Assembly (NCBI GenBank): GCA_021604505.1
Contig: BQJC01000003.1
Coordinates: 534,439 to 598,438 of the forward strand
Length of the DNA stretch: 64,000 nucleotides
Source of the DNA: Nitrospinaceae bacterium
GTDB lineage: Bacteria; Nitrospinota; Nitrospinia; Nitrospinales; VA-1
Reading direction: 5' to 3'
The position numbers were made by a program, and so were the translations under genes. Of this stretch, positions 1 to 64,000 are shown piece by piece. The notes beneath the pieces are model-generated. The model did not search any database. It saw only the letters and a program-made list of their open reading frames with translations, and had not been told where the DNA came from. The first letter of the stretch is position 1, and the number at the start of each line of letters is the position of its first letter.

Positions 1-1
1 C

Positions 2-340
2 ACCGAAGTCAGAGGACTCAATGTAAAAACGGGAGTCCCCATGTCGATAATCATAGACGATGAAGAAATCCGGGAAGCCATGAAAGAACCCCTCGCCACC
101 ATCATTTCCGTTGTGCTCAAAGCCCTGGAAAAAGTTCCCCCTGAGCTGTCCGCCGATATCCATTCAAACGGCATCTATCTGACCGGCGGAGGCGCTCTCA
201 TCCGCGGCCTCGACAAGCTGGTCGAAGAAAAAACCACCCTCAAGGTTTATATTCCCGAAGACCCCCTTCTAAGCATCTGCAAAGGCGCCGGCGCCATTCT
301 GGACAATTTTTACGAAATGAAAAAAGTTTGTATCAATTGA
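2..340 (+). CDS. mreB: Rod shape-determining protein MreB, C-terminal part (5' end outside window)
   Basis: This is the last 112 residues of MreB, the actin-like ATPase that forms membrane-associated filaments and directs lateral cell-wall synthesis in rod-shaped cells. The reading frame is open from base 2, so the gene starts before the window; the internal ATG at 41 is not the true start. The segment EIREAMKEPL, the phrase LEKVPPELSADI and the nucleotide-binding loop LTGGGALIRGLDKL followed by PEDPLLSICKGAG match the C-terminal lobe of MreB closely. The usual mreC/mreD partners do not follow; a small zinc-ribbon gene comes next after about 70 bases. MreB is distinguished from FtsA and DnaK by the GGGALIRGLD and EDPL motifs. 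Confidence 0.92.
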   Translation, partial: TEVRGLNVKTGVPMSIIIDDEEIREAMKEPLATIISVVLKALEKVPPELSADIHSNGIYLTGGGALIRGLDKLVEEKTTLKVYIPEDPLLSICKGAGAILDNFYEMKKVCIN

Positions 341-409
341 CGGCATTTGGAGTAAAATACCGGAAACAATTTTACTCATTTGCGGGGGCGGTACGATCCC
401 CGGATCGAA

Positions 410-742
410 ATGGAAACTGATAAAAACCGTTCTTGCGAGGAATGCCAAACCCCGGTAGACACCCTTCCCACCCTGGTGGAGTTTGAAGGGCAGGAGATAT
501 TTCTGTTCGATCCCGTGGTTTGTAAAAGTTGCCTGCTGGATCTTTGCAAGAACCATTCAGCCGTCTGTGAAAATTGCGGTGGATTGATCCCGCCCTACAC
601 TCAGGTCGGGGTTCTAAAGGGCGATCTGGGGCAAAAACGTTATGTCCACCTGAATTCCACCTGTTCCACCGTTGGCAGCGCTTTTTACGGTTACCTGGGT
701 AAGGGTAAACTTCATCACTTTATAGAAATCGAAGCATGTTAG
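410..742 (+). CDS. Small cysteine-rich zinc-ribbon protein, function unknown
   Basis: This is a 110-residue soluble protein with several CxxC knuckles: CEEC near residue 9, CKSC followed by another Cys around the middle, and CENC shortly after. This looks like one or two structural zinc sites. I do not recognise a family. The ATG at 410 is preferred; a TTG thirty bases upstream would also keep the frame but has no better ribosome site. The stop codon overlaps the start of the next gene, a [2Fe-2S] ferredoxin (ATGTTAG at 736-742), so the two are probably translationally coupled and may act together, for example in iron-sulfur or electron-transfer chemistry. That link is inference from position only. 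Confidence 0.6.
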   Translation: METDKNRSCEECQTPVDTLPTLVEFEGQEIFLFDPVVCKSCLLDLCKNHSAVCENCGGLIPPYTQVGVLKGDLGQKRYVHLNSTCSTVGSAFYGYLGKGKLHHFIEIEAC

Positions 743-1026
743 AAATTCAATTTGAAAACCAGAAAAGAACCATCAAAGTCGAGCCTGGGGCCAACCTGCG
801 GGAAGCGGCCATAGCAAATAAATTGAGCGTCTACCCTCATATTCTCAAAATTTTGAACTGTAGAGGCCGGGGATTGTGCACTTCCTGCAAGGTTGAAATC
901 GTATCCGGCAATGTGGACCCGAGAAACGACGTTGAAAATGAAAAGCTCGGCAAAAAAGCCCCGAATATTCGTCTGGCCTGCCAGGTCACTGTAAACGACC
1001 ATCTGGTGGTGCGCACCCACGTGTAG
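736..1026 (+). CDS. [2Fe-2S] ferredoxin, adrenodoxin/plant-like fold
   Basis: This is a 96-residue protein with the pattern C42-x5-C48-x2-C51-x30-C82, inside the typical context CRGRGLCTSC and RLACQV. This is the ligand set of fdx/adrenodoxin-type [2Fe-2S] ferredoxins, which carry single electrons between soluble reductases and acceptors in the cytoplasm. There is no signal peptide. It overlaps the preceding zinc-ribbon gene by seven bases and is followed by about 200 bases with no gene. A role in Fe-S cluster assembly is possible, because a NifU-type protein lies about 1 kb downstream, but no isc or hsc genes are present to confirm it. Confidence 0.85.
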   Translation: MLEIQFENQKRTIKVEPGANLREAAIANKLSVYPHILKILNCRGRGLCTSCKVEIVSGNVDPRNDVENEKLGKKAPNIRLACQVTVNDHLVVRTHV

Positions 1027-1233
1027 AAACTCGCCAAACTCCTTTTCCCTCAAAGCCCTGAAAAACCGAAACCCAGGCCTTTTCATACCAATCTACCCGG
1101 TTGCGCGGCCCTCTTCTCCCCAGCCATAATCCCCAGGTTTTTCGTTAAAATCCGCTTAAAATTTAAATTTAGAAAGAGTTCAAAACCATTTGACAATCCG
1201 GGGTTGGCATTTCAAAATAATCAGTAACCGCTT

Positions 1234-1692
1234 ATGGAAAAAAACCTGTTGAATAAGATTCACCAACACGCGCTGAAGGAATACCCCTTTGAATGTTGCG
1301 GTGTTGTGATTGGAAAACCGGAAAATGACCATGACGATATTTTGTTCCCTTGCACCAATATTCAAAATCAGCTACACGAAAAGGACCCCAAAAATTACCC
1401 AAGGGATGCAAAAACAGCGTTTAACATCGAGTCTACCGAGTTGTTAAAAATTGAAAATGAGGCCCGCACCAGAGGAATGGTGATCAAGACGTTTTATCAT
1501 TCCCATCCGGATCACGATGCCTATTTCTCGGAAGAGGATAAAAAACAGGCGTTATTTGGCGACGAACCTTGGTATCCTGATGCCAACCATCTGGTCGTTT
1601 CGGTGTATAATAAACAGATAAAAGACCAGGCCTTATTTGCCTGGGAGCCTGAGAAAAAAGTCTTTGAACGACAAAAAGACTTGAACTTATAA
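1234..1692 (+). CDS. JAMM/MPN+ metallopeptidase (Mov34/PAD-1 family)
   Basis: This 152-residue protein carries the complete JAMM zinc signature: a glutamate in the context PFECCG (E20) and HSHPDHDAYFSEED, in which H89, H91 and D102 fit H-x-H-x7-S-x2-D. Prokaryotic members of this compact family cleave isopeptide or C-terminal bonds next to small ubiquitin-like/sulfur-carrier proteins (for example Mec-type proteins that release cysteine from a CysO-like carrier). No ThiS/MoaD-like partner is visible beside it, so the substrate is unknown. It is followed after about 40 bases by a ferredoxin with its own strong ribosome site. The function call rests on the motif; the sulfur-carrier link is inference. 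Confidence 0.85.
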   Translation: MEKNLLNKIHQHALKEYPFECCGVVIGKPENDHDDILFPCTNIQNQLHEKDPKNYPRDAKTAFNIESTELLKIENEARTRGMVIKTFYHSHPDHDAYFSEEDKKQALFGDEPWYPDANHLVVSVYNKQIKDQALFAWEPEKKVFERQKDLNL

Positions 1693-1719
1693 TAGTAATC
1701 ATTTCAAAACCTTTTTTAA

Positions 1720-1989
<270 letters not shown>

Positions 1990-2015
1990 CGTTTAAGAAA
2001 GGAAAACAGATCATT

Positions 2016-2249
2016 ATGGATCCGGGCATGCAGGACGAAGTAGAAATTGTTCTCGAGACTCTCAGGCCCTCACTGATGGCCGATGGCGGGAACGTGGAAT
2101 TGGTGGACATTGACGACGGCGTGGTTAAGCTTCGCCTGGTCGGTTCCTGCAGTTCCTGCTCCAGCTCGACCATGACCCTGAAAATGGGTATCGAACGCGC
2201 CTTGAAAAAAGCCATTCCCATGGTACGCTGTATAGAAGCTGTAGAATAA
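2016..2249 (+). CDS. NifU C-terminal domain protein (Nfu-type Fe-S scaffold/carrier)
   Basis: This is a 77-residue stand-alone Nfu domain. Nfu proteins carry a [4Fe-4S] cluster bridged between two subunits through a CxxC pair and deliver it to apo-enzymes. Here the motif is C45-S-S-C48 in the context VGSCSSCSSS, preceded by the typical LRPSLMADGGNVELV. The open frame extends upstream through the ferredoxin gene, but the ATG at 2016 is the sensible start: it lies after the ferredoxin stop and has aaggaaaa about nine bases upstream. It sits between a ferredoxin and a thioredoxin-like gene. Confidence 0.92.
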   Translation: MDPGMQDEVEIVLETLRPSLMADGGNVELVDIDDGVVKLRLVGSCSSCSSSTMTLKMGIERALKKAIPMVRCIEAVE

Positions 2250-2256
2250 TAATGGA

Positions 2257-2829
2257 ATGCGTCTCCCCTGGAGGACATTCCCTTCTATCCAAGTGAGAAG
2301 GCCCTTGATATCGAATTCCGCTAAAAAATATCTTTTTTTTCCGATTCTGGCGATCACGGCCCTGCTGGTTTTTGGCAGCACAGAGGCCCCGGCCACGGAA
2401 GATGTCCGCGCAGGAAATTTCACCTTAAAATCTTTACAAGGTGAGGCGATCAGTCTCGACCAATATAAAGGCAAGTATCTGCTCATCAATTTCTGGGCGA
2501 CCTGGTGCGGTCCCTGCAAGGTAGAAATGCCGTCCCTGGAGGCGTTGTACCAGCGTTACAAAACCAAAAATTTCGATGTCCTCGCCATTTCTAACGACAT
2601 GTTTGGGAAAACGGTGGTGGAACCTTATGTCAAAGCGAATAACCTCTCATTCACTGTTTTACTCGACAATCAACTGAAGGTGAGCTACCAGTTCGGGGTG
2701 ATCAGCCTGCCCACCACCTTCCTGATCGATCCTCAGGGCAACATCATTGGCGCCAAGCAGGGCGCCGAAGACTGGACCGAACCCGAGACGCTTTCATACT
2801 TCGAACACCTGCTCAATCAAAAAGGTTGA
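2257..2829 (+). CDS. TlpA/ResA-like periplasmic thioredoxin
   Basis: This thioredoxin-fold protein has the active-site sequence WCGPC (C84, C87), a cis-proline region SLPTTFLIDPQGNI, and an N-terminal hydrophobic stretch (YLFFPILAITALLVF, about residues 25-40) acting as signal peptide or anchor. TlpA/ResA proteins keep apocytochrome CxxCH cysteines reduced, or otherwise deliver reductant in the periplasm. The annotated ATG at 2257 gives a long N-terminus before the hydrophobic stretch; an in-frame GTG at 2293 would give a more normal signal peptide, so the start is uncertain. The stop is 54 bases before the ATG of a CcdA-domain protein, the usual electron donor for such thioredoxins, which supports a shared disulfide-reduction pathway serving the many cytochromes c in this window. 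Confidence 0.85.
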   Translation: MRLPWRTFPSIQVRRPLISNSAKKYLFFPILAITALLVFGSTEAPATEDVRAGNFTLKSLQGEAISLDQYKGKYLLINFWATWCGPCKVEMPSLEALYQRYKTKNFDVLAISNDMFGKTVVEPYVKANNLSFTVLLDNQLKVSYQFGVISLPTTFLIDPQGNIIGAKQGAEDWTEPETLSYFEHLLNQKG

Positions 2830-2882
2830 TCCCGGGTCCAACCCGTTGCATCCAAACCCTATACGGTCCATTGCAATTCATC

Positions 2883-4664
2883 ATGAAAATGAACACATTC
2901 CGACAATTCCTGTTTTTAGCAACCCTCATTGCTTTGTTGACAGGGTCGCGTGCCGCCGCCGAAAATGCGAGAGTCAATCCCCTGGAATCCCAGATGGTTC
3001 TTATTCCCGCCGGGCATTTTATTTTTGGGACGGACCAGACCGACGAAACCGCCGACGCGCTTTCCATGGGAATTCCCAAACCCTGGTACGCCGATGAATC
3101 GCCGGAAGTAAAAATTTTCCTCAAAGGGTTCTACATCGACCAGTTTGAAGTGACCAACGATCGATACAAGATTTATGTGGACGATACCGGGGCCATCCCG
3201 CCAGGCAACTGGGAAAATAACACCTATCCGAAAGGACAGGGCAAACATCCCGTCGTCTGGGTGACCTGGTACGATGCCTCGAATTTTTGCCAATGGGCCG
3301 GAAAGCGCCTGCCTTCCGAAAAACAATGGGAGCGGGTGGCGCGAGGCAACGAAGGAAACCGATACCCCTGGGGTAACACGTTTGACCTGAAATTTGCCCA
3401 TTTGGCCCATACAGCCGGGCAAAAACTGCAACTCTCGGCGGTCGGCTCTTTCGCTGAAGGGGCCAGCCCAAACGGCGTACACGATTTGATCGGCAATGCC
3501 TGGGAGTGGGTTGACGACGATTATCAACCCTATAAAGGCAGCACCTATCAAAACGATTCTTACAGCCGGGGCTTCAAGGTGATCCGCGGACATTCCGCCA
3601 GCGACATCGGTCATTTTCCCGGCGCCATGTATCTGTCCGCCATGGAAAAATTTGCCCGCAGTGGCTACCGGCAATTCGCCGACCCGGACGAACCCGCGCC
3701 GGATGTCGGTTTTCGTTGCGTGAGCCAGGAAAAACCCGCCGCCATGCTGCAAACCGCTTCCGCAAAAGATGCGTTCACCAACGCTTCGAAATCCCAACCA
3801 GGAACAACTGCCACAGACGCACAAACGCCAACGGGGACCTCACTTCAGACATCCCAAAGCGAAAAAAAGGCTTTCAGTCCCTTTCAAGCCAAACCCGTTC
3901 TTCCGCAATCAGGAATCCTGGCTCTGACGTTTCTGGCTTTCGTCGCCGGAGTGTTCAGCTTTCTGTCTCCCTGCACCCTGCCCATATTGCCCGCTTATTT
4001 CGCGGTCACCGCACAGGCCGACCGGGCACGGTTGAGCCTGATGTCGATCGCATTTTTCATTGGGCTTGCCACCCTGTTTGTTCTGATGGGAGCGTCCGCC
4101 AGCCTGCTCGGCCAGGTGCTTCGCGACTACATGTTTTCCCTGGCCACCATCGGAGGAATATTGGTAGCCATTTTCGGCGTGATGACGCTTTTCGGGTTTG
4201 GATTCTCAGGCGCAAACTTCCAGGGAAAGCCCGCTTCCACGTTCTTTGGATTCTTTCTGTTCGGCGCGGCCTTTGCACTGGGCTGGACCCCATGCGTCGG
4301 CCCCATCCTGTCGGGCATTCTGATCCTGGCCGCATCCGATAAAACCGTCTTACAGGGAATGACCTTATTGTTTTGTTATGCCGTCGGTCTCGGACTGCCG
4401 TTGATCATGATCGCAACGTTTTGCGGCCACCTGTCCAAAGACGGCCTCTTCTGGAGAATACTGCGAGGCAAGGGCTGGGAGGTCGCCATCGGCGGCAGAA
4501 TGATTTTTCTGCACACCACCAATTTGTTCAGCGGGCTTCTGCTTATCGCGCTGGGTGTTGCATTGGCAATGGGTTATTTAACCTACATCAACAGCCTGAT
4601 CCCCATCGAACTGCAACTGTGGTTCAGCGAAATTGAAGAAAAGGTTTTGCACCTTTTCATGTAA
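2883..4664 (+). CDS. Fusion of FGE/SUMF1-fold domain with CcdA/DsbD transmembrane domain
   Basis: This 593-residue protein begins with a signal peptide (RQFLFLATLIALLTGS). An FGE-sulfatase (SUMF1) fold follows at roughly residues 35-285, with MVLIPAGHFIFG, DQFEVTNDRYK, VTWYDASNFCQWAGKRLPSEKQWE, GNAWEWVDD and DVGFRC. A Thr/Gln/Ser-rich linker comes next, and then six or so transmembrane helices of the CcdA/DsbD type, with the paired cysteines C364 (FLSPCTLPILP) and C471 (GWTPCVGPIL). CcdA domains carry reducing equivalents from cytoplasmic thioredoxin across the membrane. The FGE part lacks the cysteine pair that catalyses formylglycine formation in true FGE enzymes, so it is probably a binding or structural module. 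ATG 2883 is chosen over 2826 because it starts the signal peptide directly. The upstream TlpA-like thioredoxin is the likely periplasmic partner. Confidence 0.85.
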   Translation: MKMNTFRQFLFLATLIALLTGSRAAAENARVNPLESQMVLIPAGHFIFGTDQTDETADALSMGIPKPWYADESPEVKIFLKGFYIDQFEVTNDRYKIYVDDTGAIPPGNWENNTYPKGQGKHPVVWVTWYDASNFCQWAGKRLPSEKQWERVARGNEGNRYPWGNTFDLKFAHLAHTAGQKLQLSAVGSFAEGASPNGVHDLIGNAWEWVDDDYQPYKGSTYQNDSYSRGFKVIRGHSASDIGHFPGAMYLSAMEKFARSGYRQFADPDEPAPDVGFRCVSQEKPAAMLQTASAKDAFTNASKSQPGTTATDAQTPTGTSLQTSQSEKKAFSPFQAKPVLPQSGILALTFLAFVAGVFSFLSPCTLPILPAYFAVTAQADRARLSLMSIAFFIGLATLFVLMGASASLLGQVLRDYMFSLATIGGILVAIFGVMTLFGFGFSGANFQGKPASTFFGFFLFGAAFALGWTPCVGPILSGILILAASDKTVLQGMTLLFCYAVGLGLPLIMIATFCGHLSKDGLFWRILRGKGWEVAIGGRMIFLHTTNLFSGLLLIALGVALAMGYLTYINSLIPIELQLWFSEIEEKVLHLFM

Positions 4665-4889
4665 CCTCCTTTTTCGCGCACCCTTTTCTTTCGCGATAAG
4701 ACCTTCACAACTCATTGAACCCTAAAAGGTTTTTTTATACAATCATTTCCCATCTTAACCTGTCAACGTTTAGCCAGGTCAAACCTTTCAAGGTTGGCAT
4801 CCCGATAAAAAAGGGTTTTCCCAAAAAGCGGCTGAAAAAATCACCGGGATTTAAAAGGGGATTTTTAACCGGGGGGAATTGTTAACATT

Positions 4890-5417
4890 ATGACTCTCAG
4901 GTATTTTGCATACGGGTCCAATCTTCATCCGGTCCGATTGAAGGAACGCACCCCCTCCTGCAGGCTCATCTCCGTGGCCAAACTTTTCGAACACCGCTTG
5001 TGCTTTCATAAAAAAAGCCGGGACGGCTCAGCAAAAGCCAATGCATTCTATACGGGAAGACCGGCGGATCATGTCATGGGAGTGATTTATGAGATGGATG
5101 GAAGCGATAAAGGGTTACTGGACGAATTTGAGGGCCTGGGGAACGGCTACCTGGACAAAAAGACCATTGTCGAAAACAACACAGGTTCTCAAACCGTGTT
5201 CACCTATGTCGCAGAGGAAAACTATATTTCTGATTCTTTAAACCCATTCATCTGGTATAAGGAATTGGTGTTAAGAGGCGCCAGGTTTCACCAGTTTCCC
5301 GAGGACTATATCAACCAGATCGTAGAGGTTGATCCCATACAAGATCCTGATGACAAACGAAATCAGAAAAATAGATATCTTTTAGAAAAGATGGGAACTA
5401 AAAAACAAATTTTGTGA
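4890..5417 (+). CDS. Gamma-glutamylcyclotransferase-like (GGCT/AIG2 fold) protein
   Basis: This 175-residue cytoplasmic protein opens with YFAYGSNL, the substrate-binding loop of the GGCT fold, and carries LLDEFEGLGNGY, in which E81 is the expected catalytic acid. Enzymes of this fold cyclise gamma-glutamyl compounds, releasing 5-oxoproline and an amine or amino acid. The exact substrate cannot be read from the sequence. A purine-rich site (ggggggaa) precedes the ATG at 4890. The gene stands alone on the plus strand and converges with the dap/msrP operon; 225 bases without a gene precede it. Confidence 0.85.
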   Translation: MTLRYFAYGSNLHPVRLKERTPSCRLISVAKLFEHRLCFHKKSRDGSAKANAFYTGRPADHVMGVIYEMDGSDKGLLDEFEGLGNGYLDKKTIVENNTGSQTVFTYVAEENYISDSLNPFIWYKELVLRGARFHQFPEDYINQIVEVDPIQDPDDKRNQKNRYLLEKMGTKKQIL

Positions 5418-5460
5418 GCCGCTTACAGTTCGAGGTTGTGGCTTCGTGCACCCTTCCCGA

Positions 5461-6180
5461 TCAAGCGTCCATGGCACAACGAAAGCCCAAAAAGTTGAAC
5501 GATGCCGTGGGCTCAATCCAGTTGCGGAAATAGGCCGGGGAAAATTTGATCGTCAAATGCGTCTGCGTCAATCCGCCGCGGATCACCTTGAACATCCCCT
5601 TTTCCGACACCGGCTGCCCTTGATACGTATACCAGTCCTCGGTCCATTCCCAAACATTGTGCCCCATCCCGAAGACCCCGTAAGGGCTGATCCATTCACT
5701 GCGCTTATCGACCGGTTCCACCTGCAACCCTGAGAATCCGTTATTGGGGTGGTCGAAATACAGTTCCCAGGGCCATTTCCGCCCATCCACGCCACGGGCG
5801 GCTTTTTCCCACTCCGTCTCCGTCGGCAGGCGCTTTCCCCTAAACTGGCAATAACTCTCGGCGTTCTGGTGAGTGACCCACGCCACCGGAAGCCTCGCCC
5901 TTTTGGGATCAAAATTATCCGCTGGCTTAAACTCCTGATACTCGCCGCGGCTCACCTCATACCTGTCGATAAAATAGGCGTCCGTCATCACCGTTTGCCC
6001 GCCTTCGGTTTTAGGGTCGTCCGCATGTCCCATGATGAATCCACCGGCGGGAATATAAACCATTCCCTCGGGAACGGTCACTCCCGCCGGAATTTCAACG
6101 GGGATCTGTTCAACTTTGTGGCTGTCGCAGGAAAGAAGGATGAAGCTTAAAAAAAAGACAATACAGGCAACCGGCCTCAT
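5461..6180 (-). CDS. FGE/SUMF1-fold lipoprotein
   Basis: This is a 239-residue lipoprotein: the hydrophobic leader ends in the lipobox LLSC (C18). The mature part is a single FGE-sulfatase fold with MVYIPAGGFIMG, DRYEVSRGEYQEF, VAWVTHQNAESYCQFRGKRLPTETEWE, NVWEWTEDW and a final LGFRCAMDA. As in the FGE-CcdA protein at 2.9-4.7 kb, the two catalytic cysteines of genuine formylglycine-generating enzymes are missing in the C-terminal part; only the structural GFRC cysteine remains. It is the last gene of the minus-strand dap/msrP group, and its start codon overlaps the end of the MsrP-like gene (ATGA at 6177-6180), suggesting the two products work together in the periplasm. Confidence 0.85.
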   Translation of the reverse strand: MRPVACIVFFLSFILLSCDSHKVEQIPVEIPAGVTVPEGMVYIPAGGFIMGHADDPKTEGGQTVMTDAYFIDRYEVSRGEYQEFKPADNFDPKRARLPVAWVTHQNAESYCQFRGKRLPTETEWEKAARGVDGRKWPWELYFDHPNNGFSGLQVEPVDKRSEWISPYGVFGMGHNVWEWTEDWYTYQGQPVSEKGMFKVIRGGLTQTHLTIKFSPAYFRNWIEPTASFNFLGFRCAMDA

Positions 6181-6932
6181 GAGGGCCGTTTGTCGAAGGG
6201 ATGAAACACCTCCCCGCCGTTGATCGGCAGGGGTTTTTTATTGAAATCCAGGGGGTGATCGATCCCCGGCTGAATGGTCCCATCCACCGAGTACGGGCCG
6301 TTTTGCGACCAGTAGTTGCGTTTCCTGGAATCGGTGAATTCCATGCGGGTGATGTATTTGATATTTTTGTAGCCGTATTTGAAGGGCGCGATCAAGCGCA
6401 GAGGAAACCCATGATCCCTGCTCAACGGCTTGCCATTCATTCTGATGACAAAAAGCACCCGGTCCCGTTTCAATTCTTCCAGAGAAAAACTTTCATAGTA
6501 GGAATCCGCCGATTGAAAATAAACGTACTTCGCAGCGGGGTCCGGCTGAACCCGGTCGATCAGTTCTTCAATCCGGAACCCTTCCCACGTCGCCTTGGCG
6601 GACCAGCACTCGACACATTTCAACCGCGAAACCTGGGAGCGCATTTTGAGTCCGAACAGGTCTTCATAGGTCAGGCCAACGGTTTTTTGAACCATGCCAG
6701 TCACAACAAGGGCCCAGTTTTCCACATCGACCCCCAGAAAGGGATTGGCACTGCGGATATGAAAGCCGGGCAGGTCGCGGTTTTGAATGTACTGCTTGGG
6801 GATGTTTTTATCGTTTCGATAGTCCCCGATACCGGAGGCCTTGCGGGGAACCAGGGAGGTGAGCGCGGTCAGGGAAAAGACCTTCAAAAAGGCCCTGCGG
6901 CTGAACTTGAGTTTTGTGAAAGAAAAATCCAT
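6177..6932 (-). CDS. MsrP/YedY-like periplasmic molybdopterin oxidoreductase
   Basis: This 251-residue protein starts with a twin-arginine signal (SRRAFLK at residues 11-17, followed by a hydrophobic stretch), so it is exported folded with its cofactor. The body is the oxidoreductase molybdopterin-binding fold, with C106 in RLKCVECWSAK as the expected molybdenum ligand, and GFPLRLIAPFKYGYKNIKYITRMEF typical of the family. YedY/MsrP reduces methionine sulfoxide residues in periplasmic proteins, taking electrons from the haem membrane protein MsrQ. No msrQ gene lies next to it; instead it overlaps an FGE-fold lipoprotein by four bases. A sulfite-oxidase-like activity is another possibility. Confidence 0.85.
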   Translation of the reverse strand: MDFSFTKLKFSRRAFLKVFSLTALTSLVPRKASGIGDYRNDKNIPKQYIQNRDLPGFHIRSANPFLGVDVENWALVVTGMVQKTVGLTYEDLFGLKMRSQVSRLKCVECWSAKATWEGFRIEELIDRVQPDPAAKYVYFQSADSYYESFSLEELKRDRVLFVIRMNGKPLSRDHGFPLRLIAPFKYGYKNIKYITRMEFTDSRKRNYWSQNGPYSVDGTIQPGIDHPLDFNKKPLPINGGEVFHPFDKRPS

Positions 6933-6980
6933 GCATCCCTCCTTCAGAGGGAAATATTTAATCCGTACAAGCAGTATAAA

Positions 6981-7787
6981 TCACTTCTTCCGGAAACCCA
7001 ACACGTCTTGCATATCGTACAGCCCGACCGGCTGGTTGACGAGCCATTGAGCCGCCCTGACGGCGCCACGGGCAAACGTTTCCCGGCTCTGGGCGCGGTG
7101 GAAAATTTCAAGGTTCTCCCCCATTCCGCCAAACAGCACACGATGCTCGCCGACGATATCTCCCGCCCGAAGCGTGTGAACCCCGATCTCCTTAGGCGTA
7201 CGCTCAGTAATCCCTTGTCGCCCGTAAACGCCCACTTCCTCGATGTTTCGGTGTAGAGCCTCGGCGACAATTTCCGAGATGCGTACCGCCGTGCCGCTGG
7301 GAGCGTCCTTCTTGAACTTGTGATGGGCCTCCACAATTTCCACATCGTAGGCGTCACCCAGAGCTTGCGCCATGTCCCGAACCACTTTGAACAAGACATT
7401 GACCCCGATACTCATGTTCGGCGCCATCACGCATCGGGTCCGTTTGAGCCATTTCTGAATCTGTTGTTTCTGGGACGCTGAAAATCCGGTGGTCCCTATG
7501 ACCAGCGGCTTGATGTGGTCCACCGCAACCCGAAACGTTTCCATACTGCAATCCGGTGTGGTGAAATCGATGACCACATCACAGGATTTCACCGCCGTCT
7601 CAAGGCAATCCCCAACCGCAATATTTTTCTTACCAATCCCCGCCAACTCGCCCACATCACTTCCAACACTGGAGTTGCCAGGGTTTTCCGTTCCGCCGGA
7701 TAACTCGACTCCTTCCGTGTCCTCGATACAGGAAACGATAGTCCGTCCCATCCGGCCGGCGGCTCCGATCACAAGAATTTTGGTCAA
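6981..7787 (-). CDS. dapB: 4-hydroxy-tetrahydrodipicolinate reductase
   Basis: DapB catalyses the NAD(P)H-dependent reduction step after DapA in the lysine/meso-diaminopimelate pathway. The 268-residue protein has the nucleotide-binding loop VIGAAGRMGRTI at the N-terminus, VIDFTTPDC, GTTGFS and the signature EAHHKFKKDAPSGTA with the catalytic His/Lys. Its length is normal for the family. It lies downstream of dapA in a five-gene minus-strand run (dapF, dapA, dapB, msrP-like, FGE lipoprotein), with about 100 bases between dapA and dapB. Confidence 0.96.
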   Translation of the reverse strand: MTKILVIGAAGRMGRTIVSCIEDTEGVELSGGTENPGNSSVGSDVGELAGIGKKNIAVGDCLETAVKSCDVVIDFTTPDCSMETFRVAVDHIKPLVIGTTGFSASQKQQIQKWLKRTRCVMAPNMSIGVNVLFKVVRDMAQALGDAYDVEIVEAHHKFKKDAPSGTAVRISEIVAEALHRNIEEVGVYGRQGITERTPKEIGVHTLRAGDIVGEHRVLFGGMGENLEIFHRAQSRETFARGAVRAAQWLVNQPVGLYDMQDVLGFRKK

Positions 7788-7884
7788 AACTCCCCCTTTG
7801 CCAGTAGTTCGAAACCGGTATTATTTGACACCATTTGAAACTCCAATTACAAGCCATTTTCCGGGTTGGAAATCGGCTGAGCCG

Positions 7885-8760
7885 CTAAGAAATCAATGAG
7901 TACTTTTTCAACACAGATTTCAACCGGACGGCATTTTCCTTTGAAAGCGGCGATAACGGGGATCTCAATTCGTCCCCCATTTTTCCCATGAGAGCCAGAG
8001 CCGTCTTCACAGGAACCGGATTGGTGTCGATGAACAGCGTCTCATTGATCTCCATCAGTTCATAATGCAGAGCCCGTGCCTGGTCCCCGTCTCCGTTTTC
8101 TGCCGCATGGCATAATTGGGAAACCTTCTCGGGAAGCACGTTCGCCGTCACCGAGATGACGCCTTTTCCTCCAATCGCCAGAATGGGCCAAAGCAAAGGA
8201 TCGTCTCCGGAAAGAACGGTGAAATCCTTGCCGCATAGAGAAATGACCTCGCTGATCTGCGTTAAAGACCCGGAAGCTTCCTTGATTCCCACGATGTTGT
8301 CGATCCCGGACAAACGTTTTACCGTCTCCGGAAGCATGTTCACCGAAGTTCTGCCCGGAACATTATATAAAATGATCGGCAGATCGGTCTCTTTGGCGAG
8401 TGAGGAAAAATGTTGAAACAACCCTTCCTGACTCGGCTTGTTGTAATATGGCGTGATCTGCAACGATCCATCCACGCCGGCCTTCTGGGCGTGCTGAGTC
8501 AACTCAGCCGCTTCCCAGGTGGAATTAGATCCCGTCCCGGCCAACACTTTCGCCCGGCCTTTACACGCATCCACGGTGATGCCAATGACTTTATCGTGCT
8601 CCTCGTGGCTCAACGTAGCAGACTCCCCCGTTGTTCCACAGGGGACGATTCCCTGTGTGCCGCCTGCGATCTGAAACTCGATCAATTCTCTCAGCGCCTT
8701 CTCGTCGACTTTGCCATTTTTGAAGGGTGTGACGATGGCAACCAGGGATCCTTCAAACAT
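7885..8760 (-). CDS. dapA: 4-hydroxy-tetrahydrodipicolinate synthase
   Basis: DapA condenses pyruvate with aspartate semialdehyde, the first committed step to lysine and diaminopimelate. The 291-residue protein shows the family landmarks: GTTGESATLS, the active-site tyrosine in ITPYYNKPSQEGL, NVPGRTSVN and the Schiff-base lysine in VGIKEASGSL. Its length is normal. It sits between dapF (28 bases upstream) and dapB, so meso-DAP synthesis for peptidoglycan is encoded as one unit here. Confidence 0.97.
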   Translation of the reverse strand: MFEGSLVAIVTPFKNGKVDEKALRELIEFQIAGGTQGIVPCGTTGESATLSHEEHDKVIGITVDACKGRAKVLAGTGSNSTWEAAELTQHAQKAGVDGSLQITPYYNKPSQEGLFQHFSSLAKETDLPIILYNVPGRTSVNMLPETVKRLSGIDNIVGIKEASGSLTQISEVISLCGKDFTVLSGDDPLLWPILAIGGKGVISVTANVLPEKVSQLCHAAENGDGDQARALHYELMEINETLFIDTNPVPVKTALALMGKMGDELRSPLSPLSKENAVRLKSVLKKYSLIS

Positions 8761-8788
8761 ACAATTCGTTCTCCAGGCAATTTTTTAA

Positions 8789-9601
8789 TTACAATTCAAC
8801 GAGGGTGCCCTCGAAGGTGATCTTCGCAGGCCCTTCAAGGTAGACATCTTCAATCAGCTTGTCGGAAGGATTGAAATGAATTTTGAGAATGTCCCCGCCG
8901 CGGGTTTTGACCTCGACAGGGGGCTTCACCTGTTTCCGGTAAGACGCCAGCAAAGCCGACGCAACCGCCCCGGTTCCACAGGCCAGGGTTTCGCCTTCGA
9001 TGCCCCGCTCGTAGGTGCGAATGCTCAAGGCGTTGCCGTTTTTTTTCTGCACCCAGTCCACATTGGTTCCCGCCGGGGCGAATTTCGGGTGAAAACGGAT
9101 CGCGTGTCCGACAGCCTGAATGTCCACCGCTTCCAGGTCATCCGCGTAGACGATGGCATGCGGAACCCCGGTGTTGATGCTGTCCACGTTATAGGCGACG
9201 CCGTTCAAATCGATGTCGATATTCTGTATGAAATCCGCAGGCTTCGTCAGTTTGACCTTCACCGTGTGTCCGCTCACTTCAGCGGTGATGATTCCCGCTG
9301 TGGTCTCAAACGACAAATTACTGGGCGCAATTTTATTTTCATAGGCGTAGCGGGCCACACAGCGTCCGCCATTACCGCACATTTCAGCGGAACTGCCGTC
9401 ATTGTTATAAAAATCCCATTTGAAATCGGCCACATCGGAATTTTCAATGAAGATCACACCGTCCGCCCCAACAGATGTTTTTGGCGCACAGACCCTGCTC
9501 GCAAAATCGCGTTTGGCTTCATCAGCCACAACTGGAACGCGGTTGTCGATGACGACAAAATCATTGCCACTGCCACTCATTTTTGTAAACTTGATTGCCA
9601 C
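8789..9601 (-). CDS. dapF: Diaminopimelate epimerase
   Basis: DapF interconverts LL- and meso-diaminopimelate by a two-cysteine proton-transfer mechanism. The 270-residue protein carries both catalytic-cysteine contexts, MCGNGGRCVARYA and ETLACGTGAVAS, plus the N-terminal KMSGSGNDFVVID. It is the first gene of the minus-strand lysine operon, with about 230 bases to the divergent cupin gene, so the operon promoter should lie between 9602 and 9800. I saw no clear lysine riboswitch there. Confidence 0.97.
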   Translation of the reverse strand: MAIKFTKMSGSGNDFVVIDNRVPVVADEAKRDFASRVCAPKTSVGADGVIFIENSDVADFKWDFYNNDGSSAEMCGNGGRCVARYAYENKIAPSNLSFETTAGIITAEVSGHTVKVKLTKPADFIQNIDIDLNGVAYNVDSINTGVPHAIVYADDLEAVDIQAVGHAIRFHPKFAPAGTNVDWVQKKNGNALSIRTYERGIEGETLACGTGAVASALLASYRKQVKPPVEVKTRGGDILKIHFNPSDKLIEDVYLEGPAKITFEGTLVEL

Positions 9602-9799
9602 GACCCACTCCTAAATATTCGGTCTCTATTAGATGCCAATTGCCCGGGTTTGATTCCCTTTATCACAACACTTTCAATATTTAATGACCATTTGGGGAGG
9701 AAACTCCGGGTTTCAGGCTGGCTCATATCCATCGAATAGGTGAGCGAATGTTATCACAGGGTTCCTTTCCGCGTCAAACGGCCCTCTCCTGCGCAAGAA

Positions 9800-9808
9800 T
9801 GCTATAAT
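9800..9808 (+). promoter_or_regulatory. Extended -10 promoter for the cupin gene
   Basis: TGCTATAAT at 9800-9808 matches the extended -10 element (TG-N-TATAAT) of vegetative sigma factors. No good -35 box lies 17 bases upstream, which is usual for extended -10 promoters. Transcription would start near 9815, just before the strong ribosome site aaggaggtg at 9820-9828 and the ATG at 9832. Confidence 0.5.
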
Positions 9809-9831
9809 CATTATCGTTAAGGAGGTGTGCC

Positions 9832-10239
9832 ATGACACTGGATCTGAAAAAAGGCGTGACCCGCATCCGCGCGGGAAAAGAAATCATGACCCGGCAGAAA
9901 ATCCCGTATTTCACCGGAATCTCCAGGGAATCTGCAGGGGCTCAGGGTATTTCCATGAATCTGGTGGTCATTCCTGCCGGAGCCAAAGGCGACCCGCATT
10001 ACCATAAAGATTTTGAAACCGCGATCTACATTCTGGAAGGCCAGGTCGACAACCGCTATGGAGAAAACCTGAAAGAATCCGTCTTGACCCAAAAAGGCGA
10101 TTTCCTGTTCATCCCGCCGGGAGTCCCGCATCAACCGGTCAATCTGAGCGTGACCGAGCCCGCTATCGCCATCGTTTCCAGAAATGATCCCAACGAGATG
10201 GAAAACGTGGTGATGTACAAAGCAGAGGAAGACAAATAA
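9832..10239 (+). CDS. Cupin-domain protein
   Basis: This is a 135-residue single-domain cupin. Cupin motif 1 is visible as GDPHYHKDFETAIYILEGQ (metal ligands H, H and E), and motif 2 as GDFLFIPPGVPHQPVN (H ligand). Such proteins bind a divalent metal in a small beta-barrel and may be oxygenases, isomerases or sugar-binding sensors; the sequence does not decide between these. There is no signal peptide. A strong ribosome site (aaggagg) precedes the ATG. The stop is followed after two bases by the HNH-like gene, although the very different base composition of that gene suggests they were brought together recently. Confidence 0.85.
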   Translation: MTLDLKKGVTRIRAGKEIMTRQKIPYFTGISRESAGAQGISMNLVVIPAGAKGDPHYHKDFETAIYILEGQVDNRYGENLKESVLTQKGDFLFIPPGVPHQPVNLSVTEPAIAIVSRNDPNEMENVVMYKAEEDK

Positions 10240-10241
10240 AA

Positions 10242-10949
10242 ATGGTAATAAACAGAAAAAAAATAACCCTGTGCTATTTATGTGGGAAGAGTTTAAAAGG
10301 TGAAATAAATGTTGACCATCTTCCTCCTAGACAGTTTTATGGAAAGGAAGTAAGAAAAACATGTAATCCTCAGCTATTAACCATTCCTGTCCATAAGATT
10401 TGCAATAAATCTTATCAATATGATGAGGATTATTTTGTAAACACTTTAGCGCCATTTGGGAAAAACTCAAATTCAGGTAGAGCGGTGCTTAAAGACATAG
10501 GCTCAAAATTTAGAACTGGCGATAATGCAGGCTTGATAAATACCATATTGAGCGAATTCGATGATCGTCCCAGTGGAATCATTCTTCCAAAAAATAAGTT
10601 AATCAAAAGGTTTCAGGGAGATCGAGTTCACCGAGTTGCTTGGAAAATTATCCGCGGGTTATTTTTTATCCACGAAAAAAACGTTTTACCCGAAAACATG
10701 TACAGCAAATTGGAAATTATAGCCCCTGATGAGCGTCCCCCGGATTATTTCTTTTCTCTAAACGACAAACCTTTTTTGGGTAAACATCCAGGCGTTTTTG
10801 ATTATAAATATACTCAATTCCCAGAAGTTCATAATATGTATCTTTGGGGCATGCTTTTATGGGATAGCTTGATAATGCTTATAATGTTTCATGATCTGGA
10901 TTGCAAATGTGATGCCTGCGAAAAAAGAAATAACAAGCTATCAGCCTAA
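10242..10949 (+). CDS. HNH-endonuclease-like protein, AT-rich, probably acquired
   Basis: This 235-residue protein starts with a zinc knuckle (CYLCGK) followed by NVDHLPPRQFY and LTIPVHKICNKSYQYDEDYF. This reads as a degenerate HNH nuclease core: Asp-His, then a second His with a Cys-Asn. A second CxxC (CDAC) lies near the C-terminus. The remaining 150 residues match nothing I recognise. The gene is clearly AT-richer than its neighbours and has no visible ribosome site, relying on its position two bases after the cupin stop. This fits a transferred gene, perhaps from a defence or mobile-element context. Nuclease activity is inference from the motif. Confidence 0.6.
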   Translation: MVINRKKITLCYLCGKSLKGEINVDHLPPRQFYGKEVRKTCNPQLLTIPVHKICNKSYQYDEDYFVNTLAPFGKNSNSGRAVLKDIGSKFRTGDNAGLINTILSEFDDRPSGIILPKNKLIKRFQGDRVHRVAWKIIRGLFFIHEKNVLPENMYSKLEIIAPDERPPDYFFSLNDKPFLGKHPGVFDYKYTQFPEVHNMYLWGMLLWDSLIMLIMFHDLDCKCDACEKRNNKLSA

Positions 10950-10975
10950 GGAAGACAAATAAAGGAAGATTTCCG

Positions 10976-12787
10976 TCAGACCATCCCCACAGGGCTATGA
11001 GGGGCGTGCAGCCGTTGATCGGGGCGCATTTGCAACTGCGACAGCTTGTTGGTTTTAAACCGCTCGACGTAAAGGAAGATATACTCGCGCACACAGGTCC
11101 TGAGGTCCCACTTGGGGTCGTGTTTTTTCTCGAACTCGCCGAACACATCCAGCGCTTCCTGAATGCTCAATCCCTTTTCCACCGTGAAATAATAGTCCAG
11201 CGCCAGATCCCATTCCGGGTTCTTGTAATAAGACAATCCGTATTTCTCCGGCTCAAAAGCAATGGGGCTGTATTTGCCGAGCACAAAAGTCATGAAACCC
11301 AGAGACTGGATATTTTCACGGTTTTCATGCACAAAGTTTTTACTGTCCTCCACTTCTTCCAGGGTTTCACCGGGGAATCCAAAAAAGCCCATGATGTGAT
11401 TCCAGATGCCTGCATTCGACGCCATTCTGAGATTCGTCCGAATGGCCTCCAAATCCGTCGCCTTGTCCATCAGTTTCAACACCCGCTGGTTGCCCGATTC
11501 ATAGCCGAAATGCAGATAGCGGCAACCGGAGTCCCAGGCATCCTGCCAGACCGGTTCATCGAGAAGCGATTCTTCAAACCGCATGTGCGTGGTCCACACG
11601 ATATCCGATTTTTTCTCGATCAATTGACGCGATAATTTACGGAACAAAGCCGGAGGGTAAGACTCATCGGTGAAGTGAAAAAACCGGGTCTGGTATTTTT
11701 TCTTGAGGTGTTCGATCTCCTCAACGATTTGATCCACCTGCTTGGTGCGGAATCCTTCCACATAGCCCTGGAAATGATCGCAAAACGTGCACCGCCCCCA
11801 GTAACAGCCGCGCGTTGCCAGATAAGGCAGAATGAGTTCCGGGACGAAGTATTTGTCCAGTGGAATGCCGTCGAAATCGGGCGGCGGCAGTTGGGACAAA
11901 TCTTCCGAACGCACTTCCTTGTTCACGTGAATGCCTTGCTCGTCTTTATAGATGAGATTGGGCAAACCGGAAAAATTGCGTTTATTTTCTATCGCATCAA
12001 TCAACTGCAAAAATGCATTTTCGCCCTCATAAACCACGGCGCTGTCGAAATATTGAAATAAATTGTCCGTTTCACAAAACACATCGCGCAAGCGAGTGAC
12101 GATATTGCCGCCTAAGGTGATGTGTGTGTCGGGAAAGTCTTCCTTGATCATCTTGCAAAAGGTGAACGTCGAGATCAATTGCTTCTGCTGAACGATAGAG
12201 ATTCCAACCACGCCGGGCCGTTCCTTTTCCATGACCGGAAAAATCAAGCGCCGGTAAACGTCGCGGTAGACATTGATCTGGTCATCGTCCAGAGCCTCGA
12301 TGATTTCACTGGACATAAAGGGCTTGTAAACCAGATCCGTCTCGATCGGAGGGAAACAGATCTGCGCCGGATAATAGGCCATGGAAATCATACCCATTAT
12401 CTGATGCAGACAGTCCGTAGCCCATTCGAGTTGATCGATATCGTAAAACGCCTCGCTCCTTAAAATCGCTTTGGCTTTTTCGATATCGCCTTTGAATTGG
12501 CCGACCAGTTCAGGCGTGCAGGATTTCAGCTGGTTCAAGAGGGTCTGCTCTTCTTCATCCAACGTCCGTTGTCCCCCGACAACTTCCAGATGACGAAGTT
12601 CATTCCCGATCCGTTTGAAAGCATGATCCAGAAAGGGAGCGCTGAAAAACAAGTCGTACATTTCAACATTGATATCTTTCTGCACGACTTCATGCCCGGC
12701 AGGACGCAAAACTGACGTCAAGGAAGGCAAACTTAAATACGGTTCCGAAGGTAGCCAGTCGGGTGGAAAAAGGAGCAGGACTTTCAT
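10976..12787 (-). CDS. B12-binding-domain radical SAM protein (paralogue 1)
   Basis: This 603-residue protein has an N-terminal cobalamin-binding-type Rossmann region (KVLLLFPPDWLPSEPYLSLPSL, then VGISIVQQKQLIS and HITLGGNIVTRL) and a radical SAM core with the cluster motif CYWGRCTFCDH near the middle. Radical SAM enzymes of this group use SAM and often B12 for methylations or rearrangements on unreactive carbons. The substrate cannot be read here. It is closely related to the gene directly upstream (start motifs, length, cluster region), so the pair arose by tandem duplication and is probably co-transcribed, with 28 bases between them. The ribosome site aggaat precedes the ATG. Confidence 0.85.
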   Translation of the reverse strand: MKVLLLFPPDWLPSEPYLSLPSLTSVLRPAGHEVVQKDINVEMYDLFFSAPFLDHAFKRIGNELRHLEVVGGQRTLDEEEQTLLNQLKSCTPELVGQFKGDIEKAKAILRSEAFYDIDQLEWATDCLHQIMGMISMAYYPAQICFPPIETDLVYKPFMSSEIIEALDDDQINVYRDVYRRLIFPVMEKERPGVVGISIVQQKQLISTFTFCKMIKEDFPDTHITLGGNIVTRLRDVFCETDNLFQYFDSAVVYEGENAFLQLIDAIENKRNFSGLPNLIYKDEQGIHVNKEVRSEDLSQLPPPDFDGIPLDKYFVPELILPYLATRGCYWGRCTFCDHFQGYVEGFRTKQVDQIVEEIEHLKKKYQTRFFHFTDESYPPALFRKLSRQLIEKKSDIVWTTHMRFEESLLDEPVWQDAWDSGCRYLHFGYESGNQRVLKLMDKATDLEAIRTNLRMASNAGIWNHIMGFFGFPGETLEEVEDSKNFVHENRENIQSLGFMTFVLGKYSPIAFEPEKYGLSYYKNPEWDLALDYYFTVEKGLSIQEALDVFGEFEKKHDPKWDLRTCVREYIFLYVERFKTNKLSQLQMRPDQRLHAPHSPVGMV

Positions 12788-12815
12788 TAGGTCATTCCTA
12801 AAATTAAAGAATCAA

Positions 12816-14618
12816 TCACGCCTTGCAAAGCGCTTTATCCTCATCTTCCGTCGCCGATGTTTTTCCACTCAACGCCTCCTTGCCAAATTTGTCAAGGTAG
12901 AGCAAAAAATGTTCTCTCGGCAGTGTGCCCCAAACCTTGAGAGAGGGAAATTTTTCCTCCGCCAGTTTGATGCACTGACTGTTCATTTCAACGGCTTCCT
13001 CGCGCGACATCCCCTTCTCGGCAACAAAGTCAAGGTTCATTGCGATATTGGCCTCGGGGTCCTGGATGATTTTTGTGATCGCAAATTTTTCCGGGTACTG
13101 ATAGCAACTCGAATCCCGGTTCAAAAGAAACACCCCCGGTCCGAAGGAATGAATGGAGTCGAGGTTGTCCATCAGAAAATCGGTGGTCTCCTGCGCTTCC
13201 TCACGCGTTTCCGTGGGGAATCCATAAAACAGAAACGAATGGTTCCAGATGCCGGCGCCACTGCTTTTCTTCAAAACGTCGCGCTCCACTTCCTTGCAGG
13301 TTCCCTTGTCGATCAGGGCGAGAATCCGGTCGTTGGCGCTCTCCAGGCCAAACATCAGGAAAATGAAGCCCGCCTGTTTCATCTTGGAAAACAGAGTTTC
13401 GTCCATGACCTTTTCGAATTTCAACAAGGCCAGCGCCCGGATGTCAACGCCGCGTTCGATCATCAATTCGGAAATATCGTTCAACGCATGCGGCGACATC
13501 GCTTCGTCGGAAAAGGTGAAATACTTCGTCTGGTATTTTTCAGAAAGAGCCGTCAACTCGTCCACCATTTGCTCGGTCCGCTGTTTGCCATAGCGGTGCC
13601 CGTAAATAAAACTGTGCGTGCAGAAGGTGCATTTTCCCCAGTAGCATCCGCGGCTCTGCAATACCGGAATGATGGGATAAGGCGACAGGTACCGGTCCAT
13701 CGGCAATCCTTCGAACGTCGGCGAAGGAATTTCTTCAAAGCGCAATTCCACCCGTTCTTTATTGATGCAAACCTCACCCTGATCGAGAAACATGAGATTG
13801 GGGACTTCCCGCAAAGTCGACCCTTTTTTCAAAGTGGTCAGCAGTTGATGGAGCGGGTCTTCACCTTCGAACAGCACGATGCTGTGGCAGAAATCGTCGA
13901 AAAACTCAGGATGGCTTTTTAGCTGGCTGGCGTTGACGCTGAAAATCGGTCCGCCGAGCGTAACGTGCAGATGCGGATGCCTCTCCTTCAACATACGGGC
14001 CAGCGTCAACCCCGGAATGATCTGTGAGATACCGACGATAGAAATCCCCACCACGTCATAATTGTCCCAGGCTTCAGTGGGAAGCAGAGTCTCGTCGTAC
14101 AACTCGATAAACGGATTGGTTTCGATATCTTGAGTGAACTGCCGCGCCTTAAACGTCGATTCTTCGGCCCGTGTCCCGCTTTCAAACGTCGAAAGAGAGA
14201 AAATCGACGGCGAATACGCATCGGACACCAGCTTCAGCGCCGACTTGATGATCATGTCCGCCTGCTGATAAGAATCGAAATCAAAGAACCGGTCGGGAGT
14301 CCGCATCACCGTTTTCGCATCTTCCACCTGGGAAATGATGGCGTCGGAAAACTGGATACCGGTCGAAAGAACATCCAGAAAAGATTTTTCCTTTATGGTA
14401 AACGAACTCTTGGAACGAATCGCTTCCAGCCGGTTCTGCATCCTGGCAACCACTTTTTGCAACCGGTCGGCAGACAGGAAATGATCGTAGGACTCAATAT
14501 TAAAATCTCGCTGGGCGGCTTCCCAGCCCTTGGACTGCAAATAGGCAGTCAGATACGGGGTGCTCAGATAGGGCTGAGATGGATACCACTGTGCTGGAAA
14601 TATCAAAAGCGTTTTCAT
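12816..14618 (-). CDS. B12-binding-domain radical SAM protein (paralogue 2)
   Basis: This 600-residue protein has the same architecture as the next gene on this strand. The N-terminal Rossmann region begins KTLLIFPAQWYPSQPYLSTPYL, the central cobalamin-domain phrases are VGISIVGISQIIPG and HVTLGGPIFSVN, and the radical SAM cluster motif is CYWGKCTFCTH. The downstream parts align with the paralogue (FGLESANDRILALIDKGT against FGYESGNQRVLKLMDKAT; FYGFPTETREEAQ against FFGFPGETLEEVE). The two may form a heterodimer or act in sequence on a similar molecule. No nearby gene names a pathway. The N-terminal PSQPYLS region lacks the classical DxHxxG, so cobalamin binding needs proof. Confidence 0.85.
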   Translation of the reverse strand: MKTLLIFPAQWYPSQPYLSTPYLTAYLQSKGWEAAQRDFNIESYDHFLSADRLQKVVARMQNRLEAIRSKSSFTIKEKSFLDVLSTGIQFSDAIISQVEDAKTVMRTPDRFFDFDSYQQADMIIKSALKLVSDAYSPSIFSLSTFESGTRAEESTFKARQFTQDIETNPFIELYDETLLPTEAWDNYDVVGISIVGISQIIPGLTLARMLKERHPHLHVTLGGPIFSVNASQLKSHPEFFDDFCHSIVLFEGEDPLHQLLTTLKKGSTLREVPNLMFLDQGEVCINKERVELRFEEIPSPTFEGLPMDRYLSPYPIIPVLQSRGCYWGKCTFCTHSFIYGHRYGKQRTEQMVDELTALSEKYQTKYFTFSDEAMSPHALNDISELMIERGVDIRALALLKFEKVMDETLFSKMKQAGFIFLMFGLESANDRILALIDKGTCKEVERDVLKKSSGAGIWNHSFLFYGFPTETREEAQETTDFLMDNLDSIHSFGPGVFLLNRDSSCYQYPEKFAITKIIQDPEANIAMNLDFVAEKGMSREEAVEMNSQCIKLAEEKFPSLKVWGTLPREHFLLYLDKFGKEALSGKTSATEDEDKALCKA

Positions 14619-15008
14619 GGTTGATTTATCATAACATTATTAGGCTGGGTTTCCCAAAATTAGAGGGTTTGCCGCACCATTTCGGCATGCCCAAGCATTC
14701 TAAACAGGTTAAAATTTGCGGAACAAATCCAATTGACATAAAAAACGCGCAACGTATAATCAGACCCTTATATAGAAAATCAAATGTCAACCTTCGGTAA
14801 ACATGGCGGTTAAGGGGTTCTTCCCGATCGGTTCGTCAGCGGGGTCAGGGCAGAAAGTTTTACCTGTTTTCCACTCCAACCGGCGTTGTTTGCCTTTAAT
14901 TTTGTTGATTGTCGACTCAACCCTTTTGTATTCTAAATTCATCGTACAATTTAAAAATATTTTGGGTTTCCTGAGCCAAGAGAACCCTGGAGAAATAATG
15001 AGGTCAAA
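14619..15008. other. Non-coding divergent intergenic region, about 390 bases
   Basis: No convincing gene lies between the minus-strand radical SAM gene and the plus-strand NHL gene. The stretch is AT-rich and contains one near-consensus promoter (14733-14760) pointing to the right, leaving a long leader of roughly 240 bases before the NHL gene. I could not fold any known riboswitch or a clear terminator in the leader. Confidence 0.5.
14733..14760 (+). promoter_or_regulatory. Near-perfect sigma70 promoter upstream of the NHL gene
   Basis: TTGACA at 14733-14738 and TATAAT at 14755-14760 are separated by 16 bases, one base short of the ideal 17. Both hexamers are exact matches to the vegetative consensus. 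Transcription would start near 14767 and run into the NHL-repeat gene at 15009. Confidence 0.75.
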
Positions 15009-17186
15009 ATGCCTGCAGTTATGAGAAAAACCACAAAGTTTTTAACTGTTTTAACCGCTCTTTGTCTGATGACTCCCGCGTTGAGTATTGCCAAAGGGGT
15101 CCCGGCCATCGAGGCTGAGATTTCCCTGGTAGATGGAATCGCCGCAGATAAAAAGGGAAATATTTTTATCGCGACGCACGACCACAACACCATCGACCGG
15201 ATCGATAAGAACGGCATGTTGACCCGGTTCGCAGGTTCCGGAGAATCGGGTTACTCGGGAGATGGCGGCCCGGCCCTAAAAGCCAAGCTCAAAGTTCCTG
15301 CCGGCCTGTTCCACGATAAAGAAGGCAATCTGTACTTTGCCGATCGCGACAACCATGTGGTGAGAAAGGTGGATTCCAAAGGAATCATCACAACCATTGC
15401 AGGAAACGGGACAGCCGGGTTTAGCGGCGACGGCGGCCCAGCGTTAGAGGCCAGTCTCAATCATCCTTCGGGGCTGACGATGGACAGCAAAGGCAATCTC
15501 TATATTTCCGACCGCAGTAACGACCGCATCCGGGTGGTGAGCCCAAAAGGCATCATCAACACCTATGCCGGAATCGGCCGGGATGGTTACGCAGGGGATT
15601 CCGGGCCCGCGATCAAGGCAAGAATCGACAAACCTTTCGGGCTCGCCATCGACAAAAAGGATAACCTCTACATTGCAGATAGAGGCAACAATCGCATCCG
15701 CAAAGTCAGTCCCTCCGGCATCATCACCTCCGTCGCTGGCGACGGCGGTTTCTTTTTTATGGGCGACAATGGGCCTGCCTACCGGGCGAGCGTTGCAGGT
15801 CCAACAGGAGTGGCCGTGGATGACGAGGGCAACATATACATTGCGGACCGCAACAATAACCGCATTCGAATGGTTGATACATTGGGCATGATCCGCACAG
15901 TCGCCGGCACAGGGCAACAGGATTACAACGGAGACGCAGAACTGGCCCGCGACACCAATCTGCATCTGCCCTTCGGATTGTCGCTGGATAAAGAAGGCCG
16001 CCTTTTGGTCATCGACCGCTCTCATTACCGCATACGCAGAATCGATCCATCCAAAGGCAAAGTAGAAACCATTGCAGGCAATGGGAAAAAACAATTCGGC
16101 GGCGACGGCGGTCCCGCAGCCGGAGCCAACTTGAACTTCCCGCATGGAATGGTGGTCGATAAAGAAGGCAGCCTTATATTTTCGGACAAGCAGCATTACC
16201 GTATTCGAAAAATCAGCTCCGCTGGAATCATCACAACCATTGCCGGTAACGGAATCCGAGGCAATGTCGGGGACGGCGGCCCCGCCCTGGAAGCTTCCCT
16301 TTATGGAGTGACGACCCTTCGAATCAACAGCAAGGGAGAAATCTATTTCGTCAGCCCCAGCGGCTTTGTCAGTATCATTCGCAAAATCGATAACCAGGGA
16401 ATCGTTCACCAATTCCTCGAAACGGCAAACGCCGACTACTTAAAAACGATCACGAGCGGCGAATCCCAAGGCTTGTCGATGACCAGTGAAATCGCCGTGA
16501 TCACCCAGTTTTCCGATTTCGTGTTCGACAAAAAAGACAACCTGTATGTCTCCGACCGCATCAATCACCAGATCCGCAAGATTGACCCCCAAGGCCGGGT
16601 CACGACGGTTGCTGGAACGGGCGAATCGGATTTCACCGGAGACGGGGGGCCGGCCACAAAAGCAACCTTCAGGGACCCGCAGGCCCTGGCCATGGACAAG
16701 GAAGGAAATCTGTACATCGGCGATTCGGCAAACAACCGCATCCGTAAAATCGATACCAATGGAATAGTTTCGACCATTGCGGGAAACGGCAAACATAAAG
16801 ACAGCGGTGACGGCGGCCCCGCTCTGGGATCTGGAATCCGGTCCATGGATTATCTCGCGATCAGTCCGGCGGGAGAATTGCACATCGTCGGGTTCAACAC
16901 GCATCGCATCCGTAAAATCACTACAGACGGAAAAATAGTCACCGTGGCCGGGAAAGGATTTCAGGGTTATTTCGGCGATGGCGGTCCTGCCACCGAGGCC
17001 ATGCTCAAGCAACCCGCGGCGGTTGCTTTTGATTCCCAGGGAAACATGTTCATTTCCGACATGGGCAACAACCGGATACGCAAGGTAGATACTGATGGAA
17101 TCATTTCCACTTATGCCGGGACCCACACGTTCGGCTGGGCTCACGATGGAGAAACGGTGGAAATCTATCTGCAAAATTTTCCGTAA
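15009..17186 (+). CDS. Secreted NHL-repeat beta-propeller protein
   Basis: This 725-residue protein has a signal peptide (KFLTVLTALCLMTPALSIA) followed entirely by NHL repeats of about 56 residues. Each has the core pattern DxxGNLYIADRxNxRIRKVDxxGIITTIAG and is followed by a GDGGPAxxAxL turn. I count ten such GDGGPA-like turns and about eleven units, more than one six-bladed propeller needs, so two propellers or a large ring are likely. NHL propellers bind proteins, sugars or RNA; in secreted bacterial proteins the ligand is usually unknown. ATG 15009 is used, with 15021 as an equally possible start. Confidence 0.85.
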   Translation: MPAVMRKTTKFLTVLTALCLMTPALSIAKGVPAIEAEISLVDGIAADKKGNIFIATHDHNTIDRIDKNGMLTRFAGSGESGYSGDGGPALKAKLKVPAGLFHDKEGNLYFADRDNHVVRKVDSKGIITTIAGNGTAGFSGDGGPALEASLNHPSGLTMDSKGNLYISDRSNDRIRVVSPKGIINTYAGIGRDGYAGDSGPAIKARIDKPFGLAIDKKDNLYIADRGNNRIRKVSPSGIITSVAGDGGFFFMGDNGPAYRASVAGPTGVAVDDEGNIYIADRNNNRIRMVDTLGMIRTVAGTGQQDYNGDAELARDTNLHLPFGLSLDKEGRLLVIDRSHYRIRRIDPSKGKVETIAGNGKKQFGGDGGPAAGANLNFPHGMVVDKEGSLIFSDKQHYRIRKISSAGIITTIAGNGIRGNVGDGGPALEASLYGVTTLRINSKGEIYFVSPSGFVSIIRKIDNQGIVHQFLETANADYLKTITSGESQGLSMTSEIAVITQFSDFVFDKKDNLYVSDRINHQIRKIDPQGRVTTVAGTGESDFTGDGGPATKATFRDPQALAMDKEGNLYIGDSANNRIRKIDTNGIVSTIAGNGKHKDSGDGGPALGSGIRSMDYLAISPAGELHIVGFNTHRIRKITTDGKIVTVAGKGFQGYFGDGGPATEAMLKQPAAVAFDSQGNMFISDMGNNRIRKVDTDGIISTYAGTHTFGWAHDGETVEIYLQNFP

Positions 17187-17281
17187 TAGCTTTCAAGAGT
17201 TTGAATAGGACAGAGGTTGACCAGGCACATTTCAAGCTCCAATAAATTTTTTCGACAATGATCCTTCTGGAGAGAATAGCA

Positions 17282-17794
17282 ATGCTGAAATATTTTCCAA
17301 AATTTATTTTATTCATCTTCACCTTCATGGTGTCGGCTTTGGCAAGCCAGGCGTTTGCGGAAAAAACGGAGGTCTTCTCAGATATTTTAAAAAAAGTAGA
17401 CTCCTTAAACTGTAGCGAACCGGAAAAGATCAAGGACTTTTACCATACCGACCTGGTGATTCTTTCCGACGACAAACGCGGGCTTCTGGAAAACCGGGTC
17501 AAAGGCTTTCAACAGATGAAATCTGAATTCCGGGGGCTAAAGTGCCGAACCCAACGCCAGGTTCTTGCCGGGAACAAAGGTCAGAAAATGGGATATCTTT
17601 TGGTCGATGAAATCAGCAGTATCACCTCGAAAAGCACCGACACCGACGAAAGACAACACAGCGTCTGCAATTATGTCTTCAGTAAGGAAGGGTCCGCCTG
17701 GAAAATTGTTCTGGAGCACTGCACCAGTCTGCCCGATTACAGCATTCGGCCGGGGGACGACGCTCTGTATTACTTTCACAACCCTGTATATTGA
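17282..17794 (+). CDS. Small secreted protein, possibly NTF2/SnoaL-like
   Basis: This 170-residue protein has a clear signal peptide (FILFIFTFMVSALASQAFA). The mature part, with an acidic helix start (DILKKVDSLNCSEPEKIKDFYH), a central VILSDDKRGLLENRVKGFQQM and a closing beta-rich half (CNYVFSKEGSAWKIVLEHC), resembles the cone-shaped NTF2-like fold, but I cannot name a family. Four cysteines in the mature part could make two disulfides. ATG 17282 is preferred over 17258 because tggagag stands about nine bases before it. It follows the NHL gene by 95 bases. Confidence 0.6.
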   Translation: MLKYFPKFILFIFTFMVSALASQAFAEKTEVFSDILKKVDSLNCSEPEKIKDFYHTDLVILSDDKRGLLENRVKGFQQMKSEFRGLKCRTQRQVLAGNKGQKMGYLLVDEISSITSKSTDTDERQHSVCNYVFSKEGSAWKIVLEHCTSLPDYSIRPGDDALYYFHNPVY

Positions 17795-18194
17795 AATTAT
17801 TTCTGCGTCTGTAATAGGAGACAAAAAGCTTCAATACTTTAGTCCAACCCATCCAGAGATTGAGTGCAGTCGCTGTTTCAACCTTTGGTGTGGCCAGATT
17901 AGAGATCCATTCGCCCCTTTTTCCCTTGCAATGCAGCGATTGCCAGTCCCTGCGTTATAGAAAACTATCTAATTCCTAAGGATTCATTCCGCCGCCCCAC
18001 TTCCTTTTCCACTGCGGGAAAGAAGGGCAATTCAACCCAATGCCGTCCCCCCCTGAATCAGCAAGTTTATTTATTTGGTATCATTTTTCTGTAATTTATA
18101 TGTTTAAATGCAGAGCGTGGGATGATGACCCAGCCACGAATAATGCAGCGAAGTTTATCCAGATCTCTTCAAATCTTTCTGGCATCAAGGGACC
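17795..18194. other. Intergenic region of 400 bases, nothing recognised
   Basis: Between the small secreted protein and the RimK group there is no coding frame I can support, no tRNA and no clear terminator or promoter. The stretch 18060-18110 is AT-rich and is the most likely place for the promoter of the downstream three-gene group. Confidence 0.4.
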
Positions 18195-18674
18195 ATGAAA
18201 TTTAAAAAGAAGGGAAAGAGCCTCGACTTAATCGGTTGGCGGGAATGGGTGTCCCTTCCTGAGTTAAGGGTCAAGTCAATTAAGGCGAAAATTGATACGG
18301 GCGCCAGAACTTCCTCACTGCATGTTTCCTATATAAAAAAAATTGCAGGGTCCAATACCCTGCAATTTATCATTCATCCAGACCAGGACAGTTCGGAACC
18401 AAAAATTCACGCCACCGCAATAATGATTGAGGAGCGGTCCGTAAAAAGCTCCAATGGCGCATCGAAGATCCGCCCGGTCATTCAAACATCCGTGAAATTG
18501 GGTGGAGAAATGTATACGGTCGAACTGACCTTGGTGAACAGAGACTTGATGGGGTTTCGCATGCTTTTGGGAAGAGAGGCACTTAAAAACCGCTTTCTGG
18601 TTGACTCCGGAAAATCCTTTTTGCTCCCCTCTCCAAAACCCAAACCAAAGAAAAAAAACAGGAGAGAAAAATGA
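18195..18674 (+). CDS. RimK-associated retropepsin-like protein (DUF785, 'ATP-dependent zinc protease' family)
   Basis: This 159-residue protein has the retropepsin-like core [12 protein letters not shown]...[13 protein letters not shown], with the Asp-Thr-Gly-Ala catalytic-type loop, and the later [11 protein letters not shown] flap-like segment, both standard for DUF785. The C-terminus is a lysine/proline tail ([15 protein letters not shown]). The family is found next to RimK-type ATP-grasp ligases and has been predicted to trim peptide tails that the ligase adds. Here it overlaps the RimK-like gene by four bases (ATGA at 18671-18674). The protease activity is prediction. Confidence 0.85.
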
Positions 18675-19576
18675 ATATTTGTATTTTATCCAGAGGTCCC
18701 AAACTATACTCCACCAGGAGGCTGGTCGAGGCGGCTAAAAAGCACGGACACACAGTGGAAGTGGTCGATCCTTTAAAATGTTATGTCAACATCACTTCGC
18801 ACAAACCCTCGGTCCATTATATGGAACGGGTGCTCAACGAATTTGATGCAATCATTCCCCGAATCGGGGCTTCGGTCACTTTTTTCGGGACCGCCATTCT
18901 TCGTCAATTTGAAATGACCGGTGTGTATCCCCTGAATGAATCGGTGGCCATTGCGCGTTCACGCGATAAACTTCGCTCCTTGCAAATCCTGGCGAAGAAA
19001 GGCATCGGTCTTCCGGTAACCGGATTCGCGCATTCCACAAAAATGACTGACGATTTGATCCGGCTGGTAGGGGGAGCTCCCCTGGTGGTCAAGCTCACGG
19101 AAGGAACCCAGGGCAAGGGAGTCATTTTAGCGGAAACCGATAAAGCCGCGGAGAGTGTCATTGGGGCTTTCCGGGAACTCGACGCCCATTTTTTGGTGCA
19201 GGAGTTTATTAAAGAAGCCGGAGGCGCCGACATACGCTGTTTCGTCATTGGTGAAAAAGTCATTGCCAGCATGATGAGGCAAGGCAAGGAAGGAGAATTT
19301 AAATCCAATTTACACCGGGGAGGATCCGCGCAGAAAATAAAAATCACTCCCGAAGAACGCAGTACCGCCGTCCGGTCCGCCAGGGCGATGGGGTTGAATG
19401 TCGCCGGCGTGGACCTGCTCCGCTCAAAGCACGGACCTTTGGTCATGGAGGTGAACTCGTCACCTGGCCTCGAAGGCATTGAAACCTATACCGAAATTGA
19501 TGTCGCCGGAAAAATCATGGAATTCATTGAAAAAGACGCGCGTCCATGGAACACCAAAACCACCGGAATAGGATGA
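18671..19576 (+). CDS. rimK: RimK-like ATP-grasp amino-acid ligase
   Basis: This 301-residue ATP-grasp enzyme matches RimK. It has the N-terminal [37 protein letters not shown], the ATP-binding [27 protein letters not shown] and [14 protein letters not shown] metal-binding segments. RimK adds glutamates to the C-terminus of ribosomal protein S6 and can form poly-glutamate. In this setting, flanked by a DUF785 protein and an AstE/aspartoacylase-like hydrolase and overlapping both by four bases, it may instead modify another peptide or make an N-acyl-amino-acid product. The gene symbol is given by similarity; the substrate is not shown. Confidence 0.88.
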
Positions 19577-20595
19577 AAAAATCCGCCATCAAGATTGGTA
19601 AGGTCTGGGTCAAACCGGGAGAGCGAAAAAATATTAACATCAGTATCGCGAATCTCTATGACGGTACCGACCTTTCGATTCCTGCGGAAGTCGTGCGGGG
19701 AAAAAGCCCCGGTCCCACCCTTTTTATTTCCGCCGCCATCCACGGTGACGAAATCAACGGAACCGAAATCATCGGCAGACTTTTAAAAAGGAAAGCTCTC
19801 GAAAAAATTAAAGGGACTTTGATCGCCATTCCCGTGGTCAACGTTTACGGGTTCAACACCTTGTCCCGTTATTTGCCTGACCGCCGGGATCTCAACCGGT
19901 CGTTTCCAGGTTCTGCCACCGGCTCTCTGGCATCCCGCCTGGCGAATATTTTCATGAAGGAGATCGTAAAAAAATGCACCCACGGCATCGACCTTCACAC
20001 CGGCGCCATCAATCGTACCAACCTGCCGCAAATCCGCGCATATATCGACGATGTCGAAACCAAGCGGCTGGCATTCGATTTCGGAGCTCCGGTCATCCTG
20101 AATTCCAGCTTTCGTGACGGTTCCTTAAGAGAAGCGGCGCGCAGACGGAAAATCCCTATCCTTCTTTTTGAAGGTGGAGAAGCCCTGCGTTTTGACGAAA
20201 GAATCATTCAAATCGGGTTGAAAGGTTGCCTCTCTGTGCTTAGATCCATTGGAATGCTGCCGAAAAAAAACCAGATCGAACAACGGCGCGAAGTATTTAT
20301 TTCCGGGAACAGTCAATGGGTTCGGGCTCCGGTCAGCGGTCTCCTTCGTTCCTTAAAGGGAATTGGTTCTCATGTCGAAAAAGGCGACAAGTTGGGGACA
20401 ATTCACGACCGCTTTGGAAAATTGCATGTCGAAATACGGGCGGAGTTCGATGGAATCATTATTGGGCAATTGAAACTACCATTGGTTAATGAAGGGGACG
20501 CTCTATACCATATTGCCTCCTTCCTGAATACACGCAAGGTCAAAAAGAGCATCGACCTTTTGGGAGCCGAAATCTTCCAATCCTTTTATGACTGA
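19573..20595 (+). CDS. Succinylglutamate desuccinylase/aspartoacylase-like zinc hydrolase
   Basis: This 340-residue M14-type zinc hydrolase has the ligands in [12 protein letters not shown] (H, E) and GIDLHTGA (H), an arginine-rich binding loop [11 protein letters not shown] and the late glutamate in [11 protein letters not shown]. Relatives remove acyl groups from N-acylated amino acids or cleave amide bonds. The C-terminal third ([26 protein letters not shown]) resembles the beta-barrel tail of AstE/AspA relatives and also recalls a lipoyl-like hammerhead. ATG 19573 overlaps the RimK stop (ATGA), so the three genes are translationally coupled. The substrate is probably related to whatever the RimK-like enzyme makes. 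Confidence 0.85.
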
Positions 20596-20649
20596 TCTTC
20601 AACAAAATAATTTCCTTATGAAATTTTCTTCTTCCAGCTTAAAATATTA

Positions 20650-22782
20650 ATGATGAGGAGGAAGAAAGGAAAACCCTACCCGCTTGGCGCCACCTGGGAT
20701 GGCCGGGGCACGAATTTCGCCTTGTTCAGCGAAAATGCCACCCATGTGGAACTCTGCCTGTTCGATTCTCTCCAATCCAGAAAAGAGTTTTGCAGGGTTC
20801 CTTTAACCGAACGCACCAATCACGTCTGGAACGTTTACCTGGAAGCAGTCAATCCCGGCAGCCTCTATGGGTACCGGGTGCATGGACCTTATGATCCAGG
20901 GACAGGGCACCGATTCAATGCCAACAAGGTGCTGATTGATCCTTACGCCAAAGCTGTTGACCGAACTGACAAGTTCGATGAACGGTTGTTTGGCTATCAG
21001 TTTGGAGGGCCCTCAGAGGAAAGTTCCAGGATGGACAGACGCGACAACGCGGCCTGCGCGCCTCTTTCTATTGTGGTGGATACCTCCTTCACCTGGGGCA
21101 GTGACCGGCCCCCGGACATTCCCTGGAATCAAACGATCCTGTATGAAACGCATGTCAAGGGACTGACGGCCCTTCACCCCCAGGTTCCAGCCCCACTGCG
21201 CGGAACCTTCGCCGGACTGGCGTCCGAACCGGTCCTCAACCACCTCAAATCCCTTGGCGTCACTGCCGTGCAGTTGATGCCCATCCAGCAACATTTCAGC
21301 GAACTTCACCTTCAGGAAAAAGGTTTAAAAAATTATTGGGGCTACAACACCATTGGCTATTTTGCTCCTGACAATAGGTTTCACTCAGGGCTGATGGGCG
21401 ATCCCGTGCAGGAATTTAAATCCATGGTTTGCTGTCTCCACAAAGAAGGGATCGAAGTCATCCTGGATGTGGTCTACAACCACACGGCGGAAGGCAATCA
21501 ACTTGGGCCGACCCTTTCATTTCGCGGCATCGACAACAAGGCCTATTACCGGTTAAACAGCGCCGACCTTAGAATGTACGACGACTTCACCGGTTGCGGA
21601 AACACTTTGAACACAAACCATCCCGAGGTTTTGCAACTCATCATGGACAGCCTGCGCTATTGGGTGACCGAGATGCATGTCGATGGGTTTCGATTCGATT
21701 TGGCGGCCACCCTGGCCCGGGAAATTCATGACGTGAACTTTCAGGGATCGTTTATCAAGGTCATCCAACAGGATCCGATTCTCTCTCAGGTCAAATTAAT
21801 CGCCGAACCCTGGGATCTGGGCGAAGGCGGCTATCAACTGGGAAATTTTCCGCCACCGTGGTCTGAGTTGAACGGAAAATACCGCGACACGACCAAACGT
21901 TTCTGGAAAGGGGACGAAGGAAAATTGCCCAAACTGGCCAGCCGTATATCAGGGAGCAGTGATCTCTATCAGCACAATGGCCGAAGGCCCCAGGGCAGTG
22001 TCAACTTCATCACGTCTCACGACGGCTTCACACTACAGGATCTCGTGAGCTACAACTCCAAACACAATGAAGCCAATCAGGAAGAAAACCAGGATGGCAC
22101 CGATGCCAATGACAGTTGGAATTGCGGAGTGGAAGGCCCCACTAAAAATACCAGGATCAAAGCCCTGCGCATCCGGCAAAAACAAAACCTGATGGCCACC
22201 CTGCTTCTTTCTCAGGGAGTTCCCCTGATTTGCGGCGGAGACGAACTGGGGAGGACTCAATCAGGAAATAACAACGCCTATTGCCAGGACAATGAAACCA
22301 GCTGGTATCATTGGAGTTTGGATAAGGAACAACAACAGTTTCTCCAGTTCATGCAAAAAATAGTTGAAATTAGAAAGACGCATCCGGTATTCACCCGGAC
22401 CAAATTTTTCACCGGAAAAAAAATCGACAAATCCACCGCAAAAGATATTTCCTGGATCTCGCCTAAAGGACGCGCCATGACTCAGGCTAAATGGAACGAT
22501 CCTTATGCCCGGTGCATCGGTTTGAGACTGGCCGGCGACGGACTCGACGACGTGGATGACCTGGGAAAACCCGCCACCGGAAAAACCCTTCTCGTATTGG
22601 TCAATGCCCATCATGAAAAAGTTCCCTTCATCCTGCCTGCCCATAAAAAAGGCACTCGCTGGGAACCTCTTCTCGACACAAGCGTTCCATCTCCACGGGG
22701 AATCGCCCGGGGCGGGACCGAATACCCGCTGGAGGGCCGGTCCCTGGTCGTATTGTGCCTGTTCTCGAAAAACGAAACGTGA
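20650..22782 (+). CDS. glgX: Glycogen debranching enzyme (TreX/GlgX, GH13 isoamylase type)
   Basis: This 710-residue GH13 enzyme has an N-terminal CBM48 region (YPLGATWDGRGTNFALFSENATHVELCLF). Its catalytic motifs are DVVYNHTAEG, DGFRFDLAA (nucleophile Asp), IAEPWDLGEGGY (acid Glu) and FITSHDGFTLQDL (transition-state Asp), with the isoamylase-type SYNSKHNEANQEEN segment. It removes alpha-1,6 branches from glycogen. Because treZ overlaps its stop and treY follows, it most likely acts as TreX, supplying linear maltodextrins for trehalose synthesis. The ATG at 20650 (or 20653) follows a short AT-rich gap after the AstE-like gene. Confidence 0.93.
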   Translation: MMRRKKGKPYPLGATWDGRGTNFALFSENATHVELCLFDSLQSRKEFCRVPLTERTNHVWNVYLEAVNPGSLYGYRVHGPYDPGTGHRFNANKVLIDPYAKAVDRTDKFDERLFGYQFGGPSEESSRMDRRDNAACAPLSIVVDTSFTWGSDRPPDIPWNQTILYETHVKGLTALHPQVPAPLRGTFAGLASEPVLNHLKSLGVTAVQLMPIQQHFSELHLQEKGLKNYWGYNTIGYFAPDNRFHSGLMGDPVQEFKSMVCCLHKEGIEVILDVVYNHTAEGNQLGPTLSFRGIDNKAYYRLNSADLRMYDDFTGCGNTLNTNHPEVLQLIMDSLRYWVTEMHVDGFRFDLAATLAREIHDVNFQGSFIKVIQQDPILSQVKLIAEPWDLGEGGYQLGNFPPPWSELNGKYRDTTKRFWKGDEGKLPKLASRISGSSDLYQHNGRRPQGSVNFITSHDGFTLQDLVSYNSKHNEANQEENQDGTDANDSWNCGVEGPTKNTRIKALRIRQKQNLMATLLLSQGVPLICGGDELGRTQSGNNNAYCQDNETSWYHWSLDKEQQQFLQFMQKIVEIRKTHPVFTRTKFFTGKKIDKSTAKDISWISPKGRAMTQAKWNDPYARCIGLRLAGDGLDDVDDLGKPATGKTLLVLVNAHHEKVPFILPAHKKGTRWEPLLDTSVPSPRGIARGGTEYPLEGRSLVVLCLFSKNET

Positions 22783-24644
22783 CCCATTGGAAACCCAAAC
22801 TCGGTGCCTGGCTTGAAAACAAGAACGCTCACTTCCGCGTCTGGGCCCCGGTCGCCCGTTCGATCGATTTAGTTATAGAGTCAAGGGGAGGTTCATCCTC
22901 TGGCCTTCCGCTTCAACCTTCAAAAGAAGGGTATTTCACCGGAACGTTTCCTGAAATCTCAGCTGGAACCCGTTACCGGTTTCGTATTGACAGCGGACAT
23001 GGCTTACCGGACCCGGCGTCCCGGTTCCAACCTGAGGGCGTGCACGGCCCATCGGAAGTGGTGGACCCTTCCCAGTTTATCTGGACGGATGGAAACTGGA
23101 ATGGCCTGGAACTGGAAGAGTTGATTCTTTACGAACTTCACGTCGGCACCTTCAGCCCTGAAGGCACCTTCAATGGCGTCCGGAAAAAACTGGAACACTT
23201 GCGAGGTTTAGGTATCACCGCTATTCAACTGATGCCGGTGGCGGACTTTCCGGGGAATCGCGGCTGGGGCTATGACGGCGTCGACCTGTTTTCTCCGGCG
23301 CGTTGTTATGGAACGCCTGACGAGTTGCGGCAATTGGTGGACACGGCCCACGCCATGCAACTCTCTGTGTTTCTGGATGTCGTCTACAATCATTTAGGGC
23401 CGGAAGGCGCGTACCTTGGTGCGTTTTCTCCTTATTATTTTTCTTCCAAGCATAAAAGTCCCTGGGGCGACGCTGTCAACCTCGATGGCAAACACTGCCG
23501 GCACGTGCGGGATTTTTTTATCGAAAACGCTTTGCACTGGATCCACGAATATCACATCGACGGGTTGCGCCTCGACGCCACGCACGCGATGGTCGACGAA
23601 AGCCCAATCCATTTTCTTAAAGACCTTGCCGAAAGAGTACGCTGTTCGCTGCCTGAGGAGCGAACAGTTCTTCTCATCGCAGAAGACGACCGCAACCAGG
23701 CACAACTCATTCAACCCCGCGATCAGGGAGGCTACGGGCTCGATGCCGTCTGGGCCGACGATTTTCATCATCAGGTGCGCCGTATGTTGGCCCGAGATGA
23801 CGACGGTTATTTCCAGGATTTCACAGGTCTCGCCCAAGACCTGGCGAAGACAATGCAGCAGGGATGGTTTTATACCGGGCAACATTCAGCTTTTAGAAAA
23901 AATCCGAGAGGAACCCCGACGGACGGAATTCCACTCACTCGATTCGTCCATTGCATTCAAAATCACGACCAGATAGGAAACCGCGCTCTGGGGGACCGTT
24001 TGAATTTCAACGTCGACCCAGCCAGCTTTCGGGCGGTAAGCGCTTTACTGCTGCTCTCTCCAGCCACGCCGCTGATTTTCATGGGCCAGGAATGGGCGGC
24101 AAGCACGCCCTTTTGCTATTTCACCGACCATCCAGAGGAATTGGGAAAAGCCGTTACCGAAGGCAGGAGAAACGAATTCCGGCATTTTAAAGCGTTCGCC
24201 AATCCCGAATCGAGAAACGCCATCCCCGACCCGCAGGCCCCCGCCACCTTTCAAAACTGCAAGCTGAATTGGAACGAACGCGATCAGGAACCGCATTCAG
24301 GCACCCTTCGTTTGTACCAAAAACTTTTGCATCTCCGCAAAACAGAGACCGCTCTTAAAAAAAGTGAAAACTCTTTTTTCTCGGCGGAAGCGCTGGATAA
24401 AAACATCGTCGCCTTTAAACGGGGGACCTCCGACGGTGCTTCTCTACTCGTAGTTTCGTGCTTGGAGGGTTTGGGAAGTGTCGACCTGATAACCCGCCCC
24501 GTCACCCAACCGCCCAAAGGAACCGAGTGGCGCCTTCTTTTGACAACGGAGGATGACTCCTTGGCCCCGCAATGGATTGATAAAAACGGCATCCCCACCT
24601 TAAATTTTCAAGGACCATGCACGGCTGTTTTCCGCGCCCTCTAA
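22779..24644 (+). CDS. treZ: Malto-oligosyltrehalose trehalohydrolase
   Basis: This 621-residue GH13 enzyme releases trehalose from the malto-oligosyltrehalose made by TreY. Visible motifs are GWGYDGVDLFSPARCYGTP, DVVYNHLGPEGAYL, DGLRLDATHAMVDES (nucleophile), LIAEDDRNQ (acid) and CIQNHDQIGNRALGDRL, which together separate TreZ from GlgB and GlgX. GTG 22779 is chosen because it overlaps the debranching-enzyme stop as GTGA; a GTG at 22755 would give a longer overlap. Its length is normal for the family. It is the middle gene of the three-gene trehalose operon. Confidence 0.93.
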   Translation: MTHWKPKLGAWLENKNAHFRVWAPVARSIDLVIESRGGSSSGLPLQPSKEGYFTGTFPEISAGTRYRFRIDSGHGLPDPASRFQPEGVHGPSEVVDPSQFIWTDGNWNGLELEELILYELHVGTFSPEGTFNGVRKKLEHLRGLGITAIQLMPVADFPGNRGWGYDGVDLFSPARCYGTPDELRQLVDTAHAMQLSVFLDVVYNHLGPEGAYLGAFSPYYFSSKHKSPWGDAVNLDGKHCRHVRDFFIENALHWIHEYHIDGLRLDATHAMVDESPIHFLKDLAERVRCSLPEERTVLLIAEDDRNQAQLIQPRDQGGYGLDAVWADDFHHQVRRMLARDDDGYFQDFTGLAQDLAKTMQQGWFYTGQHSAFRKNPRGTPTDGIPLTRFVHCIQNHDQIGNRALGDRLNFNVDPASFRAVSALLLLSPATPLIFMGQEWAASTPFCYFTDHPEELGKAVTEGRRNEFRHFKAFANPESRNAIPDPQAPATFQNCKLNWNERDQEPHSGTLRLYQKLLHLRKTETALKKSENSFFSAEALDKNIVAFKRGTSDGASLLVVSCLEGLGSVDLITRPVTQPPKGTEWRLLLTTEDDSLAPQWIDKNGIPTLNFQGPCTAVFRAL

Positions 24645-24727
24645 ACCCGTTAAGCAACTGAAGCGGTTGGCCCTACTTGACTTAAGAGCATGGAACACGC
24701 ACAATTGACAAAGGAGGTCCATATTGA

Positions 24728-27700
24728 ATGAATATGCCTGCGGGAAAACAAAAAAACCCTGTAAACGATCAGCTGAAACAATTCAAGAAACGCCTCGCCT
24801 CTCAAAGAGAAATCCCCTTAAGCACCTACCGTTTACAGTTGAACAAGAATTTTTCTTTTGCCGAGGCCCGGTCGGTCGTTTCTTACTTGGCTGATCTAGG
24901 CGTCTCGCACTGCTACACGTCCCCCTTTCTGGAGGCCGGAAAGGGTTCACCGCACGGTTATGACATTTGCAATTTCAGCCGGATCAATCCGGAACTGGGG
25001 GGTGATTCAGAATACCGTGAGTTTATAAACGAGCTCTCCCTGCATAAAATGGGGCACATACTCGATTTCGTTCCGAACCATATGGGAATCGCGGACCCCA
25101 AAAATAAATGGTGGCAGGATGTTTTAGAAAACGGTCCTTGTTCACCCTATTCAGAATTTTTTGACATCGAATGGAACCCCGCAAAGAGCGAACTCAAGGG
25201 TAAAATTCTTTTGCCCATTCTAAGCGATCAGTATGGCGTGGTTCTCGAGCGGGGCGACCTGCATCTAAATTTTCAGGGGGGGACCTTTTTTTTAAAATAT
25301 TATGAGCACCACCTTCCCATCAATCCGCAATCCGTAGCCAGCATCCTGGCGTACAATTTGGACGTTCTCCAAAGAGAAGTTGCGAAAGAAGACCAAAACC
25401 TTCAGGAATTTCTTGGCATCATCCACTCCCTCCATCCTTCTCCCGAAAGCATAGCAACCACTTCAGAAACCGTCGAGGACCAGGTTCGGGAAAAAAATCT
25501 GCTTTGCAATCGCCTGGACTTCTTGTGGAACCAGTCCCAGTGCATTCGCCGGCATATTGAAGAAAACCTGAACACCTTCAACGGATCTCCGGGGTACCCG
25601 GAAAGTTTTGACCGTCTGCACAAATTGTTAGAGAAACAGTTTTACCGGCTTTCCAACTGGCGGACCGCCGCCCACGAAATAAACTACCGCCGTTTTTTCG
25701 ATGTCAACCATCTTGCGGGTTTACGTATGGAAAACCCGGAGGTCTTCCGCAATACCCACCCGCTGATCCTCGAATTGATCGGACAGGGAACAATCTCCGG
25801 TCTGCGTTTGGATCATACCGACGGGTTGTTTGATCCCGCTTCCTATTTCGATCAGCTTCAGGAAGAAATTCTTTTGGAACGCGCCAGGCGCAACAACAAT
25901 TTCAAACATCTCTATCCGCTGACCTTAAAAGCCATCCTCCGGCAATGGCGTGAGGATGAAGCGAATCAGGATGCTTTGGGTCCCGTTCGGTGTCCGCTTT
26001 ATCTCGTCGTCGAAAAGATTCTGACCGGTACGGAATCTCTTCCCAATGATTGGGCGATCCACGGAACCAGCGGCTATGATTTTATGAACGATGTGAACGG
26101 GTTGTTTGTCAACACTTGCAACGAAAAAGAATTCTCAAAAATTTATTCCCGGTTTACAGGAATCACCGCACCCTTTTCCAAAATCGTATACGAGAGTAAA
26201 AAATTGATCCTGCAAACGTCTTTGACCAGCGAACTCAATGTTCTCGTGCGCGCTCTCAATCTGATTTCCGAGGAAGACCGAAGTTACCGTGATTTTACCC
26301 TCAACAGTTTGAGGGAAGCCCTAAGGGAAGTGGTGGCCTGTTTTCCCATTTACCGGACGTATATCGATTCGGAAGACTCTAACCAGGAAGATAGGGAAAC
26401 TCTGGAAAAATCCATCGCCCGCGCAAAAAGCCTCAATCCGACCATGGAATCCACCATTTTTGATTTCATCAAAGACACGGTTCTTGAAAAAACAACGGAA
26501 GAAAATGCCTCCCAAAAGAAAGGTAAAATCCGCCGGGATTTCACCATGCAACTGCAGCAGTTCACCGGACCCGTTCAGGCCAAGGGTTTGGAGGACACAG
26601 CGTTTTACCGGTACAACCGTTTACTTTCATTAAACGAAGTCGGCGGACAACCGCAACGGTTCGGTCTTTCCATTTCCAGATTTCATGCCCGCAATCAAAA
26701 GCGGCAAAAAAACTGGCCCTGGACAATGACCGCCACCGCCACTCACGACCACAAACGCGGGGAAGATGTCCGCGCGCGGCTGAACATTCTTTCGGAAATC
26801 CCTGAAGACTGGCGAAAAGCCATCCGACGATGGGCTCTCCTCAACCGTTCCAAACGATCCTGGATCGATGGGGAATACGCCCCCGATAGAAATGATGAGT
26901 ATCTTTTTTACCAAACTCTGTTGGGAATCTGGCCGCCGGGCAACGATAGTTCGCTGGAACAAATTAAAAATCGCATGGTCGATTACATGCTGAAAGCCAA
27001 CAAAGAAGCCAAAATTCATACCAGCTGGATCAACCCCAACAATGCCTATGACGAAGCCGTAAAAAAATTCGTTGAAAAAGCATTAAAACCCTCTAAAAAT
27101 AACCGGTTTCTCGATTCTTTCCTTGCCTTTCAGAAACGCATTGCACGCATGGCGGTGGTCAACTCCCTGGCCCAGGTGTTGCTCAAAATCACCTGTCCGG
27201 GAATCCCCGACACATACCAGGGTTGTGAGTTGTGGGATCTGAGCCTGGTGGACCCGGACAACCGCCGACTCGTGAATTTTGAACGTCGAAAAAAGCTGTT
27301 GCAGGAATTGGAACCTCTGCTGGCTTTCCCTTCCACTTTGAATAAAAACGACCAAACGGGCGATCTTCAGAACTTGCTGGATTACTGGGAAAACGGTCAC
27401 GTTAAAATGTTTGTCGCCGCCTGTTGCATGCGATTTAGAAGAAATCACCCCGATTTATTTCTGAACGGAGATTACCTGCCGCTTCAAGTAGAAGGGAAGC
27501 GGGCAGACCATGTCGTGGCATTCGCCCGTCAAAACAGCGGCAAGACGGCGATCATCATCGCCCCAAGATTGGTTGCGTCGCTCATGGAACCGGAATTAAA
27601 GTGGCCGGTCAACTCGCTTTGGAAAGAGACCCATATCGTTCTTCCTTCGGCAATTTCCGGAAAACAAACGTTTCACGATCTTTTCACCCGAAACTCAGTT

Positions 27701-27808
27701 TCGTTTACCTTCCATGAGGACCAGATGGTCTTAGAGCTCGAAAACGTTCTCTCACATTGGCCGCTCGCGCTTCTGGCAGATGACCTGCCCGCTCAAAATC
27801 AGAGTTGA
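24728..27808 (+). CDS. treY: Malto-oligosyltrehalose synthase
   Basis: TreY turns the reducing end of a maltodextrin into an alpha,alpha-1,1-linked trehalose end by intramolecular transglycosylation. This 1026-residue protein begins its domain with STYRLQLNKNFSFAEA and carries YTSPFLEAGKGSPHGYD, DFVPNHMGI, GLRLDHTDGLFDP, VEKILTGTESLP and GTSGYDFMNDVNGLF, all diagnostic of TreY. It is at the long end of the family range. A strong ribosome site (aaggaggt) lies nine bases before the ATG, giving it independent translation 83 bases after treZ. Trehalose here would serve as a compatible solute or carbon store. Confidence 0.95.
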   Translation: MNMPAGKQKNPVNDQLKQFKKRLASQREIPLSTYRLQLNKNFSFAEARSVVSYLADLGVSHCYTSPFLEAGKGSPHGYDICNFSRINPELGGDSEYREFINELSLHKMGHILDFVPNHMGIADPKNKWWQDVLENGPCSPYSEFFDIEWNPAKSELKGKILLPILSDQYGVVLERGDLHLNFQGGTFFLKYYEHHLPINPQSVASILAYNLDVLQREVAKEDQNLQEFLGIIHSLHPSPESIATTSETVEDQVREKNLLCNRLDFLWNQSQCIRRHIEENLNTFNGSPGYPESFDRLHKLLEKQFYRLSNWRTAAHEINYRRFFDVNHLAGLRMENPEVFRNTHPLILELIGQGTISGLRLDHTDGLFDPASYFDQLQEEILLERARRNNNFKHLYPLTLKAILRQWREDEANQDALGPVRCPLYLVVEKILTGTESLPNDWAIHGTSGYDFMNDVNGLFVNTCNEKEFSKIYSRFTGITAPFSKIVYESKKLILQTSLTSELNVLVRALNLISEEDRSYRDFTLNSLREALREVVACFPIYRTYIDSEDSNQEDRETLEKSIARAKSLNPTMESTIFDFIKDTVLEKTTEENASQKKGKIRRDFTMQLQQFTGPVQAKGLEDTAFYRYNRLLSLNEVGGQPQRFGLSISRFHARNQKRQKNWPWTMTATATHDHKRGEDVRARLNILSEIPEDWRKAIRRWALLNRSKRSWIDGEYAPDRNDEYLFYQTLLGIWPPGNDSSLEQIKNRMVDYMLKANKEAKIHTSWINPNNAYDEAVKKFVEKALKPSKNNRFLDSFLAFQKRIARMAVVNSLAQVLLKITCPGIPDTYQGCELWDLSLVDPDNRRLVNFERRKKLLQELEPLLAFPSTLNKNDQTGDLQNLLDYWENGHVKMFVAACCMRFRRNHPDLFLNGDYLPLQVEGKRADHVVAFARQNSGKTAIIIAPRLVASLMEPELKWPVNSLWKETHIVLPSAISGKQTFHDLFTRNSVSFTFHEDQMVLELENVLSHWPLALLADDLPAQNQS

Positions 27809-27816
27809 AAAAATTC

Positions 27817-27837
27817 AGGGGGCCCAAAGGGCCGCCT
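27817..27837. terminator. GC-rich hairpin after treY
   Basis: A nine-base stem with one mismatch (AGGGGGCCC / GGGCCGCCT) closes an AAA loop just nine bases after the treY stop. It lacks a run of T, so it may stabilise the mRNA end or act as a weak or Rho-assisted terminator rather than a classical intrinsic one. Confidence 0.35.
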
Positions 27838-27956
27838 GCAAAATCCCGTTCTAAAGGAAGGGTTTACCAATGGGCCCTAACGTGGTAATTTTTGTGTCAA
27901 TGGGATGGGTTTTGGAAAAATAACCACAGATCAAATAACTTCAGGTGGATCCTGAC

Positions 27957-28283
27957 ATGACTGATAATACTGAAGGAAATTTGCCGAATAGGATTGTCGT
28001 AGAAATTGACCCCGACCTTGAGGAATTGATCCCAGGGTATCTTCAAAACCGCAAGAAAGATGTAGAAGGTGTCCAGGCGGCCTTGAATAACGGAGATTTT
28101 GATTTGATTCAACGCATGGGCCACACCATGAAAGGTTCCGGCGGAGGGTATGGTTTTGATTTCATTAGCGCCATCGGTTTGAATCTGGAAGAAGCCGCCA
28201 AAGAAAAGAACGTCGAAAAAATTCAGGAATCGCTGAGAAGCCTTTGCGATTTTCTTGAACGGGTGGACGTGGTATATAAATAA
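27957..28283 (+). CDS. Stand-alone Hpt (histidine phosphotransfer) protein
   Basis: This 108-residue four-helix protein contains the Hpt motif RMGHTMKGSGGGYGF, whose histidine accepts phosphate from a response-regulator receiver domain and passes it on in a phosphorelay. The rest (IQESLRSLCDFLERVDVVYK) is typical of the C-terminal helices. ATG 27957 is preferred to GTG 27945 because aggtgg sits eight bases upstream. No kinase or receiver gene is adjacent, so partners are unknown; the soluble PAS kinase at 55 kb is too far away to assign. It lies about 80 bases before the multihaem cytochrome operon. Confidence 0.85.
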   Translation: MTDNTEGNLPNRIVVEIDPDLEELIPGYLQNRKKDVEGVQAALNNGDFDLIQRMGHTMKGSGGGYGFDFISAIGLNLEEAAKEKNVEKIQESLRSLCDFLERVDVVYK

Positions 28284-28362
28284 ATTAAACCATAAAATCT
28301 GCCTTGAATTATGTTTCCTGAACCCCAAGCGCCCCTTCCATTAATTCTCTTTCTTTATACCC

Positions 28363-30525
28363 GTGGTTAACTTGCGTTCGGCTTGCCTTTTAATTTTCCC
28401 GGTTGTGTTGATCGCCTTTTCCGTCCAGGCTCAGGAGATTGATTGGACGAGCTGGCAGGAAAAATTCAACCGGATGCAGACTCAAAAGGGCGCTCCTCCC
28501 GAGAACCCGAACCTCCGCATTAAGGACCTCGAAGTCACAGCAATATTAAAAGACGCGCCCCAGGTCCGGGTATCCAGCTTCCGCAATCAATCTCGGGAAA
28601 AATGCTTGACCTGCCACGATGGGATTGAAGAGGTCAGCGCCTCGCACCCCCGCGAGTTCGGCTGCACCGTGTGCCACGGAGGAAACGGAGATTCGGTGCA
28701 AAAAACAGAAGCCCACGCGACGCTGATATTTGATCCCAGTGCAGGGACCGGCAAACGCAATCCTTCCAGTCTCGCGGTGGTCGATAAGTCCTGCGGACAA
28801 ATGTTCTGTCACTCAGGCCATTCCCAGCCCGACCGCAATCACATTCAACGCGTCAAAAAATCGATGATGGCGACGCTCGCCGGTGTGATTTCCGGCCTGC
28901 GCTATCAATGGGCCGCGCAAAGCACACCGGACGCTAAATATGGCGTCTATCCAATAGCCGATGAAGACGGCCAGATTCCGGAGGAATGGGGGGCTGTACC
29001 GCACCTGGAGGCCTTGCCCCTGTTTTCTCCCCAAGACGGCAGAGAACAGCCGCGCCTTCTTGGAAAAATCCAGGCGGCGCGGGTTTCCCGTCACGTTGGG
29101 GACCGTCTGTTGCGGCAAAAGTGTTTTCAATGTCATCTTGATTCCCCGGGAGCGCCGGGAGAGTTTCGTTCCCAGGGATGTGCGGCCTGCCACTTCACCT
29201 ATTCCAAAGATGGTTTGTATCAAGGTGAGGATCCGACCCTTTCCCGGACGGAAACCGGTCACCCCGCATACCACAAAATGACCGCCTTGACTCCGAGCCT
29301 CATTTGCACCCAGTGTCATAAAACAACAGGCTCCCTCTCGAAACCTGAAACCGGAGAGGATTCTTCCCGTTCCGGGCTTTTCCCAGGGAAAGGGCTGACA
29401 AGGCAGGACATCCATTTCGAGAAGGGATTTGATTGTATTGACTGCCATACCCAGTTTGATATCATGGGCGATGGCAACCTCTATTCCAAGCAGAATCAAG
29501 CCGTTGAGATCAGGTGCGAAACCTGTCACGGAGACAGCGGTTCTTTGCCTGCCGCAAAAGAAGTGACCGACCCTGAAGACCGGGTGATACGCCTCAGTCA
29601 GCATTACAACGGTTGGACCAATTCCGTCAACGACCGCATGATTCTTTCAGCCCGCAACCGCAAATTGACCAACGTCAAAATACAAAACAATAAGCTGATC
29701 ACCCTTGGCAAAAAAAGCGGACGTGCGTACCGCACCCCGACGATTCGAGGAGGAAAAAAGGCGCATGTCATTCCGGCCCACATTAAAAAGCTGAAGTGCT
29801 CGGCCTGCCATTCACAATGGGTTCCCGAGTGCCGGGGTTGCCACTCCCTCTTGGTCAGTAGCGGCTCTCCCAAATCCGGGAATCAAAAGGACATACTCAG
29901 CTTCACTTCTTCACCGGAAGCAATTTCTCCCGCCCTCATGGTCGGTCCAAGGGGGAAAGTGGTTCCCATGCTTGGGCAACCTTCAAGAAAATTGACGTTT
30001 ATAGATGAACAAGGAAATCCGATCGCGGCTCTGGCAAAAAATAGCGACTTTCGAGGCCAATACCGCGAGTGGGCTTTTACCAATCCACACGGATATTCCG
30101 GTTCCAACACCGCCTATGCAGTGGCTCCCCATTCCGTTGGCAAAAAGGTGCGTTCCTGCGCCAGCTGTCATCTGTCGCCCAAAACTCTGGGTCTGGGTGA
30201 CGGGGACCTGTTTTTCGGTCGAAAACCGTCCGGAAAAGACGACCAAATGAAACCTTTGGTTCGATCGGATATCGTAAAGCATCGTTCCGTTTTTGCTCCC
30301 GACGCCAAGGTGGACGTTCTCGGAAAACCCTTGGCCGGAACCAGTCAATCGGGAGCCCGTCCTTTCAACCAGAAAGAAATCGCACGGATTCTCAGGGTCG
30401 GCAATTGCATTCCCTGCCACGACAGTTACAACGATCCGATCTACCGCAACATAAAAAAAAGTTATGGGTTTGAGAATAAAATTGCGCATCATAGACTCAG
30501 AAACAAAATTTTAAACAAGAAATAA
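28363..30525 (+). CDS. Periplasmic multihaem cytochrome c with 12 haem-binding sites (11 CxxCH + 1 Cx4CH)
   Basis: This 720-residue protein has a signal peptide (SACLLIFPVVLIAFSVQAQ) and eleven CxxCH motifs: CLTCH (from C81), CTVCH, CFQCH, CAACH, CTQCH, CIDCH, CETCH, CSACH, CRGCH, CASCH and CIPCH. An unusual C144-x4-C149-H150 stands in third position. The same position in the downstream paralogue is a normal CGKCH, so this is very likely a genuine haem site. The start is a GTG at 28363, with a TTG nine bases later as an alternative. I do not recognise it as NrfA, Hao, octahaem tetrathionate reductase or an MtrA/OmcS type. It is the first of four cytochrome genes packed with gaps of 0-8 bases, so it is probably part of one electron-transfer complex. 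Confidence 0.85.
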   Translation: MVNLRSACLLIFPVVLIAFSVQAQEIDWTSWQEKFNRMQTQKGAPPENPNLRIKDLEVTAILKDAPQVRVSSFRNQSREKCLTCHDGIEEVSASHPREFGCTVCHGGNGDSVQKTEAHATLIFDPSAGTGKRNPSSLAVVDKSCGQMFCHSGHSQPDRNHIQRVKKSMMATLAGVISGLRYQWAAQSTPDAKYGVYPIADEDGQIPEEWGAVPHLEALPLFSPQDGREQPRLLGKIQAARVSRHVGDRLLRQKCFQCHLDSPGAPGEFRSQGCAACHFTYSKDGLYQGEDPTLSRTETGHPAYHKMTALTPSLICTQCHKTTGSLSKPETGEDSSRSGLFPGKGLTRQDIHFEKGFDCIDCHTQFDIMGDGNLYSKQNQAVEIRCETCHGDSGSLPAAKEVTDPEDRVIRLSQHYNGWTNSVNDRMILSARNRKLTNVKIQNNKLITLGKKSGRAYRTPTIRGGKKAHVIPAHIKKLKCSACHSQWVPECRGCHSLLVSSGSPKSGNQKDILSFTSSPEAISPALMVGPRGKVVPMLGQPSRKLTFIDEQGNPIAALAKNSDFRGQYREWAFTNPHGYSGSNTAYAVAPHSVGKKVRSCASCHLSPKTLGLGDGDLFFGRKPSGKDDQMKPLVRSDIVKHRSVFAPDAKVDVLGKPLAGTSQSGARPFNQKEIARILRVGNCIPCHDSYNDPIYRNIKKSYGFENKIAHHRLRNKILNKK

Positions 30526-30533
30526 ATCCGCAA

Positions 30534-33440
30534 ATGCCCTTGTCAAAAAAATTCTGGATGGTCGCCCTGTTGGCGCTGTTACCGCTGGCAATGACGGCAT
30601 CCTCTCTTTTCGGCCAAATGGAAAACGAGATGGACGACCAAGGCCGTATCGAGTCTCAGCAGACGGATTTATTTCAATGGCCGCTTCCATTAGATAGTTC
30701 GGAAACTTCCGAGGAACAAAACGCTATTTCCGAATCCACCTTTACTGAAGAAGCGCCCCCGGCGACCTACCCCAAGGGAGAACCTTTAGAGGAAAAAACC
30801 TCCGAAGAACTGCCGCCCTTTTCACCGCAGGAAAAAAGAACCGTCGAGGTTCCCGAATTTCAAGACAAGCCCTTTGTGGACGCCGGCGATTTTCGCGATC
30901 CCTTTTTCCCCGTCCGCGGGTTTCAGAATGATTCCCCCCGGGTTTTAAAACCCGGAGTCACGGTGGATGGTCTTCAGTTTTTCTCGTATACCAATTCCAA
31001 CCCATTCATAGAAAATTTCTACCGCAACACCAATTTTTCGCTGAAACACGTTTTTGGAAAAGTCGTTCAATTAGAATCGGGCCGGGGATGCCTGCATTGT
31101 CACAATGGAATCGAAGAAATCAGCCCCAACCATAAATTCAGATGCACCCAATGCCATGGCGGAAACCGCCGGGCCAAATCCCTTCCCCAGGCACACAAAA
31201 ACTTAGTGGCCAACCCTTCGGATCTCGATCATGCCGCTAAGTTTTGCGGAAAATGCCACGCAGAAGAGATCGCAAAGGTGGAGCAATCCTCCATGACCAC
31301 CGCTAAGGGAATTATCAACACCACACGATACGCCTGGGGAGCCCAGTCTCATGCGGAAGGCATTTATTCCCTGCGTCCTAAGACCGAGGTCGGCGAGAGC
31401 CCACTGCCTTCTGCCGAAGGAGGTCACCCGGTCGATGCGCTTTTACGAACCAAATGCCTGCGCTGTCATGTCCAAGGACAGTCCCCCCACCGTTCGGGCG
31501 ATTACCGGGCCACTGGCTGTGCGTCCTGCCACATGATTTATGGAAACGATGGACTGACCTTGACACGGGATCGCGCCATCCAATCCCGACAACAAAATCA
31601 TGTCGAGGAAAATAAAACCCGGTTCCAGCAGAAATCATCTTCCCAGCCCCTGAAAAACAAACGCGGCTACCCCGTGATGCACAAATTCACACTGGCGATT
31701 CCCAGCGTCCAATGCGAGCATTGCCATAACGCCAACGGCGTCGGCAACGAATTCGAAGGCTTGTTGAGAAAACCCGCCCGGCCCCAGCTTGAACAATCCA
31801 AGGCTGACTCGGAGAAACCGGTTCTTTACGGAAGCGAACATGAGTTTTTGACTCCAGACATCCACCGCGAACGCGGAATGCATTGCATCGACTGCCACGG
31901 AATCAACGGAATCAAAGGTTCGTCCTCCTCCCCCGACCTTCACTCTAAAGTTGCGATCCGCTGTGAAGATTGTCATGGCACCCATTCCAGGGAGCCGGAT
32001 GAATTCTTGCTGGTGCAATCGGACCCCAACACAAAAGAAGTATTGAACAGCGTGAATCGGAATCCCAATCTAAGAAAAAAAATCCGGCCCGGAAACATCA
32101 TTCTCGTCAACTCCGAGGGAACCCGGATGCCGCACATCAAGCGCGATAAGAAACAATGGGTCCTGTATTCCAAAGTCACCGGCAAAAAACACGTCATCCC
32201 GATCCTGAAAAATATCAAACGCCCCGCCGCCCATCAGGTGACCAAACACATGGCCTCCATGGAATGCCACACGTGTCACGCCCGCTGGTCGGCCAGCGAC
32301 TGGGGAATGCACCTCATTAAAGAACCTTCGCTAAATTTGGAAAAATGGAAAAGCTGGAATTTTTCCGATCCGACCCTGCAACAGCTACTGTCCCAGGAAA
32401 ACCCTCAGGATGCGCCGGGAAAAATGCTCGACTGGTTAACGGCGACATCAAGCCCAAATGGCATCGAAGGCACATGGATCGACGGACTGTGGTGGAACGT
32501 TTTGACGGAAACCAGCTGGCAGGATATGATTCTCGGAAAAAACGCTCGCGGCAAATACACGGTCATGAAACCGCGCTACCAGTATTTCCTGACCGAACGT
32601 ACCGCTGACAATCAAACCCCGGAAAAAAGAGGGGAGGTCCTTAAAACGGTCGACGGAAGACCCGGCCTGATCCTGGTACCGCATACACCGCACACGATCC
32701 GAACAACGGCAAGAAGCTGTGAAAGCTGTCATGAAAATAATCTGGCGATGGGATTGGGAAATCCTTTAAAGCGTTCCGTCCTGGACGGCAAATTATTTTT
32801 CAACGAGTTTTATAAAAACAACCGCCTGCTTCCCGAATTTCAGCTCAAACAGGTTGTCACCGATAAGGGAACCGTTTTGCAAACCGCAGTGCCTCCCGGG
32901 AAAACCCGTTTTCTAAAAACAAGGGAGATCGATACCCTGGCGAAAAAAAGCAATTCGTACCGGGCGTTTCGTTACCTCAATCTTCGGAAACTGGGGTATC
33001 CCAGGCTTCTCATGCGCAATGAATTCCCCTACGACATCAGACATCAAGCCAACGAAAAAAACTACGGATCCCCTTCTCCGGTCGAGGACTTGTATTATGA
33101 TTTTGAAAAAAACCAGTTCTTTGCCTCCGGCACATCCTTAGAGGACATCCTTAAAAAACGGGCCCGGCCGTCCGAAAGCCCCACGGAACAACCATTCGAT
33201 GAACAACCGGATTTTCAGATCGAAATAGAAGAAGAACGTCCCTTTGATATTCACGAACCCCTTGCGGGACAACAGCCCCTGGAAAGCTTTCCTGAATCCC
33301 CAGACTCTCTCGAGCCCCCTAAAGAGCAAACCCTTGAAGAGGAAGGAAATTCCATCATAGAATTTTTCCAGGGCATTTTTGAAGAAGGTTCTAACCCGCC
33401 TTCCCCAGTAGAGCCGGATCAGCCACCCTTGACAGAATAA
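30534..33440 (+). CDS. Periplasmic decahaem cytochrome c, paralogue of the preceding gene, with acidic tails
   Basis: This 968-residue protein has a signal peptide (MVALLALLPLAMTASSLFG) and ten CxxCH motifs: CLHCH, CTQCH, CGKCH (from C238), CLRCH, CASCH, CEHCH, CIDCH, CEDCH, CHTCH and CESCH. Phrases around the haems line up with the preceding protein (CLHCHNGIEEIS with CLTCHDGIEEVS; TTRYAWGAQS with GLRYQWAAQS; CASCHMIYGNDGL with CAACHFTYSKDGL). Two haems of the paralogue are absent (its tenth and twelfth). What is added is an acidic, Pro/Glu-rich N-terminal region (about residues 25-150) and an acidic tail over the last 80 residues. No membrane helix other than the signal is seen. The start lies eight bases after the previous stop. 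Confidence 0.85.
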   Translation: MPLSKKFWMVALLALLPLAMTASSLFGQMENEMDDQGRIESQQTDLFQWPLPLDSSETSEEQNAISESTFTEEAPPATYPKGEPLEEKTSEELPPFSPQEKRTVEVPEFQDKPFVDAGDFRDPFFPVRGFQNDSPRVLKPGVTVDGLQFFSYTNSNPFIENFYRNTNFSLKHVFGKVVQLESGRGCLHCHNGIEEISPNHKFRCTQCHGGNRRAKSLPQAHKNLVANPSDLDHAAKFCGKCHAEEIAKVEQSSMTTAKGIINTTRYAWGAQSHAEGIYSLRPKTEVGESPLPSAEGGHPVDALLRTKCLRCHVQGQSPHRSGDYRATGCASCHMIYGNDGLTLTRDRAIQSRQQNHVEENKTRFQQKSSSQPLKNKRGYPVMHKFTLAIPSVQCEHCHNANGVGNEFEGLLRKPARPQLEQSKADSEKPVLYGSEHEFLTPDIHRERGMHCIDCHGINGIKGSSSSPDLHSKVAIRCEDCHGTHSREPDEFLLVQSDPNTKEVLNSVNRNPNLRKKIRPGNIILVNSEGTRMPHIKRDKKQWVLYSKVTGKKHVIPILKNIKRPAAHQVTKHMASMECHTCHARWSASDWGMHLIKEPSLNLEKWKSWNFSDPTLQQLLSQENPQDAPGKMLDWLTATSSPNGIEGTWIDGLWWNVLTETSWQDMILGKNARGKYTVMKPRYQYFLTERTADNQTPEKRGEVLKTVDGRPGLILVPHTPHTIRTTARSCESCHENNLAMGLGNPLKRSVLDGKLFFNEFYKNNRLLPEFQLKQVVTDKGTVLQTAVPPGKTRFLKTREIDTLAKKSNSYRAFRYLNLRKLGYPRLLMRNEFPYDIRHQANEKNYGSPSPVEDLYYDFEKNQFFASGTSLEDILKKRARPSESPTEQPFDEQPDFQIEIEEERPFDIHEPLAGQQPLESFPESPDSLEPPKEQTLEEEGNSIIEFFQGIFEEGSNPPSPVEPDQPPLTE

Positions 33441-33448
33441 AAAACCAC

Positions 33449-34117
33449 ATGCCGTTTATTATGCCCGCCTTATTATTTGCAGGGTTGATCTTGACAACAC
33501 CCGCTCAGGCCGATTCAACACTTCTCAATAAATATGATTGCACCTCGTGCCACCGGCTCACAAACGACGAGCCTAAAGAGTCATTTAAGGCCCCCGATTT
33601 GTTTTATGCCGGAAATAAATTTCAAAAATCCTGGCTGGAGAAATTCCTGCAAAACCCGGTGATCATCAGAAAAGCGGGAACCATAACCGATCCCGGATTT
33701 CTGCGAGGGACTCCCACTCTGGCGCGACCTCATCCCTCACTTCCCCCGGAAGAAGCGTTAGAAATGACCGAATTTTTGATGTCCCTGTCATTGCCCGAAC
33801 TGGCAACGGACCAGGTGGATGACACTCCTTTATCGAAAGGAAAAAAATCAAAAATCAAGATCCTGTTTGAGAGAAACTACGGTTGCATTGCCTGTCACGA
33901 AGGGATCAATCTGGCCGGTCAACCGCGGGGAGGCATTTCCGGCCCCTCCCTCGCCAACGCCGGAAACCGGCTGACTGCCGGCTGGGTTTACAATTGGCTG
34001 AAAACCCCTGAAAATTTTCTGGCCAGGGGCCGCATGCCCGCATACAAATTTGATGATGCAACCGCGGCACATCTCACGAAATATATAATGTCTCTCAAAA
34101 TCGGAGACTGGAATTAG
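33449..34117 (+). CDS. Dihaem cytochrome c
   Basis: This 222-residue periplasmic protein has a signal peptide (MPALLFAGLILTTPAQA) and two class-I-like cytochrome c domains. The first has CTSCH near residue 30 and the second CIACH near residue 148. Likely methionine axial ligands are visible in the second domain (ARGRMPAYKF). Such small dihaem proteins shuttle electrons between larger complexes. It starts eight bases after the decahaem gene and its stop directly abuts the next start codon, so it is co-translated with the other cytochromes of the cluster. Confidence 0.85.
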   Translation: MPFIMPALLFAGLILTTPAQADSTLLNKYDCTSCHRLTNDEPKESFKAPDLFYAGNKFQKSWLEKFLQNPVIIRKAGTITDPGFLRGTPTLARPHPSLPPEEALEMTEFLMSLSLPELATDQVDDTPLSKGKKSKIKILFERNYGCIACHEGINLAGQPRGGISGPSLANAGNRLTAGWVYNWLKTPENFLARGRMPAYKFDDATAAHLTKYIMSLKIGDWN

Positions 34118-34579
34118 ATGACTTTGAAAAACCAAACTGGGGCAATATTTTTTAGCGCGCTGCTCTTGCTGGTTACCGGCTGTGGGGAGAATGCGAAAGA
34201 AACCGCCCAAGGAGTCCCGCCTTCCCCAGCGCAGAAAACAGAGGCCCCTTCGCCACCGCCGGACTCCATTCCGGAAAAACACCTCGTCACCGCAAAAACC
34301 AGAGAGGTGTACCAGTGGTATTGCGCCCAATGCCATGGTCTGCAAGGCAAGGGCGACGGCATCAATGCCCGGCTGTTGACCGTCCCGCCGCGTGATCACA
34401 CCAAGGCGGACTATCTGGAAACCCGAAGCGATCAGCAATTATTCGACGCGATCAAAAAAGGCGGCCTCGCGGTCGGACGGGCTCCCTGCATGCCGAGCTG
34501 GGAGCACACGCTGGATGAGGACACCATGCATTCCCTCGTCCGCTACATCCGTGAATTATGCGAATGCGAGGCAATCTGA
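34118..34579 (+). CDS. Monohaem cytochrome c lipoprotein
   Basis: This 153-residue protein has a lipobox (LLLVTGC, lipidated Cys near residue 22), a Pro/Ser-rich tether (about residues 30-50) and one cytochrome c domain with CAQCH in WYCAQCHGLQGKGDG and a probable Met ligand in PCMPSW. It would sit anchored on a membrane surface with its haem on a flexible arm, a good arrangement for contacting the multihaem partners encoded upstream. The ATG follows the TAG of the dihaem gene without any gap. It is the last gene of the four-gene cytochrome operon; a promoter for the next operon follows. Confidence 0.85.
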   Translation: MTLKNQTGAIFFSALLLLVTGCGENAKETAQGVPPSPAQKTEAPSPPPDSIPEKHLVTAKTREVYQWYCAQCHGLQGKGDGINARLLTVPPRDHTKADYLETRSDQQLFDAIKKGGLAVGRAPCMPSWEHTLDEDTMHSLVRYIRELCECEAI

Positions 34580-34587
34580 CAATAATT

Positions 34588-34596
34588 TGTTATAAT
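34588..34596 (+). promoter_or_regulatory. Extended -10 promoter for the DUF1015-engB pair
   Basis: TGTTATAAT at 34588-34596 fits TG-N-TATAAT. There is no convincing -35 box. It lies just after the cytochrome operon and about 75 bases before the DUF1015 start, giving that gene pair its own promoter. Confidence 0.45.
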
Positions 34597-34672
34597 CAAT
34601 CCTATCGAGCTGGAGGATCTTAAAAAAGAACCACATTCCTCAAGCCCTCAACGCCGCTCATTTCGGGTTCAC

Positions 34673-35968
34673 ATGGTAGATATCGCACCCTTTTCGGGAT
34701 ATTTATACGATCAACAAAAAACTGGGTCCCTCGACCTGGTGACCGCTCCACCTTACGACGTCATCTCCCCTGACGCTCAGGAAAAACTTTATGCGAAAAA
34801 TCCATACAATGTCATTCGCCTGATTCTCGGCAAACAATTTCCAGAGGATACCGGTGAAGACAACCGATACACGCGGTCCGCAGAGGTATTTCATGAATGG
34901 ATGGCCAACGGGGTCTTGAGTCGGGACGAAACACCCGCCTTTTACGTTTACAGTCAGGACTATCGCTTTCAGGGAAAACAGCTGAGCCGAATCGGGTTTT
35001 TCGCTAGGGTGAAGATTGAGGATTTCAGCACCGGAAACATCTGCCCACACGAATTCACCCTGGCCAAAGCCAAAAAAGACCGCAAACACCTGCTGGAAGC
35101 CTGCCAAGCCAATTTCAGTCCCATTTTCGGTTTGTTTTCAGATCCCGAGGCCGCAATCGACAAAAAACTTGCGGTCCTCAGGCAGGAAGACCCGGTGACG
35201 ACCATCGAAGATGGCGGCGTGACGCATCGGTTCTGGCGGCTCACGGATTCAGAGTCCATTCAGGCGATCTCCAAAAGTTTTTCATCTAAGAAAATTTATA
35301 TTGCCGACGGCCATCACCGTTACGAGACCGCCCTCGCCTACCATAAAACCCACGGCTCCAGGGTTCCCGGCTCGTCGCATGTGATGATGTTTCTCACGAA
35401 TCTCAATTCAGAGAACATGTCCATTTACCCGATTCACCGTATGATACGTTGTCCTCAAGCTTTTGACGGGCAGGAATTTTTATCCCGGTTGAGCGAATTT
35501 TTTGACATCGAACCTATCGCCCCCGACACTCCGGCTGACGGTATCTCTTCGCTTCTTAAAAAATCCGGCGAAGACCAGATTGTGTTTGCCGTCACCTTGG
35601 GAAAAAATAAAATGCATCTTTTGAAACTCAAAGACCCGGGCAACATCACCCCGTTTCTGCAGCCGGATGAACCGGAGGATCTTAAGGTCCTGGATGTCGC
35701 CCAATTGCATGCGCTGGTGATCCGGCATTTATTGCATATCGATACCAGACAAAGTGACAACCAGCTCTACGTCGCCTACACAGTGGATATCGGTGCGGCG
35801 ATGGAAAAGGTGAACTCGGGAGAATTCGATCTGGCATTCTTCGTCAACGCCACCAAAATGGATCAGGTCCGGGAACTGGCTGAAAAAGGCATCCGTCTGC
35901 CTCAAAAGGCGACTTATTTTTATCCAAAATTATTATCGGGGCTGGTGATCAACAAGTTTGAATCATGA
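34673..35968 (+). CDS. DUF1015 family protein
   Basis: This 431-residue cytoplasmic protein is clearly a DUF1015 member. It begins ...FSGYLYDQQKTGSLDLVTAPPYDVIS and has the family signature IADGHHRYETALAY. Proteins of this family are widespread and often encoded near serine biosynthesis genes, but no biochemical role is established to my knowledge. The HHRYET motif suggests a metal- or phosphate-binding site. Its stop overlaps the start of engB by four bases (ATGA at 35965-35968). Confidence 0.9.
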   Translation: MVDIAPFSGYLYDQQKTGSLDLVTAPPYDVISPDAQEKLYAKNPYNVIRLILGKQFPEDTGEDNRYTRSAEVFHEWMANGVLSRDETPAFYVYSQDYRFQGKQLSRIGFFARVKIEDFSTGNICPHEFTLAKAKKDRKHLLEACQANFSPIFGLFSDPEAAIDKKLAVLRQEDPVTTIEDGGVTHRFWRLTDSESIQAISKSFSSKKIYIADGHHRYETALAYHKTHGSRVPGSSHVMMFLTNLNSENMSIYPIHRMIRCPQAFDGQEFLSRLSEFFDIEPIAPDTPADGISSLLKKSGEDQIVFAVTLGKNKMHLLKLKDPGNITPFLQPDEPEDLKVLDVAQLHALVIRHLLHIDTRQSDNQLYVAYTVDIGAAMEKVNSGEFDLAFFVNATKMDQVRELAEKGIRLPQKATYFYPKLLSGLVINKFES

Positions 35969-36582
35969 AAATCATTTCGGCGGAATTTTTAACGGGAGCA
36001 GTTTCTCCCAGGCAATACCCTCGCGCTTCCCTACCTGAGTTTGCTTTTGCGGGCCGCTCCAATGTCGGAAAGTCCTCCCTGCTCAGATCCCTGCTCAACC
36101 GCAAAAAACTGGTGCGTACCAGCTCCACTCCTGGGAAAACCCAGCACATCAATTTTTTCAAGGTCAATGAAGACTTGATCTTCACCGATCTTCCCGGTTA
36201 CGGATTCGCAAAGGTTCCGGCCTCCGTCCAGAAAAAGTGGAAAAAAATGATCGAACAATACCTTCTCAAGCGGGAGTCCCTGACCGCATTGATATTTATC
36301 GTCGATCTCCGCCGCGACCCGACCCCTCTGGATCTGGAATTAAAAGAGTGGTTGGAGGCGTCTGAAATAAGCTATATCCTGGTCGCGACGAAATCCGATA
36401 AACTTTCCGCAGCGGAAAAGAAAAAGCAGATTCAAAAAATAAAAAGCGCGTATGTGGAAGAAGGATCTGGTGATTTGATCGTGTATTCGAGTAAAAGCAA
36501 CCTGGGGCGAAAGGAATTGTGGAACCACATTATGAAACTGGCGGAGGAACAAAAAATCGCGCTTGAAAAGGAGACGACTTAA
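35965..36582 (+). CDS. engB: Ribosome biogenesis GTPase EngB/YsxC
   Basis: EngB is a small essential GTPase that helps assemble the 50S subunit. The 205-residue protein has the P-loop GRSNVGKSS, the switch-I region TPGKTQHINFF, TDLPGYGFA (G3, with the Pro-Gly-Tyr-Gly of this family), TKSDKLS (G4) and a final YSSKSNLG (G5). Its length is typical. It is coupled to the DUF1015 gene by a four-base overlap and followed by a palindromic element. Confidence 0.95.
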   Translation: MKIISAEFLTGAVSPRQYPRASLPEFAFAGRSNVGKSSLLRSLLNRKKLVRTSSTPGKTQHINFFKVNEDLIFTDLPGYGFAKVPASVQKKWKKMIEQYLLKRESLTALIFIVDLRRDPTPLDLELKEWLEASEISYILVATKSDKLSAAEKKKQIQKIKSAYVEEGSGDLIVYSSKSNLGRKELWNHIMKLAEEQKIALEKETT

Positions 36583-36623
36583 AGCGCAACTCGTAAAGAG
36601 AATCAAAGAAGCGTCAACCTTCG

Positions 36624-36663
36624 ACATGCTCAGCAGCCCCAATGGAAGGACTGCCGAGCATGT
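36624..36663. repeat. Palindromic REP-like element between converging genes
   Basis: The arms ACATGCTC-a-GCAG (36624-36636) and CTGC-c-GAGCATGT (36651-36663) pair as 8 plus 4 base pairs around one mismatch, with a 14-base loop. The surrounding ccttcgacatgctcagcag resembles the short dispersed palindromes found between genes in many genomes. Lying between converging engB and ferredoxin genes, it could also end transcription from both sides, although no T-run follows. Confidence 0.5.
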
Positions 36664-36759
36664 GATATGCGACCATTGCATTCATGCCCCTAAGGTGTTG
36701 GAGGGGTAAGCTGAAGCGTGAGGGTCTATAAGAGAGATGGTTTCCTGCAGGTGGAAAAG

Positions 36760-37086
36760 CTATCCCCAGAGTTCCTCAGGAATTTCCAGGCGTTCCACTT
36801 TTTCTCCCTGACCGATATGTTTATCCAGAATTTCTTCAACGTCCTCGGGCTTGACCTTGTTGTACCAGACGCCATCCGGGTAGACGACCACCACCGGACC
36901 GATGGAACAGGGGCCGATGCAGGACGATGTGGAAATGATCGCTTTTCCAAACAACATTTTCTGTTCGATTCCCATGGAAAATTTTTCCAGAAGGGCTTCG
37001 GAACCATTTTCACCGCAGGATCCGCGCGGGTGTCCCGGCGGTCTCTTGTTGGTGCAAACAAGGATATGATAACTTGGTTTTGGCAT
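36760..37086 (-). CDS. Thioredoxin-like [2Fe-2S] ferredoxin
   Basis: This 108-residue protein has the motif CTNKRPPGHPRGSC near the N-terminus and CIGPCSIGPVVVVYPDGVWY further on, the four-cysteine ligand set of the thioredoxin-like [2Fe-2S] ferredoxins (also found in NuoE and hydrogenase subunits). As a single-domain protein it is a soluble electron carrier of unknown partner. It is transcribed alone on the minus strand between the engB unit and the AmgK-like unit. The frame starting at 37086 is the correct one; an overlapping frame on the same strand is a shadow. Confidence 0.88.
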   Translation of the reverse strand: MPKPSYHILVCTNKRPPGHPRGSCGENGSEALLEKFSMGIEQKMLFGKAIISTSSCIGPCSIGPVVVVYPDGVWYNKVKPEDVEEILDKHIGQGEKVERLEIPEELWG

Positions 37087-37182
37087 CGTTATTCTCCAAA
37101 TAGATTGATTTGCGAGCGGGAATTTTACTTTAAGATGGCAGCAATGTGAAATGGATTTATTTTAAATGATGTATTTTTAATT

Positions 37183-38262
37183 ATGACGATTAGACCCGCT
37201 TCTGAAAAATCCTCGCCGATGGCCCGGTTCGATGGTGCCACGTTAAGCGAAACCCTGAAAAATATTGTTCATTCAACCGTGCGCAACGTGATGTCTTCTC
37301 CTCTCAAAGGGGACGCGTCAGACAGGAGTTATTTTCGAGTGACTTTTGCAACCAGTTTGGTGGACGATCCCTTAAAATCCCTGATTGTCATGCAGTTAAA
37401 GGAACCCGTTCCTGATCGGGAAATTGATTTTACCCGGATTTTGAAATTCCTGAACGCACAGAAATTACCGGTGCCTGAATTGCTCCATTATGATTCGGGA
37501 AAAGGCCTTCTGTATCTCGAAGACTGCGGGTCCATGACGCTGGAAGACTGGATCCGCGAACATCCCCGGGACAAAGACGCGTATTACCGCCAGGCGGTCG
37601 AGTTGCTTGCCAGACTGCATCACCAGGCCACCAAAAATATAGACGCCGACTGCCCCGCTTATCATCTAAAATTTGATGTGGAAAAACTGATGTGGGAATT
37701 GGATTTCATGCTGGAACATTACGTGAGAGGGCTTAGCAAAACTCATCTGAAAGAAAGGGAGATGAAAACCGTTCGAGAACATTTCATGTCCCTGTGCAAA
37801 ACCCTTGCCGCCCAGGAGCCCGCCTTCACGCATCGGGATTTTCATTCAAGAAACCTGATGGTCAAAGATGGCAGGCTCATTCTCATCGATTTTCAGGACG
37901 CCCGAATGGGCCCCTGCCAATACGATTTGGCATCTTTGCTGAGAGATTCCTACGTTCACCTGGATGACGCCTTCCGAAACGAGATGATCGAACACTTTAT
38001 ACAACTTAAAGAAAAAGAAGAGGCGCGGCCCATAAACCGCCATGAGTTCATCCGGATATTCGATTGGATGTCCATTCAACGCAATTTGAAAGCAGTGGGA
38101 ACCTTCGCCTACCAAAGCGTCGTCAAGGGAAACCACCGCTACCTCGAGTACATCCCTGAAACACTGGGCTATGTGAAACAAACCCTCAAAGCCCGGCCGG
38201 ATCTTCGGGAACTGAAAGAAACTCTCACTCAAAATCTTCCGGGATTGGCTTCGGGAAATTAA
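37183..38262 (+). CDS. Aminoglycoside phosphotransferase-fold kinase, AmgK-like
   Basis: This 359-residue kinase of the APH fold has KGDASDRSYFRVTF (nucleotide-binding strand), FTHRDFHSRNLMVKDG (catalytic Asp loop) and LILIDFQDARMGPCQYDLASLL (metal-binding Asp). This wording is very close to AmgK, which phosphorylates the anomeric carbon of MurNAc and GlcNAc in peptidoglycan sugar recycling. The usual partner MurU (nucleotidyltransferase) is not adjacent, so the role is inferred. The next gene, lptG-like, starts 20 bases downstream, which ties it to envelope biogenesis. Confidence 0.75.
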   Translation: MTIRPASEKSSPMARFDGATLSETLKNIVHSTVRNVMSSPLKGDASDRSYFRVTFATSLVDDPLKSLIVMQLKEPVPDREIDFTRILKFLNAQKLPVPELLHYDSGKGLLYLEDCGSMTLEDWIREHPRDKDAYYRQAVELLARLHHQATKNIDADCPAYHLKFDVEKLMWELDFMLEHYVRGLSKTHLKEREMKTVREHFMSLCKTLAAQEPAFTHRDFHSRNLMVKDGRLILIDFQDARMGPCQYDLASLLRDSYVHLDDAFRNEMIEHFIQLKEKEEARPINRHEFIRIFDWMSIQRNLKAVGTFAYQSVVKGNHRYLEYIPETLGYVKQTLKARPDLRELKETLTQNLPGLASGN

Positions 38263-38282
38263 ATAAGGAAAACAGTTCACCG

Positions 38283-39389
38283 ATGGTTTTAAAACGGTAT
38301 GTGTTAAAAACGTTTCTTACTTTTTACCTGCTGGCCGCCTGCGCTTTTGTGGGAATCTTTTTGATCGGGGATTTTTTTGAGCGGGTGGATGAATTTATCA
38401 GCCGGGGAGCGCCGTTAAAGGACATGCTCCTTTACTATTTTTATAAAGTTCCTTTTATCGTTTTTTACATGGCGCCACAGGCGGTTTTACTGGCCACGGT
38501 CATGGCCATTTCTTCATTGGCAAAAACCAATGAAATCACCGCCATGAAGGCATGTGGAGTCAGCGTAACCCGCATCACCCTGCCGATCATCGGCACATCC
38601 CTGATAATTGCTCTTTTGGTGCTTGCATCCAGTGAATTCATCGCTCCGGAAGCCAGCAGGCGAATGAACCAGATTTTTTATGTCAAAGTGCGGGGCGGGC
38701 AAACCAGCATGGTACACATAGAAAAAGATAAGATCTGGTACCGATCCACCAATGGGTCCATCTGGAACGTGGGAAGTTACGATTCCGCCAACGCAACGCT
38801 TTCTAAAGTCAGCATATTCTTGACCAATGAAAACCAGTTTATTACAAAACGCATCGACTCGGAGAAAGCGGTCTGGGTCGACCGACAGTGGGAGTTCAGG
38901 GACGGTTCCATCCGCTCGTTTGGACCTAAAGGATTAAAAACCACAGATTTTTTTGACACAAAAACCTTCAACGTCCCTGAAGTTCCCTCGGATTTCATCA
39001 TCATTAAAAGACGCCAGGAGGAAATGAGCATCAAAGGAATGTATGAGGAAATCAAAGACTACCAATCGGTGGGAAAAGATGTCGTTGGCAAGTGGGTGGA
39101 TTTAAACTACCGATTGTCTTATCCCTTCATAGCGGTTGTATTATCGATCCTCGGGATTCCTCTTTCCTTGCGGTCCAGCCGGCATGGAGGTCTGTTATTT
39201 TCCGTATCCATCAACCTGGCAGGCGGTGTTGCGTTTTCCTTTCTCTACGCCATGTGTCTGTCTTTGGGGCGTGGAGGCACTTTTGATCCCGTCCTGGCTA
39301 CCTGGGGTCCCATTGCTCTTTTTACCTGCATGGGCTTTTATCTTCTCCTCACAATCGATAGCGAAAAATCGCTGCCCTTTCTTAAATGA
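38283..39389 (+). CDS. lptG: LPS export permease LptG/LptF family
   Basis: This 368-residue protein has the LptFG layout. There are three N-terminal helices (FLTFYLLAACAFVGIFLIGDF; VPFIVFYMAPQAVLLATVMA; ITLPIIGTSLIIALLVLA), a periplasmic beta-jellyroll domain from about residue 125 to 270, and three C-terminal helices. With LptB it forms the inner-membrane ABC transporter that extracts lipopolysaccharide. It fits LptG slightly better than LptF; no second permease gene is adjacent. Its stop overlaps the Ppx/GppA start by four bases (ATGA). Confidence 0.82.
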   Translation: MVLKRYVLKTFLTFYLLAACAFVGIFLIGDFFERVDEFISRGAPLKDMLLYYFYKVPFIVFYMAPQAVLLATVMAISSLAKTNEITAMKACGVSVTRITLPIIGTSLIIALLVLASSEFIAPEASRRMNQIFYVKVRGGQTSMVHIEKDKIWYRSTNGSIWNVGSYDSANATLSKVSIFLTNENQFITKRIDSEKAVWVDRQWEFRDGSIRSFGPKGLKTTDFFDTKTFNVPEVPSDFIIIKRRQEEMSIKGMYEEIKDYQSVGKDVVGKWVDLNYRLSYPFIAVVLSILGIPLSLRSSRHGGLLFSVSINLAGGVAFSFLYAMCLSLGRGGTFDPVLATWGPIALFTCMGFYLLLTIDSEKSLPFLK

Positions 39390-40315
39390 AAAAGTTCGCC
39401 TCGATCGATATTGGCTCCAATACCGTACGACTGCTGGTATTGCAAGCCGGGCAGGATGAAAGTTTCCGCGAGATCGAATCCATTCGCCGGATCACCCGGC
39501 TGGGAGAAGGAATGGACTCTCAAAAAAGTCTTGCCCCCGGACCCATGGAAATCACCCTGAAGGTTCTGGAAGAATTCCGGGATGTTTGCGGAAAGCATGG
39601 CGACATCCCCATTCGCGCCGTGGCGACCAGCGCCGTTCGGGAGGCTCAAAATCAAGAAACGTTTATAAACGAAGCTCTAAAACGAACCGGAATCGCCATC
39701 GAGGTGATCTCCTGGGAGGAAGAGGCTCGGCTGACACTGGAAGGGGTGTTCTGGAAAATCCCCCACCAGGACCGCAAAATTTTGACCTTCGACATCGGCG
39801 GAGGCAGTACAGAGTTTATCCTTTCCGAAGGCCGGCAAATCCTGGGATCGCTCAGCACCTCCCTAGGAACCGTTCGACTGACAGAAAAGTTTATTTTCGG
39901 ACACCCGGTTTCAAAAGAGGATTACGAAAACCTGACCGCCCATATTCAGTCGGTGTTGTCTTCCGTAAAGGACCAACTCCCAAAAACTCACCCTGAAATC
40001 GCTATTGGAACGGCAGGGACCGTAACCACGCTGGCGGCGCTCAACCAGAACATTTATCCTTACGATCCAGAAAAGGTCCACGGCCTGTCCCTGCCTGTGG
40101 ACCAGATAATGGCGATTCAGGAGGATCTGAAATCCAAGTCTCTGGATGAAAGACGGCGGTTAAAACCCCTGGAGCGGGGCCGGGAGGATCTGATCATCGC
40201 CGGAACCGCCATCGTCCTGGAAACCCTCAATACGTTCGAGTGCCCTGATCTTCTGGTCAGCGAGTATAGTTTACGGGAAGGAATCATCCTCGAAGCCCTC
40301 GCCCGTACCCTCTAA
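39386..40315 (+). CDS. Exopolyphosphatase/pppGpp phosphohydrolase (Ppx/GppA) family
   Basis: This 309-residue protein has the ASKHA fold. It shows the phosphate-1 loop ASIDIGSNTVRLLV, ATSAVREAQN, the phosphate-2 loop FDIGGGSTEFIL and AIGTAGTVTTLAAL. The family removes phosphate from polyphosphate ends or from pppGpp; short forms of this length lack the C-terminal HD-like domain of E. coli Ppx/GppA. It is coupled by a four-base overlap to lptG. Confidence 0.92.
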   Translation: MKKFASIDIGSNTVRLLVLQAGQDESFREIESIRRITRLGEGMDSQKSLAPGPMEITLKVLEEFRDVCGKHGDIPIRAVATSAVREAQNQETFINEALKRTGIAIEVISWEEEARLTLEGVFWKIPHQDRKILTFDIGGGSTEFILSEGRQILGSLSTSLGTVRLTEKFIFGHPVSKEDYENLTAHIQSVLSSVKDQLPKTHPEIAIGTAGTVTTLAALNQNIYPYDPEKVHGLSLPVDQIMAIQEDLKSKSLDERRRLKPLERGREDLIIAGTAIVLETLNTFECPDLLVSEYSLREGIILEALARTL

Positions 40316-40384
40316 TCCGCGTATAATATCAGGAAGGGATTGAATTTGACTTCCCTCCCCGATTCAGTTAATTTTGGTAGCATT

Positions 40385-42187
40385 ATGAAAACGAAATCAG
40401 CCAAGACGAAAAAACGCGCTTCGACCAGTAAATCCAAGCCCTCTGAGGAAAATCGCATCATGAAGGGCCGGGATATCATTGTAAAAGCCCTGGAAAATGC
40501 CGGAGTCGAAGTCATTTTTGGCTATCCCGGTGGGACCTCAATGGAGATTCACCAGGGATTGACGCTCAGCAAGCAAATCCGCATGGTACTGCCTCGTCAT
40601 GAACAGGGCGGCGCGTTTGCCGCCGGCGGATATGCCAGAAGTACGGGTAAAGTCGGCGTGTGCATGGCGACATCCGGCCCCGGAGCCGTGAACCTGTTGA
40701 CCGGGATCATGGATGCTAAGATGGACTCGATCCCGCTGGTGGCCATCACCGGCCAGGTTCCATCCACTGTTTTAGGAAGCGATGCTTTCCAGGAAACGGA
40801 CATCGTCGGGGCCACGTTTCCTCTGGTAAAACACAGCTATTTAATTCAAAACATCAACGATATTCCCAGGGTGATTCAAGAGGCGTTCATCATCGCCAGT
40901 TCCGGACGACCCGGCCCGGTGGTGATCGATATCCCCAAAAACATTCAGCAGCAGGAAACCGTTCCCGATTTTGACATTAAGTTTGACTGCCCGAGCTACA
41001 GGCCCAATCTGACGCCATCGTCCATGCAGATAAAAAAAGCCATGCATGCGATCAGGGAAGCCAAGCGGCCGCTGATTTACGCAGGCGGCGGCATCATCTT
41101 CTCGCACGCTTCCAAAGAGTTGCGGACGTTTGTCAAAAAGACCGGGATACCCATCACCACGACGGTCATGGGCCTTGGCGCTTACCCGTCTGAGGGACCG
41201 CTTTCCTTAAGAATGCTGGGCATGCACGGCGCCGTCTACGCGAATATTGCCATCAACCATGCCGATCTGGTCATCGCACTCGGCGTGCGCTTCGACGACC
41301 GGGTTACCGGAAAACTATCAGAATTTTGCAAAGGGGCTAAATTCATTCAGGTGGATATCGATCCCTCGGAAATCAATAAAAACCGAATGGTGGACATCCC
41401 CATTCAGGGAGATGTCAAACGCGCCCTGGTCAAGATGAACGAGCTGGCGGAACCGAAAAAAGACATCAAACCGTGGCTTGACCAGGTGCAGGCCTGGAAA
41501 AAAGAATTCCCTTTGAAATACGAGCTGCAAAAAAAACACATCGTGCCTCAACACGTGATCGTGGAGTTGAATAAATTGGCGGAAAAAAACGCCATCGTCT
41601 CCGTTGGCGTGGGTCAACATCAAATGTGGGCCGCGCAATACTGGAATTTTGAAGAACCGTTCAATTGGCTTTGCTCATCCGGTCTGGGCGCGATGGGGTT
41701 TGGACTGCCAGGTGCGATGGGGGCTCAGGTCGCTCACCCGAATAGGCAGGTCATCAATATTGAGGGGGACGGCAGTTTTCTTATGAATATTCAGGAACTG
41801 CAGACCCTGAAAATTGAAAATATCCCTGTAAAAAATGTGGTTCTCAACAACGCCCATCTCGGCATGGTGGCCCAATGGGAGGACCGATTTTACAAATCCC
41901 TGCGTGGGCATACCTTTTTGGGTGACGCCAATTTTGCGGAAATCGCCCATGCATTTGGCGTTAAATCGGAAAGCATCAACAAACCTGAAGAGGTGGTTCC
42001 CGCGTTAAAACGCATGCTAAAGCACAAAGGACCTTACGTTCTGGATGTAAAATACCCTTACAACGATAAAAGTATGGGACACGTCATGCCCATGATTCCT
42101 TCCAACCACACCTATCTGGACACCTTCCTGGATGAAAAACACACCCTCAAGGAATATTGGCAAAAAAAGGGCGTTCTCCCGGAATAA
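40385..42187 (+). CDS. ilvB: Acetolactate synthase large subunit (ThDP enzyme)
   Basis: This is a ThDP-dependent enzyme with the catalytic-Glu region LPRHEQGGAFAAGGYARSTG, the central FAD-type domain (VIALGVRFDDRVTGK) and the cofactor motif IEGDGSFLMNIQEL...NN. It ends with GHVMPMIPSNHTYLDTF, like biosynthetic acetolactate synthases that feed valine, leucine and isoleucine synthesis. ATG 40385 is used, giving a lysine-rich N-terminal extension of 25 residues; ATG 40460, with gagga about ten bases before it, would give the usual length and is a serious alternative. No ilvN/ilvH regulatory-subunit gene follows; the small subunit must be elsewhere if needed. Confidence 0.88.
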   Translation: MKTKSAKTKKRASTSKSKPSEENRIMKGRDIIVKALENAGVEVIFGYPGGTSMEIHQGLTLSKQIRMVLPRHEQGGAFAAGGYARSTGKVGVCMATSGPGAVNLLTGIMDAKMDSIPLVAITGQVPSTVLGSDAFQETDIVGATFPLVKHSYLIQNINDIPRVIQEAFIIASSGRPGPVVIDIPKNIQQQETVPDFDIKFDCPSYRPNLTPSSMQIKKAMHAIREAKRPLIYAGGGIIFSHASKELRTFVKKTGIPITTTVMGLGAYPSEGPLSLRMLGMHGAVYANIAINHADLVIALGVRFDDRVTGKLSEFCKGAKFIQVDIDPSEINKNRMVDIPIQGDVKRALVKMNELAEPKKDIKPWLDQVQAWKKEFPLKYELQKKHIVPQHVIVELNKLAEKNAIVSVGVGQHQMWAAQYWNFEEPFNWLCSSGLGAMGFGLPGAMGAQVAHPNRQVINIEGDGSFLMNIQELQTLKIENIPVKNVVLNNAHLGMVAQWEDRFYKSLRGHTFLGDANFAEIAHAFGVKSESINKPEEVVPALKRMLKHKGPYVLDVKYPYNDKSMGHVMPMIPSNHTYLDTFLDEKHTLKEYWQKKGVLPE

Positions 42188-42427
42188 TTATTTCAGACCA
42201 ATGGCGCGAAATCGAGACAACCGCAATCCCGGCATTTCAATTTCACCTGCGGAACCTGATCTTATCTCCGTGTGGGCCGGTTATTTTCACCCTTAAACTT
42301 TAGAATGCCAAAGAAATATTCCCAATTTGATGTTTCGTTTTCGACCCATAAAGGTCCCTGCGCTCAACCCCAGGAAAAAAACCATCTCCTTATATTTTAT
42401 TGGTTCCTGATAAAGGAATGAAGTGAG

Positions 42428-43372
42428 ATGCCGTTTGCAAGTTTCTGGTTAAAAAACAAGAAGAAGATTTTCCAGACAATCGCGCTTTTGTCTCTTCTGC
42501 TCTTATTACCCATCCTGGGAAATGTAACAGGGATTTATGACAATGACCTCCTGTTCAAACTATTCATCTCCCTGGACCCCAATTTACCTCTGGAAGATCT
42601 GCCATCCTATTATTATCAGGCATTAATTCTCGACATCTGGTTTTTTCTGTTTGCGCTCATCAATCTGAAATATTTCCTCAACCCCAAGGAATACGAGCCG
42701 ATCCAATTCGGAAAAATCTCCGCATTGGCGTCGATTTTATTTATCCTGTTTTTTTTCATATCGCCCCGCCCTTATGTCGTAGATTACAAACCGCTGACAC
42801 AATACGAAAGCCTCCTTTATCACGAGGACGGAATATTTGAGATAATGACGGCTGTCTTCCTGTTCTTAGCCGCATTGGGATTTTTTCACTCAGGCGTGAT
42901 TTCCATTCAGAAAAAACTGGATTCAAAAATTGTGTTCGCCCAGTTTTTTCTGGGCTCCTTCTGCCTGTTTTTCTGCATGGAAGAGATCAGCTGGGGACAA
43001 AGAATATTGAATGTGAAAACTCCTGAATGGGCTGAACGATTGAATTCCCAGGATGAAACCAATATTCACAATATATGCAACGAAATTTTCCACACGAAAC
43101 ATTGCCTGCAGTTTCTACAAATCATTTTTAATACTTTAATCTCATTGGCGATATTACTGCTGGCGGGTTTGAAAAACCAAATCCAACAACCCGCATTGCA
43201 AGGCCTGTTACAGTTGGAAAAGTATTATTTTTTAGCCATCCTTATCGCAATTGCTACCGTTCTCCCCAATGAACTGAATGAAGAATTAATTTCCCTGTTT
43301 TTTCTTTCTTACAGTTATGATGTGTGGAAGTTTTACCGGAATTTTCAGCCTCTTGAAAAAACACCTACGTAA
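42428..43372 (+). CDS. Polytopic membrane protein of unknown function
   Basis: This 314-residue protein has about seven predicted membrane helices, beginning TIALLSLLLLLPILG. The most distinctive part is the segment FCMEEISWGQRILNVKTP followed by LNSQDETNIHN. The acidic pair, WGQ, and the Asn/Gln/Glu/His residues look like a conserved functional motif at the membrane surface. I know of no assigned function for such proteins. It lies about 80 bases upstream of a GT39-type glycosyltransferase, so a role with lipid-linked sugars or cell-surface glycans is possible. Confidence 0.6.
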   Translation: MPFASFWLKNKKKIFQTIALLSLLLLLPILGNVTGIYDNDLLFKLFISLDPNLPLEDLPSYYYQALILDIWFFLFALINLKYFLNPKEYEPIQFGKISALASILFILFFFISPRPYVVDYKPLTQYESLLYHEDGIFEIMTAVFLFLAALGFFHSGVISIQKKLDSKIVFAQFFLGSFCLFFCMEEISWGQRILNVKTPEWAERLNSQDETNIHNICNEIFHTKHCLQFLQIIFNTLISLAILLLAGLKNQIQQPALQGLLQLEKYYFLAILIAIATVLPNELNEELISLFFLSYSYDVWKFYRNFQPLEKTPT

Positions 43373-43453
43373 AAGAACCCTTCGGCGGCTTGTTTTTTCG
43401 CGTCAAATACAATCTTAGAATTTTTCTACATTGAGCGCTATCACACCCTAACG

Positions 43454-45139
43454 ATGCAAAAGCCTTCCGAAAAAAAACACTCCTGGGTTCTTTTGTGGGG
43501 TCCCGCGATAGTAGCTCTCGCTCTTTACTTCTGGAGTGCCCTGCAATCTGACTTCTCCAGACGCGAAGCCCGCGAAGCAATTCCGATCGCCAACATGTTC
43601 GCGGGAGAGAGCGTCTGGCTGCCAAAAATAAACGAAGACCAATACCGCACGAAACCGCCTTTATTCTATTGGGCGGGGCTTCTCTCTTCCAAGGTTCTTG
43701 GAAAAGTGAATGAAATCTCCTTGCGCCTGCCTTCCGTTCTGGCTGGCGCAGGAGCGGTTTTCCTGACCACGCTTTTAGGTTTCTGGCTTTTTTCGCCGCT
43801 CACTGGGTTCATGGCCGGTTTGATCGCCGCAACCTCCCTGCAGTTCACTTACTTGAGCATCATCAGCCGCATCGATATGCTTTTTGTTTTCTTTATCACT
43901 CTCGCCCTGGTTGCTTTTTGGAAAATGATGGAAACCAGCGATCCCAAAATCCAGAGCCGCTTCACCTGGCTGGCCGCTTCAGCTTTAGGATTCGCCCAGC
44001 TGACCAAAGGGCCCCTGGGATGGTTCTTTCCACTGATAGCACTGTTCCTGTACACACGAATCCAAAAAAAACGGATCGCCTGGGCCAAACTTCTTTGGGT
44101 CCCCCTCGCTATAACATCATTCTGGCTGGTTCAAGCGAGCCTCGAAGGGGGAGAAGAATTCATATCCATGATCTATCTGGAATCCATGGGCCGCATCACC
44201 GATGATCCAGCAATTGCTCTCCACAACGAACCTTTTTATAGTTACTTTTTCATGATTGCCTATGGATTCTTGCCATGGAGTTTATTTCTCCCTGTCGTTC
44301 TCTGGCAGGGAATCAAGCACCATTTGAAAGACCCCCGATGGGTTTATCCTGCTGTGGCTTTTATCACCCTGTTTGTCCTTCTATCTCTCGTCCCGGGAAA
44401 ACGCGATGCGTATCTGGTGCCTGTCTATCCAATGGTCTCCTTATTGATTGCCCACGGCATTTCACATTCCATGAGCAAAGGCAACCCTCCGTTTAAAGGA
44501 TGGGCATGTACTTGGCAAATCGTGATGCTGTTGCTGATCGGCTCAGGAGTTTTTATTTCCTGGATCGCCTTCAAGCCACAGATTCTCGTCTTCCTGTATC
44601 ATCTGGAGATTGTCCATCCCAACGACCGCTGGATTGCGGAACGGTTAACTCAGAATCATTTTCCTTCAAACGTTTTTTTTGCCGCGGCAGTAGCGTGTCC
44701 GTTATTTTTTTCCGCAATGATTTTTAGAGGTTTAAAGAAAAATTCCGTGCTGACGCCCTTTGGTGCGTTAGTGGCCCTCACCCTTTCGATACTCCTATGG
44801 GTACGCGGCCCGGTCACCGTCACGGAGAATCTTTATTCTTCTTTTAAACCTTTTGGTGAACGGATACGCCACATCGTAGGATCAAATCCATTGATGAGCA
44901 CAGGGGAAATTGCCGAGGATTTAACTTATTATATCAATTTACCCTTCCAGGAGCCGGGTCCGATGGGGGTGGTTCAGACTTTACGAGAAAAGCCGGACAC
45001 CTATTTACTCACTTTACAAATGCACGGGAGGGAAGTTGTGAAAGGGTTCTCGGGCTTCAAAGTTATTTTAGAAAACGATGATGGGATCAAGCAAAAGTAT
45101 CAATTGATCAAAAATTTTTCACCCGGGTCGAAAAATTAA
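43454..45139 (+). CDS. ArnT/GT39-type membrane glycosyltransferase
   Basis: This 561-residue integral membrane protein begins with a helix (VLLWGPAIVALALYFWSA) and then the catalytic-type loop FSRREAREAIPIANMFAGE, followed by INEDQYRTKPPLFYWAGL and LRLPSVLAGAGAVFL. These are standard for the ArnT/PMT superfamily, which transfers sugars from polyprenyl-phosphate donors to lipid A, proteins or glycans on the outer face of the inner membrane. About twelve helices precede a periplasmic C-terminal domain. The acceptor cannot be read. Confidence 0.85.
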   Translation: MQKPSEKKHSWVLLWGPAIVALALYFWSALQSDFSRREAREAIPIANMFAGESVWLPKINEDQYRTKPPLFYWAGLLSSKVLGKVNEISLRLPSVLAGAGAVFLTTLLGFWLFSPLTGFMAGLIAATSLQFTYLSIISRIDMLFVFFITLALVAFWKMMETSDPKIQSRFTWLAASALGFAQLTKGPLGWFFPLIALFLYTRIQKKRIAWAKLLWVPLAITSFWLVQASLEGGEEFISMIYLESMGRITDDPAIALHNEPFYSYFFMIAYGFLPWSLFLPVVLWQGIKHHLKDPRWVYPAVAFITLFVLLSLVPGKRDAYLVPVYPMVSLLIAHGISHSMSKGNPPFKGWACTWQIVMLLLIGSGVFISWIAFKPQILVFLYHLEIVHPNDRWIAERLTQNHFPSNVFFAAAVACPLFFSAMIFRGLKKNSVLTPFGALVALTLSILLWVRGPVTVTENLYSSFKPFGERIRHIVGSNPLMSTGEIAEDLTYYINLPFQEPGPMGVVQTLREKPDTYLLTLQMHGREVVKGFSGFKVILENDDGIKQKYQLIKNFSPGSKN

Positions 45140-45169
45140 ACCTCACTAACGGCGCAGACAAAAACTGAT

Positions 45170-46090
45170 TCAAAGACCTTCCTTGAAGCTGTATTCCAAG
45201 TAGGCCCGTTCAATATTACCGTCGATTCTTTGCGCTTTTCCCCAGGATTGATATTTTTCCTTGAGCACGGGCAGGAGAGCCTCTTTAGTCTCTTTTAGAC
45301 TTTTTCCACTTTTCACCTTCTCGAGAACCAGGCTTTTTAAATTCAGAAGATAGTGTTTCATCGCAATGATGATCGGTTTTCCGCCCACCTCGCCATGTCC
45401 CGGAATCACCAGTTCATTGTCCTGATCTTCCAGATATTGTAAGGCATCGATCCATTCATCGATATAGCCGTCACCCATATAAGGGAACTGGCGGTTAAAA
45501 ACCAGGTCGCCGGTGATCACCGCACGCAATTCCTTTAAAAGGATAAACGTATCGCCATCGGTATGGCCCCGCCCGAGATGCATCAATTGCAGGTGGTATC
45601 CGCCAAGATACACTTGCATATTTTTTTCATACACCATATTGGGTGGCGTCACCTTGACGTCGTCCAATCCGGGAATACCAAACGTTTGAAATTTTTCAAG
45701 ATGTTCTTTGCCCGATGAGCCTATCAGGGAACGTCTCACGTTTTGATGTGCGATGATGGTTTTGCTCCCTCGAAATACCTGATTGCCGAAAGTATGATCG
45801 CCGTGATAATGCGTGTTGATGGTATAAACAATGGGAAGATCCGTGCGTTTCCTGATCTCCGTCATGACTTTTTCAGCTTCCCCGGGACTCACCCGGGTAT
45901 CGATCACGATCACCCCTTCCTCAGTCACTATGAAAGTGGTGTTGGAATCACTCCCCTCACCATGAACGATGGTAAAAACGTTCGGCAACACTTCCACCGT
46001 TTTTGCCACCGCCTGGGACGGAGGCAAAGCATTCAAACATCCCGCAACAGCCCACACAACAAGTAACGCCTTCCAGTTATTTCCAATCAT
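45170..46090 (-). CDS. Periplasmic metallo-beta-lactamase-fold hydrolase
   Basis: This 306-residue protein has a signal peptide (LLVVWAVAGCLNALPPSQAVA) and the MBL zinc motifs NTHYHGDHTFGN, LMHLGRGHTDGDTFI (third His and bridging Asp region) and VIPGHGEVGG. Exported MBL proteins of this size include quinoprotein-associated and sulfur-oxidation-associated hydrolases as well as beta-lactamases; no specific activity can be assigned. It stands alone on the minus strand, converging with the glycosyltransferase gene. Confidence 0.85.
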   Translation of the reverse strand: MIGNNWKALLVVWAVAGCLNALPPSQAVAKTVEVLPNVFTIVHGEGSDSNTTFIVTEEGVIVIDTRVSPGEAEKVMTEIRKRTDLPIVYTINTHYHGDHTFGNQVFRGSKTIIAHQNVRRSLIGSSGKEHLEKFQTFGIPGLDDVKVTPPNMVYEKNMQVYLGGYHLQLMHLGRGHTDGDTFILLKELRAVITGDLVFNRQFPYMGDGYIDEWIDALQYLEDQDNELVIPGHGEVGGKPIIIAMKHYLLNLKSLVLEKVKSGKSLKETKEALLPVLKEKYQSWGKAQRIDGNIERAYLEYSFKEGL

Positions 46091-46349
46091 TAGTTCTCTC
46101 TCGACAAAAACCTTATCCGGGTCAAAAAATTGAACTGGGTGTCAAAACCGGAAATCCTTTCGACAGCCCGAATCGTCCATCCACACAACCATTTTAAAGG
46201 GTGGCCGGGTATTTTATCATTTGGCCCTCTAGTGAACAAGGCACTTTCGCCCCGTCCACCATGACCCGGTCCATGAAAAACGGACAGTTTGGCAGACTTA
46301 TGAAGGAACACGCCTTTTTTCAAGCCTGATTTTATGTTATTTTAAGGGA

Positions 46350-46808
46350 ATGGAAGATGAAAATAAGAACAAATACGACTTCCTCCTGAGTTTACTCAGT
46401 GAAGGGGATGCGATGGTGTGTCTTGATGCCCGCAGCCCCGATGTCGATGTTCCAAAGGGGCACAAGAGCGACCCTTCGCTGAATTTAATATTAAACCTTA
46501 ATTTTCGGCGGCCCATCGACATACAGAGGGAAGCTGTCTTTGTCACTCTTTCCTTTCAGGGCAGACCGTATCAATGCGTGATTCCATTCGATGCGATTTG
46601 GGCCATCTATGACCCCAGCCTGAAAAAAGGTCAAGTCTGGGAAGAAAGTCTTCCCAAAGATATCAATCTTGAGGAACAGTTGGCTAACAAGGGAAAAATG
46701 AAACCCGCGAGAAAAATGCCTTCGGTAAAGCAGGGGCGCAAAAAAAGCCCTTCCAGTGAAGATCATCGTCCCAAAAGGGACCGCAGCCATTTGCGCGTCG
46801 TTAAATAA
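46350..46808 (+). CDS. sspB: ClpXP protease adaptor SspB
   Basis: This 152-residue protein has the SspB substrate-binding domain (FLLSLLSEGDAMVCLDARSPDVDVP, LILNLNFRRPIDI, VFVTLSFQGRPYQCVIPFDAIWAIYDP). A long charged, flexible linker follows and then the exact C-terminal ClpX-docking peptide LRVVK. SspB tethers ssrA-tagged proteins to ClpXP for degradation. Conservation of both ends makes the call firm although the body diverges from E. coli. It is about 200 bases upstream of a tRNA pair. Confidence 0.92.
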   Translation: MEDENKNKYDFLLSLLSEGDAMVCLDARSPDVDVPKGHKSDPSLNLILNLNFRRPIDIQREAVFVTLSFQGRPYQCVIPFDAIWAIYDPSLKKGQVWEESLPKDINLEEQLANKGKMKPARKMPSVKQGRKKSPSSEDHRPKRDRSHLRVVK

Positions 46809-46932
46809 CGCCCCATTCGTCGTCAGCCACCCGGAGTACATCGGACAAACGAAAATCGGAGCCGATTTCCCCAATTAAGAGTGGGTATTTTTCTGATTAT
46901 GGCGCCTATCCCAAGGAGCAAAAAATTTTCCT

Positions 46933-46961
46933 TTTACAAAGAATGAGGGATGGATTACACT
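46933..46961 (+). promoter_or_regulatory. Promoter for tRNA-His and tRNA-Arg
   Basis: TTTACA at 46933-46938 and TACACT at 46956-46961 are separated by exactly 17 bases. This is a fair sigma70-type promoter about 45 bases before tRNA-His. Confidence 0.5.
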
Positions 46962-47005
46962 TTTTACCTGCGTTCGGCAGTTTAATCAAGGTTTAGCCAA
47001 TCACG

Positions 47006-47081
47006 GTGGGCGTAGCTCAGTTGGTAGAGTTCTGGAATGTGGCTCCAGATGTCGCGGGTTCGAGTCCCGTCGCTCACCCCA
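47006..47081 (+). tRNA. tRNA-His (GTG)
   Basis: A full cloverleaf forms. The acceptor GTGGGCG (47006-47012) pairs with CGCTCAC (47071-47077). The anticodon stem CTGGA/TCCAG closes the loop ATGTGGC with anticodon GTG. The T-loop is TTCGAGT. CCA is encoded. Base 47005 is G and would pair with the discriminator C at 47078, the G-1:C73 pair unique to histidine tRNAs. Confidence 0.97.
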
Positions 47082-47096
47082 TTTTTATTTTATCGT

Positions 47097-47173
<77 letters not shown>

Positions 47174-47312
47174 CTCCTCCTGAGAGGGCGAATTTGCTTA
47201 GGGGGGGAATATTATTTGGCCTGGCTTCGAACTTTTAATTCGATTCCGCGCCCCTATTCAGGGTGCACCGGCCTCAGCTCCTTTTAACTTTTTAGACCAT
47301 TGGAGGGTCCAC

Positions 47313-48155
47313 ATGCGAATCAAAAAAACACCATTCATCATTGCAATGACCTCCTCATTTTTGCTTGCAGGAATGTTTGGTTCCGCTTCGATAGCCGCGA
47401 CTTCCAACGTCCATGTATCCGGAGCGGACACAAAAATGCCGTCAATAGGAACCGACAGTAAAGGCAGTTACAGTTACGATCAGGAAAAACTTGAAGCAAG
47501 TAAAAGCGATTCTGAAACGCCTCATGGACTCACCTCTGCAAAGGACGAGGGGAGTAAGAGCAAAACTTATTCCCATAAAAGCCATGGAATGGTTCACGGA
47601 AAAAAAGAAGGCAGTGGAAGTAAAAAATATTCCGGCTCCCGGCACGGCTACAAGCACCATAAAAAAGAAGGCAGTGGAAGTAAAAAATATTCCGACTACA
47701 GGCACGGCTCCCAGCACTATAAAAAAGAAGGTAGCGGCGGTCACAAATATTCGCATGGCGCTCCTTACAAGGGGAAGCATGGCTACTCTTCTGGCGGTCA
47801 TGGAACTTCAGGATACAAACGAACTCACGGCAAGGACCCGTTCAAGCACGTCTTATGCTTCAGGGAGAAACTCGGTTTAACGGATGAGCAGGTCGAGCAA
47901 ATCAAAACCAAAGAGTTTGAATACAAAAAATTGAAAATTCAGACCAAGGCCGATCACGCCATCGCTCACATGGAACTCGACCGGCTGGTGCATGCGGAGA
48001 ACATTGACGAGGCAAAAATCAGAAGTCTGGCCGACCGAATCAGTGAAATCAAATCCAGGAAAATTCATGCCACCATCGAAGCAAAAATCGCGGTTCTCAA
48101 CATACTGACTTCGGAGCAAAGAAAAAAGGTGCATGAAAAACATTCTTCGCATTAA
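47313..48155 (+). CDS. CpxP/Spy-like periplasmic protein with Lys/His/Gly repeat region
   Basis: This 280-residue protein has a signal peptide ([21 protein letters not shown]) and a middle region (about residues 75-170) of imperfect repeats of the type [16 protein letters not shown], rich in Lys, Gly, Ser, His and Tyr. It ends in a helical domain with two LTxxQ motifs, LTDEQVEQI and LTSEQRKKV, typical of CpxP, Spy and ZraP. Those proteins are periplasmic chaperones or metal-stress sensors. The repeats, with their many histidines and lysines, could bind metal, phosphate or polyanions. It is flanked by tRNA genes on both sides. Confidence 0.75.
47585..47760 (+). repeat. Tandem in-frame repeats inside the CpxP-like gene
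   Basis: Two nearly identical units and two or so degenerate units of about 57-60 bases encode [20 protein letters not shown]. The stretches aaaaaagaaggcagtggaag at 47609 and 47669 are exact copies, so the array is young or kept uniform by recombination. Confidence 0.75.
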
Positions 48156-48189
48156 ACGGAATGTGTGAAGAAAGTCTACTGAAATTAAT

Positions 48190-48266
<77 letters not shown>

Positions 48267-48270
48267 TAAT

Positions 48271-48312
48271 AAGGGGGTTACCGGAATTCAATGTTCCAGT
48301 AACCCCTTTTAT
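48271..48312 (+). terminator. Intrinsic terminator of tRNA-Pro
   Basis: The arms aagGGGGTTACCGGAA and TTCCaGTAACCCCTT form a long GC-containing stem with a short loop, followed by ttattttgttgt. This is a classical Rho-independent terminator directly after the tRNA CCA end. Confidence 0.85.
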
Positions 48313-48486
48313 TTTGTTGTTAAACGTTTGCTGAGATTTGCTGTGGGTTCCGTTTAAATGGTTTCAACGTTTGGGCTTATTTTTCAAAATTTTTTTACAA
48401 ATCAGTAAACTAGAGATAAAATTTAGAGTCCAAAAAGATTCATGGACCGCTTGAATTTTTCACATATTCCAAAAAAGGAATCAAAA

Positions 48487-49137
48487 ATGAAAAAAATTTT
48501 ACTAATTCTGTTTTTAATTCCTTCCATCGCTTTTGCGGCCCCCCTTCGGGAAAAACATGTTGAGCTTCCCGACTCAATGCCTGTTAAAGAGGGTAAAAAA
48601 CTATATCAGGAAAATAATTGCGCACTTTGCCATGGGGATCGGGGTCGGGGAGATGGCCCTCTCGCCAAAGACTTAAAAAATAAGCCTCGTGATTTTACAG
48701 ATTATGAAGAGATGAAACGCATGCCTACCATCCGCATGGAACAGGCAATACACAAAGGTCTTGATGGAACCGCCATGCCGTCTTTCAATCAATTTTCCGA
48801 ATCTCAAACTGAAGCCTTGACGAACTATCTGAGGTCATTTCTGGTAGATTCTTATCTCGACCTCAAAATGTGCGCTTTTCAAACGTATCATGTAGAGGCA
48901 AAAAAGCTGAGCGCCCCTTTTTCGGTGGAAATAGATGACCCTGAAAATTTTGAAGCGAAAATCCACGGACAAACCATTTCATTCAGTGGAAAAAACTGGA
49001 CGAAACTACAGGGCAAAAAAAGACATCGAACTCATTTCAAGGTAATACAAAATGGCCGCATCGTATCCCTGATCTCGGTAAAAATTCAGGGTTGCCAAAA
49101 AGAGGTGAAGCAATTATTAAATAAAGTCTCTCCTTAG
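48487..49137 (+). CDS. Periplasmic monohaem cytochrome c (tandem copy 1)
   Basis: This 216-residue protein has a signal peptide (KKILLILFLIPSIAFA) and one class-I cytochrome c domain with CALCH in NNCALCHGDRGRGDGPLAKDLKNKP and a probable Met ligand in GTAMPSF. A C-terminal part of about 100 residues, with two further cysteines, is shared only with the next gene. ATG 48487 is used because aaaggaa lies just before it and the signal peptide begins directly. The C-terminal domain matches nothing I recognise. A near copy follows at 49725. Confidence 0.85.
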   Translation: MKKILLILFLIPSIAFAAPLREKHVELPDSMPVKEGKKLYQENNCALCHGDRGRGDGPLAKDLKNKPRDFTDYEEMKRMPTIRMEQAIHKGLDGTAMPSFNQFSESQTEALTNYLRSFLVDSYLDLKMCAFQTYHVEAKKLSAPFSVEIDDPENFEAKIHGQTISFSGKNWTKLQGKKRHRTHFKVIQNGRIVSLISVKIQGCQKEVKQLLNKVSP

Positions 49138-49724
49138 AAATCCAATGATAAATAAACCGAAAAGCCGGTGGGCTCCGAATAGGCAGGAAAATTGGATTCA
49201 CTAAAACACAACTCGCCCCGACCAGAATAAGGGGTTGCCGGAAGAGAATGATCCCGAACCCCCTTTAATTATGTTTTTTAAGATTGGGTGAGTTTTCTAT
49301 ATAGGGGTACATTCCAACCCTTTTCGTCATCGCTCCGCTCATGAAGCAAATCCTATCCATGCAGAGCACTGCCCCGAAAAAGTCTTAATTTTTATATAAG
49401 TGAGCAAATTTTTAATCAGTTATTGTGGACTTTTCTTGAGGTTTGCAAAGAACTTCCGGAAATTCAAAACAATTTACTTGGCACCTTTCTTGCTTTTCCT
49501 TTCCTTAAAATTCCTGATTTAAATCCCAGCCACACCCCCATAAAAAACAGACATTTTTCCGGGCTTGCGGGCACCCAGCGGGAAACACGGATAAATGTGA
49601 ACAAGGAGTGACTAAAAAATTAATCCTGGAAAGATTCCACGGAGAAATACGCCGGCATACCAATTGAATGAGTCAATAAAGTTTTCCTAAAATTCTAAAA
49701 CCTGAACTCCCAAAGGACCCTGTA
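49138..49724. other. Intergenic region of 587 bases with a copied tRNA-Pro tail
   Basis: No gene is supported here; a 62-codon frame at 49423-49611 lacks a ribosome site and any recognisable feature. At 49212-49224 the last 13 bases of tRNA-Pro recur, followed by a decayed version of its terminator. The rest is AT-rich, with unremarkable runs that probably hold the promoter of the second cytochrome. Confidence 0.6.
49212..49270 (+). repeat. Duplicated tRNA-Pro 3' end plus decayed terminator
   Basis: Bases 49212-49224 repeat the tRNA-Pro end 48254-48266 exactly (CTCGCCCCGACCA). They are followed by gaataaggggttgccggaa and a pairing arm aacccccttt, matching the terminator after the intact tRNA with changes. 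The two copies are 958 bases apart, each upstream of a copy of the same cytochrome gene. Confidence 0.75.
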
Positions 49725-50393
49725 ATGAAAAAATTTATTCTTCCCTTGCTACTATTCCCCGCCATTGCTTTTGCGGGCCCCTCTCAACTGAAATTTACAT
49801 CCTTACCCGCTCCAATATCCATTAAAGAAGGTAAAAAGCTGTATCAAGATAATGGTTGTGCCATGTGCCACGGGGACCAGGGGCAGGGAGACGGCCCGCT
49901 CGCCAGCAGGATCAAAAATAAACCTCGCAATTTTAAAGATTATGAAGAAATGAAACGCATGCCCACCATCGGCATGGAGCAGGCAATACATGAAGGTCTC
50001 AAAGGAACCGCCATGCCGGCGTTCAGCCAATTCTCACAACCGGAAATCGAAGTACTGACCGACTATTTAAGATCGTTCCTGATAGACTCATACATTGATC
50101 TTAAAATGTGCGCCTTCGAAACCTATCATATAGACGCCAAAAATCTGAAAAAGACCTTTACCGTAGAAGCCGATGAACCGACGAAGTATGAAGTGAAAGT
50201 CAGCGGAAAAACCATCTCATTTCGCGGAAAAAACTGGACAAACCTACTGGATCGAAAGGGGCATCGTACCCATTTCAGGGTGATTCAGGACGGCCGCATC
50301 GTATCCCTGATCTCGGTAAAAATTCAAAGTTGTAAAAAAGAGATGGATCAGATGTTAAAAAGTCTTCCCTTGCGAAAAGCCGAAAACAGGTAA
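49725..50393 (+). CDS. Periplasmic monohaem cytochrome c (tandem copy 2)
   Basis: This 222-residue paralogue of the gene at 48487 has a signal peptide (KKFILPLLLFPAIAFA), CAMCH in NGCAMCHGDQGQGDGPLASRIKNKP, GTAMPAF as the probable Met-ligand segment, and the same roughly 100-residue C-terminal part (LKMCAFETYHIDAKNL, FRVIQDGRIVSLISVKIQSC). High identity along the whole length, together with the copied tRNA tail upstream, shows a tandem segmental duplication. A perfect terminator follows at 50463. Confidence 0.87.
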   Translation: MKKFILPLLLFPAIAFAGPSQLKFTSLPAPISIKEGKKLYQDNGCAMCHGDQGQGDGPLASRIKNKPRNFKDYEEMKRMPTIGMEQAIHEGLKGTAMPAFSQFSQPEIEVLTDYLRSFLIDSYIDLKMCAFETYHIDAKNLKKTFTVEADEPTKYEVKVSGKTISFRGKNWTNLLDRKGHRTHFRVIQDGRIVSLISVKIQSCKKEMDQMLKSLPLRKAENR

Positions 50394-50462
50394 ACCGAAT
50401 AGACCCAGGCTTGCAAAATAGATGAAAGTTTAAATTATCCGGGCTTTTGGCCCTTACATTAA

Positions 50463-50495
50463 AAAAGAGGGTTAACCATCGGTTAACCCTCTTTT
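50463..50495. terminator. Perfect bidirectional intrinsic terminator
   Basis: A perfect 15-base-pair stem (AAAAGAGGGTTAACC / GGTTAACCCTCTTTT) closes an ATC loop. A-rich and T-rich flanks on either side serve both converging transcripts: the cytochrome gene from the left and the fusion cytochrome/cupredoxin gene from the right. Confidence 0.92.
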
Positions 50496-50551
50496 ATTTT
50501 CCAACGACTCGGTCAATACCGTCGTCACGGTTTACTCTCCAGCCACAGAAT

Positions 50552-52303
50552 CTATTTGGAGGCAAGTTCAAAATCAGCTTGCGCATCAACTCCGCCGGTC
50601 ACAGTCACTTCCTGACTCACCTCGCCAATGTAGGGATGCCAGGCCGTCACCCAATACTTCCCGGCGGGAATTTGATCAATTTTGAAAGCACCGTCCGCTT
50701 CGCTCACCGAATAATAAGGATTCCACACCACACGGGCGTCAGCTTCCATGAAATTGTGCTGGTCGCACTGCAAGAAGAAATGTTTATCCTTGGAAGCCTT
50801 GAACCGTTTGAAATTCTTAGTGACGTCTGCAACGTCCCCTTTAGAGGGCAAAGGTTTATTGAACAGGGTTTTCCGATTAGCGCCGGCAACAGAATAGCCG
50901 TGCGGATTATGCAGTATATCGGGGTCCTGATTGGTGATCGTCAGCAAACCGGTTTTCATCCCCTTTGGGGTTTTTCGAACGGTCGAAACTTTCGGAAAAA
51001 CATCACACGTCTTAAAATCAAAATTCGTGACTGCCGTAGGCCATTCTTTTCCTTTTTCAATATTTTGAATGAACACAACGGCATCTTCCAACTTACCCTT
51101 GTTGACGACAACCTTCACGCGCGGACGGATCGTGCCGTTTGCATCCGGATGAGTGGAACAAAATTCTACATTTTTCCCTTTGCTCAAATCTTCCATAATG
51201 GGTGCAGGCGCGGTTCCTGAAAAATGAACCATTCCGCTGATCGATCCACCGTTGCTCACGGTCCCTTCCTCATACTTCCCTGAAACTTTAAAACCTGCAG
51301 GAAGCGGGCTTTGGACGATTGCAGTTTTTGGCGCGGGAGCAGGTGCTTTCGCCACCACCGGTTCTGCGGGTGATTCAACCTTGGCAGCAGTCTTCCCGGT
51401 AACAGGTTTGGAGGTGGTTTTCGCAGCCGGTGGGGTTACACCGGAAAAAGCGGAGCGGATGTATTTGACCACATCCCAAATTTCATTGTCCTTCAATGAC
51501 TTTTTGTGAGCCACCATTCCGGTTCCAGGCGATCCGTTTTTGATGATCCAGAACATCTGGCCGGCGGAGACATCCTTCATGGTTTCCTGGCAGGTGAAGT
51601 TCCGCGGTGTCGGCTTCAACGCCGCACCCAGCTTTCCTTTACCATCACCATTATCTCCATGACACATTGTGCAGGCCATGGGTTTTGCGGTCTTATTGTA
51701 AATTTTCTCGCCGTTACCGACATTTGCCCTATCGGTCCTGTCCATCTTAGCGATATTGGCAGGTGCCGACTTGGTTTTTCTAGTCTGAGGGCAAGGTCCG
51801 GAGGCCTTCTTCACCAGGGTGGTTGTTTTAGAAGGTTGCGTCGCGGGTTCTGTTTTCGCGGGAACCGCGGTTTCAATGATTTGCTTTGCGGATTCCTTCT
51901 TGGCCGGCGCTTCCCTGGAAACCGGCGCAACTTTTTCAGCCGAAGCCAATGGAGCTTCAGGCGCAATGGTTTTCTGAGTTGTCTGGACGGGAGCCGCTAT
52001 TTCACTCGACGGAGTTTCGGTCAAGGATGAAAACAGACGCTTTTTCGTTTCATCATCCAATCGTCCACTTGCGGGAAGCCCTTCCTTCTCTTGAAACTGT
52101 GTGACCGCGCGTTTCGTCAAAGGCCCCCAGAGGCCGTCCACAGGCCCCGGATTGATTCCCATTGCAACTAATGATTCCTGTGCCTTTCTAACCAGCTCTC
52201 CCGCCAGCAAATTGGAAACTCCGATTTGGAGAAAAACGAATACCGTTATGGTGATGACAAAAAACCTATGATTCAACGAATTGGACCCTTCGGAGTTTCT
52301 CAT
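50552..52303 (-). CDS. Fusion: peptidoglycan-binding domain + cytochrome c + cupredoxin-like domain
   Basis: This 583-residue exported protein has a leader (FFVITITVFVFLQIGVSNLLAG), then a PG_binding_1 domain (VRKAQESLVAMGINPGPVDGLWG, about residues 38-95). An Ala/Pro/Lys/Thr-rich linker follows, then a cytochrome c domain (CTMCHGDNGDGKGKLGAALKP, with GTGMVAHK as the probable Met ligand). A second linker precedes a C-terminal region with a blue-copper-type site: a His in DILHNPHGYS and C-x2-H-x2-M in LQCDQHNFMEADARV. That spacing is the amicyanin-like type-1 copper pattern. The last 50 residues (DGAFKIDQIPAGKYWVTAWHP) resemble a carboxypeptidase-regulatory-like beta-sandwich. It could wire copper and haem together on the cell wall. 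Confidence 0.82.
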   Translation of the reverse strand: MRNSEGSNSLNHRFFVITITVFVFLQIGVSNLLAGELVRKAQESLVAMGINPGPVDGLWGPLTKRAVTQFQEKEGLPASGRLDDETKKRLFSSLTETPSSEIAAPVQTTQKTIAPEAPLASAEKVAPVSREAPAKKESAKQIIETAVPAKTEPATQPSKTTTLVKKASGPCPQTRKTKSAPANIAKMDRTDRANVGNGEKIYNKTAKPMACTMCHGDNGDGKGKLGAALKPTPRNFTCQETMKDVSAGQMFWIIKNGSPGTGMVAHKKSLKDNEIWDVVKYIRSAFSGVTPPAAKTTSKPVTGKTAAKVESPAEPVVAKAPAPAPKTAIVQSPLPAGFKVSGKYEEGTVSNGGSISGMVHFSGTAPAPIMEDLSKGKNVEFCSTHPDANGTIRPRVKVVVNKGKLEDAVVFIQNIEKGKEWPTAVTNFDFKTCDVFPKVSTVRKTPKGMKTGLLTITNQDPDILHNPHGYSVAGANRKTLFNKPLPSKGDVADVTKNFKRFKASKDKHFFLQCDQHNFMEADARVVWNPYYSVSEADGAFKIDQIPAGKYWVTAWHPYIGEVSQEVTVTGGVDAQADFELASK

Positions 52304-52461
52304 TCTTCCCCCTCAATCATTTGGTATGAATGGATTTATTTGTTGTCAGATTACAATGATTGACGGGTTCCCACAAGCCCGGATTGTTGGCGGCGCATTG
52401 ATTTGAATCGGGTTGGATGCTTCACTTCTGAGTTAGAAAGTCGCCCAATTTTTCTAATAGC

Positions 52462-53958
52462 TTACGTCCCATCCCGAATGTCGACAATACGAATCACCGG
52501 ATTGGAAAAAGCAAAGCTCTTGTATTCAGGTTTGATCTCGATAAAAGACCGGGAAAACAAACGACCGTATTTTTCATTTAATTCATACACTCTTTGGCTT
52601 TGTCCCTGCAATTTCCCGCCTCGCAGGTAACGGTCATAAACAAAACTGCTGACCACCAGATAGTCCACCCCACTTTTTTGAGCCCCCGGAATATCCACAT
52701 CCAGGACAGTTCTGAAGTCGCCATTCAAGTTGAAGGAATTCGTGTATCTGCCATACAACACCTTCTTTTCCGATGCCTCGACCCATTCCTGGGCTTTGGA
52801 TCGCGTATCTCTCGTTAAATGGTAATCCAGCATGGCGGAATCATATAGCGGCCACAAAACCGAGAAAATCATGATTGGCAAACTCAAGCTTCGAGCGGCC
52901 TGGATTCGAAGCGCTTGTTTAACCCAGGATTCCAGGAATAGAATCGACCTGCATGAAAAAATAATCAGTAGCGGAACGATGGGTATCATATAGCGCATGA
53001 AATCGGGAAACGGTTTCAGTGGAATCAACTCGTTGACAAAATAAAAAATCACCACATAGAGCAGTAACAATTTTTCTGCATTGATAATTTCTTTCCATTT
53101 TACCGCCGAATAGATCACACCCCCCAGGGCCAGGATGGCTAAGACCAAAGAGATCCCCGGAACAATGCTATTGAACAAGTGAAAACTGAACCCATGCGGA
53201 ATCGCATGGATCAGCAGTCTATGGCCTCTTATCACATGACCCGCCTCATGATTCAGGCCCTCAAGAAATTTTTCAGGATGAATGAAAATGGGATAATTAA
53301 CGGCCAGAAATACCAAAAAAGCCGCTCCAAAAGCGATTCCCATCGTTCGATAAAGCCAGCGTCTGTCCCCCTTTGGCATAACCATTGGATAAAGAAGGTA
53401 GAGACCTCCAAGGATCACCGCTTTATACTGTGCCGAAAAGGCGAGTCCCGTGGCAACGCCCCAAAATAGGTTGCCAGCTAATGTAGGGCGTTTTAAAAAT
53501 CTCAAAAAACTGATTAAGGACAACAAACTAAACGCTGAAAATATGATGTCTTCCTTAAAATAATGCGCGTGAATCACTACAATGGGACACACGGATACGG
53601 CGAAAGCCGAGAACAAGGAATACCTGATATTCAGAATTTCCCTGGCCAGGAGGTAAGTGAACCAAACGATCACAACTCCAAAAAACGCCGAAACGGACCG
53701 GCAAAGAACGATCAGTTGGTCAAAGCTTTCAAATCCCAAAACTATGTTCAGCACCCTCGCCGTTTGCAGCATCAATACCGGGTGGCGAAAATCCTGTGTC
53801 CCCTCAAGGACAAAACCGATTTTCTTCGGTTCGTCCCCATGAAATTGACCGGGAAAACCCAGGTTGTAAAAGTTAAGGAAAGAAGACAGGGTCAGAATTG
53901 CCAACAGGACCCAATAGTGAGGTTTTGTGCTTAGATGGAGAGGAGAAAACCGGATCAT
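52462..53958 (-). CDS. GT39-like membrane glycosyltransferase
   Basis: This 498-residue polytopic protein belongs to the PMT/GT39-like superfamily. After the first helix (WVLLAILTLSSFLNFYNLG) comes the acidic loop FPGQFHGDEPKKIGFVLEG expected to hold the catalytic Asp, and about ten further helices follow. ATG 53958 is chosen because it gives the normal short N-terminus and has agggat before it; the frame is open to 54033. The donor is probably a polyprenyl-phosphate sugar and the acceptor is unknown. It stands alone between the fusion cytochrome and the fluoride-channel genes. Confidence 0.78.
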   Translation of the reverse strand: MIRFSPLHLSTKPHYWVLLAILTLSSFLNFYNLGFPGQFHGDEPKKIGFVLEGTQDFRHPVLMLQTARVLNIVLGFESFDQLIVLCRSVSAFFGVVIVWFTYLLAREILNIRYSLFSAFAVSVCPIVVIHAHYFKEDIIFSAFSLLSLISFLRFLKRPTLAGNLFWGVATGLAFSAQYKAVILGGLYLLYPMVMPKGDRRWLYRTMGIAFGAAFLVFLAVNYPIFIHPEKFLEGLNHEAGHVIRGHRLLIHAIPHGFSFHLFNSIVPGISLVLAILALGGVIYSAVKWKEIINAEKLLLLYVVIFYFVNELIPLKPFPDFMRYMIPIVPLLIIFSCRSILFLESWVKQALRIQAARSLSLPIMIFSVLWPLYDSAMLDYHLTRDTRSKAQEWVEASEKKVLYGRYTNSFNLNGDFRTVLDVDIPGAQKSGVDYLVVSSFVYDRYLRGGKLQGQSQRVYELNEKYGRLFSRSFIEIKPEYKSFAFSNPVIRIVDIRDGT

Positions 53959-54164
53959 TGATCCCTGTTCTGATGGATTTTTAATTGCGGCAAAGGATTT
54001 TCTTAGACTGCCCTGCGGATTGTAGCACCACAAAGATGCATGAATTGATTTAAATTTTTACTTCCTTATTTTTTCTTTTCTAACCCGCACAAAACGAATA
54101 TGATGCTTTTCAATGGGCCTCAAAATTGCACTTTCCGGCTTTGGCAACCTAACAGGAGATGAGG

Positions 54165-54545
54165 ATGTCTTTATGGCTGTTGATCGGCATCGGCGGATTC
54201 ATAGGCGCCATATTGCGCTTCCTATTGAGCGGGTGGATTCAAAACGGATGGGTGACGTTTCCTTTCGGCACCCTGGGGGTGAACTTCATCGGAAGTTTTT
54301 TTGTCAGCCTGGTGCTCTATCTTTCCGAGTACCGCGGGTTCTTCAGCGAAGAAATCAGGATTTTTTTGACCATCGGCATATTAGGTTCGTTCACCACCAT
54401 GTCCACGTTCAGCTTTGAGTCCTTTAAATTGCTGGAACAGGGAGAAATTGGGGCATTCAGCCTGAATGTCACAGGAACGCTGATTTTAACGTTTCTTGCG
54501 GTTTATTTGGGGAAAATACTCGTCGTGAACCTTGGAGGAAGCTGA
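54165..54545 (+). CDS. crcB: Fluoride channel FluC/CrcB
   Basis: This 126-residue, four-helix protein has the family signatures GGFIGAILRFLLSGWIQ, FPFGTLGVNFIGSFFVS and LTIGILGSFTTMSTFSFESFKL. The last contains the Gly-Ser-Phe-Thr-Thr and Phe residues of the dual fluoride pores. It exports toxic fluoride as an antiparallel dimer. ATG 54165 is preferred to 54159 because ggag is better spaced from it. No fluoride riboswitch of the known form is visible upstream. Confidence 0.93.
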   Translation: MSLWLLIGIGGFIGAILRFLLSGWIQNGWVTFPFGTLGVNFIGSFFVSLVLYLSEYRGFFSEEIRIFLTIGILGSFTTMSTFSFESFKLLEQGEIGAFSLNVTGTLILTFLAVYLGKILVVNLGGS

Positions 54546-54547
54546 AA

Positions 54548-54889
54548 ATGAAAAAAGAGTCCGAAGCCATCCTGTTACGAGTATTTATTGGCGAATCGGA
54601 TAAATACGACGGCAAACCGCTTTATAAATACCTCATCAACCTGTTCAGCAGGGAAGGCTTGGCAGGAGCCACGGTATTGAGGGGAATCGCCGGGTTTGGA
54701 AAATCCAGCCACCTGCACACCACCTCTATCCTGAGACTTTCCACTGATTTGCCCATCGTCATCGAAGTGGCGGACAAAAAGGAAAATATCGAGAGAATCA
54801 AACCCCTGCTGGATGAGGTGATTGAACAAGGGTTGATCACAGAAGAAAAAGTAAAAATCGTTCTTTATGAAGGCAATCAAAAGAAATGA
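54548..54889 (+). CDS. DUF190 PII-like protein, CrcB partner
   Basis: This 113-residue DUF190 protein (LLRVFIGESDKYDGKPLYKYLI, REGLAGATVLRGIAGFGKSSHLHT, DLPIVIEVADKKENI) has a ferredoxin-like PII fold and very often accompanies crcB. It may sense nucleotides or anions and modulate the channel, though direct evidence is thin. It starts two bases after the crcB stop, so the two are co-translated. Confidence 0.9.
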   Translation: MKKESEAILLRVFIGESDKYDGKPLYKYLINLFSREGLAGATVLRGIAGFGKSSHLHTTSILRLSTDLPIVIEVADKKENIERIKPLLDEVIEQGLITEEKVKIVLYEGNQKK

Positions 54890-54901
54890 TTCCGGTCTCC
54901 T

Positions 54902-56149
54902 TTAGTTTTGCCTGAATGGGATTCGAAAAAAGAAAGTCGCGCCTTTTCCCAATTCACTTTGCACACCTATTTTTCCACCATGCATTTCCACAAAGCTTTT
55001 GGCAATATTCAACCCAAGGCCCGTACTTTTCTCTCCGCCGGTGGGTTTGGCCCCCAATGTCTGAAACTCAAGAAAAAGTAATTTTTGCTCTTCCTTGGAA
55101 ATCCCGGGCCCCTCATCCTTTACCGAAAATTCCACAAAATCATTTTCTCTTTTCGTGGTCACATTAATTGTGGATCCGTGGGGAGAAAACTTGACCGCGT
55201 TGCTGATCATATTATTGATGACCTGACTCATTCTGATTTCGTCGAATAAAAAAGCAGGGATGGGTTCCTGAGAATGTTGAAAGGAAATCCCTTTTCGCGC
55301 CGCTAATAAACCGTTGAGCTCAATTTTTTGTTCCACCAGGGAACTAAAATTATTTTGTTCGAGGTGTAAGCTAATGTTTCCGTTTTCAATTTTGGAATAA
55401 TCCAGCAAATCATTGAGTAATTGGCTCATCTCCTTGCTGGATTTGTAAATTTTCTTAAGGAGGCCGGTTTGTCTATCGCTCAGGTTACTTTGCAGGTCTT
55501 CCTCCAGCAAAAATTGGGCTCCCGAGTGGATAACATAAAGAGGGTTTCTCAAATCGTGCGCGGCGATACTCAATATTTTGCTTTTGAAATTATTCAAGTC
55601 CTTCAGTTTTTGGATCAATGCCTTTTGTTCCTTTTCGACCCGCTTTCGATGCGTGATATCCCGTTCCGTTGTGGCAACTGCCACGGGTTCTCCTTCCTCA
55701 TTTTTAAGAAGGGTTTCTGTCAACCAGACATCCAAAACCTTTCCGCCTTTGGTGGCTCTTTGAGTCTCCCAGGAATCGACAGTTTCCCCCTTTTCCAATC
55801 TGGTCAGGACCCTCAGCGTTTCATCATGTTTATTTTCAGGAACGATTTTTAGAATGCTGTTTCCAAGCATCTCAGATTGTGAATAACCGTAAATCCGTTC
55901 GGCTCCCCGGTTCCAGGCGGAGATTCTTCCATCGAAACCCTGAACCGTGATGGCATCGTTGGAATCTTCAACGACTGCGACCAGGCGGCATGAATCCGTA
56001 GCTGAATTTTTGCGCTTATGTTCGGGATTCTCCGCTTTTTTCAACTGGCTCTTTAAGTTCGTCACCTCCTGTTTAAGTTTCTTACGGGACTTGTGAGAGC
56101 CGCTGGGAACTTCTTGCGTAGAAGCAACAGAACCGTTTTTATGATTCAT
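54902..56149 (-). CDS. Soluble PAS-domain sensor histidine kinase
   Basis: This 415-residue kinase has no membrane helix. It has a short coiled, charged N-terminus, a PAS domain with PAC (about residues 55-170: DAITVQGFDGRISAWNRGAERIYGYS), a HisKA dimerisation helix with the phosphorylated His in SIAAHDLRNPLYVIHSG, and a HATPase (VINNMISNAVKFSP, VKDEGPGIS, STGLGLNIAKSFV). ATG 56149 is chosen because ggagg stands a few bases upstream in transcript direction. No response-regulator gene is adjacent. The Hpt protein at 28 kb could in principle belong to the same relay. Confidence 0.92.
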   Translation of the reverse strand: MNHKNGSVASTQEVPSGSHKSRKKLKQEVTNLKSQLKKAENPEHKRKNSATDSCRLVAVVEDSNDAITVQGFDGRISAWNRGAERIYGYSQSEMLGNSILKIVPENKHDETLRVLTRLEKGETVDSWETQRATKGGKVLDVWLTETLLKNEEGEPVAVATTERDITHRKRVEKEQKALIQKLKDLNNFKSKILSIAAHDLRNPLYVIHSGAQFLLEEDLQSNLSDRQTGLLKKIYKSSKEMSQLLNDLLDYSKIENGNISLHLEQNNFSSLVEQKIELNGLLAARKGISFQHSQEPIPAFLFDEIRMSQVINNMISNAVKFSPHGSTINVTTKRENDFVEFSVKDEGPGISKEEQKLLFLEFQTLGAKPTGGEKSTGLGLNIAKSFVEMHGGKIGVQSELGKGATFFFRIPFRQN

Positions 56150-56247
56150 GTGTAGCCTCCTCAACCTGAAGTGGGTGCTAATTCCACGCAACCATTCACA
56201 GAATCAGCACCCAATTTTATTTTCACTTTCTCATCACTAAATTAAAC

Positions 56248-56742
56248 TTAACTTTTTATAGTGATCTTCTTTGCTTCTTTTTGCGCTTTTTCCGATTTAG
56301 GAAGTTTCACCGTCAAGATGCCCTTTTTGAAAGAAGCCTCTACTTTATCGGATTCAATCTCTGCCGGTAAAGCGATCCTTCTTTGGAATTTTCCGAAGGT
56401 CCGCTCCATCCGGTAGAAATTTTTTTGTTTCTCCTCCTTTTCATGTTTCTTTTCGCCCTTCAAAGTCAGCACATTTTCCGACAGAGACACATCAACATCT
56501 TTCTCATCCAGTCCAGGAAGCTCTGCCACCACCTGCACTTCCCCGTCAGTTTCAGTAACGTCCACCTTTGGCATGGGAGCCGTGGGAGCCATCAAATCCG
56601 TTCCGAAGGAAGCCTCATCAAAAAAGTTTCTGCTGAAATTTCGGAACATCCGGTTCATTTCCCGTTCCATATTGGCAAACGGGCTTTCCATCAAATACTT
56701 GTCATCATCATTTATCCGGGGAATTAGATTTTTAAAGTTCAT
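56248..56742 (-). CDS. Small heat-shock protein, Hsp20/alpha-crystallin
   Basis: This 164-residue protein has an alpha-crystallin domain (VDVTETDGEVQVVAELPGLDEKDVDVSLSENVLTLKGEK ... RRIALPAEIESDKVEASFKKGILTVKLPKSE) and a C-terminal ITIKS extension for oligomer assembly. It holds unfolding proteins in the cytoplasm until refolding. ATG 56742 is used because ggagg lies six bases before it in transcript direction. It stands next to the PAS kinase but with its own spacing. Confidence 0.95.
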   Translation of the reverse strand: MNFKNLIPRINDDDKYLMESPFANMEREMNRMFRNFSRNFFDEASFGTDLMAPTAPMPKVDVTETDGEVQVVAELPGLDEKDVDVSLSENVLTLKGEKKHEKEEKQKNFYRMERTFGKFQRRIALPAEIESDKVEASFKKGILTVKLPKSEKAQKEAKKITIKS

Positions 56743-57050
56743 GACAATCCTCCCTTCTTTTTTCAACTAAGAATTGGTATTCACCTCTTACTGATAACGA
56801 TTCCAGGGAAAACTCTTTTATTCTCCCTGTTTATTTAATGGGACGCATTTTCAAACCTGTCAAGCTTGACCAGGAAATTTCCCACCCTGGTAACATACTG
56901 AAAATTAGACAAATAAAGGAACTCTACGATTAAAAAAAGCAGGGGGAATCAAATAAAGGGGTGGCGGAAAATCGGTTGCCGGGATAAGAGAAAGATCCAG
57001 AGGCAAGGAAAAAATAGTAATTTCCCCTAATTTTTACCGGCAGCATCCTA

Positions 57051-57059
57051 TGCTATAAT
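57051..57059 (+). promoter_or_regulatory. Extended -10 promoter upstream of the broken tRNA
   Basis: TGCTATAAT fits TG-N-TATAAT about 85 bases before the tRNA fragment, with tttacc as a weak -35 box about 15 bases upstream. It shows that the tRNA once had a normal promoter. Confidence 0.45.
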
Positions 57060-57142
57060 CCCCGGTCTTAATGCATTGGAGCCAAACGAAAAAACCAAGC
57101 AACCGGCTTCTTCAGGAAAAAAAATCATCCTACCCATGTAGA

Positions 57143-57183
<41 letters not shown>

Positions 57184-57446
57184 AGAACCATTTAAAAAAA
57201 ACAACAACTTACAGCAATAAATAACAATAATGAAATTAATAGGTTAGTGAAATTTCGTAATTGCGGTTGGTTGTGGAAAATGGCCATTATTTACTGGCAA
57301 ATGCCCAAAAATTGCCCCAAGAACTCAAGATAAATATCGCTTCCCAAAGCCCGTTGGTGTCCGCCTCTTTCTCAATTATCCACCTGTAGACTTTTTCCTC
57401 CTAAAAACCAAATTAAGGCCCAAATCCCTACCCATTAGCCCCTCAT

Positions 57447-57499
57447 CCCAAGATTCAGGTCACCCCGTCCCAAGTTACAGGTTCCAGGTTCTAAGTTCT
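57447..57499. repeat. Short imperfect tandem repeat
   Basis: Three diverged units read cccaagattcaggtca, cccaagttacaggttc and caggttctaagttc, one after the other. The function is unknown; they may be remnants of a larger repeat array or integrase arm-type sites. Confidence 0.4.
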
Positions 57500-57714
57500 C
57501 CTTCCCGCGCCCATTGTTATAACTATTGGGGATGTTGAAGCTCGATGGGGTGGGGCCAAAAATGAACAAAACGTATTTAGCTGACTGGGTCAGAAATTAG
57601 AGCCCTATTTTTGTTATCATGGCTCGGTGTGTTAGTTCATGGTCCAGATTCATTTAAGAAGTAGTACCATGCCTGATCGGAACGTCTGCTCACAATCCCA
57701 AAGCGGGCTTTCTC

Positions 57715-57885
57715 ATGACAAGTAAAAAATAGGCTCTCTTAGAAATTATTAAGCTTGCTTTTCCTGCGGGTGAAATTGTCTTCTATCCAGTGACCAAGAA
57801 CCACCATTGCGATGGAGTACTGCGTCTATCGATCAGTCAACAAGATGATCCAATGCAAGTCCGAGCCGAAGCGAAAATTATATGA
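57715..57885 (+). pseudogene. Possible remnant of a small gene with an in-frame stop
   Basis: From ATG 57715 the frame reads MTSKK, then TAG at 57730-57732, then 50 open codons to TGA at 57883-57885. The second part (LAFPAGEIVFYPVTKNHHCDGV...) has protein-like composition but matches nothing I recognise. It may be the decayed end of a transferred gene. Confidence 0.3.
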
Positions 57886-58009
57886 AATGTTCGACTTCTT
57901 TAGATAGTTTTGTTAATTCAAAAAACCGGTGTACTAAATTTATTAAATCGTTATTTGCAAAGAATCATCTTAAACATTTTTTAAACCAGATATTGACAAA
58001 ATATAGGTC

Positions 58010-59701
58010 ATGACCATCCCGATTCTTATTCTCTTTTTTCCTCTTTTAGCTGGAATCCTTATTGGGGTCTTTGGCAAACGCATGCCATCTCATGTAGCCC
58101 GGGTAGGAGTCATTGCAACGGCAAGCTCGTTTTTCCTTTCTGCTTGGACTCTCTTCTATGTGAGCACAGAAGGCCCAATCCATTTGATGCTGTGGCCGTT
58201 AAACCCTGAAAACTCCTCCGTTTTAAAAGTTGGAATGTTGATTGATCGGCTCACGGCCGTCATGATGGTGTTGATCACAAGTGTCAGCACAGTTATTCAT
58301 GTATATTCGATTCGATATTTACAGGGCGATCCCGGTTATGCTCGATTTTTCGCGCTGTTGAGCTTTATGACTTTTGTGATTCTTTCTCTCGTTTCTAGCC
58401 CGAACTTGTTCATGCTGTTTGTGTTTTGGCAGTTATTAAGTTGGGCACTCTATCTTATTCTCGCATTTAATTTTCCCAACCGTCCGGCTTGTCAGAATGC
58501 ATTTAAAACTTTTTTCGTTCATCGAGTTGGGGATGTAAGCTTTCTTTGCGGAATCTTCCTAGCCTATAAATATTTCGGCACTTTAGAGTTTACTGAACTT
58601 TTTAAAGTAGCGAAAGAACAGCCTCAAGTGATTTCGTTGTTTTCTGGAATGCTTGATATCAGCGCTGTTACTGCGATCGCATTATTAATTTTTGTTGGCG
58701 CGATGGCCAAATCTTCTCAATTTCCTTTACACGTGTGGTTACCCGACACGATGGATTCGCCCACTCCCGTGTCAGCCCTTATGCACGCAGGAATAATAAA
58801 TGCAGGTGGGTTTTTATTGAATCGATTGGCTCCCTTTTATGTACTTTCGCCAAATACTCTTCATATCGTTTTTGTGATCGGTGTTCTGACGGTTTTACTC
58901 GGAGCCTCCATGATGCTCGCGCAAAATGATATCAAGAAAACCTTGGGGTTCTCGACCATGGGGCAAATGGGCTACATGATTATGGAATGTGGGCTTGGAG
59001 CATTTGCGCTGGCTATCTTTCATTTGATCGCGCACGGTTTTTTTAAAGCAACATTGTTCCTGGGGGCAGGACAAGGCATTCATGCAGCACGGGAGGAACC
59101 AAAGTTTCCGGATTCGTCAGGCCATGGACCCAAAAAATCTTCCAACTCATTAACCTTTATCACGGGCCTGATTCTCACGTTAATTATGCCGCTGATTATT
59201 CTTATGGTCGCACATGGCATGTTGAATATTCCCCTACAAGAAGGGCATGGAGCGGTTATTTTGCTCTTTTTTGCCTGGGTGACGGCTTCTCAGGTCATGT
59301 TTAGTTTATACCGACTTCATGCAGTGGCATCCTGGAAGGTCGCTGGCGCGATGGTTGCCGCTCTATTTTTTATCGGCTTTGTCTATCTTTGGGGTGCTGA
59401 GGTTTTCACACATTTTCTTTATCCTGAGCCAGGTGTATCTGATGGTTTCTTCGCGTCTGCGGCACTCAACCCACGCATTTTTGACATACTTATTCTGTTG
59501 TCCACCCTTCTCATTCTCATCAGTTGGATCAGCGTATATACCAATTCTAAAGGGGAAAAAATATTTATCACCAATTGGGTCACTTCCTTTAGAAAACAAC
59601 TTTATATTCTTTTGATCAACCGATTCTATGTGGACTTGGTTTACGTACGATGGAGTAACAACCTGTTACGTCTGGCTCAAAAAGTAGCTCATCGTTTTTG
59701 A
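58010..59701 (+). CDS. dabB: DabB: NuoL/MrpA-like membrane subunit of a DAB inorganic-carbon transporter
   Basis: This 563-residue polytopic protein is related to the antiporter-like subunits of complex I. It has VLITSVSTVIHVYSIRYL, FWQLLSWALYLILAFNFPN, the core KSSQFPLHVWLPDTMDSPTPVSALMHAGIINAGG with its conserved Lys and His, and GFSTMGQMGYMIMECGLG. It is shorter than NuoL and lacks the long lateral helix. Followed by a DUF2309 protein (DabA), it is the cation-driven half of a DAB system, in which an ion gradient powers CO2 hydration and bicarbonate accumulation. It is AT-richer than the genes to the left. Confidence 0.88.
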   Translation: MTIPILILFFPLLAGILIGVFGKRMPSHVARVGVIATASSFFLSAWTLFYVSTEGPIHLMLWPLNPENSSVLKVGMLIDRLTAVMMVLITSVSTVIHVYSIRYLQGDPGYARFFALLSFMTFVILSLVSSPNLFMLFVFWQLLSWALYLILAFNFPNRPACQNAFKTFFVHRVGDVSFLCGIFLAYKYFGTLEFTELFKVAKEQPQVISLFSGMLDISAVTAIALLIFVGAMAKSSQFPLHVWLPDTMDSPTPVSALMHAGIINAGGFLLNRLAPFYVLSPNTLHIVFVIGVLTVLLGASMMLAQNDIKKTLGFSTMGQMGYMIMECGLGAFALAIFHLIAHGFFKATLFLGAGQGIHAAREEPKFPDSSGHGPKKSSNSLTFITGLILTLIMPLIILMVAHGMLNIPLQEGHGAVILLFFAWVTASQVMFSLYRLHAVASWKVAGAMVAALFFIGFVYLWGAEVFTHFLYPEPGVSDGFFASAALNPRIFDILILLSTLLILISWISVYTNSKGEKIFITNWVTSFRKQLYILLINRFYVDLVYVRWSNNLLRLAQKVAHRF

Positions 59702-59720
59702 AACATGACTGAAAACAATT

Positions 59721-60959
59721 ATGAATTTTGATAATACTTTTCCAGTAATTCTTGCTCTTATCCCACTCGCTTTGGGAGTTGTGTGGAAGTTCTCCAATGG
59801 TTCGTCTACTACCCTTAAATCTATAGGGTTGACGGTTGTTGGGGCTCTTGCTGGAGGGCTGGTTTATATGCGGTCTACATTTGAGACAGAACCGTCCATT
59901 CTGTTTTTAGCAAGCGCCATTCTTCTCTCAGGTTTTTGTGTCATTCTCAGCCAAGAGGATACGCAACAAACTTTCGCGATCTATGCTCCAATTATGATAG
60001 TTCTCGGGCTAGGCTTGGGAGTCTTGCTGAATCAAGCAATCGTGAGCAGAATATTTCTTGGTGGTCTATTAGGTTACATAGCAATTTCTCAAAATCGCGA
60101 ACAACAAAACTCCTTTCGTACAAAAATAATTTTTCTCCATATTACCCTTGCGATCATCTTCGCTTTTAGCTCCTTCTTCATCGGAGATACCTTGCAAATG
60201 TTTGCAAGCCTGTTCCTTGCTGTGACTTTCTTGCCGCTGGCTCCTTTTCACCTCCCATTCGTGGGGACAATTAAAGACGCTAAAGAGACTCTTTCAAGTT
60301 TTTGGGTTGTAGTTTGGCTGATCATTGGGCTTGCTGAGTTACGTACGCTTTACTCTTCGCTTTCAACGCAGATGCTTTTTACCCTAAGCCTTTTAGCTTT
60401 AGTAAGTGCGATGTATGCTTCTTTAGCGTCACTTGGACAAAAATTTAATAGTTTGTTTGTTGCCTCTGCAACCGTGGCTCATGTGGCCCTTGTTTGGGGC
60501 CTTCTTGAGGTATTCCCGAGTTTCCCAAAATGGGGAATTCCCTTTGGTATCGCCTTGGCATTCGTGATGGGCGGCATCTCCCTTGCCTTTTCTTTTGTTC
60601 GACAGCGTTATGGATGGAGAACCCTCGGAAAGCTTCCAGGGTTAGCCTCGCCCATGCCTCGATTTGGAGTTGTGATGGTTCTCCTTGTGAGTTTCGCTCT
60701 TTTTCTCCCATTATTTACAACATTTTCAGGACTGATGATCATGCCAACCATCGTCATTCATGACGTTGAAATAGTCCTGATTTCGTTCCTATTTCTTGTA
60801 GTTTGGCTGGGAGGAGGCTGGTATTTTTTACAAATGCTCCATCAAACCGCCTTTGGAGAGGCACGTTCTGATGTTCCCTATTTTGATTTACGATTAACAG
60901 AATTTGTTGCCGTATCGGCATTACTATTAGGCGCTGCTTATAGTGGAATGATTTACTAA
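59721..60959 (+). CDS. Second antiporter-like membrane protein inside the DAB operon
   Basis: This 412-residue protein has about a dozen hydrophobic helices. The segment FLPLAPFHLPFVGTIKDAKETLSSFWVV resembles a worn version of the LPDAHxxAPTPVS region of NuoM/NuoN/MrpD, but the conserved lysines and histidine of proton-pumping subunits are mostly not obvious. It lies 19 bases after dabB and 46 bases before dabA and shares their base composition. The best-known DAB systems have only two genes, so this is either an extra membrane subunit or a lineage-specific partner. The assignment as NuoN/MrpD-like rests on general layout and one motif only. Confidence 0.65.
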   Translation: MNFDNTFPVILALIPLALGVVWKFSNGSSTTLKSIGLTVVGALAGGLVYMRSTFETEPSILFLASAILLSGFCVILSQEDTQQTFAIYAPIMIVLGLGLGVLLNQAIVSRIFLGGLLGYIAISQNREQQNSFRTKIIFLHITLAIIFAFSSFFIGDTLQMFASLFLAVTFLPLAPFHLPFVGTIKDAKETLSSFWVVVWLIIGLAELRTLYSSLSTQMLFTLSLLALVSAMYASLASLGQKFNSLFVASATVAHVALVWGLLEVFPSFPKWGIPFGIALAFVMGGISLAFSFVRQRYGWRTLGKLPGLASPMPRFGVVMVLLVSFALFLPLFTTFSGLMIMPTIVIHDVEIVLISFLFLVVWLGGGWYFLQMLHQTAFGEARSDVPYFDLRLTEFVAVSALLLGAAYSGMIY

Positions 60960-61005
60960 TGCGTCAATTTGTTTCAATCTTTTAAGAGGATAACGAGCGC
61001 AAACC

Positions 61006-64000
61006 ATGAGCAAGCTCGAAGATAAAAAAAGGGTAACACCAAGTGAATCACAGCGGATAGAACTACGTTCGCTTGTGAACCTGTCGTGTGAGCCGATATC
61101 GCATTTCTGGCCGATGACAACGTTTATCCACCACAATCCTCTTCATGGGTTGGAACATTTGACGTTTGAAAAAGCTATAAATGAGGGGCAACGTTTTTTA
61201 AGAGGTCGTGGTTATCTCTCCAATAGCGAAAACCGTAAATACTTTCAGCAAGGTCGAATATCTGAAGATTCTATTAAGGACGCCCTAAAGGATGTATCGC
61301 AGAATGCGACTATCTCCATTGGCGATCGAAAATTTTCCCATCTAGAGGTTTTGAGAGCCATCCTCATACACGGTACTGGAAAAGTTGCAACGGATGTATG
61401 TTCTGCAATTCTACAACCCTCCCTCAATCAACCCGAAATAAGAAATCTCTTCGAGAAAATTCACGATCTATCAAAAAAAAAAGCACCAGAGAATTTTTTA
61501 AAGGGCCATGCGAATAGAGAAAAAAAAGATCTAGCAACTCAGTACACGCTTGCAGAATGGTGCGACCAAACCCTTGGGACAAATGTACAGGACCAAATTA
61601 ACGGCGAAATCATCAAATGGTTAGGAGGTTTTCTCGATGAAGGACACGCGCCTTGGGGCATGCCCGAGAGAAAGAAAACTTTTTATAAGGCGTGGAAGGA
61701 ATTAGCTTTAGACGATGCGTCGGGTTCCATATTGGGTATTCAAGATTGGAAAAACAAAATTTTTAATTTACCGGATCTACCTGAAGATGCGGTACTTGAA
61801 AGCTTATCCTTGTTAGCCATTCCCAAAAATTTATGGGACAGCTATTTTTCTTTGCAGTTGGCCCAATTGTCTGGATGGACAGGATTCATTAAATGGCGCT
61901 CGGAGCAAAAGGATTATGCGTGGCAAAATGCTTTTCCTATTGACCTTATCAAATATATGGCCATCCGCCTTTTTTATGAACGTGAATTAGTGATGCTTGC
62001 ATGTCAGGAAAAATTAGCAATTCCTGGCACTTATACTTCGATCGACGAATACTTAAACAATCATCCCACTGGATATGGTCTCTATAAAGAATACCGATCG
62101 CGAGGGCTGCCAGTCGAAGTGGTTAATTATTTGAACATGTCCTTGTTCACTCAGAACCCACTGAATATAGAAGACCTTGATAAATGTGATTCAAGGTTGA
62201 TTTCAATATGGGAACAAACCAGAGAAAAACAAGAGGCCGAAGGCCAAACTTTAATGGTAATGCATCTTGCCAAATCCTTGGGTGTTTCTATACAGGATGT
62301 GGTGAAGAATACACCTGACACATTAAGCTCCTTGCTGGATTGGGTCGAACAGTTCCCAGAATCACAACACGGACCCATTTGGCTGGATGCCCTTGAGTCC
62401 AGCTACATCATAGGTTTTACCAAAAAGATTTCACCCAATCTTGAGAAATTGCGCAAGAGTGATGAGCTTGAAGAACAACCTCCTGAATCTCGCCCACTGT
62501 CTCAAGCAATTTTTTGCATCGATGTTCGTTCAGAATGCTTTAGAAGACAACTAGAAGAAATTGGAGGAAATGAAACGTTTGGGTTCGCTGGTTTTTTTGG
62601 TGTCCCAATATGCTATCAAGGATTTTCGAGTGAACAACAAACAGACCAATGTCCCGTCCTTCTAAAACCCAAACATGTTGTAAAGGAAATTCCTCGAGCC
62701 TCTCAAGGCAAGGAGGCGGAAAAATTTTTAGAGGGACAGCAAATGGCCAAGACGGGTCATACCCTGCTACATGACTTGAAAGAAAACGTAGTCACCCCCT
62801 ATGTCATGGTCGAAGCTATTGGTTGGTTCTTCGGGTTTAAGCTATTCAGCCAAACCTTGCAACCAAAATGGTTCAAAAAAGCAATGTCTTGGATGAAGGA
62901 TAGTTTAGCGATTCCCATAAGAACGACACTCACCGTGGGAAAAATCCAGAGAGAAGAAGCTTATGAAATGGTTGCAGCCAAACACCGAGCCGCTATTTAT
63001 CGGTTGTTTACTGAAAAATATGATCAACAAGGGGCTGTTCCTCATGATCAAGTGGAGCGCTTGCGAAAACTCGCGCTGAATCAAACTCCATCTGACAGCA
63101 ATGAGAATGAGGAGCTATTTCGTTTGCTGAAATGGAACGAATCTGACCTGGAGAAGTTTATTGTAGCGCTCAGAAAAGACTTTAACCTTCATGAACGAGA
63201 TTTAGATTATCAGATACAAAAGATCACACAGACAGGGTTTACTGTATCCGAACAGGTTAACTATGTAGAAACAGCTCTAAGGCTTTTAGGGTTTACGAAA
63301 ACGTTCGCCCGGCTTGTTTTGTTATGTGCGCATGGCAGTATTTCAGATAACAATCCCTACGAATCGGCATTGGATTGCGGGGCTTGTGGTGGCAACCATG
63401 GGATCTCAAACGCAAGGACCCTTGCCGTCATGGCCAACAATCCACAAGTTCGGCAAAGACTAGCCGAGAGAGGCATAACAATTCCGCCTGACACACATTT
63501 TCTTCCGGGGCAACACGATACGACAACGGATGAAGTAGAGCTTTATGATTTGGAAGAGGTCCCTGCTACGCATCGAAAAGATTTACTCAGACTACAACAT
63601 GACCTCCAGGAAGCTTGCGAAAAAAATAGTCGGGAACGACTCGCTCGCTTTCCTGACGTGCCTGCTACAAGGGAATTTGATAAGGCATCCCGGCTGACGA
63701 AGGTCCGAAGTATGGATTGGTCTCAGGTTCGACCCGAATGGGGACTGTCTGGGCATACGGCCTTCATTATGGGGCGGCGTTCGTTGAGTCAGGGAATAAA
63801 TTTTGAGGGCCGGACTTTTTTACATTCCTATGACTATTCACAAGATCCGGATGGGAAATATTTAGAAATTATAATGACCGCCCCCATGATCGTTACCAAT
63901 TGGATCAACATGGAGCATTATTTCTCTACGGTTGACCCAATAGTCTATGGGGCGGGAAGCAAAGTGTATCACAATGTGGTGGGCAACATTGGAGTCATGT
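61006..64000 (+). CDS. dabA: DabA (DUF2309): carbonic-anhydrase-like subunit, 3' end outside window
   Basis: The frame is open from ATG 61006 to the window end (998 codons). The N-terminus HFWPMTTFIHHNPLHGLEHLTFEKA is the DUF2309 signature. The beta-carbonic-anhydrase-like zinc ligands are present: C504 and D506 in IFCIDVRSE, H776 in LLCAHGS, and C791 in DCGACGGNHG. The spacings C-x-D and H-x14-C equal those reported for Halothiobacillus DabA (C351, D353, H524, C539). The distance between the two halves is about 100 residues longer here. DabA hydrates CO2 on the cytoplasmic side in a one-way reaction driven through DabB. aagagga lies about 16 bases before the start. Confidence 0.93.
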   Translation, partial: MSKLEDKKRVTPSESQRIELRSLVNLSCEPISHFWPMTTFIHHNPLHGLEHLTFEKAINEGQRFLRGRGYLSNSENRKYFQQGRISEDSIKDALKDVSQNATISIGDRKFSHLEVLRAILIHGTGKVATDVCSAILQPSLNQPEIRNLFEKIHDLSKKKAPENFLKGHANREKKDLATQYTLAEWCDQTLGTNVQDQINGEIIKWLGGFLDEGHAPWGMPERKKTFYKAWKELALDDASGSILGIQDWKNKIFNLPDLPEDAVLESLSLLAIPKNLWDSYFSLQLAQLSGWTGFIKWRSEQKDYAWQNAFPIDLIKYMAIRLFYERELVMLACQEKLAIPGTYTSIDEYLNNHPTGYGLYKEYRSRGLPVEVVNYLNMSLFTQNPLNIEDLDKCDSRLISIWEQTREKQEAEGQTLMVMHLAKSLGVSIQDVVKNTPDTLSSLLDWVEQFPESQHGPIWLDALESSYIIGFTKKISPNLEKLRKSDELEEQPPESRPLSQAIFCIDVRSECFRRQLEEIGGNETFGFAGFFGVPICYQGFSSEQQTDQCPVLLKPKHVVKEIPRASQGKEAEKFLEGQQMAKTGHTLLHDLKENVVTPYVMVEAIGWFFGFKLFSQTLQPKWFKKAMSWMKDSLAIPIRTTLTVGKIQREEAYEMVAAKHRAAIYRLFTEKYDQQGAVPHDQVERLRKLALNQTPSDSNENEELFRLLKWNESDLEKFIVALRKDFNLHERDLDYQIQKITQTGFTVSEQVNYVETALRLLGFTKTFARLVLLCAHGSISDNNPYESALDCGACGGNHGISNARTLAVMANNPQVRQRLAERGITIPPDTHFLPGQHDTTTDEVELYDLEEVPATHRKDLLRLQHDLQEACEKNSRERLARFPDVPATREFDKASRLTKVRSMDWSQVRPEWGLSGHTAFIMGRRSLSQGINFEGRTFLHSYDYSQDPDGKYLEIIMTAPMIVTNWINMEHYFSTVDPIVYGAGSKVYHNVVGNIGVM

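Follow-up and report, generated by a model that had tools for sequence, protein, structure and literature searches.

A 12- and 10-haem cytochrome pair of Nitrospinales as a candidate detached half of a Rieske/cytochrome b complex

The window, that is, the whole stretch of 64,000 nucleotides that was analysed, belongs to contig C3 of a 3.64 Mb Nitrospinaceae genome, from a lineage related to the main nitrite-oxidising bacteria of the ocean. It contains four cytochrome genes, here named A to D, which follow each other on the plus strand with gaps of 8, 8 and 0 bases in the ORF list (Table 1). Their products carry 12, 10, 2 and 1 haem sites, respectively, 25 in total. This agreed with the earlier note on this DNA, which had described a packed four-gene operon encoding about 25 haems, with a dihaem cytochrome and a haem-bearing lipoprotein next to the large pair. 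The window presented 29 CXXCH-type DNA motifs against the 3.07 expected from shuffles (maximum of 7 in 100), and the four genes hold 24 of the plus-strand matches. Signal peptides, and likewise the D lipobox, were assigned by eye.

A gene coding for a single Hpt domain ends 79 bases 5' of A. Most Nitrospinales loci have a same-strand Hpt homologue directly 5' of A (gap of -7 to 147 bases), and we have therefore extended the block upstream to this gene, which is probably its first member. Hpt is an odd regulator to accompany cytochromes.

Table 1. Genes of the cytochrome block and the Hpt gene preceding it (positions in the window)
Feature	Position	Strand	Remarks
Hpt (histidine phosphotransfer) single-domain gene	27945..28283	+	PF01627, E 4.6e-8
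A, 12-haem cytochrome, ExtM superfamily	28363..30525	+	720 aa, putatively exported (signal peptide by reading)
B, 10-haem paralogue of A	30534..33440	+	968 aa, putatively exported (signal peptide by reading)
C, dihaem class I cytochrome c	33449..34117	+	222 aa, putatively exported (signal peptide by reading)
D, monohaem cytochrome c lipoprotein	34118..34579	+	153 aa; lipobox LLVTGC by reading

The haem sites of A consist of 11 CXXCH motifs and one CX4CH (CGQMFCH, residue 144), the latter being the third site and invariant across all orthologues checked. The haem counts of the four proteins were also constant in every orthologue checked. A and B aligned by BLASTP over ~630 residues (E 3e-52), and the site-by-site alignment revealed that B is devoid of site 10 (CRGCH in A, DWGMH in B) and of site 12 (CIPCH), and that it has long acidic extensions at both the N- and C-terminus. 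The two proteins are thus paralogues that match haem by haem except for the tenth and twelfth sites, as had been proposed. Outside the motifs, the conserved residues comprise eight His and two Met for the 12 haems of A, and nine His for the ten haems of B. These numbers suggest that some A haems may be without a fixed distal ligand.

The predicted structure of A had a pLDDT of 68.8 and a pTM of 0.70, and its comparison with solved folds returned exclusively meaningless matches (all with E above 0.5). The B model (pLDDT 40.8) was too poor for a fold search. When A and B were compared with PDB sequences, the best E values were 0.18 (A, with an NrfA chain) and 0.068 (B), both insignificant, which upheld the earlier view that the pair matches none of NrfA, Hao, Otr, MtrA and OmcS.

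The results diverged from the same note as regards its assignment of the large proteins to no recognised family. Both matched the NCBIfam ExtM profile NF040943, A with an E of 3.8e-83 (279.8 bits) and B with an E of 1.5e-58 (198.6 bits), which ruled out a family without recognised relatives. Both scores are below the curated ExtM cut-off of 800 bits, which was exceeded in none of the 77 phylum genomes. In haem register with an ExtM-like protein, A matched 12 of 12 sites and B 10 of 12. As judged from sequence, A and B belong to the ExtM superfamily, short of the curated cut-off. In the Geobacter extHIJKLMNOPQS cluster (PMC5877670), ExtM is the 12-haem and ExtN the 10-haem cytochrome, and B also matched the ExtN profile NF040967 (E 8.7e-17), its 61.1 bits being below the cut-off of 200 bits. 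A correspondence between B and ExtN is suggested only by position and weak similarity. ExtM being a family named without a demonstrated biochemical function, the refuting result set out in the earlier note, a strong full-length match of both proteins to a characterised family of known function, was obtained only in part. Viral contigs contained no A or B relatives, and plasmids yielded only weak partial matches, of ~160 residues, in Sphingobium and Sphingopyxis.

Within the phylum, orthologues of A were present in 57 of 77 genomes, in 27 of the 31 good genomes and in 27 of the 28 good genomes of the order. The order Hpt-A-B-C-D was conserved across Nitrospinales together with the downstream neighbours, so the synteny that the earlier note wished to see surveyed holds throughout the order, with one arrangement exception (G057) in which A-B and C-D occupy separate loci. 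Three of the four good genomes without A come from other orders and the remaining one, G030 (97% complete, 1.7 Mb), from the same family. In G030, A-B are missing although the cytochrome b core, C and an NXR-like alpha subunit are retained. Hence, A-B are not strictly essential and the core exists without them in this genome. The NXR alpha-subunit scan of the phylum (threshold 1e-60) was too strict for these diverged subunits, and it contributed its positives alone, G030 among them. The product of L062:5107-9087 (G009:C26), a gene that adjoins other haem-bearing ORFs, is a nine-haem protein of 1326 aa that matches ExtM in part.

The earlier note had left the partners of the operon open. Indeed, neither the window nor any of 20 Nitrospinales neighbourhoods has a Rieske or cytochrome b gene adjoining A-B, and the question was largely answered by related pairs in other bacteria and by a core encoded elsewhere in this genome. 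We have scanned one genome per species with an alignment of A, B and ExtM-like proteins, and the 80 best loci came from many phyla. In Desulfocapsa (L107 and L111), Thermodesulfovibrionales (L109) and a Nitrospirae MAG (L119), a single operon has the order Rieske - cytochrome b - subunit IV - octahaem c - D - A - B, with the gene identities taken from Pfam. The A and B orthologues of such operons displayed 35-39% identity, and their occurrence in Desulfocapsa and Thermodesulfovibrionales ruled out that the operon is limited to nitrite oxidisers. The phylum of L107, Desulfobacterota/Thermodesulfobacteriota, contributed further A-type genes (395 genomes scanned).

Outside Nitrospinota, a six-frame check located Rieske and cytochrome b in the cluster at 14 of the 15 readable A-B-type pair loci (L203 being the sole one without them); L108 and L110, interrupted by contig ends, were left out of the 15. 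Geobacter-type loci have the order ExtM - ExtN - Rieske - cytochrome b - small subunit IV-like protein - ExtS, and this cluster has been termed a putative bc complex (PMC2825233). Ten Desulfobacterota loci (L195-L202, L208 and L211) have, between B and Rieske, a subunit IV-like ORF of ~120-150 aa that runs on the opposite strand; the one of L196 gave a weak PF00032 match.

We have then placed the sequences in a tree of 80 rows, built by a quick method with SH-aLRT as the only support. The Nitrospinota A proteins were sister to those of Desulfocapsa/Thermodesulfovibrionales, and one group (99, 38 rows) gathered both with the Desulfobacterota A-like proteins and the bc-linked ExtM of Geobacter, most solo ExtM falling outside this bc-linked clade. 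The B rows, outside orthologues included, formed a separate supported group whose branching order resembles that of A. Since the B group mirrors the A topology, the A-B pair appears old and co-inherited.

The best match of the L109 cytochrome b in the genome under study was found on another contig (C1:1269600-1270352, 68% identical), within an orthologous core of Rieske, cytochrome b, subunit IV and octahaem genes (C1:1268873-1273912). The gene order of this core is the same as in L109 and L119, with identities of 49% for Rieske, 71% for cytochrome b (to L119), 44% for subunit IV and 28-31% for the octahaem protein. Its cytochrome b is of the b6 type, its octahaem subunit has eight haems, and the cytochrome b of the core was present in all 31 good phylum genomes. 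The C1 core corresponds to the complex III of N. gracilis, described with an atypical octahaem cytochrome (PMC3578206); in the accessible text of that account, the octahaem protein is the sole cytochrome c named beside the core, A and B being unnamed. The Rieske gene of the complex III operon is closely preceded, on its 5' side, by a gene for a pyridine nucleotide-disulphide oxidoreductase (L171:5364-6731, G000:C1); NAD(P) oxidoreductase subunits belong to two of the Kuenenia complexes.

The two smaller cytochromes have a distribution of their own, with C matches in 72 of the 77 phylum genomes. D has a C-terminal LCxC motif. In the Desulfocapsa/Thermodesulfovibrionales operons, the D-type gene immediately preceding A has it as well and the other D-like paralogues do not, which ties D to the bc operons. 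LCxC was also observed in D-type proteins of sister lineages. In sister lineages of the phylum without A-B, C and D stand together. At L074:7945-10055 (G072), they adjoin a copper nitrite reductase-like (NirK-like) gene (TIGR02376, 170 bits of 296), and at L071 they lie, without A-B, beside a bd-like oxidase and a DMSO-reductase-II-gamma/alt-NxrC-like gene. C-D look like a portable carrier pair. Elsewhere in the window, two near-duplicate monohaem proteins similar to D-like cytochromes are encoded at 48442-49137 and 49725-50393, with a 583-aa protein containing a cytochrome c motif on the opposite strand (50552-52303). The segment 58010-60959 contains a NuoL-like proton-antiporter gene (PF00361) followed by a gene for a 412-aa membrane protein without Pfam match.

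Because orthologous and related pairs cluster with Rieske and cytochrome b, and an orthologous core is encoded in the same genome, we consider it reasonably probable that a complex III-type quinol:cytochrome c oxidoreductase, of the Rieske/cytochrome b kind, has A and B as its pair of large periplasmic c-type cytochromes and A-B-C-D as its detached second half. Its membrane core would then consist of Rieske, b6-type cytochrome b, subunit IV and octahaem c, encoded in this lineage at a separate chromosomal locus. From the homology, the haem map, the gene neighbourhoods and the core of the same genome, all directly observed, we infer a physical association in which A and B would form a heteromeric haem wire or reservoir for the electrons that the octahaem subunit exchanges with small carriers (dihaem C and lipoprotein D, for instance). 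The heteromeric electron-transfer role put forward before is supported as probable. As to substrate and direction, the flow in a nitrite oxidiser would be reversed, from nitrite-derived cytochrome c to quinone, or alternatively would run forward during the respiration of reserves. Somewhat unlikely, in our judgement, is the bolder proposal that A, B and D together with the Rieske/b6/subunit IV/octahaem core constitute a supercomplex of ~30 c-type haems that would feed nitrite-derived electrons backwards to quinone, as a previously unnamed reverse electron transport module of Nitrospinales.

Some points weigh against a partner role of the pair. The core is not linked to A-B-C-D in this genome, which leaves orthology as the basis of an association here, and neither of the structural models backs a complex. 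In addition, the octahaem c may itself be the sole c subunit and, to our knowledge, Geobacter extM is without a proven bc function.

An alternative is extracellular electron transfer, with A and B exchanging electrons across the cell surface with minerals of iron or manganese. In the accessible text of a 2025 paper on a subsea tunnel, Nitrospinaceae MAGs including OFTM6 have multihaem genes, with as many as 12 haem sites, in clusters of three or more, and an interaction with metals is suggested while the role is called unclear (PMC11995701). OFTM6 does carry A-B (locus L150). Moreover, ExtM is entered as extracellular in a localisation table (PMC13194489) and was detected in the outer and inner membranes as well as in the periplasm (PMC5877670). 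However, the recurrent partners of the pair are Rieske and cytochrome b of the inner membrane, and no porin or outer-membrane conduit gene was noticed when the ORFs around the operon were read by eye. We consider this explanation unlikely. We regard as similarly improbable that the block is a carrier set on the nitrite or NO side, where C and D would shuttle for NXR or NirK and A-B would buffer electrons independently of complex III. The C-D loci without A-B (L074 and L071) would fit such a set, as would the mono- and dihaem cytochrome placed within the NXR-associated genes in the accessible text of Lucker et al. (PMC3578206). Yet A-B do not track NXR outside Nitrospinales, considering that an A-type protein occurred in only 1 of 296 sampled Nitrospirota genomes (E 1e-100), that of L109 itself, and that G030 has the NXR-like gene and no A-B. 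Nitrospirota, the phylum of L109, includes Nitrospira.

It is very unlikely that A or B is a terminal reductase using quinol-pool electrons to reduce a soluble acceptor (selenite, tellurite, or a nitrogen or sulfur oxyanion). The NCBIfam name of ExtM does derive from a selenite/tellurite operon, and A haems that may lack a fixed distal ligand would suit catalysis. On the other hand, the nine conserved His for the ten haems of B speak against it, none of the catalytic motifs of known multihaem reductases was found, and in the accessible text on Geobacter the mutant described is that of the porin-like extI and not of extM (PMC5877670).

The uphill electron path of nitrite oxidisers, from cytochrome c to quinone via complex III, is a long-standing question. 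If A-B-C-D is indeed the detached half, complex III has an overlooked complement of 25 haems, and the role of the several cytochromes in the conserved Geobacter cluster, flagged as unexplained in 2010, becomes testable in a second setting.

Among known systems, the solo ExtM-like proteins (of Nitrospira, Shewanella, Myxococcota and others) share the superfamily of A and mostly its 12 sites, but they have neither a second paralogue nor a Rieske or cytochrome b detected nearby. The N. gracilis complex III with octahaem c, of a type also found in Methylomirabilis (PMC3578206) and Kuenenia (PMC12954380), has the same kind of core as the proposed A-B partner, whereas the accessible text of both accounts gives the octahaem subunit alone next to the core. 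The Desulfocapsa/Thermodesulfovibrionales operon has orthologous A, B and D along with the membrane core, the main differences being that it is a single operon, split in Nitrospinales, that it has extra D-like and tetrahaem genes, and that a separate dihaem C is present in Nitrospinales. The Geobacter extMNOPQS genes (GSU2935-2930; PMC2825233, PMC5877670) likewise contain a 12- and 10-haem pair, clustered there with Rieske, cytochrome b, a small membrane protein and a c-type lipoprotein. A matches ExtM at all 12 sites, but has CX4CH at site 3, and B is far larger than ExtN (~415 aa) and nearer to ExtM in sequence; the Nitrospinales A-B also differ in having no adjacent Rieske/b genes, and neither a selenoprotein nor a porin gene was seen next to the pair. 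Thus, A-B is probably a variant of the already known Geobacter-type bc-complex cytochrome pair, the new elements being its separation from the core, the invariant CX4CH and the setting in a nitrite-oxidiser lineage.
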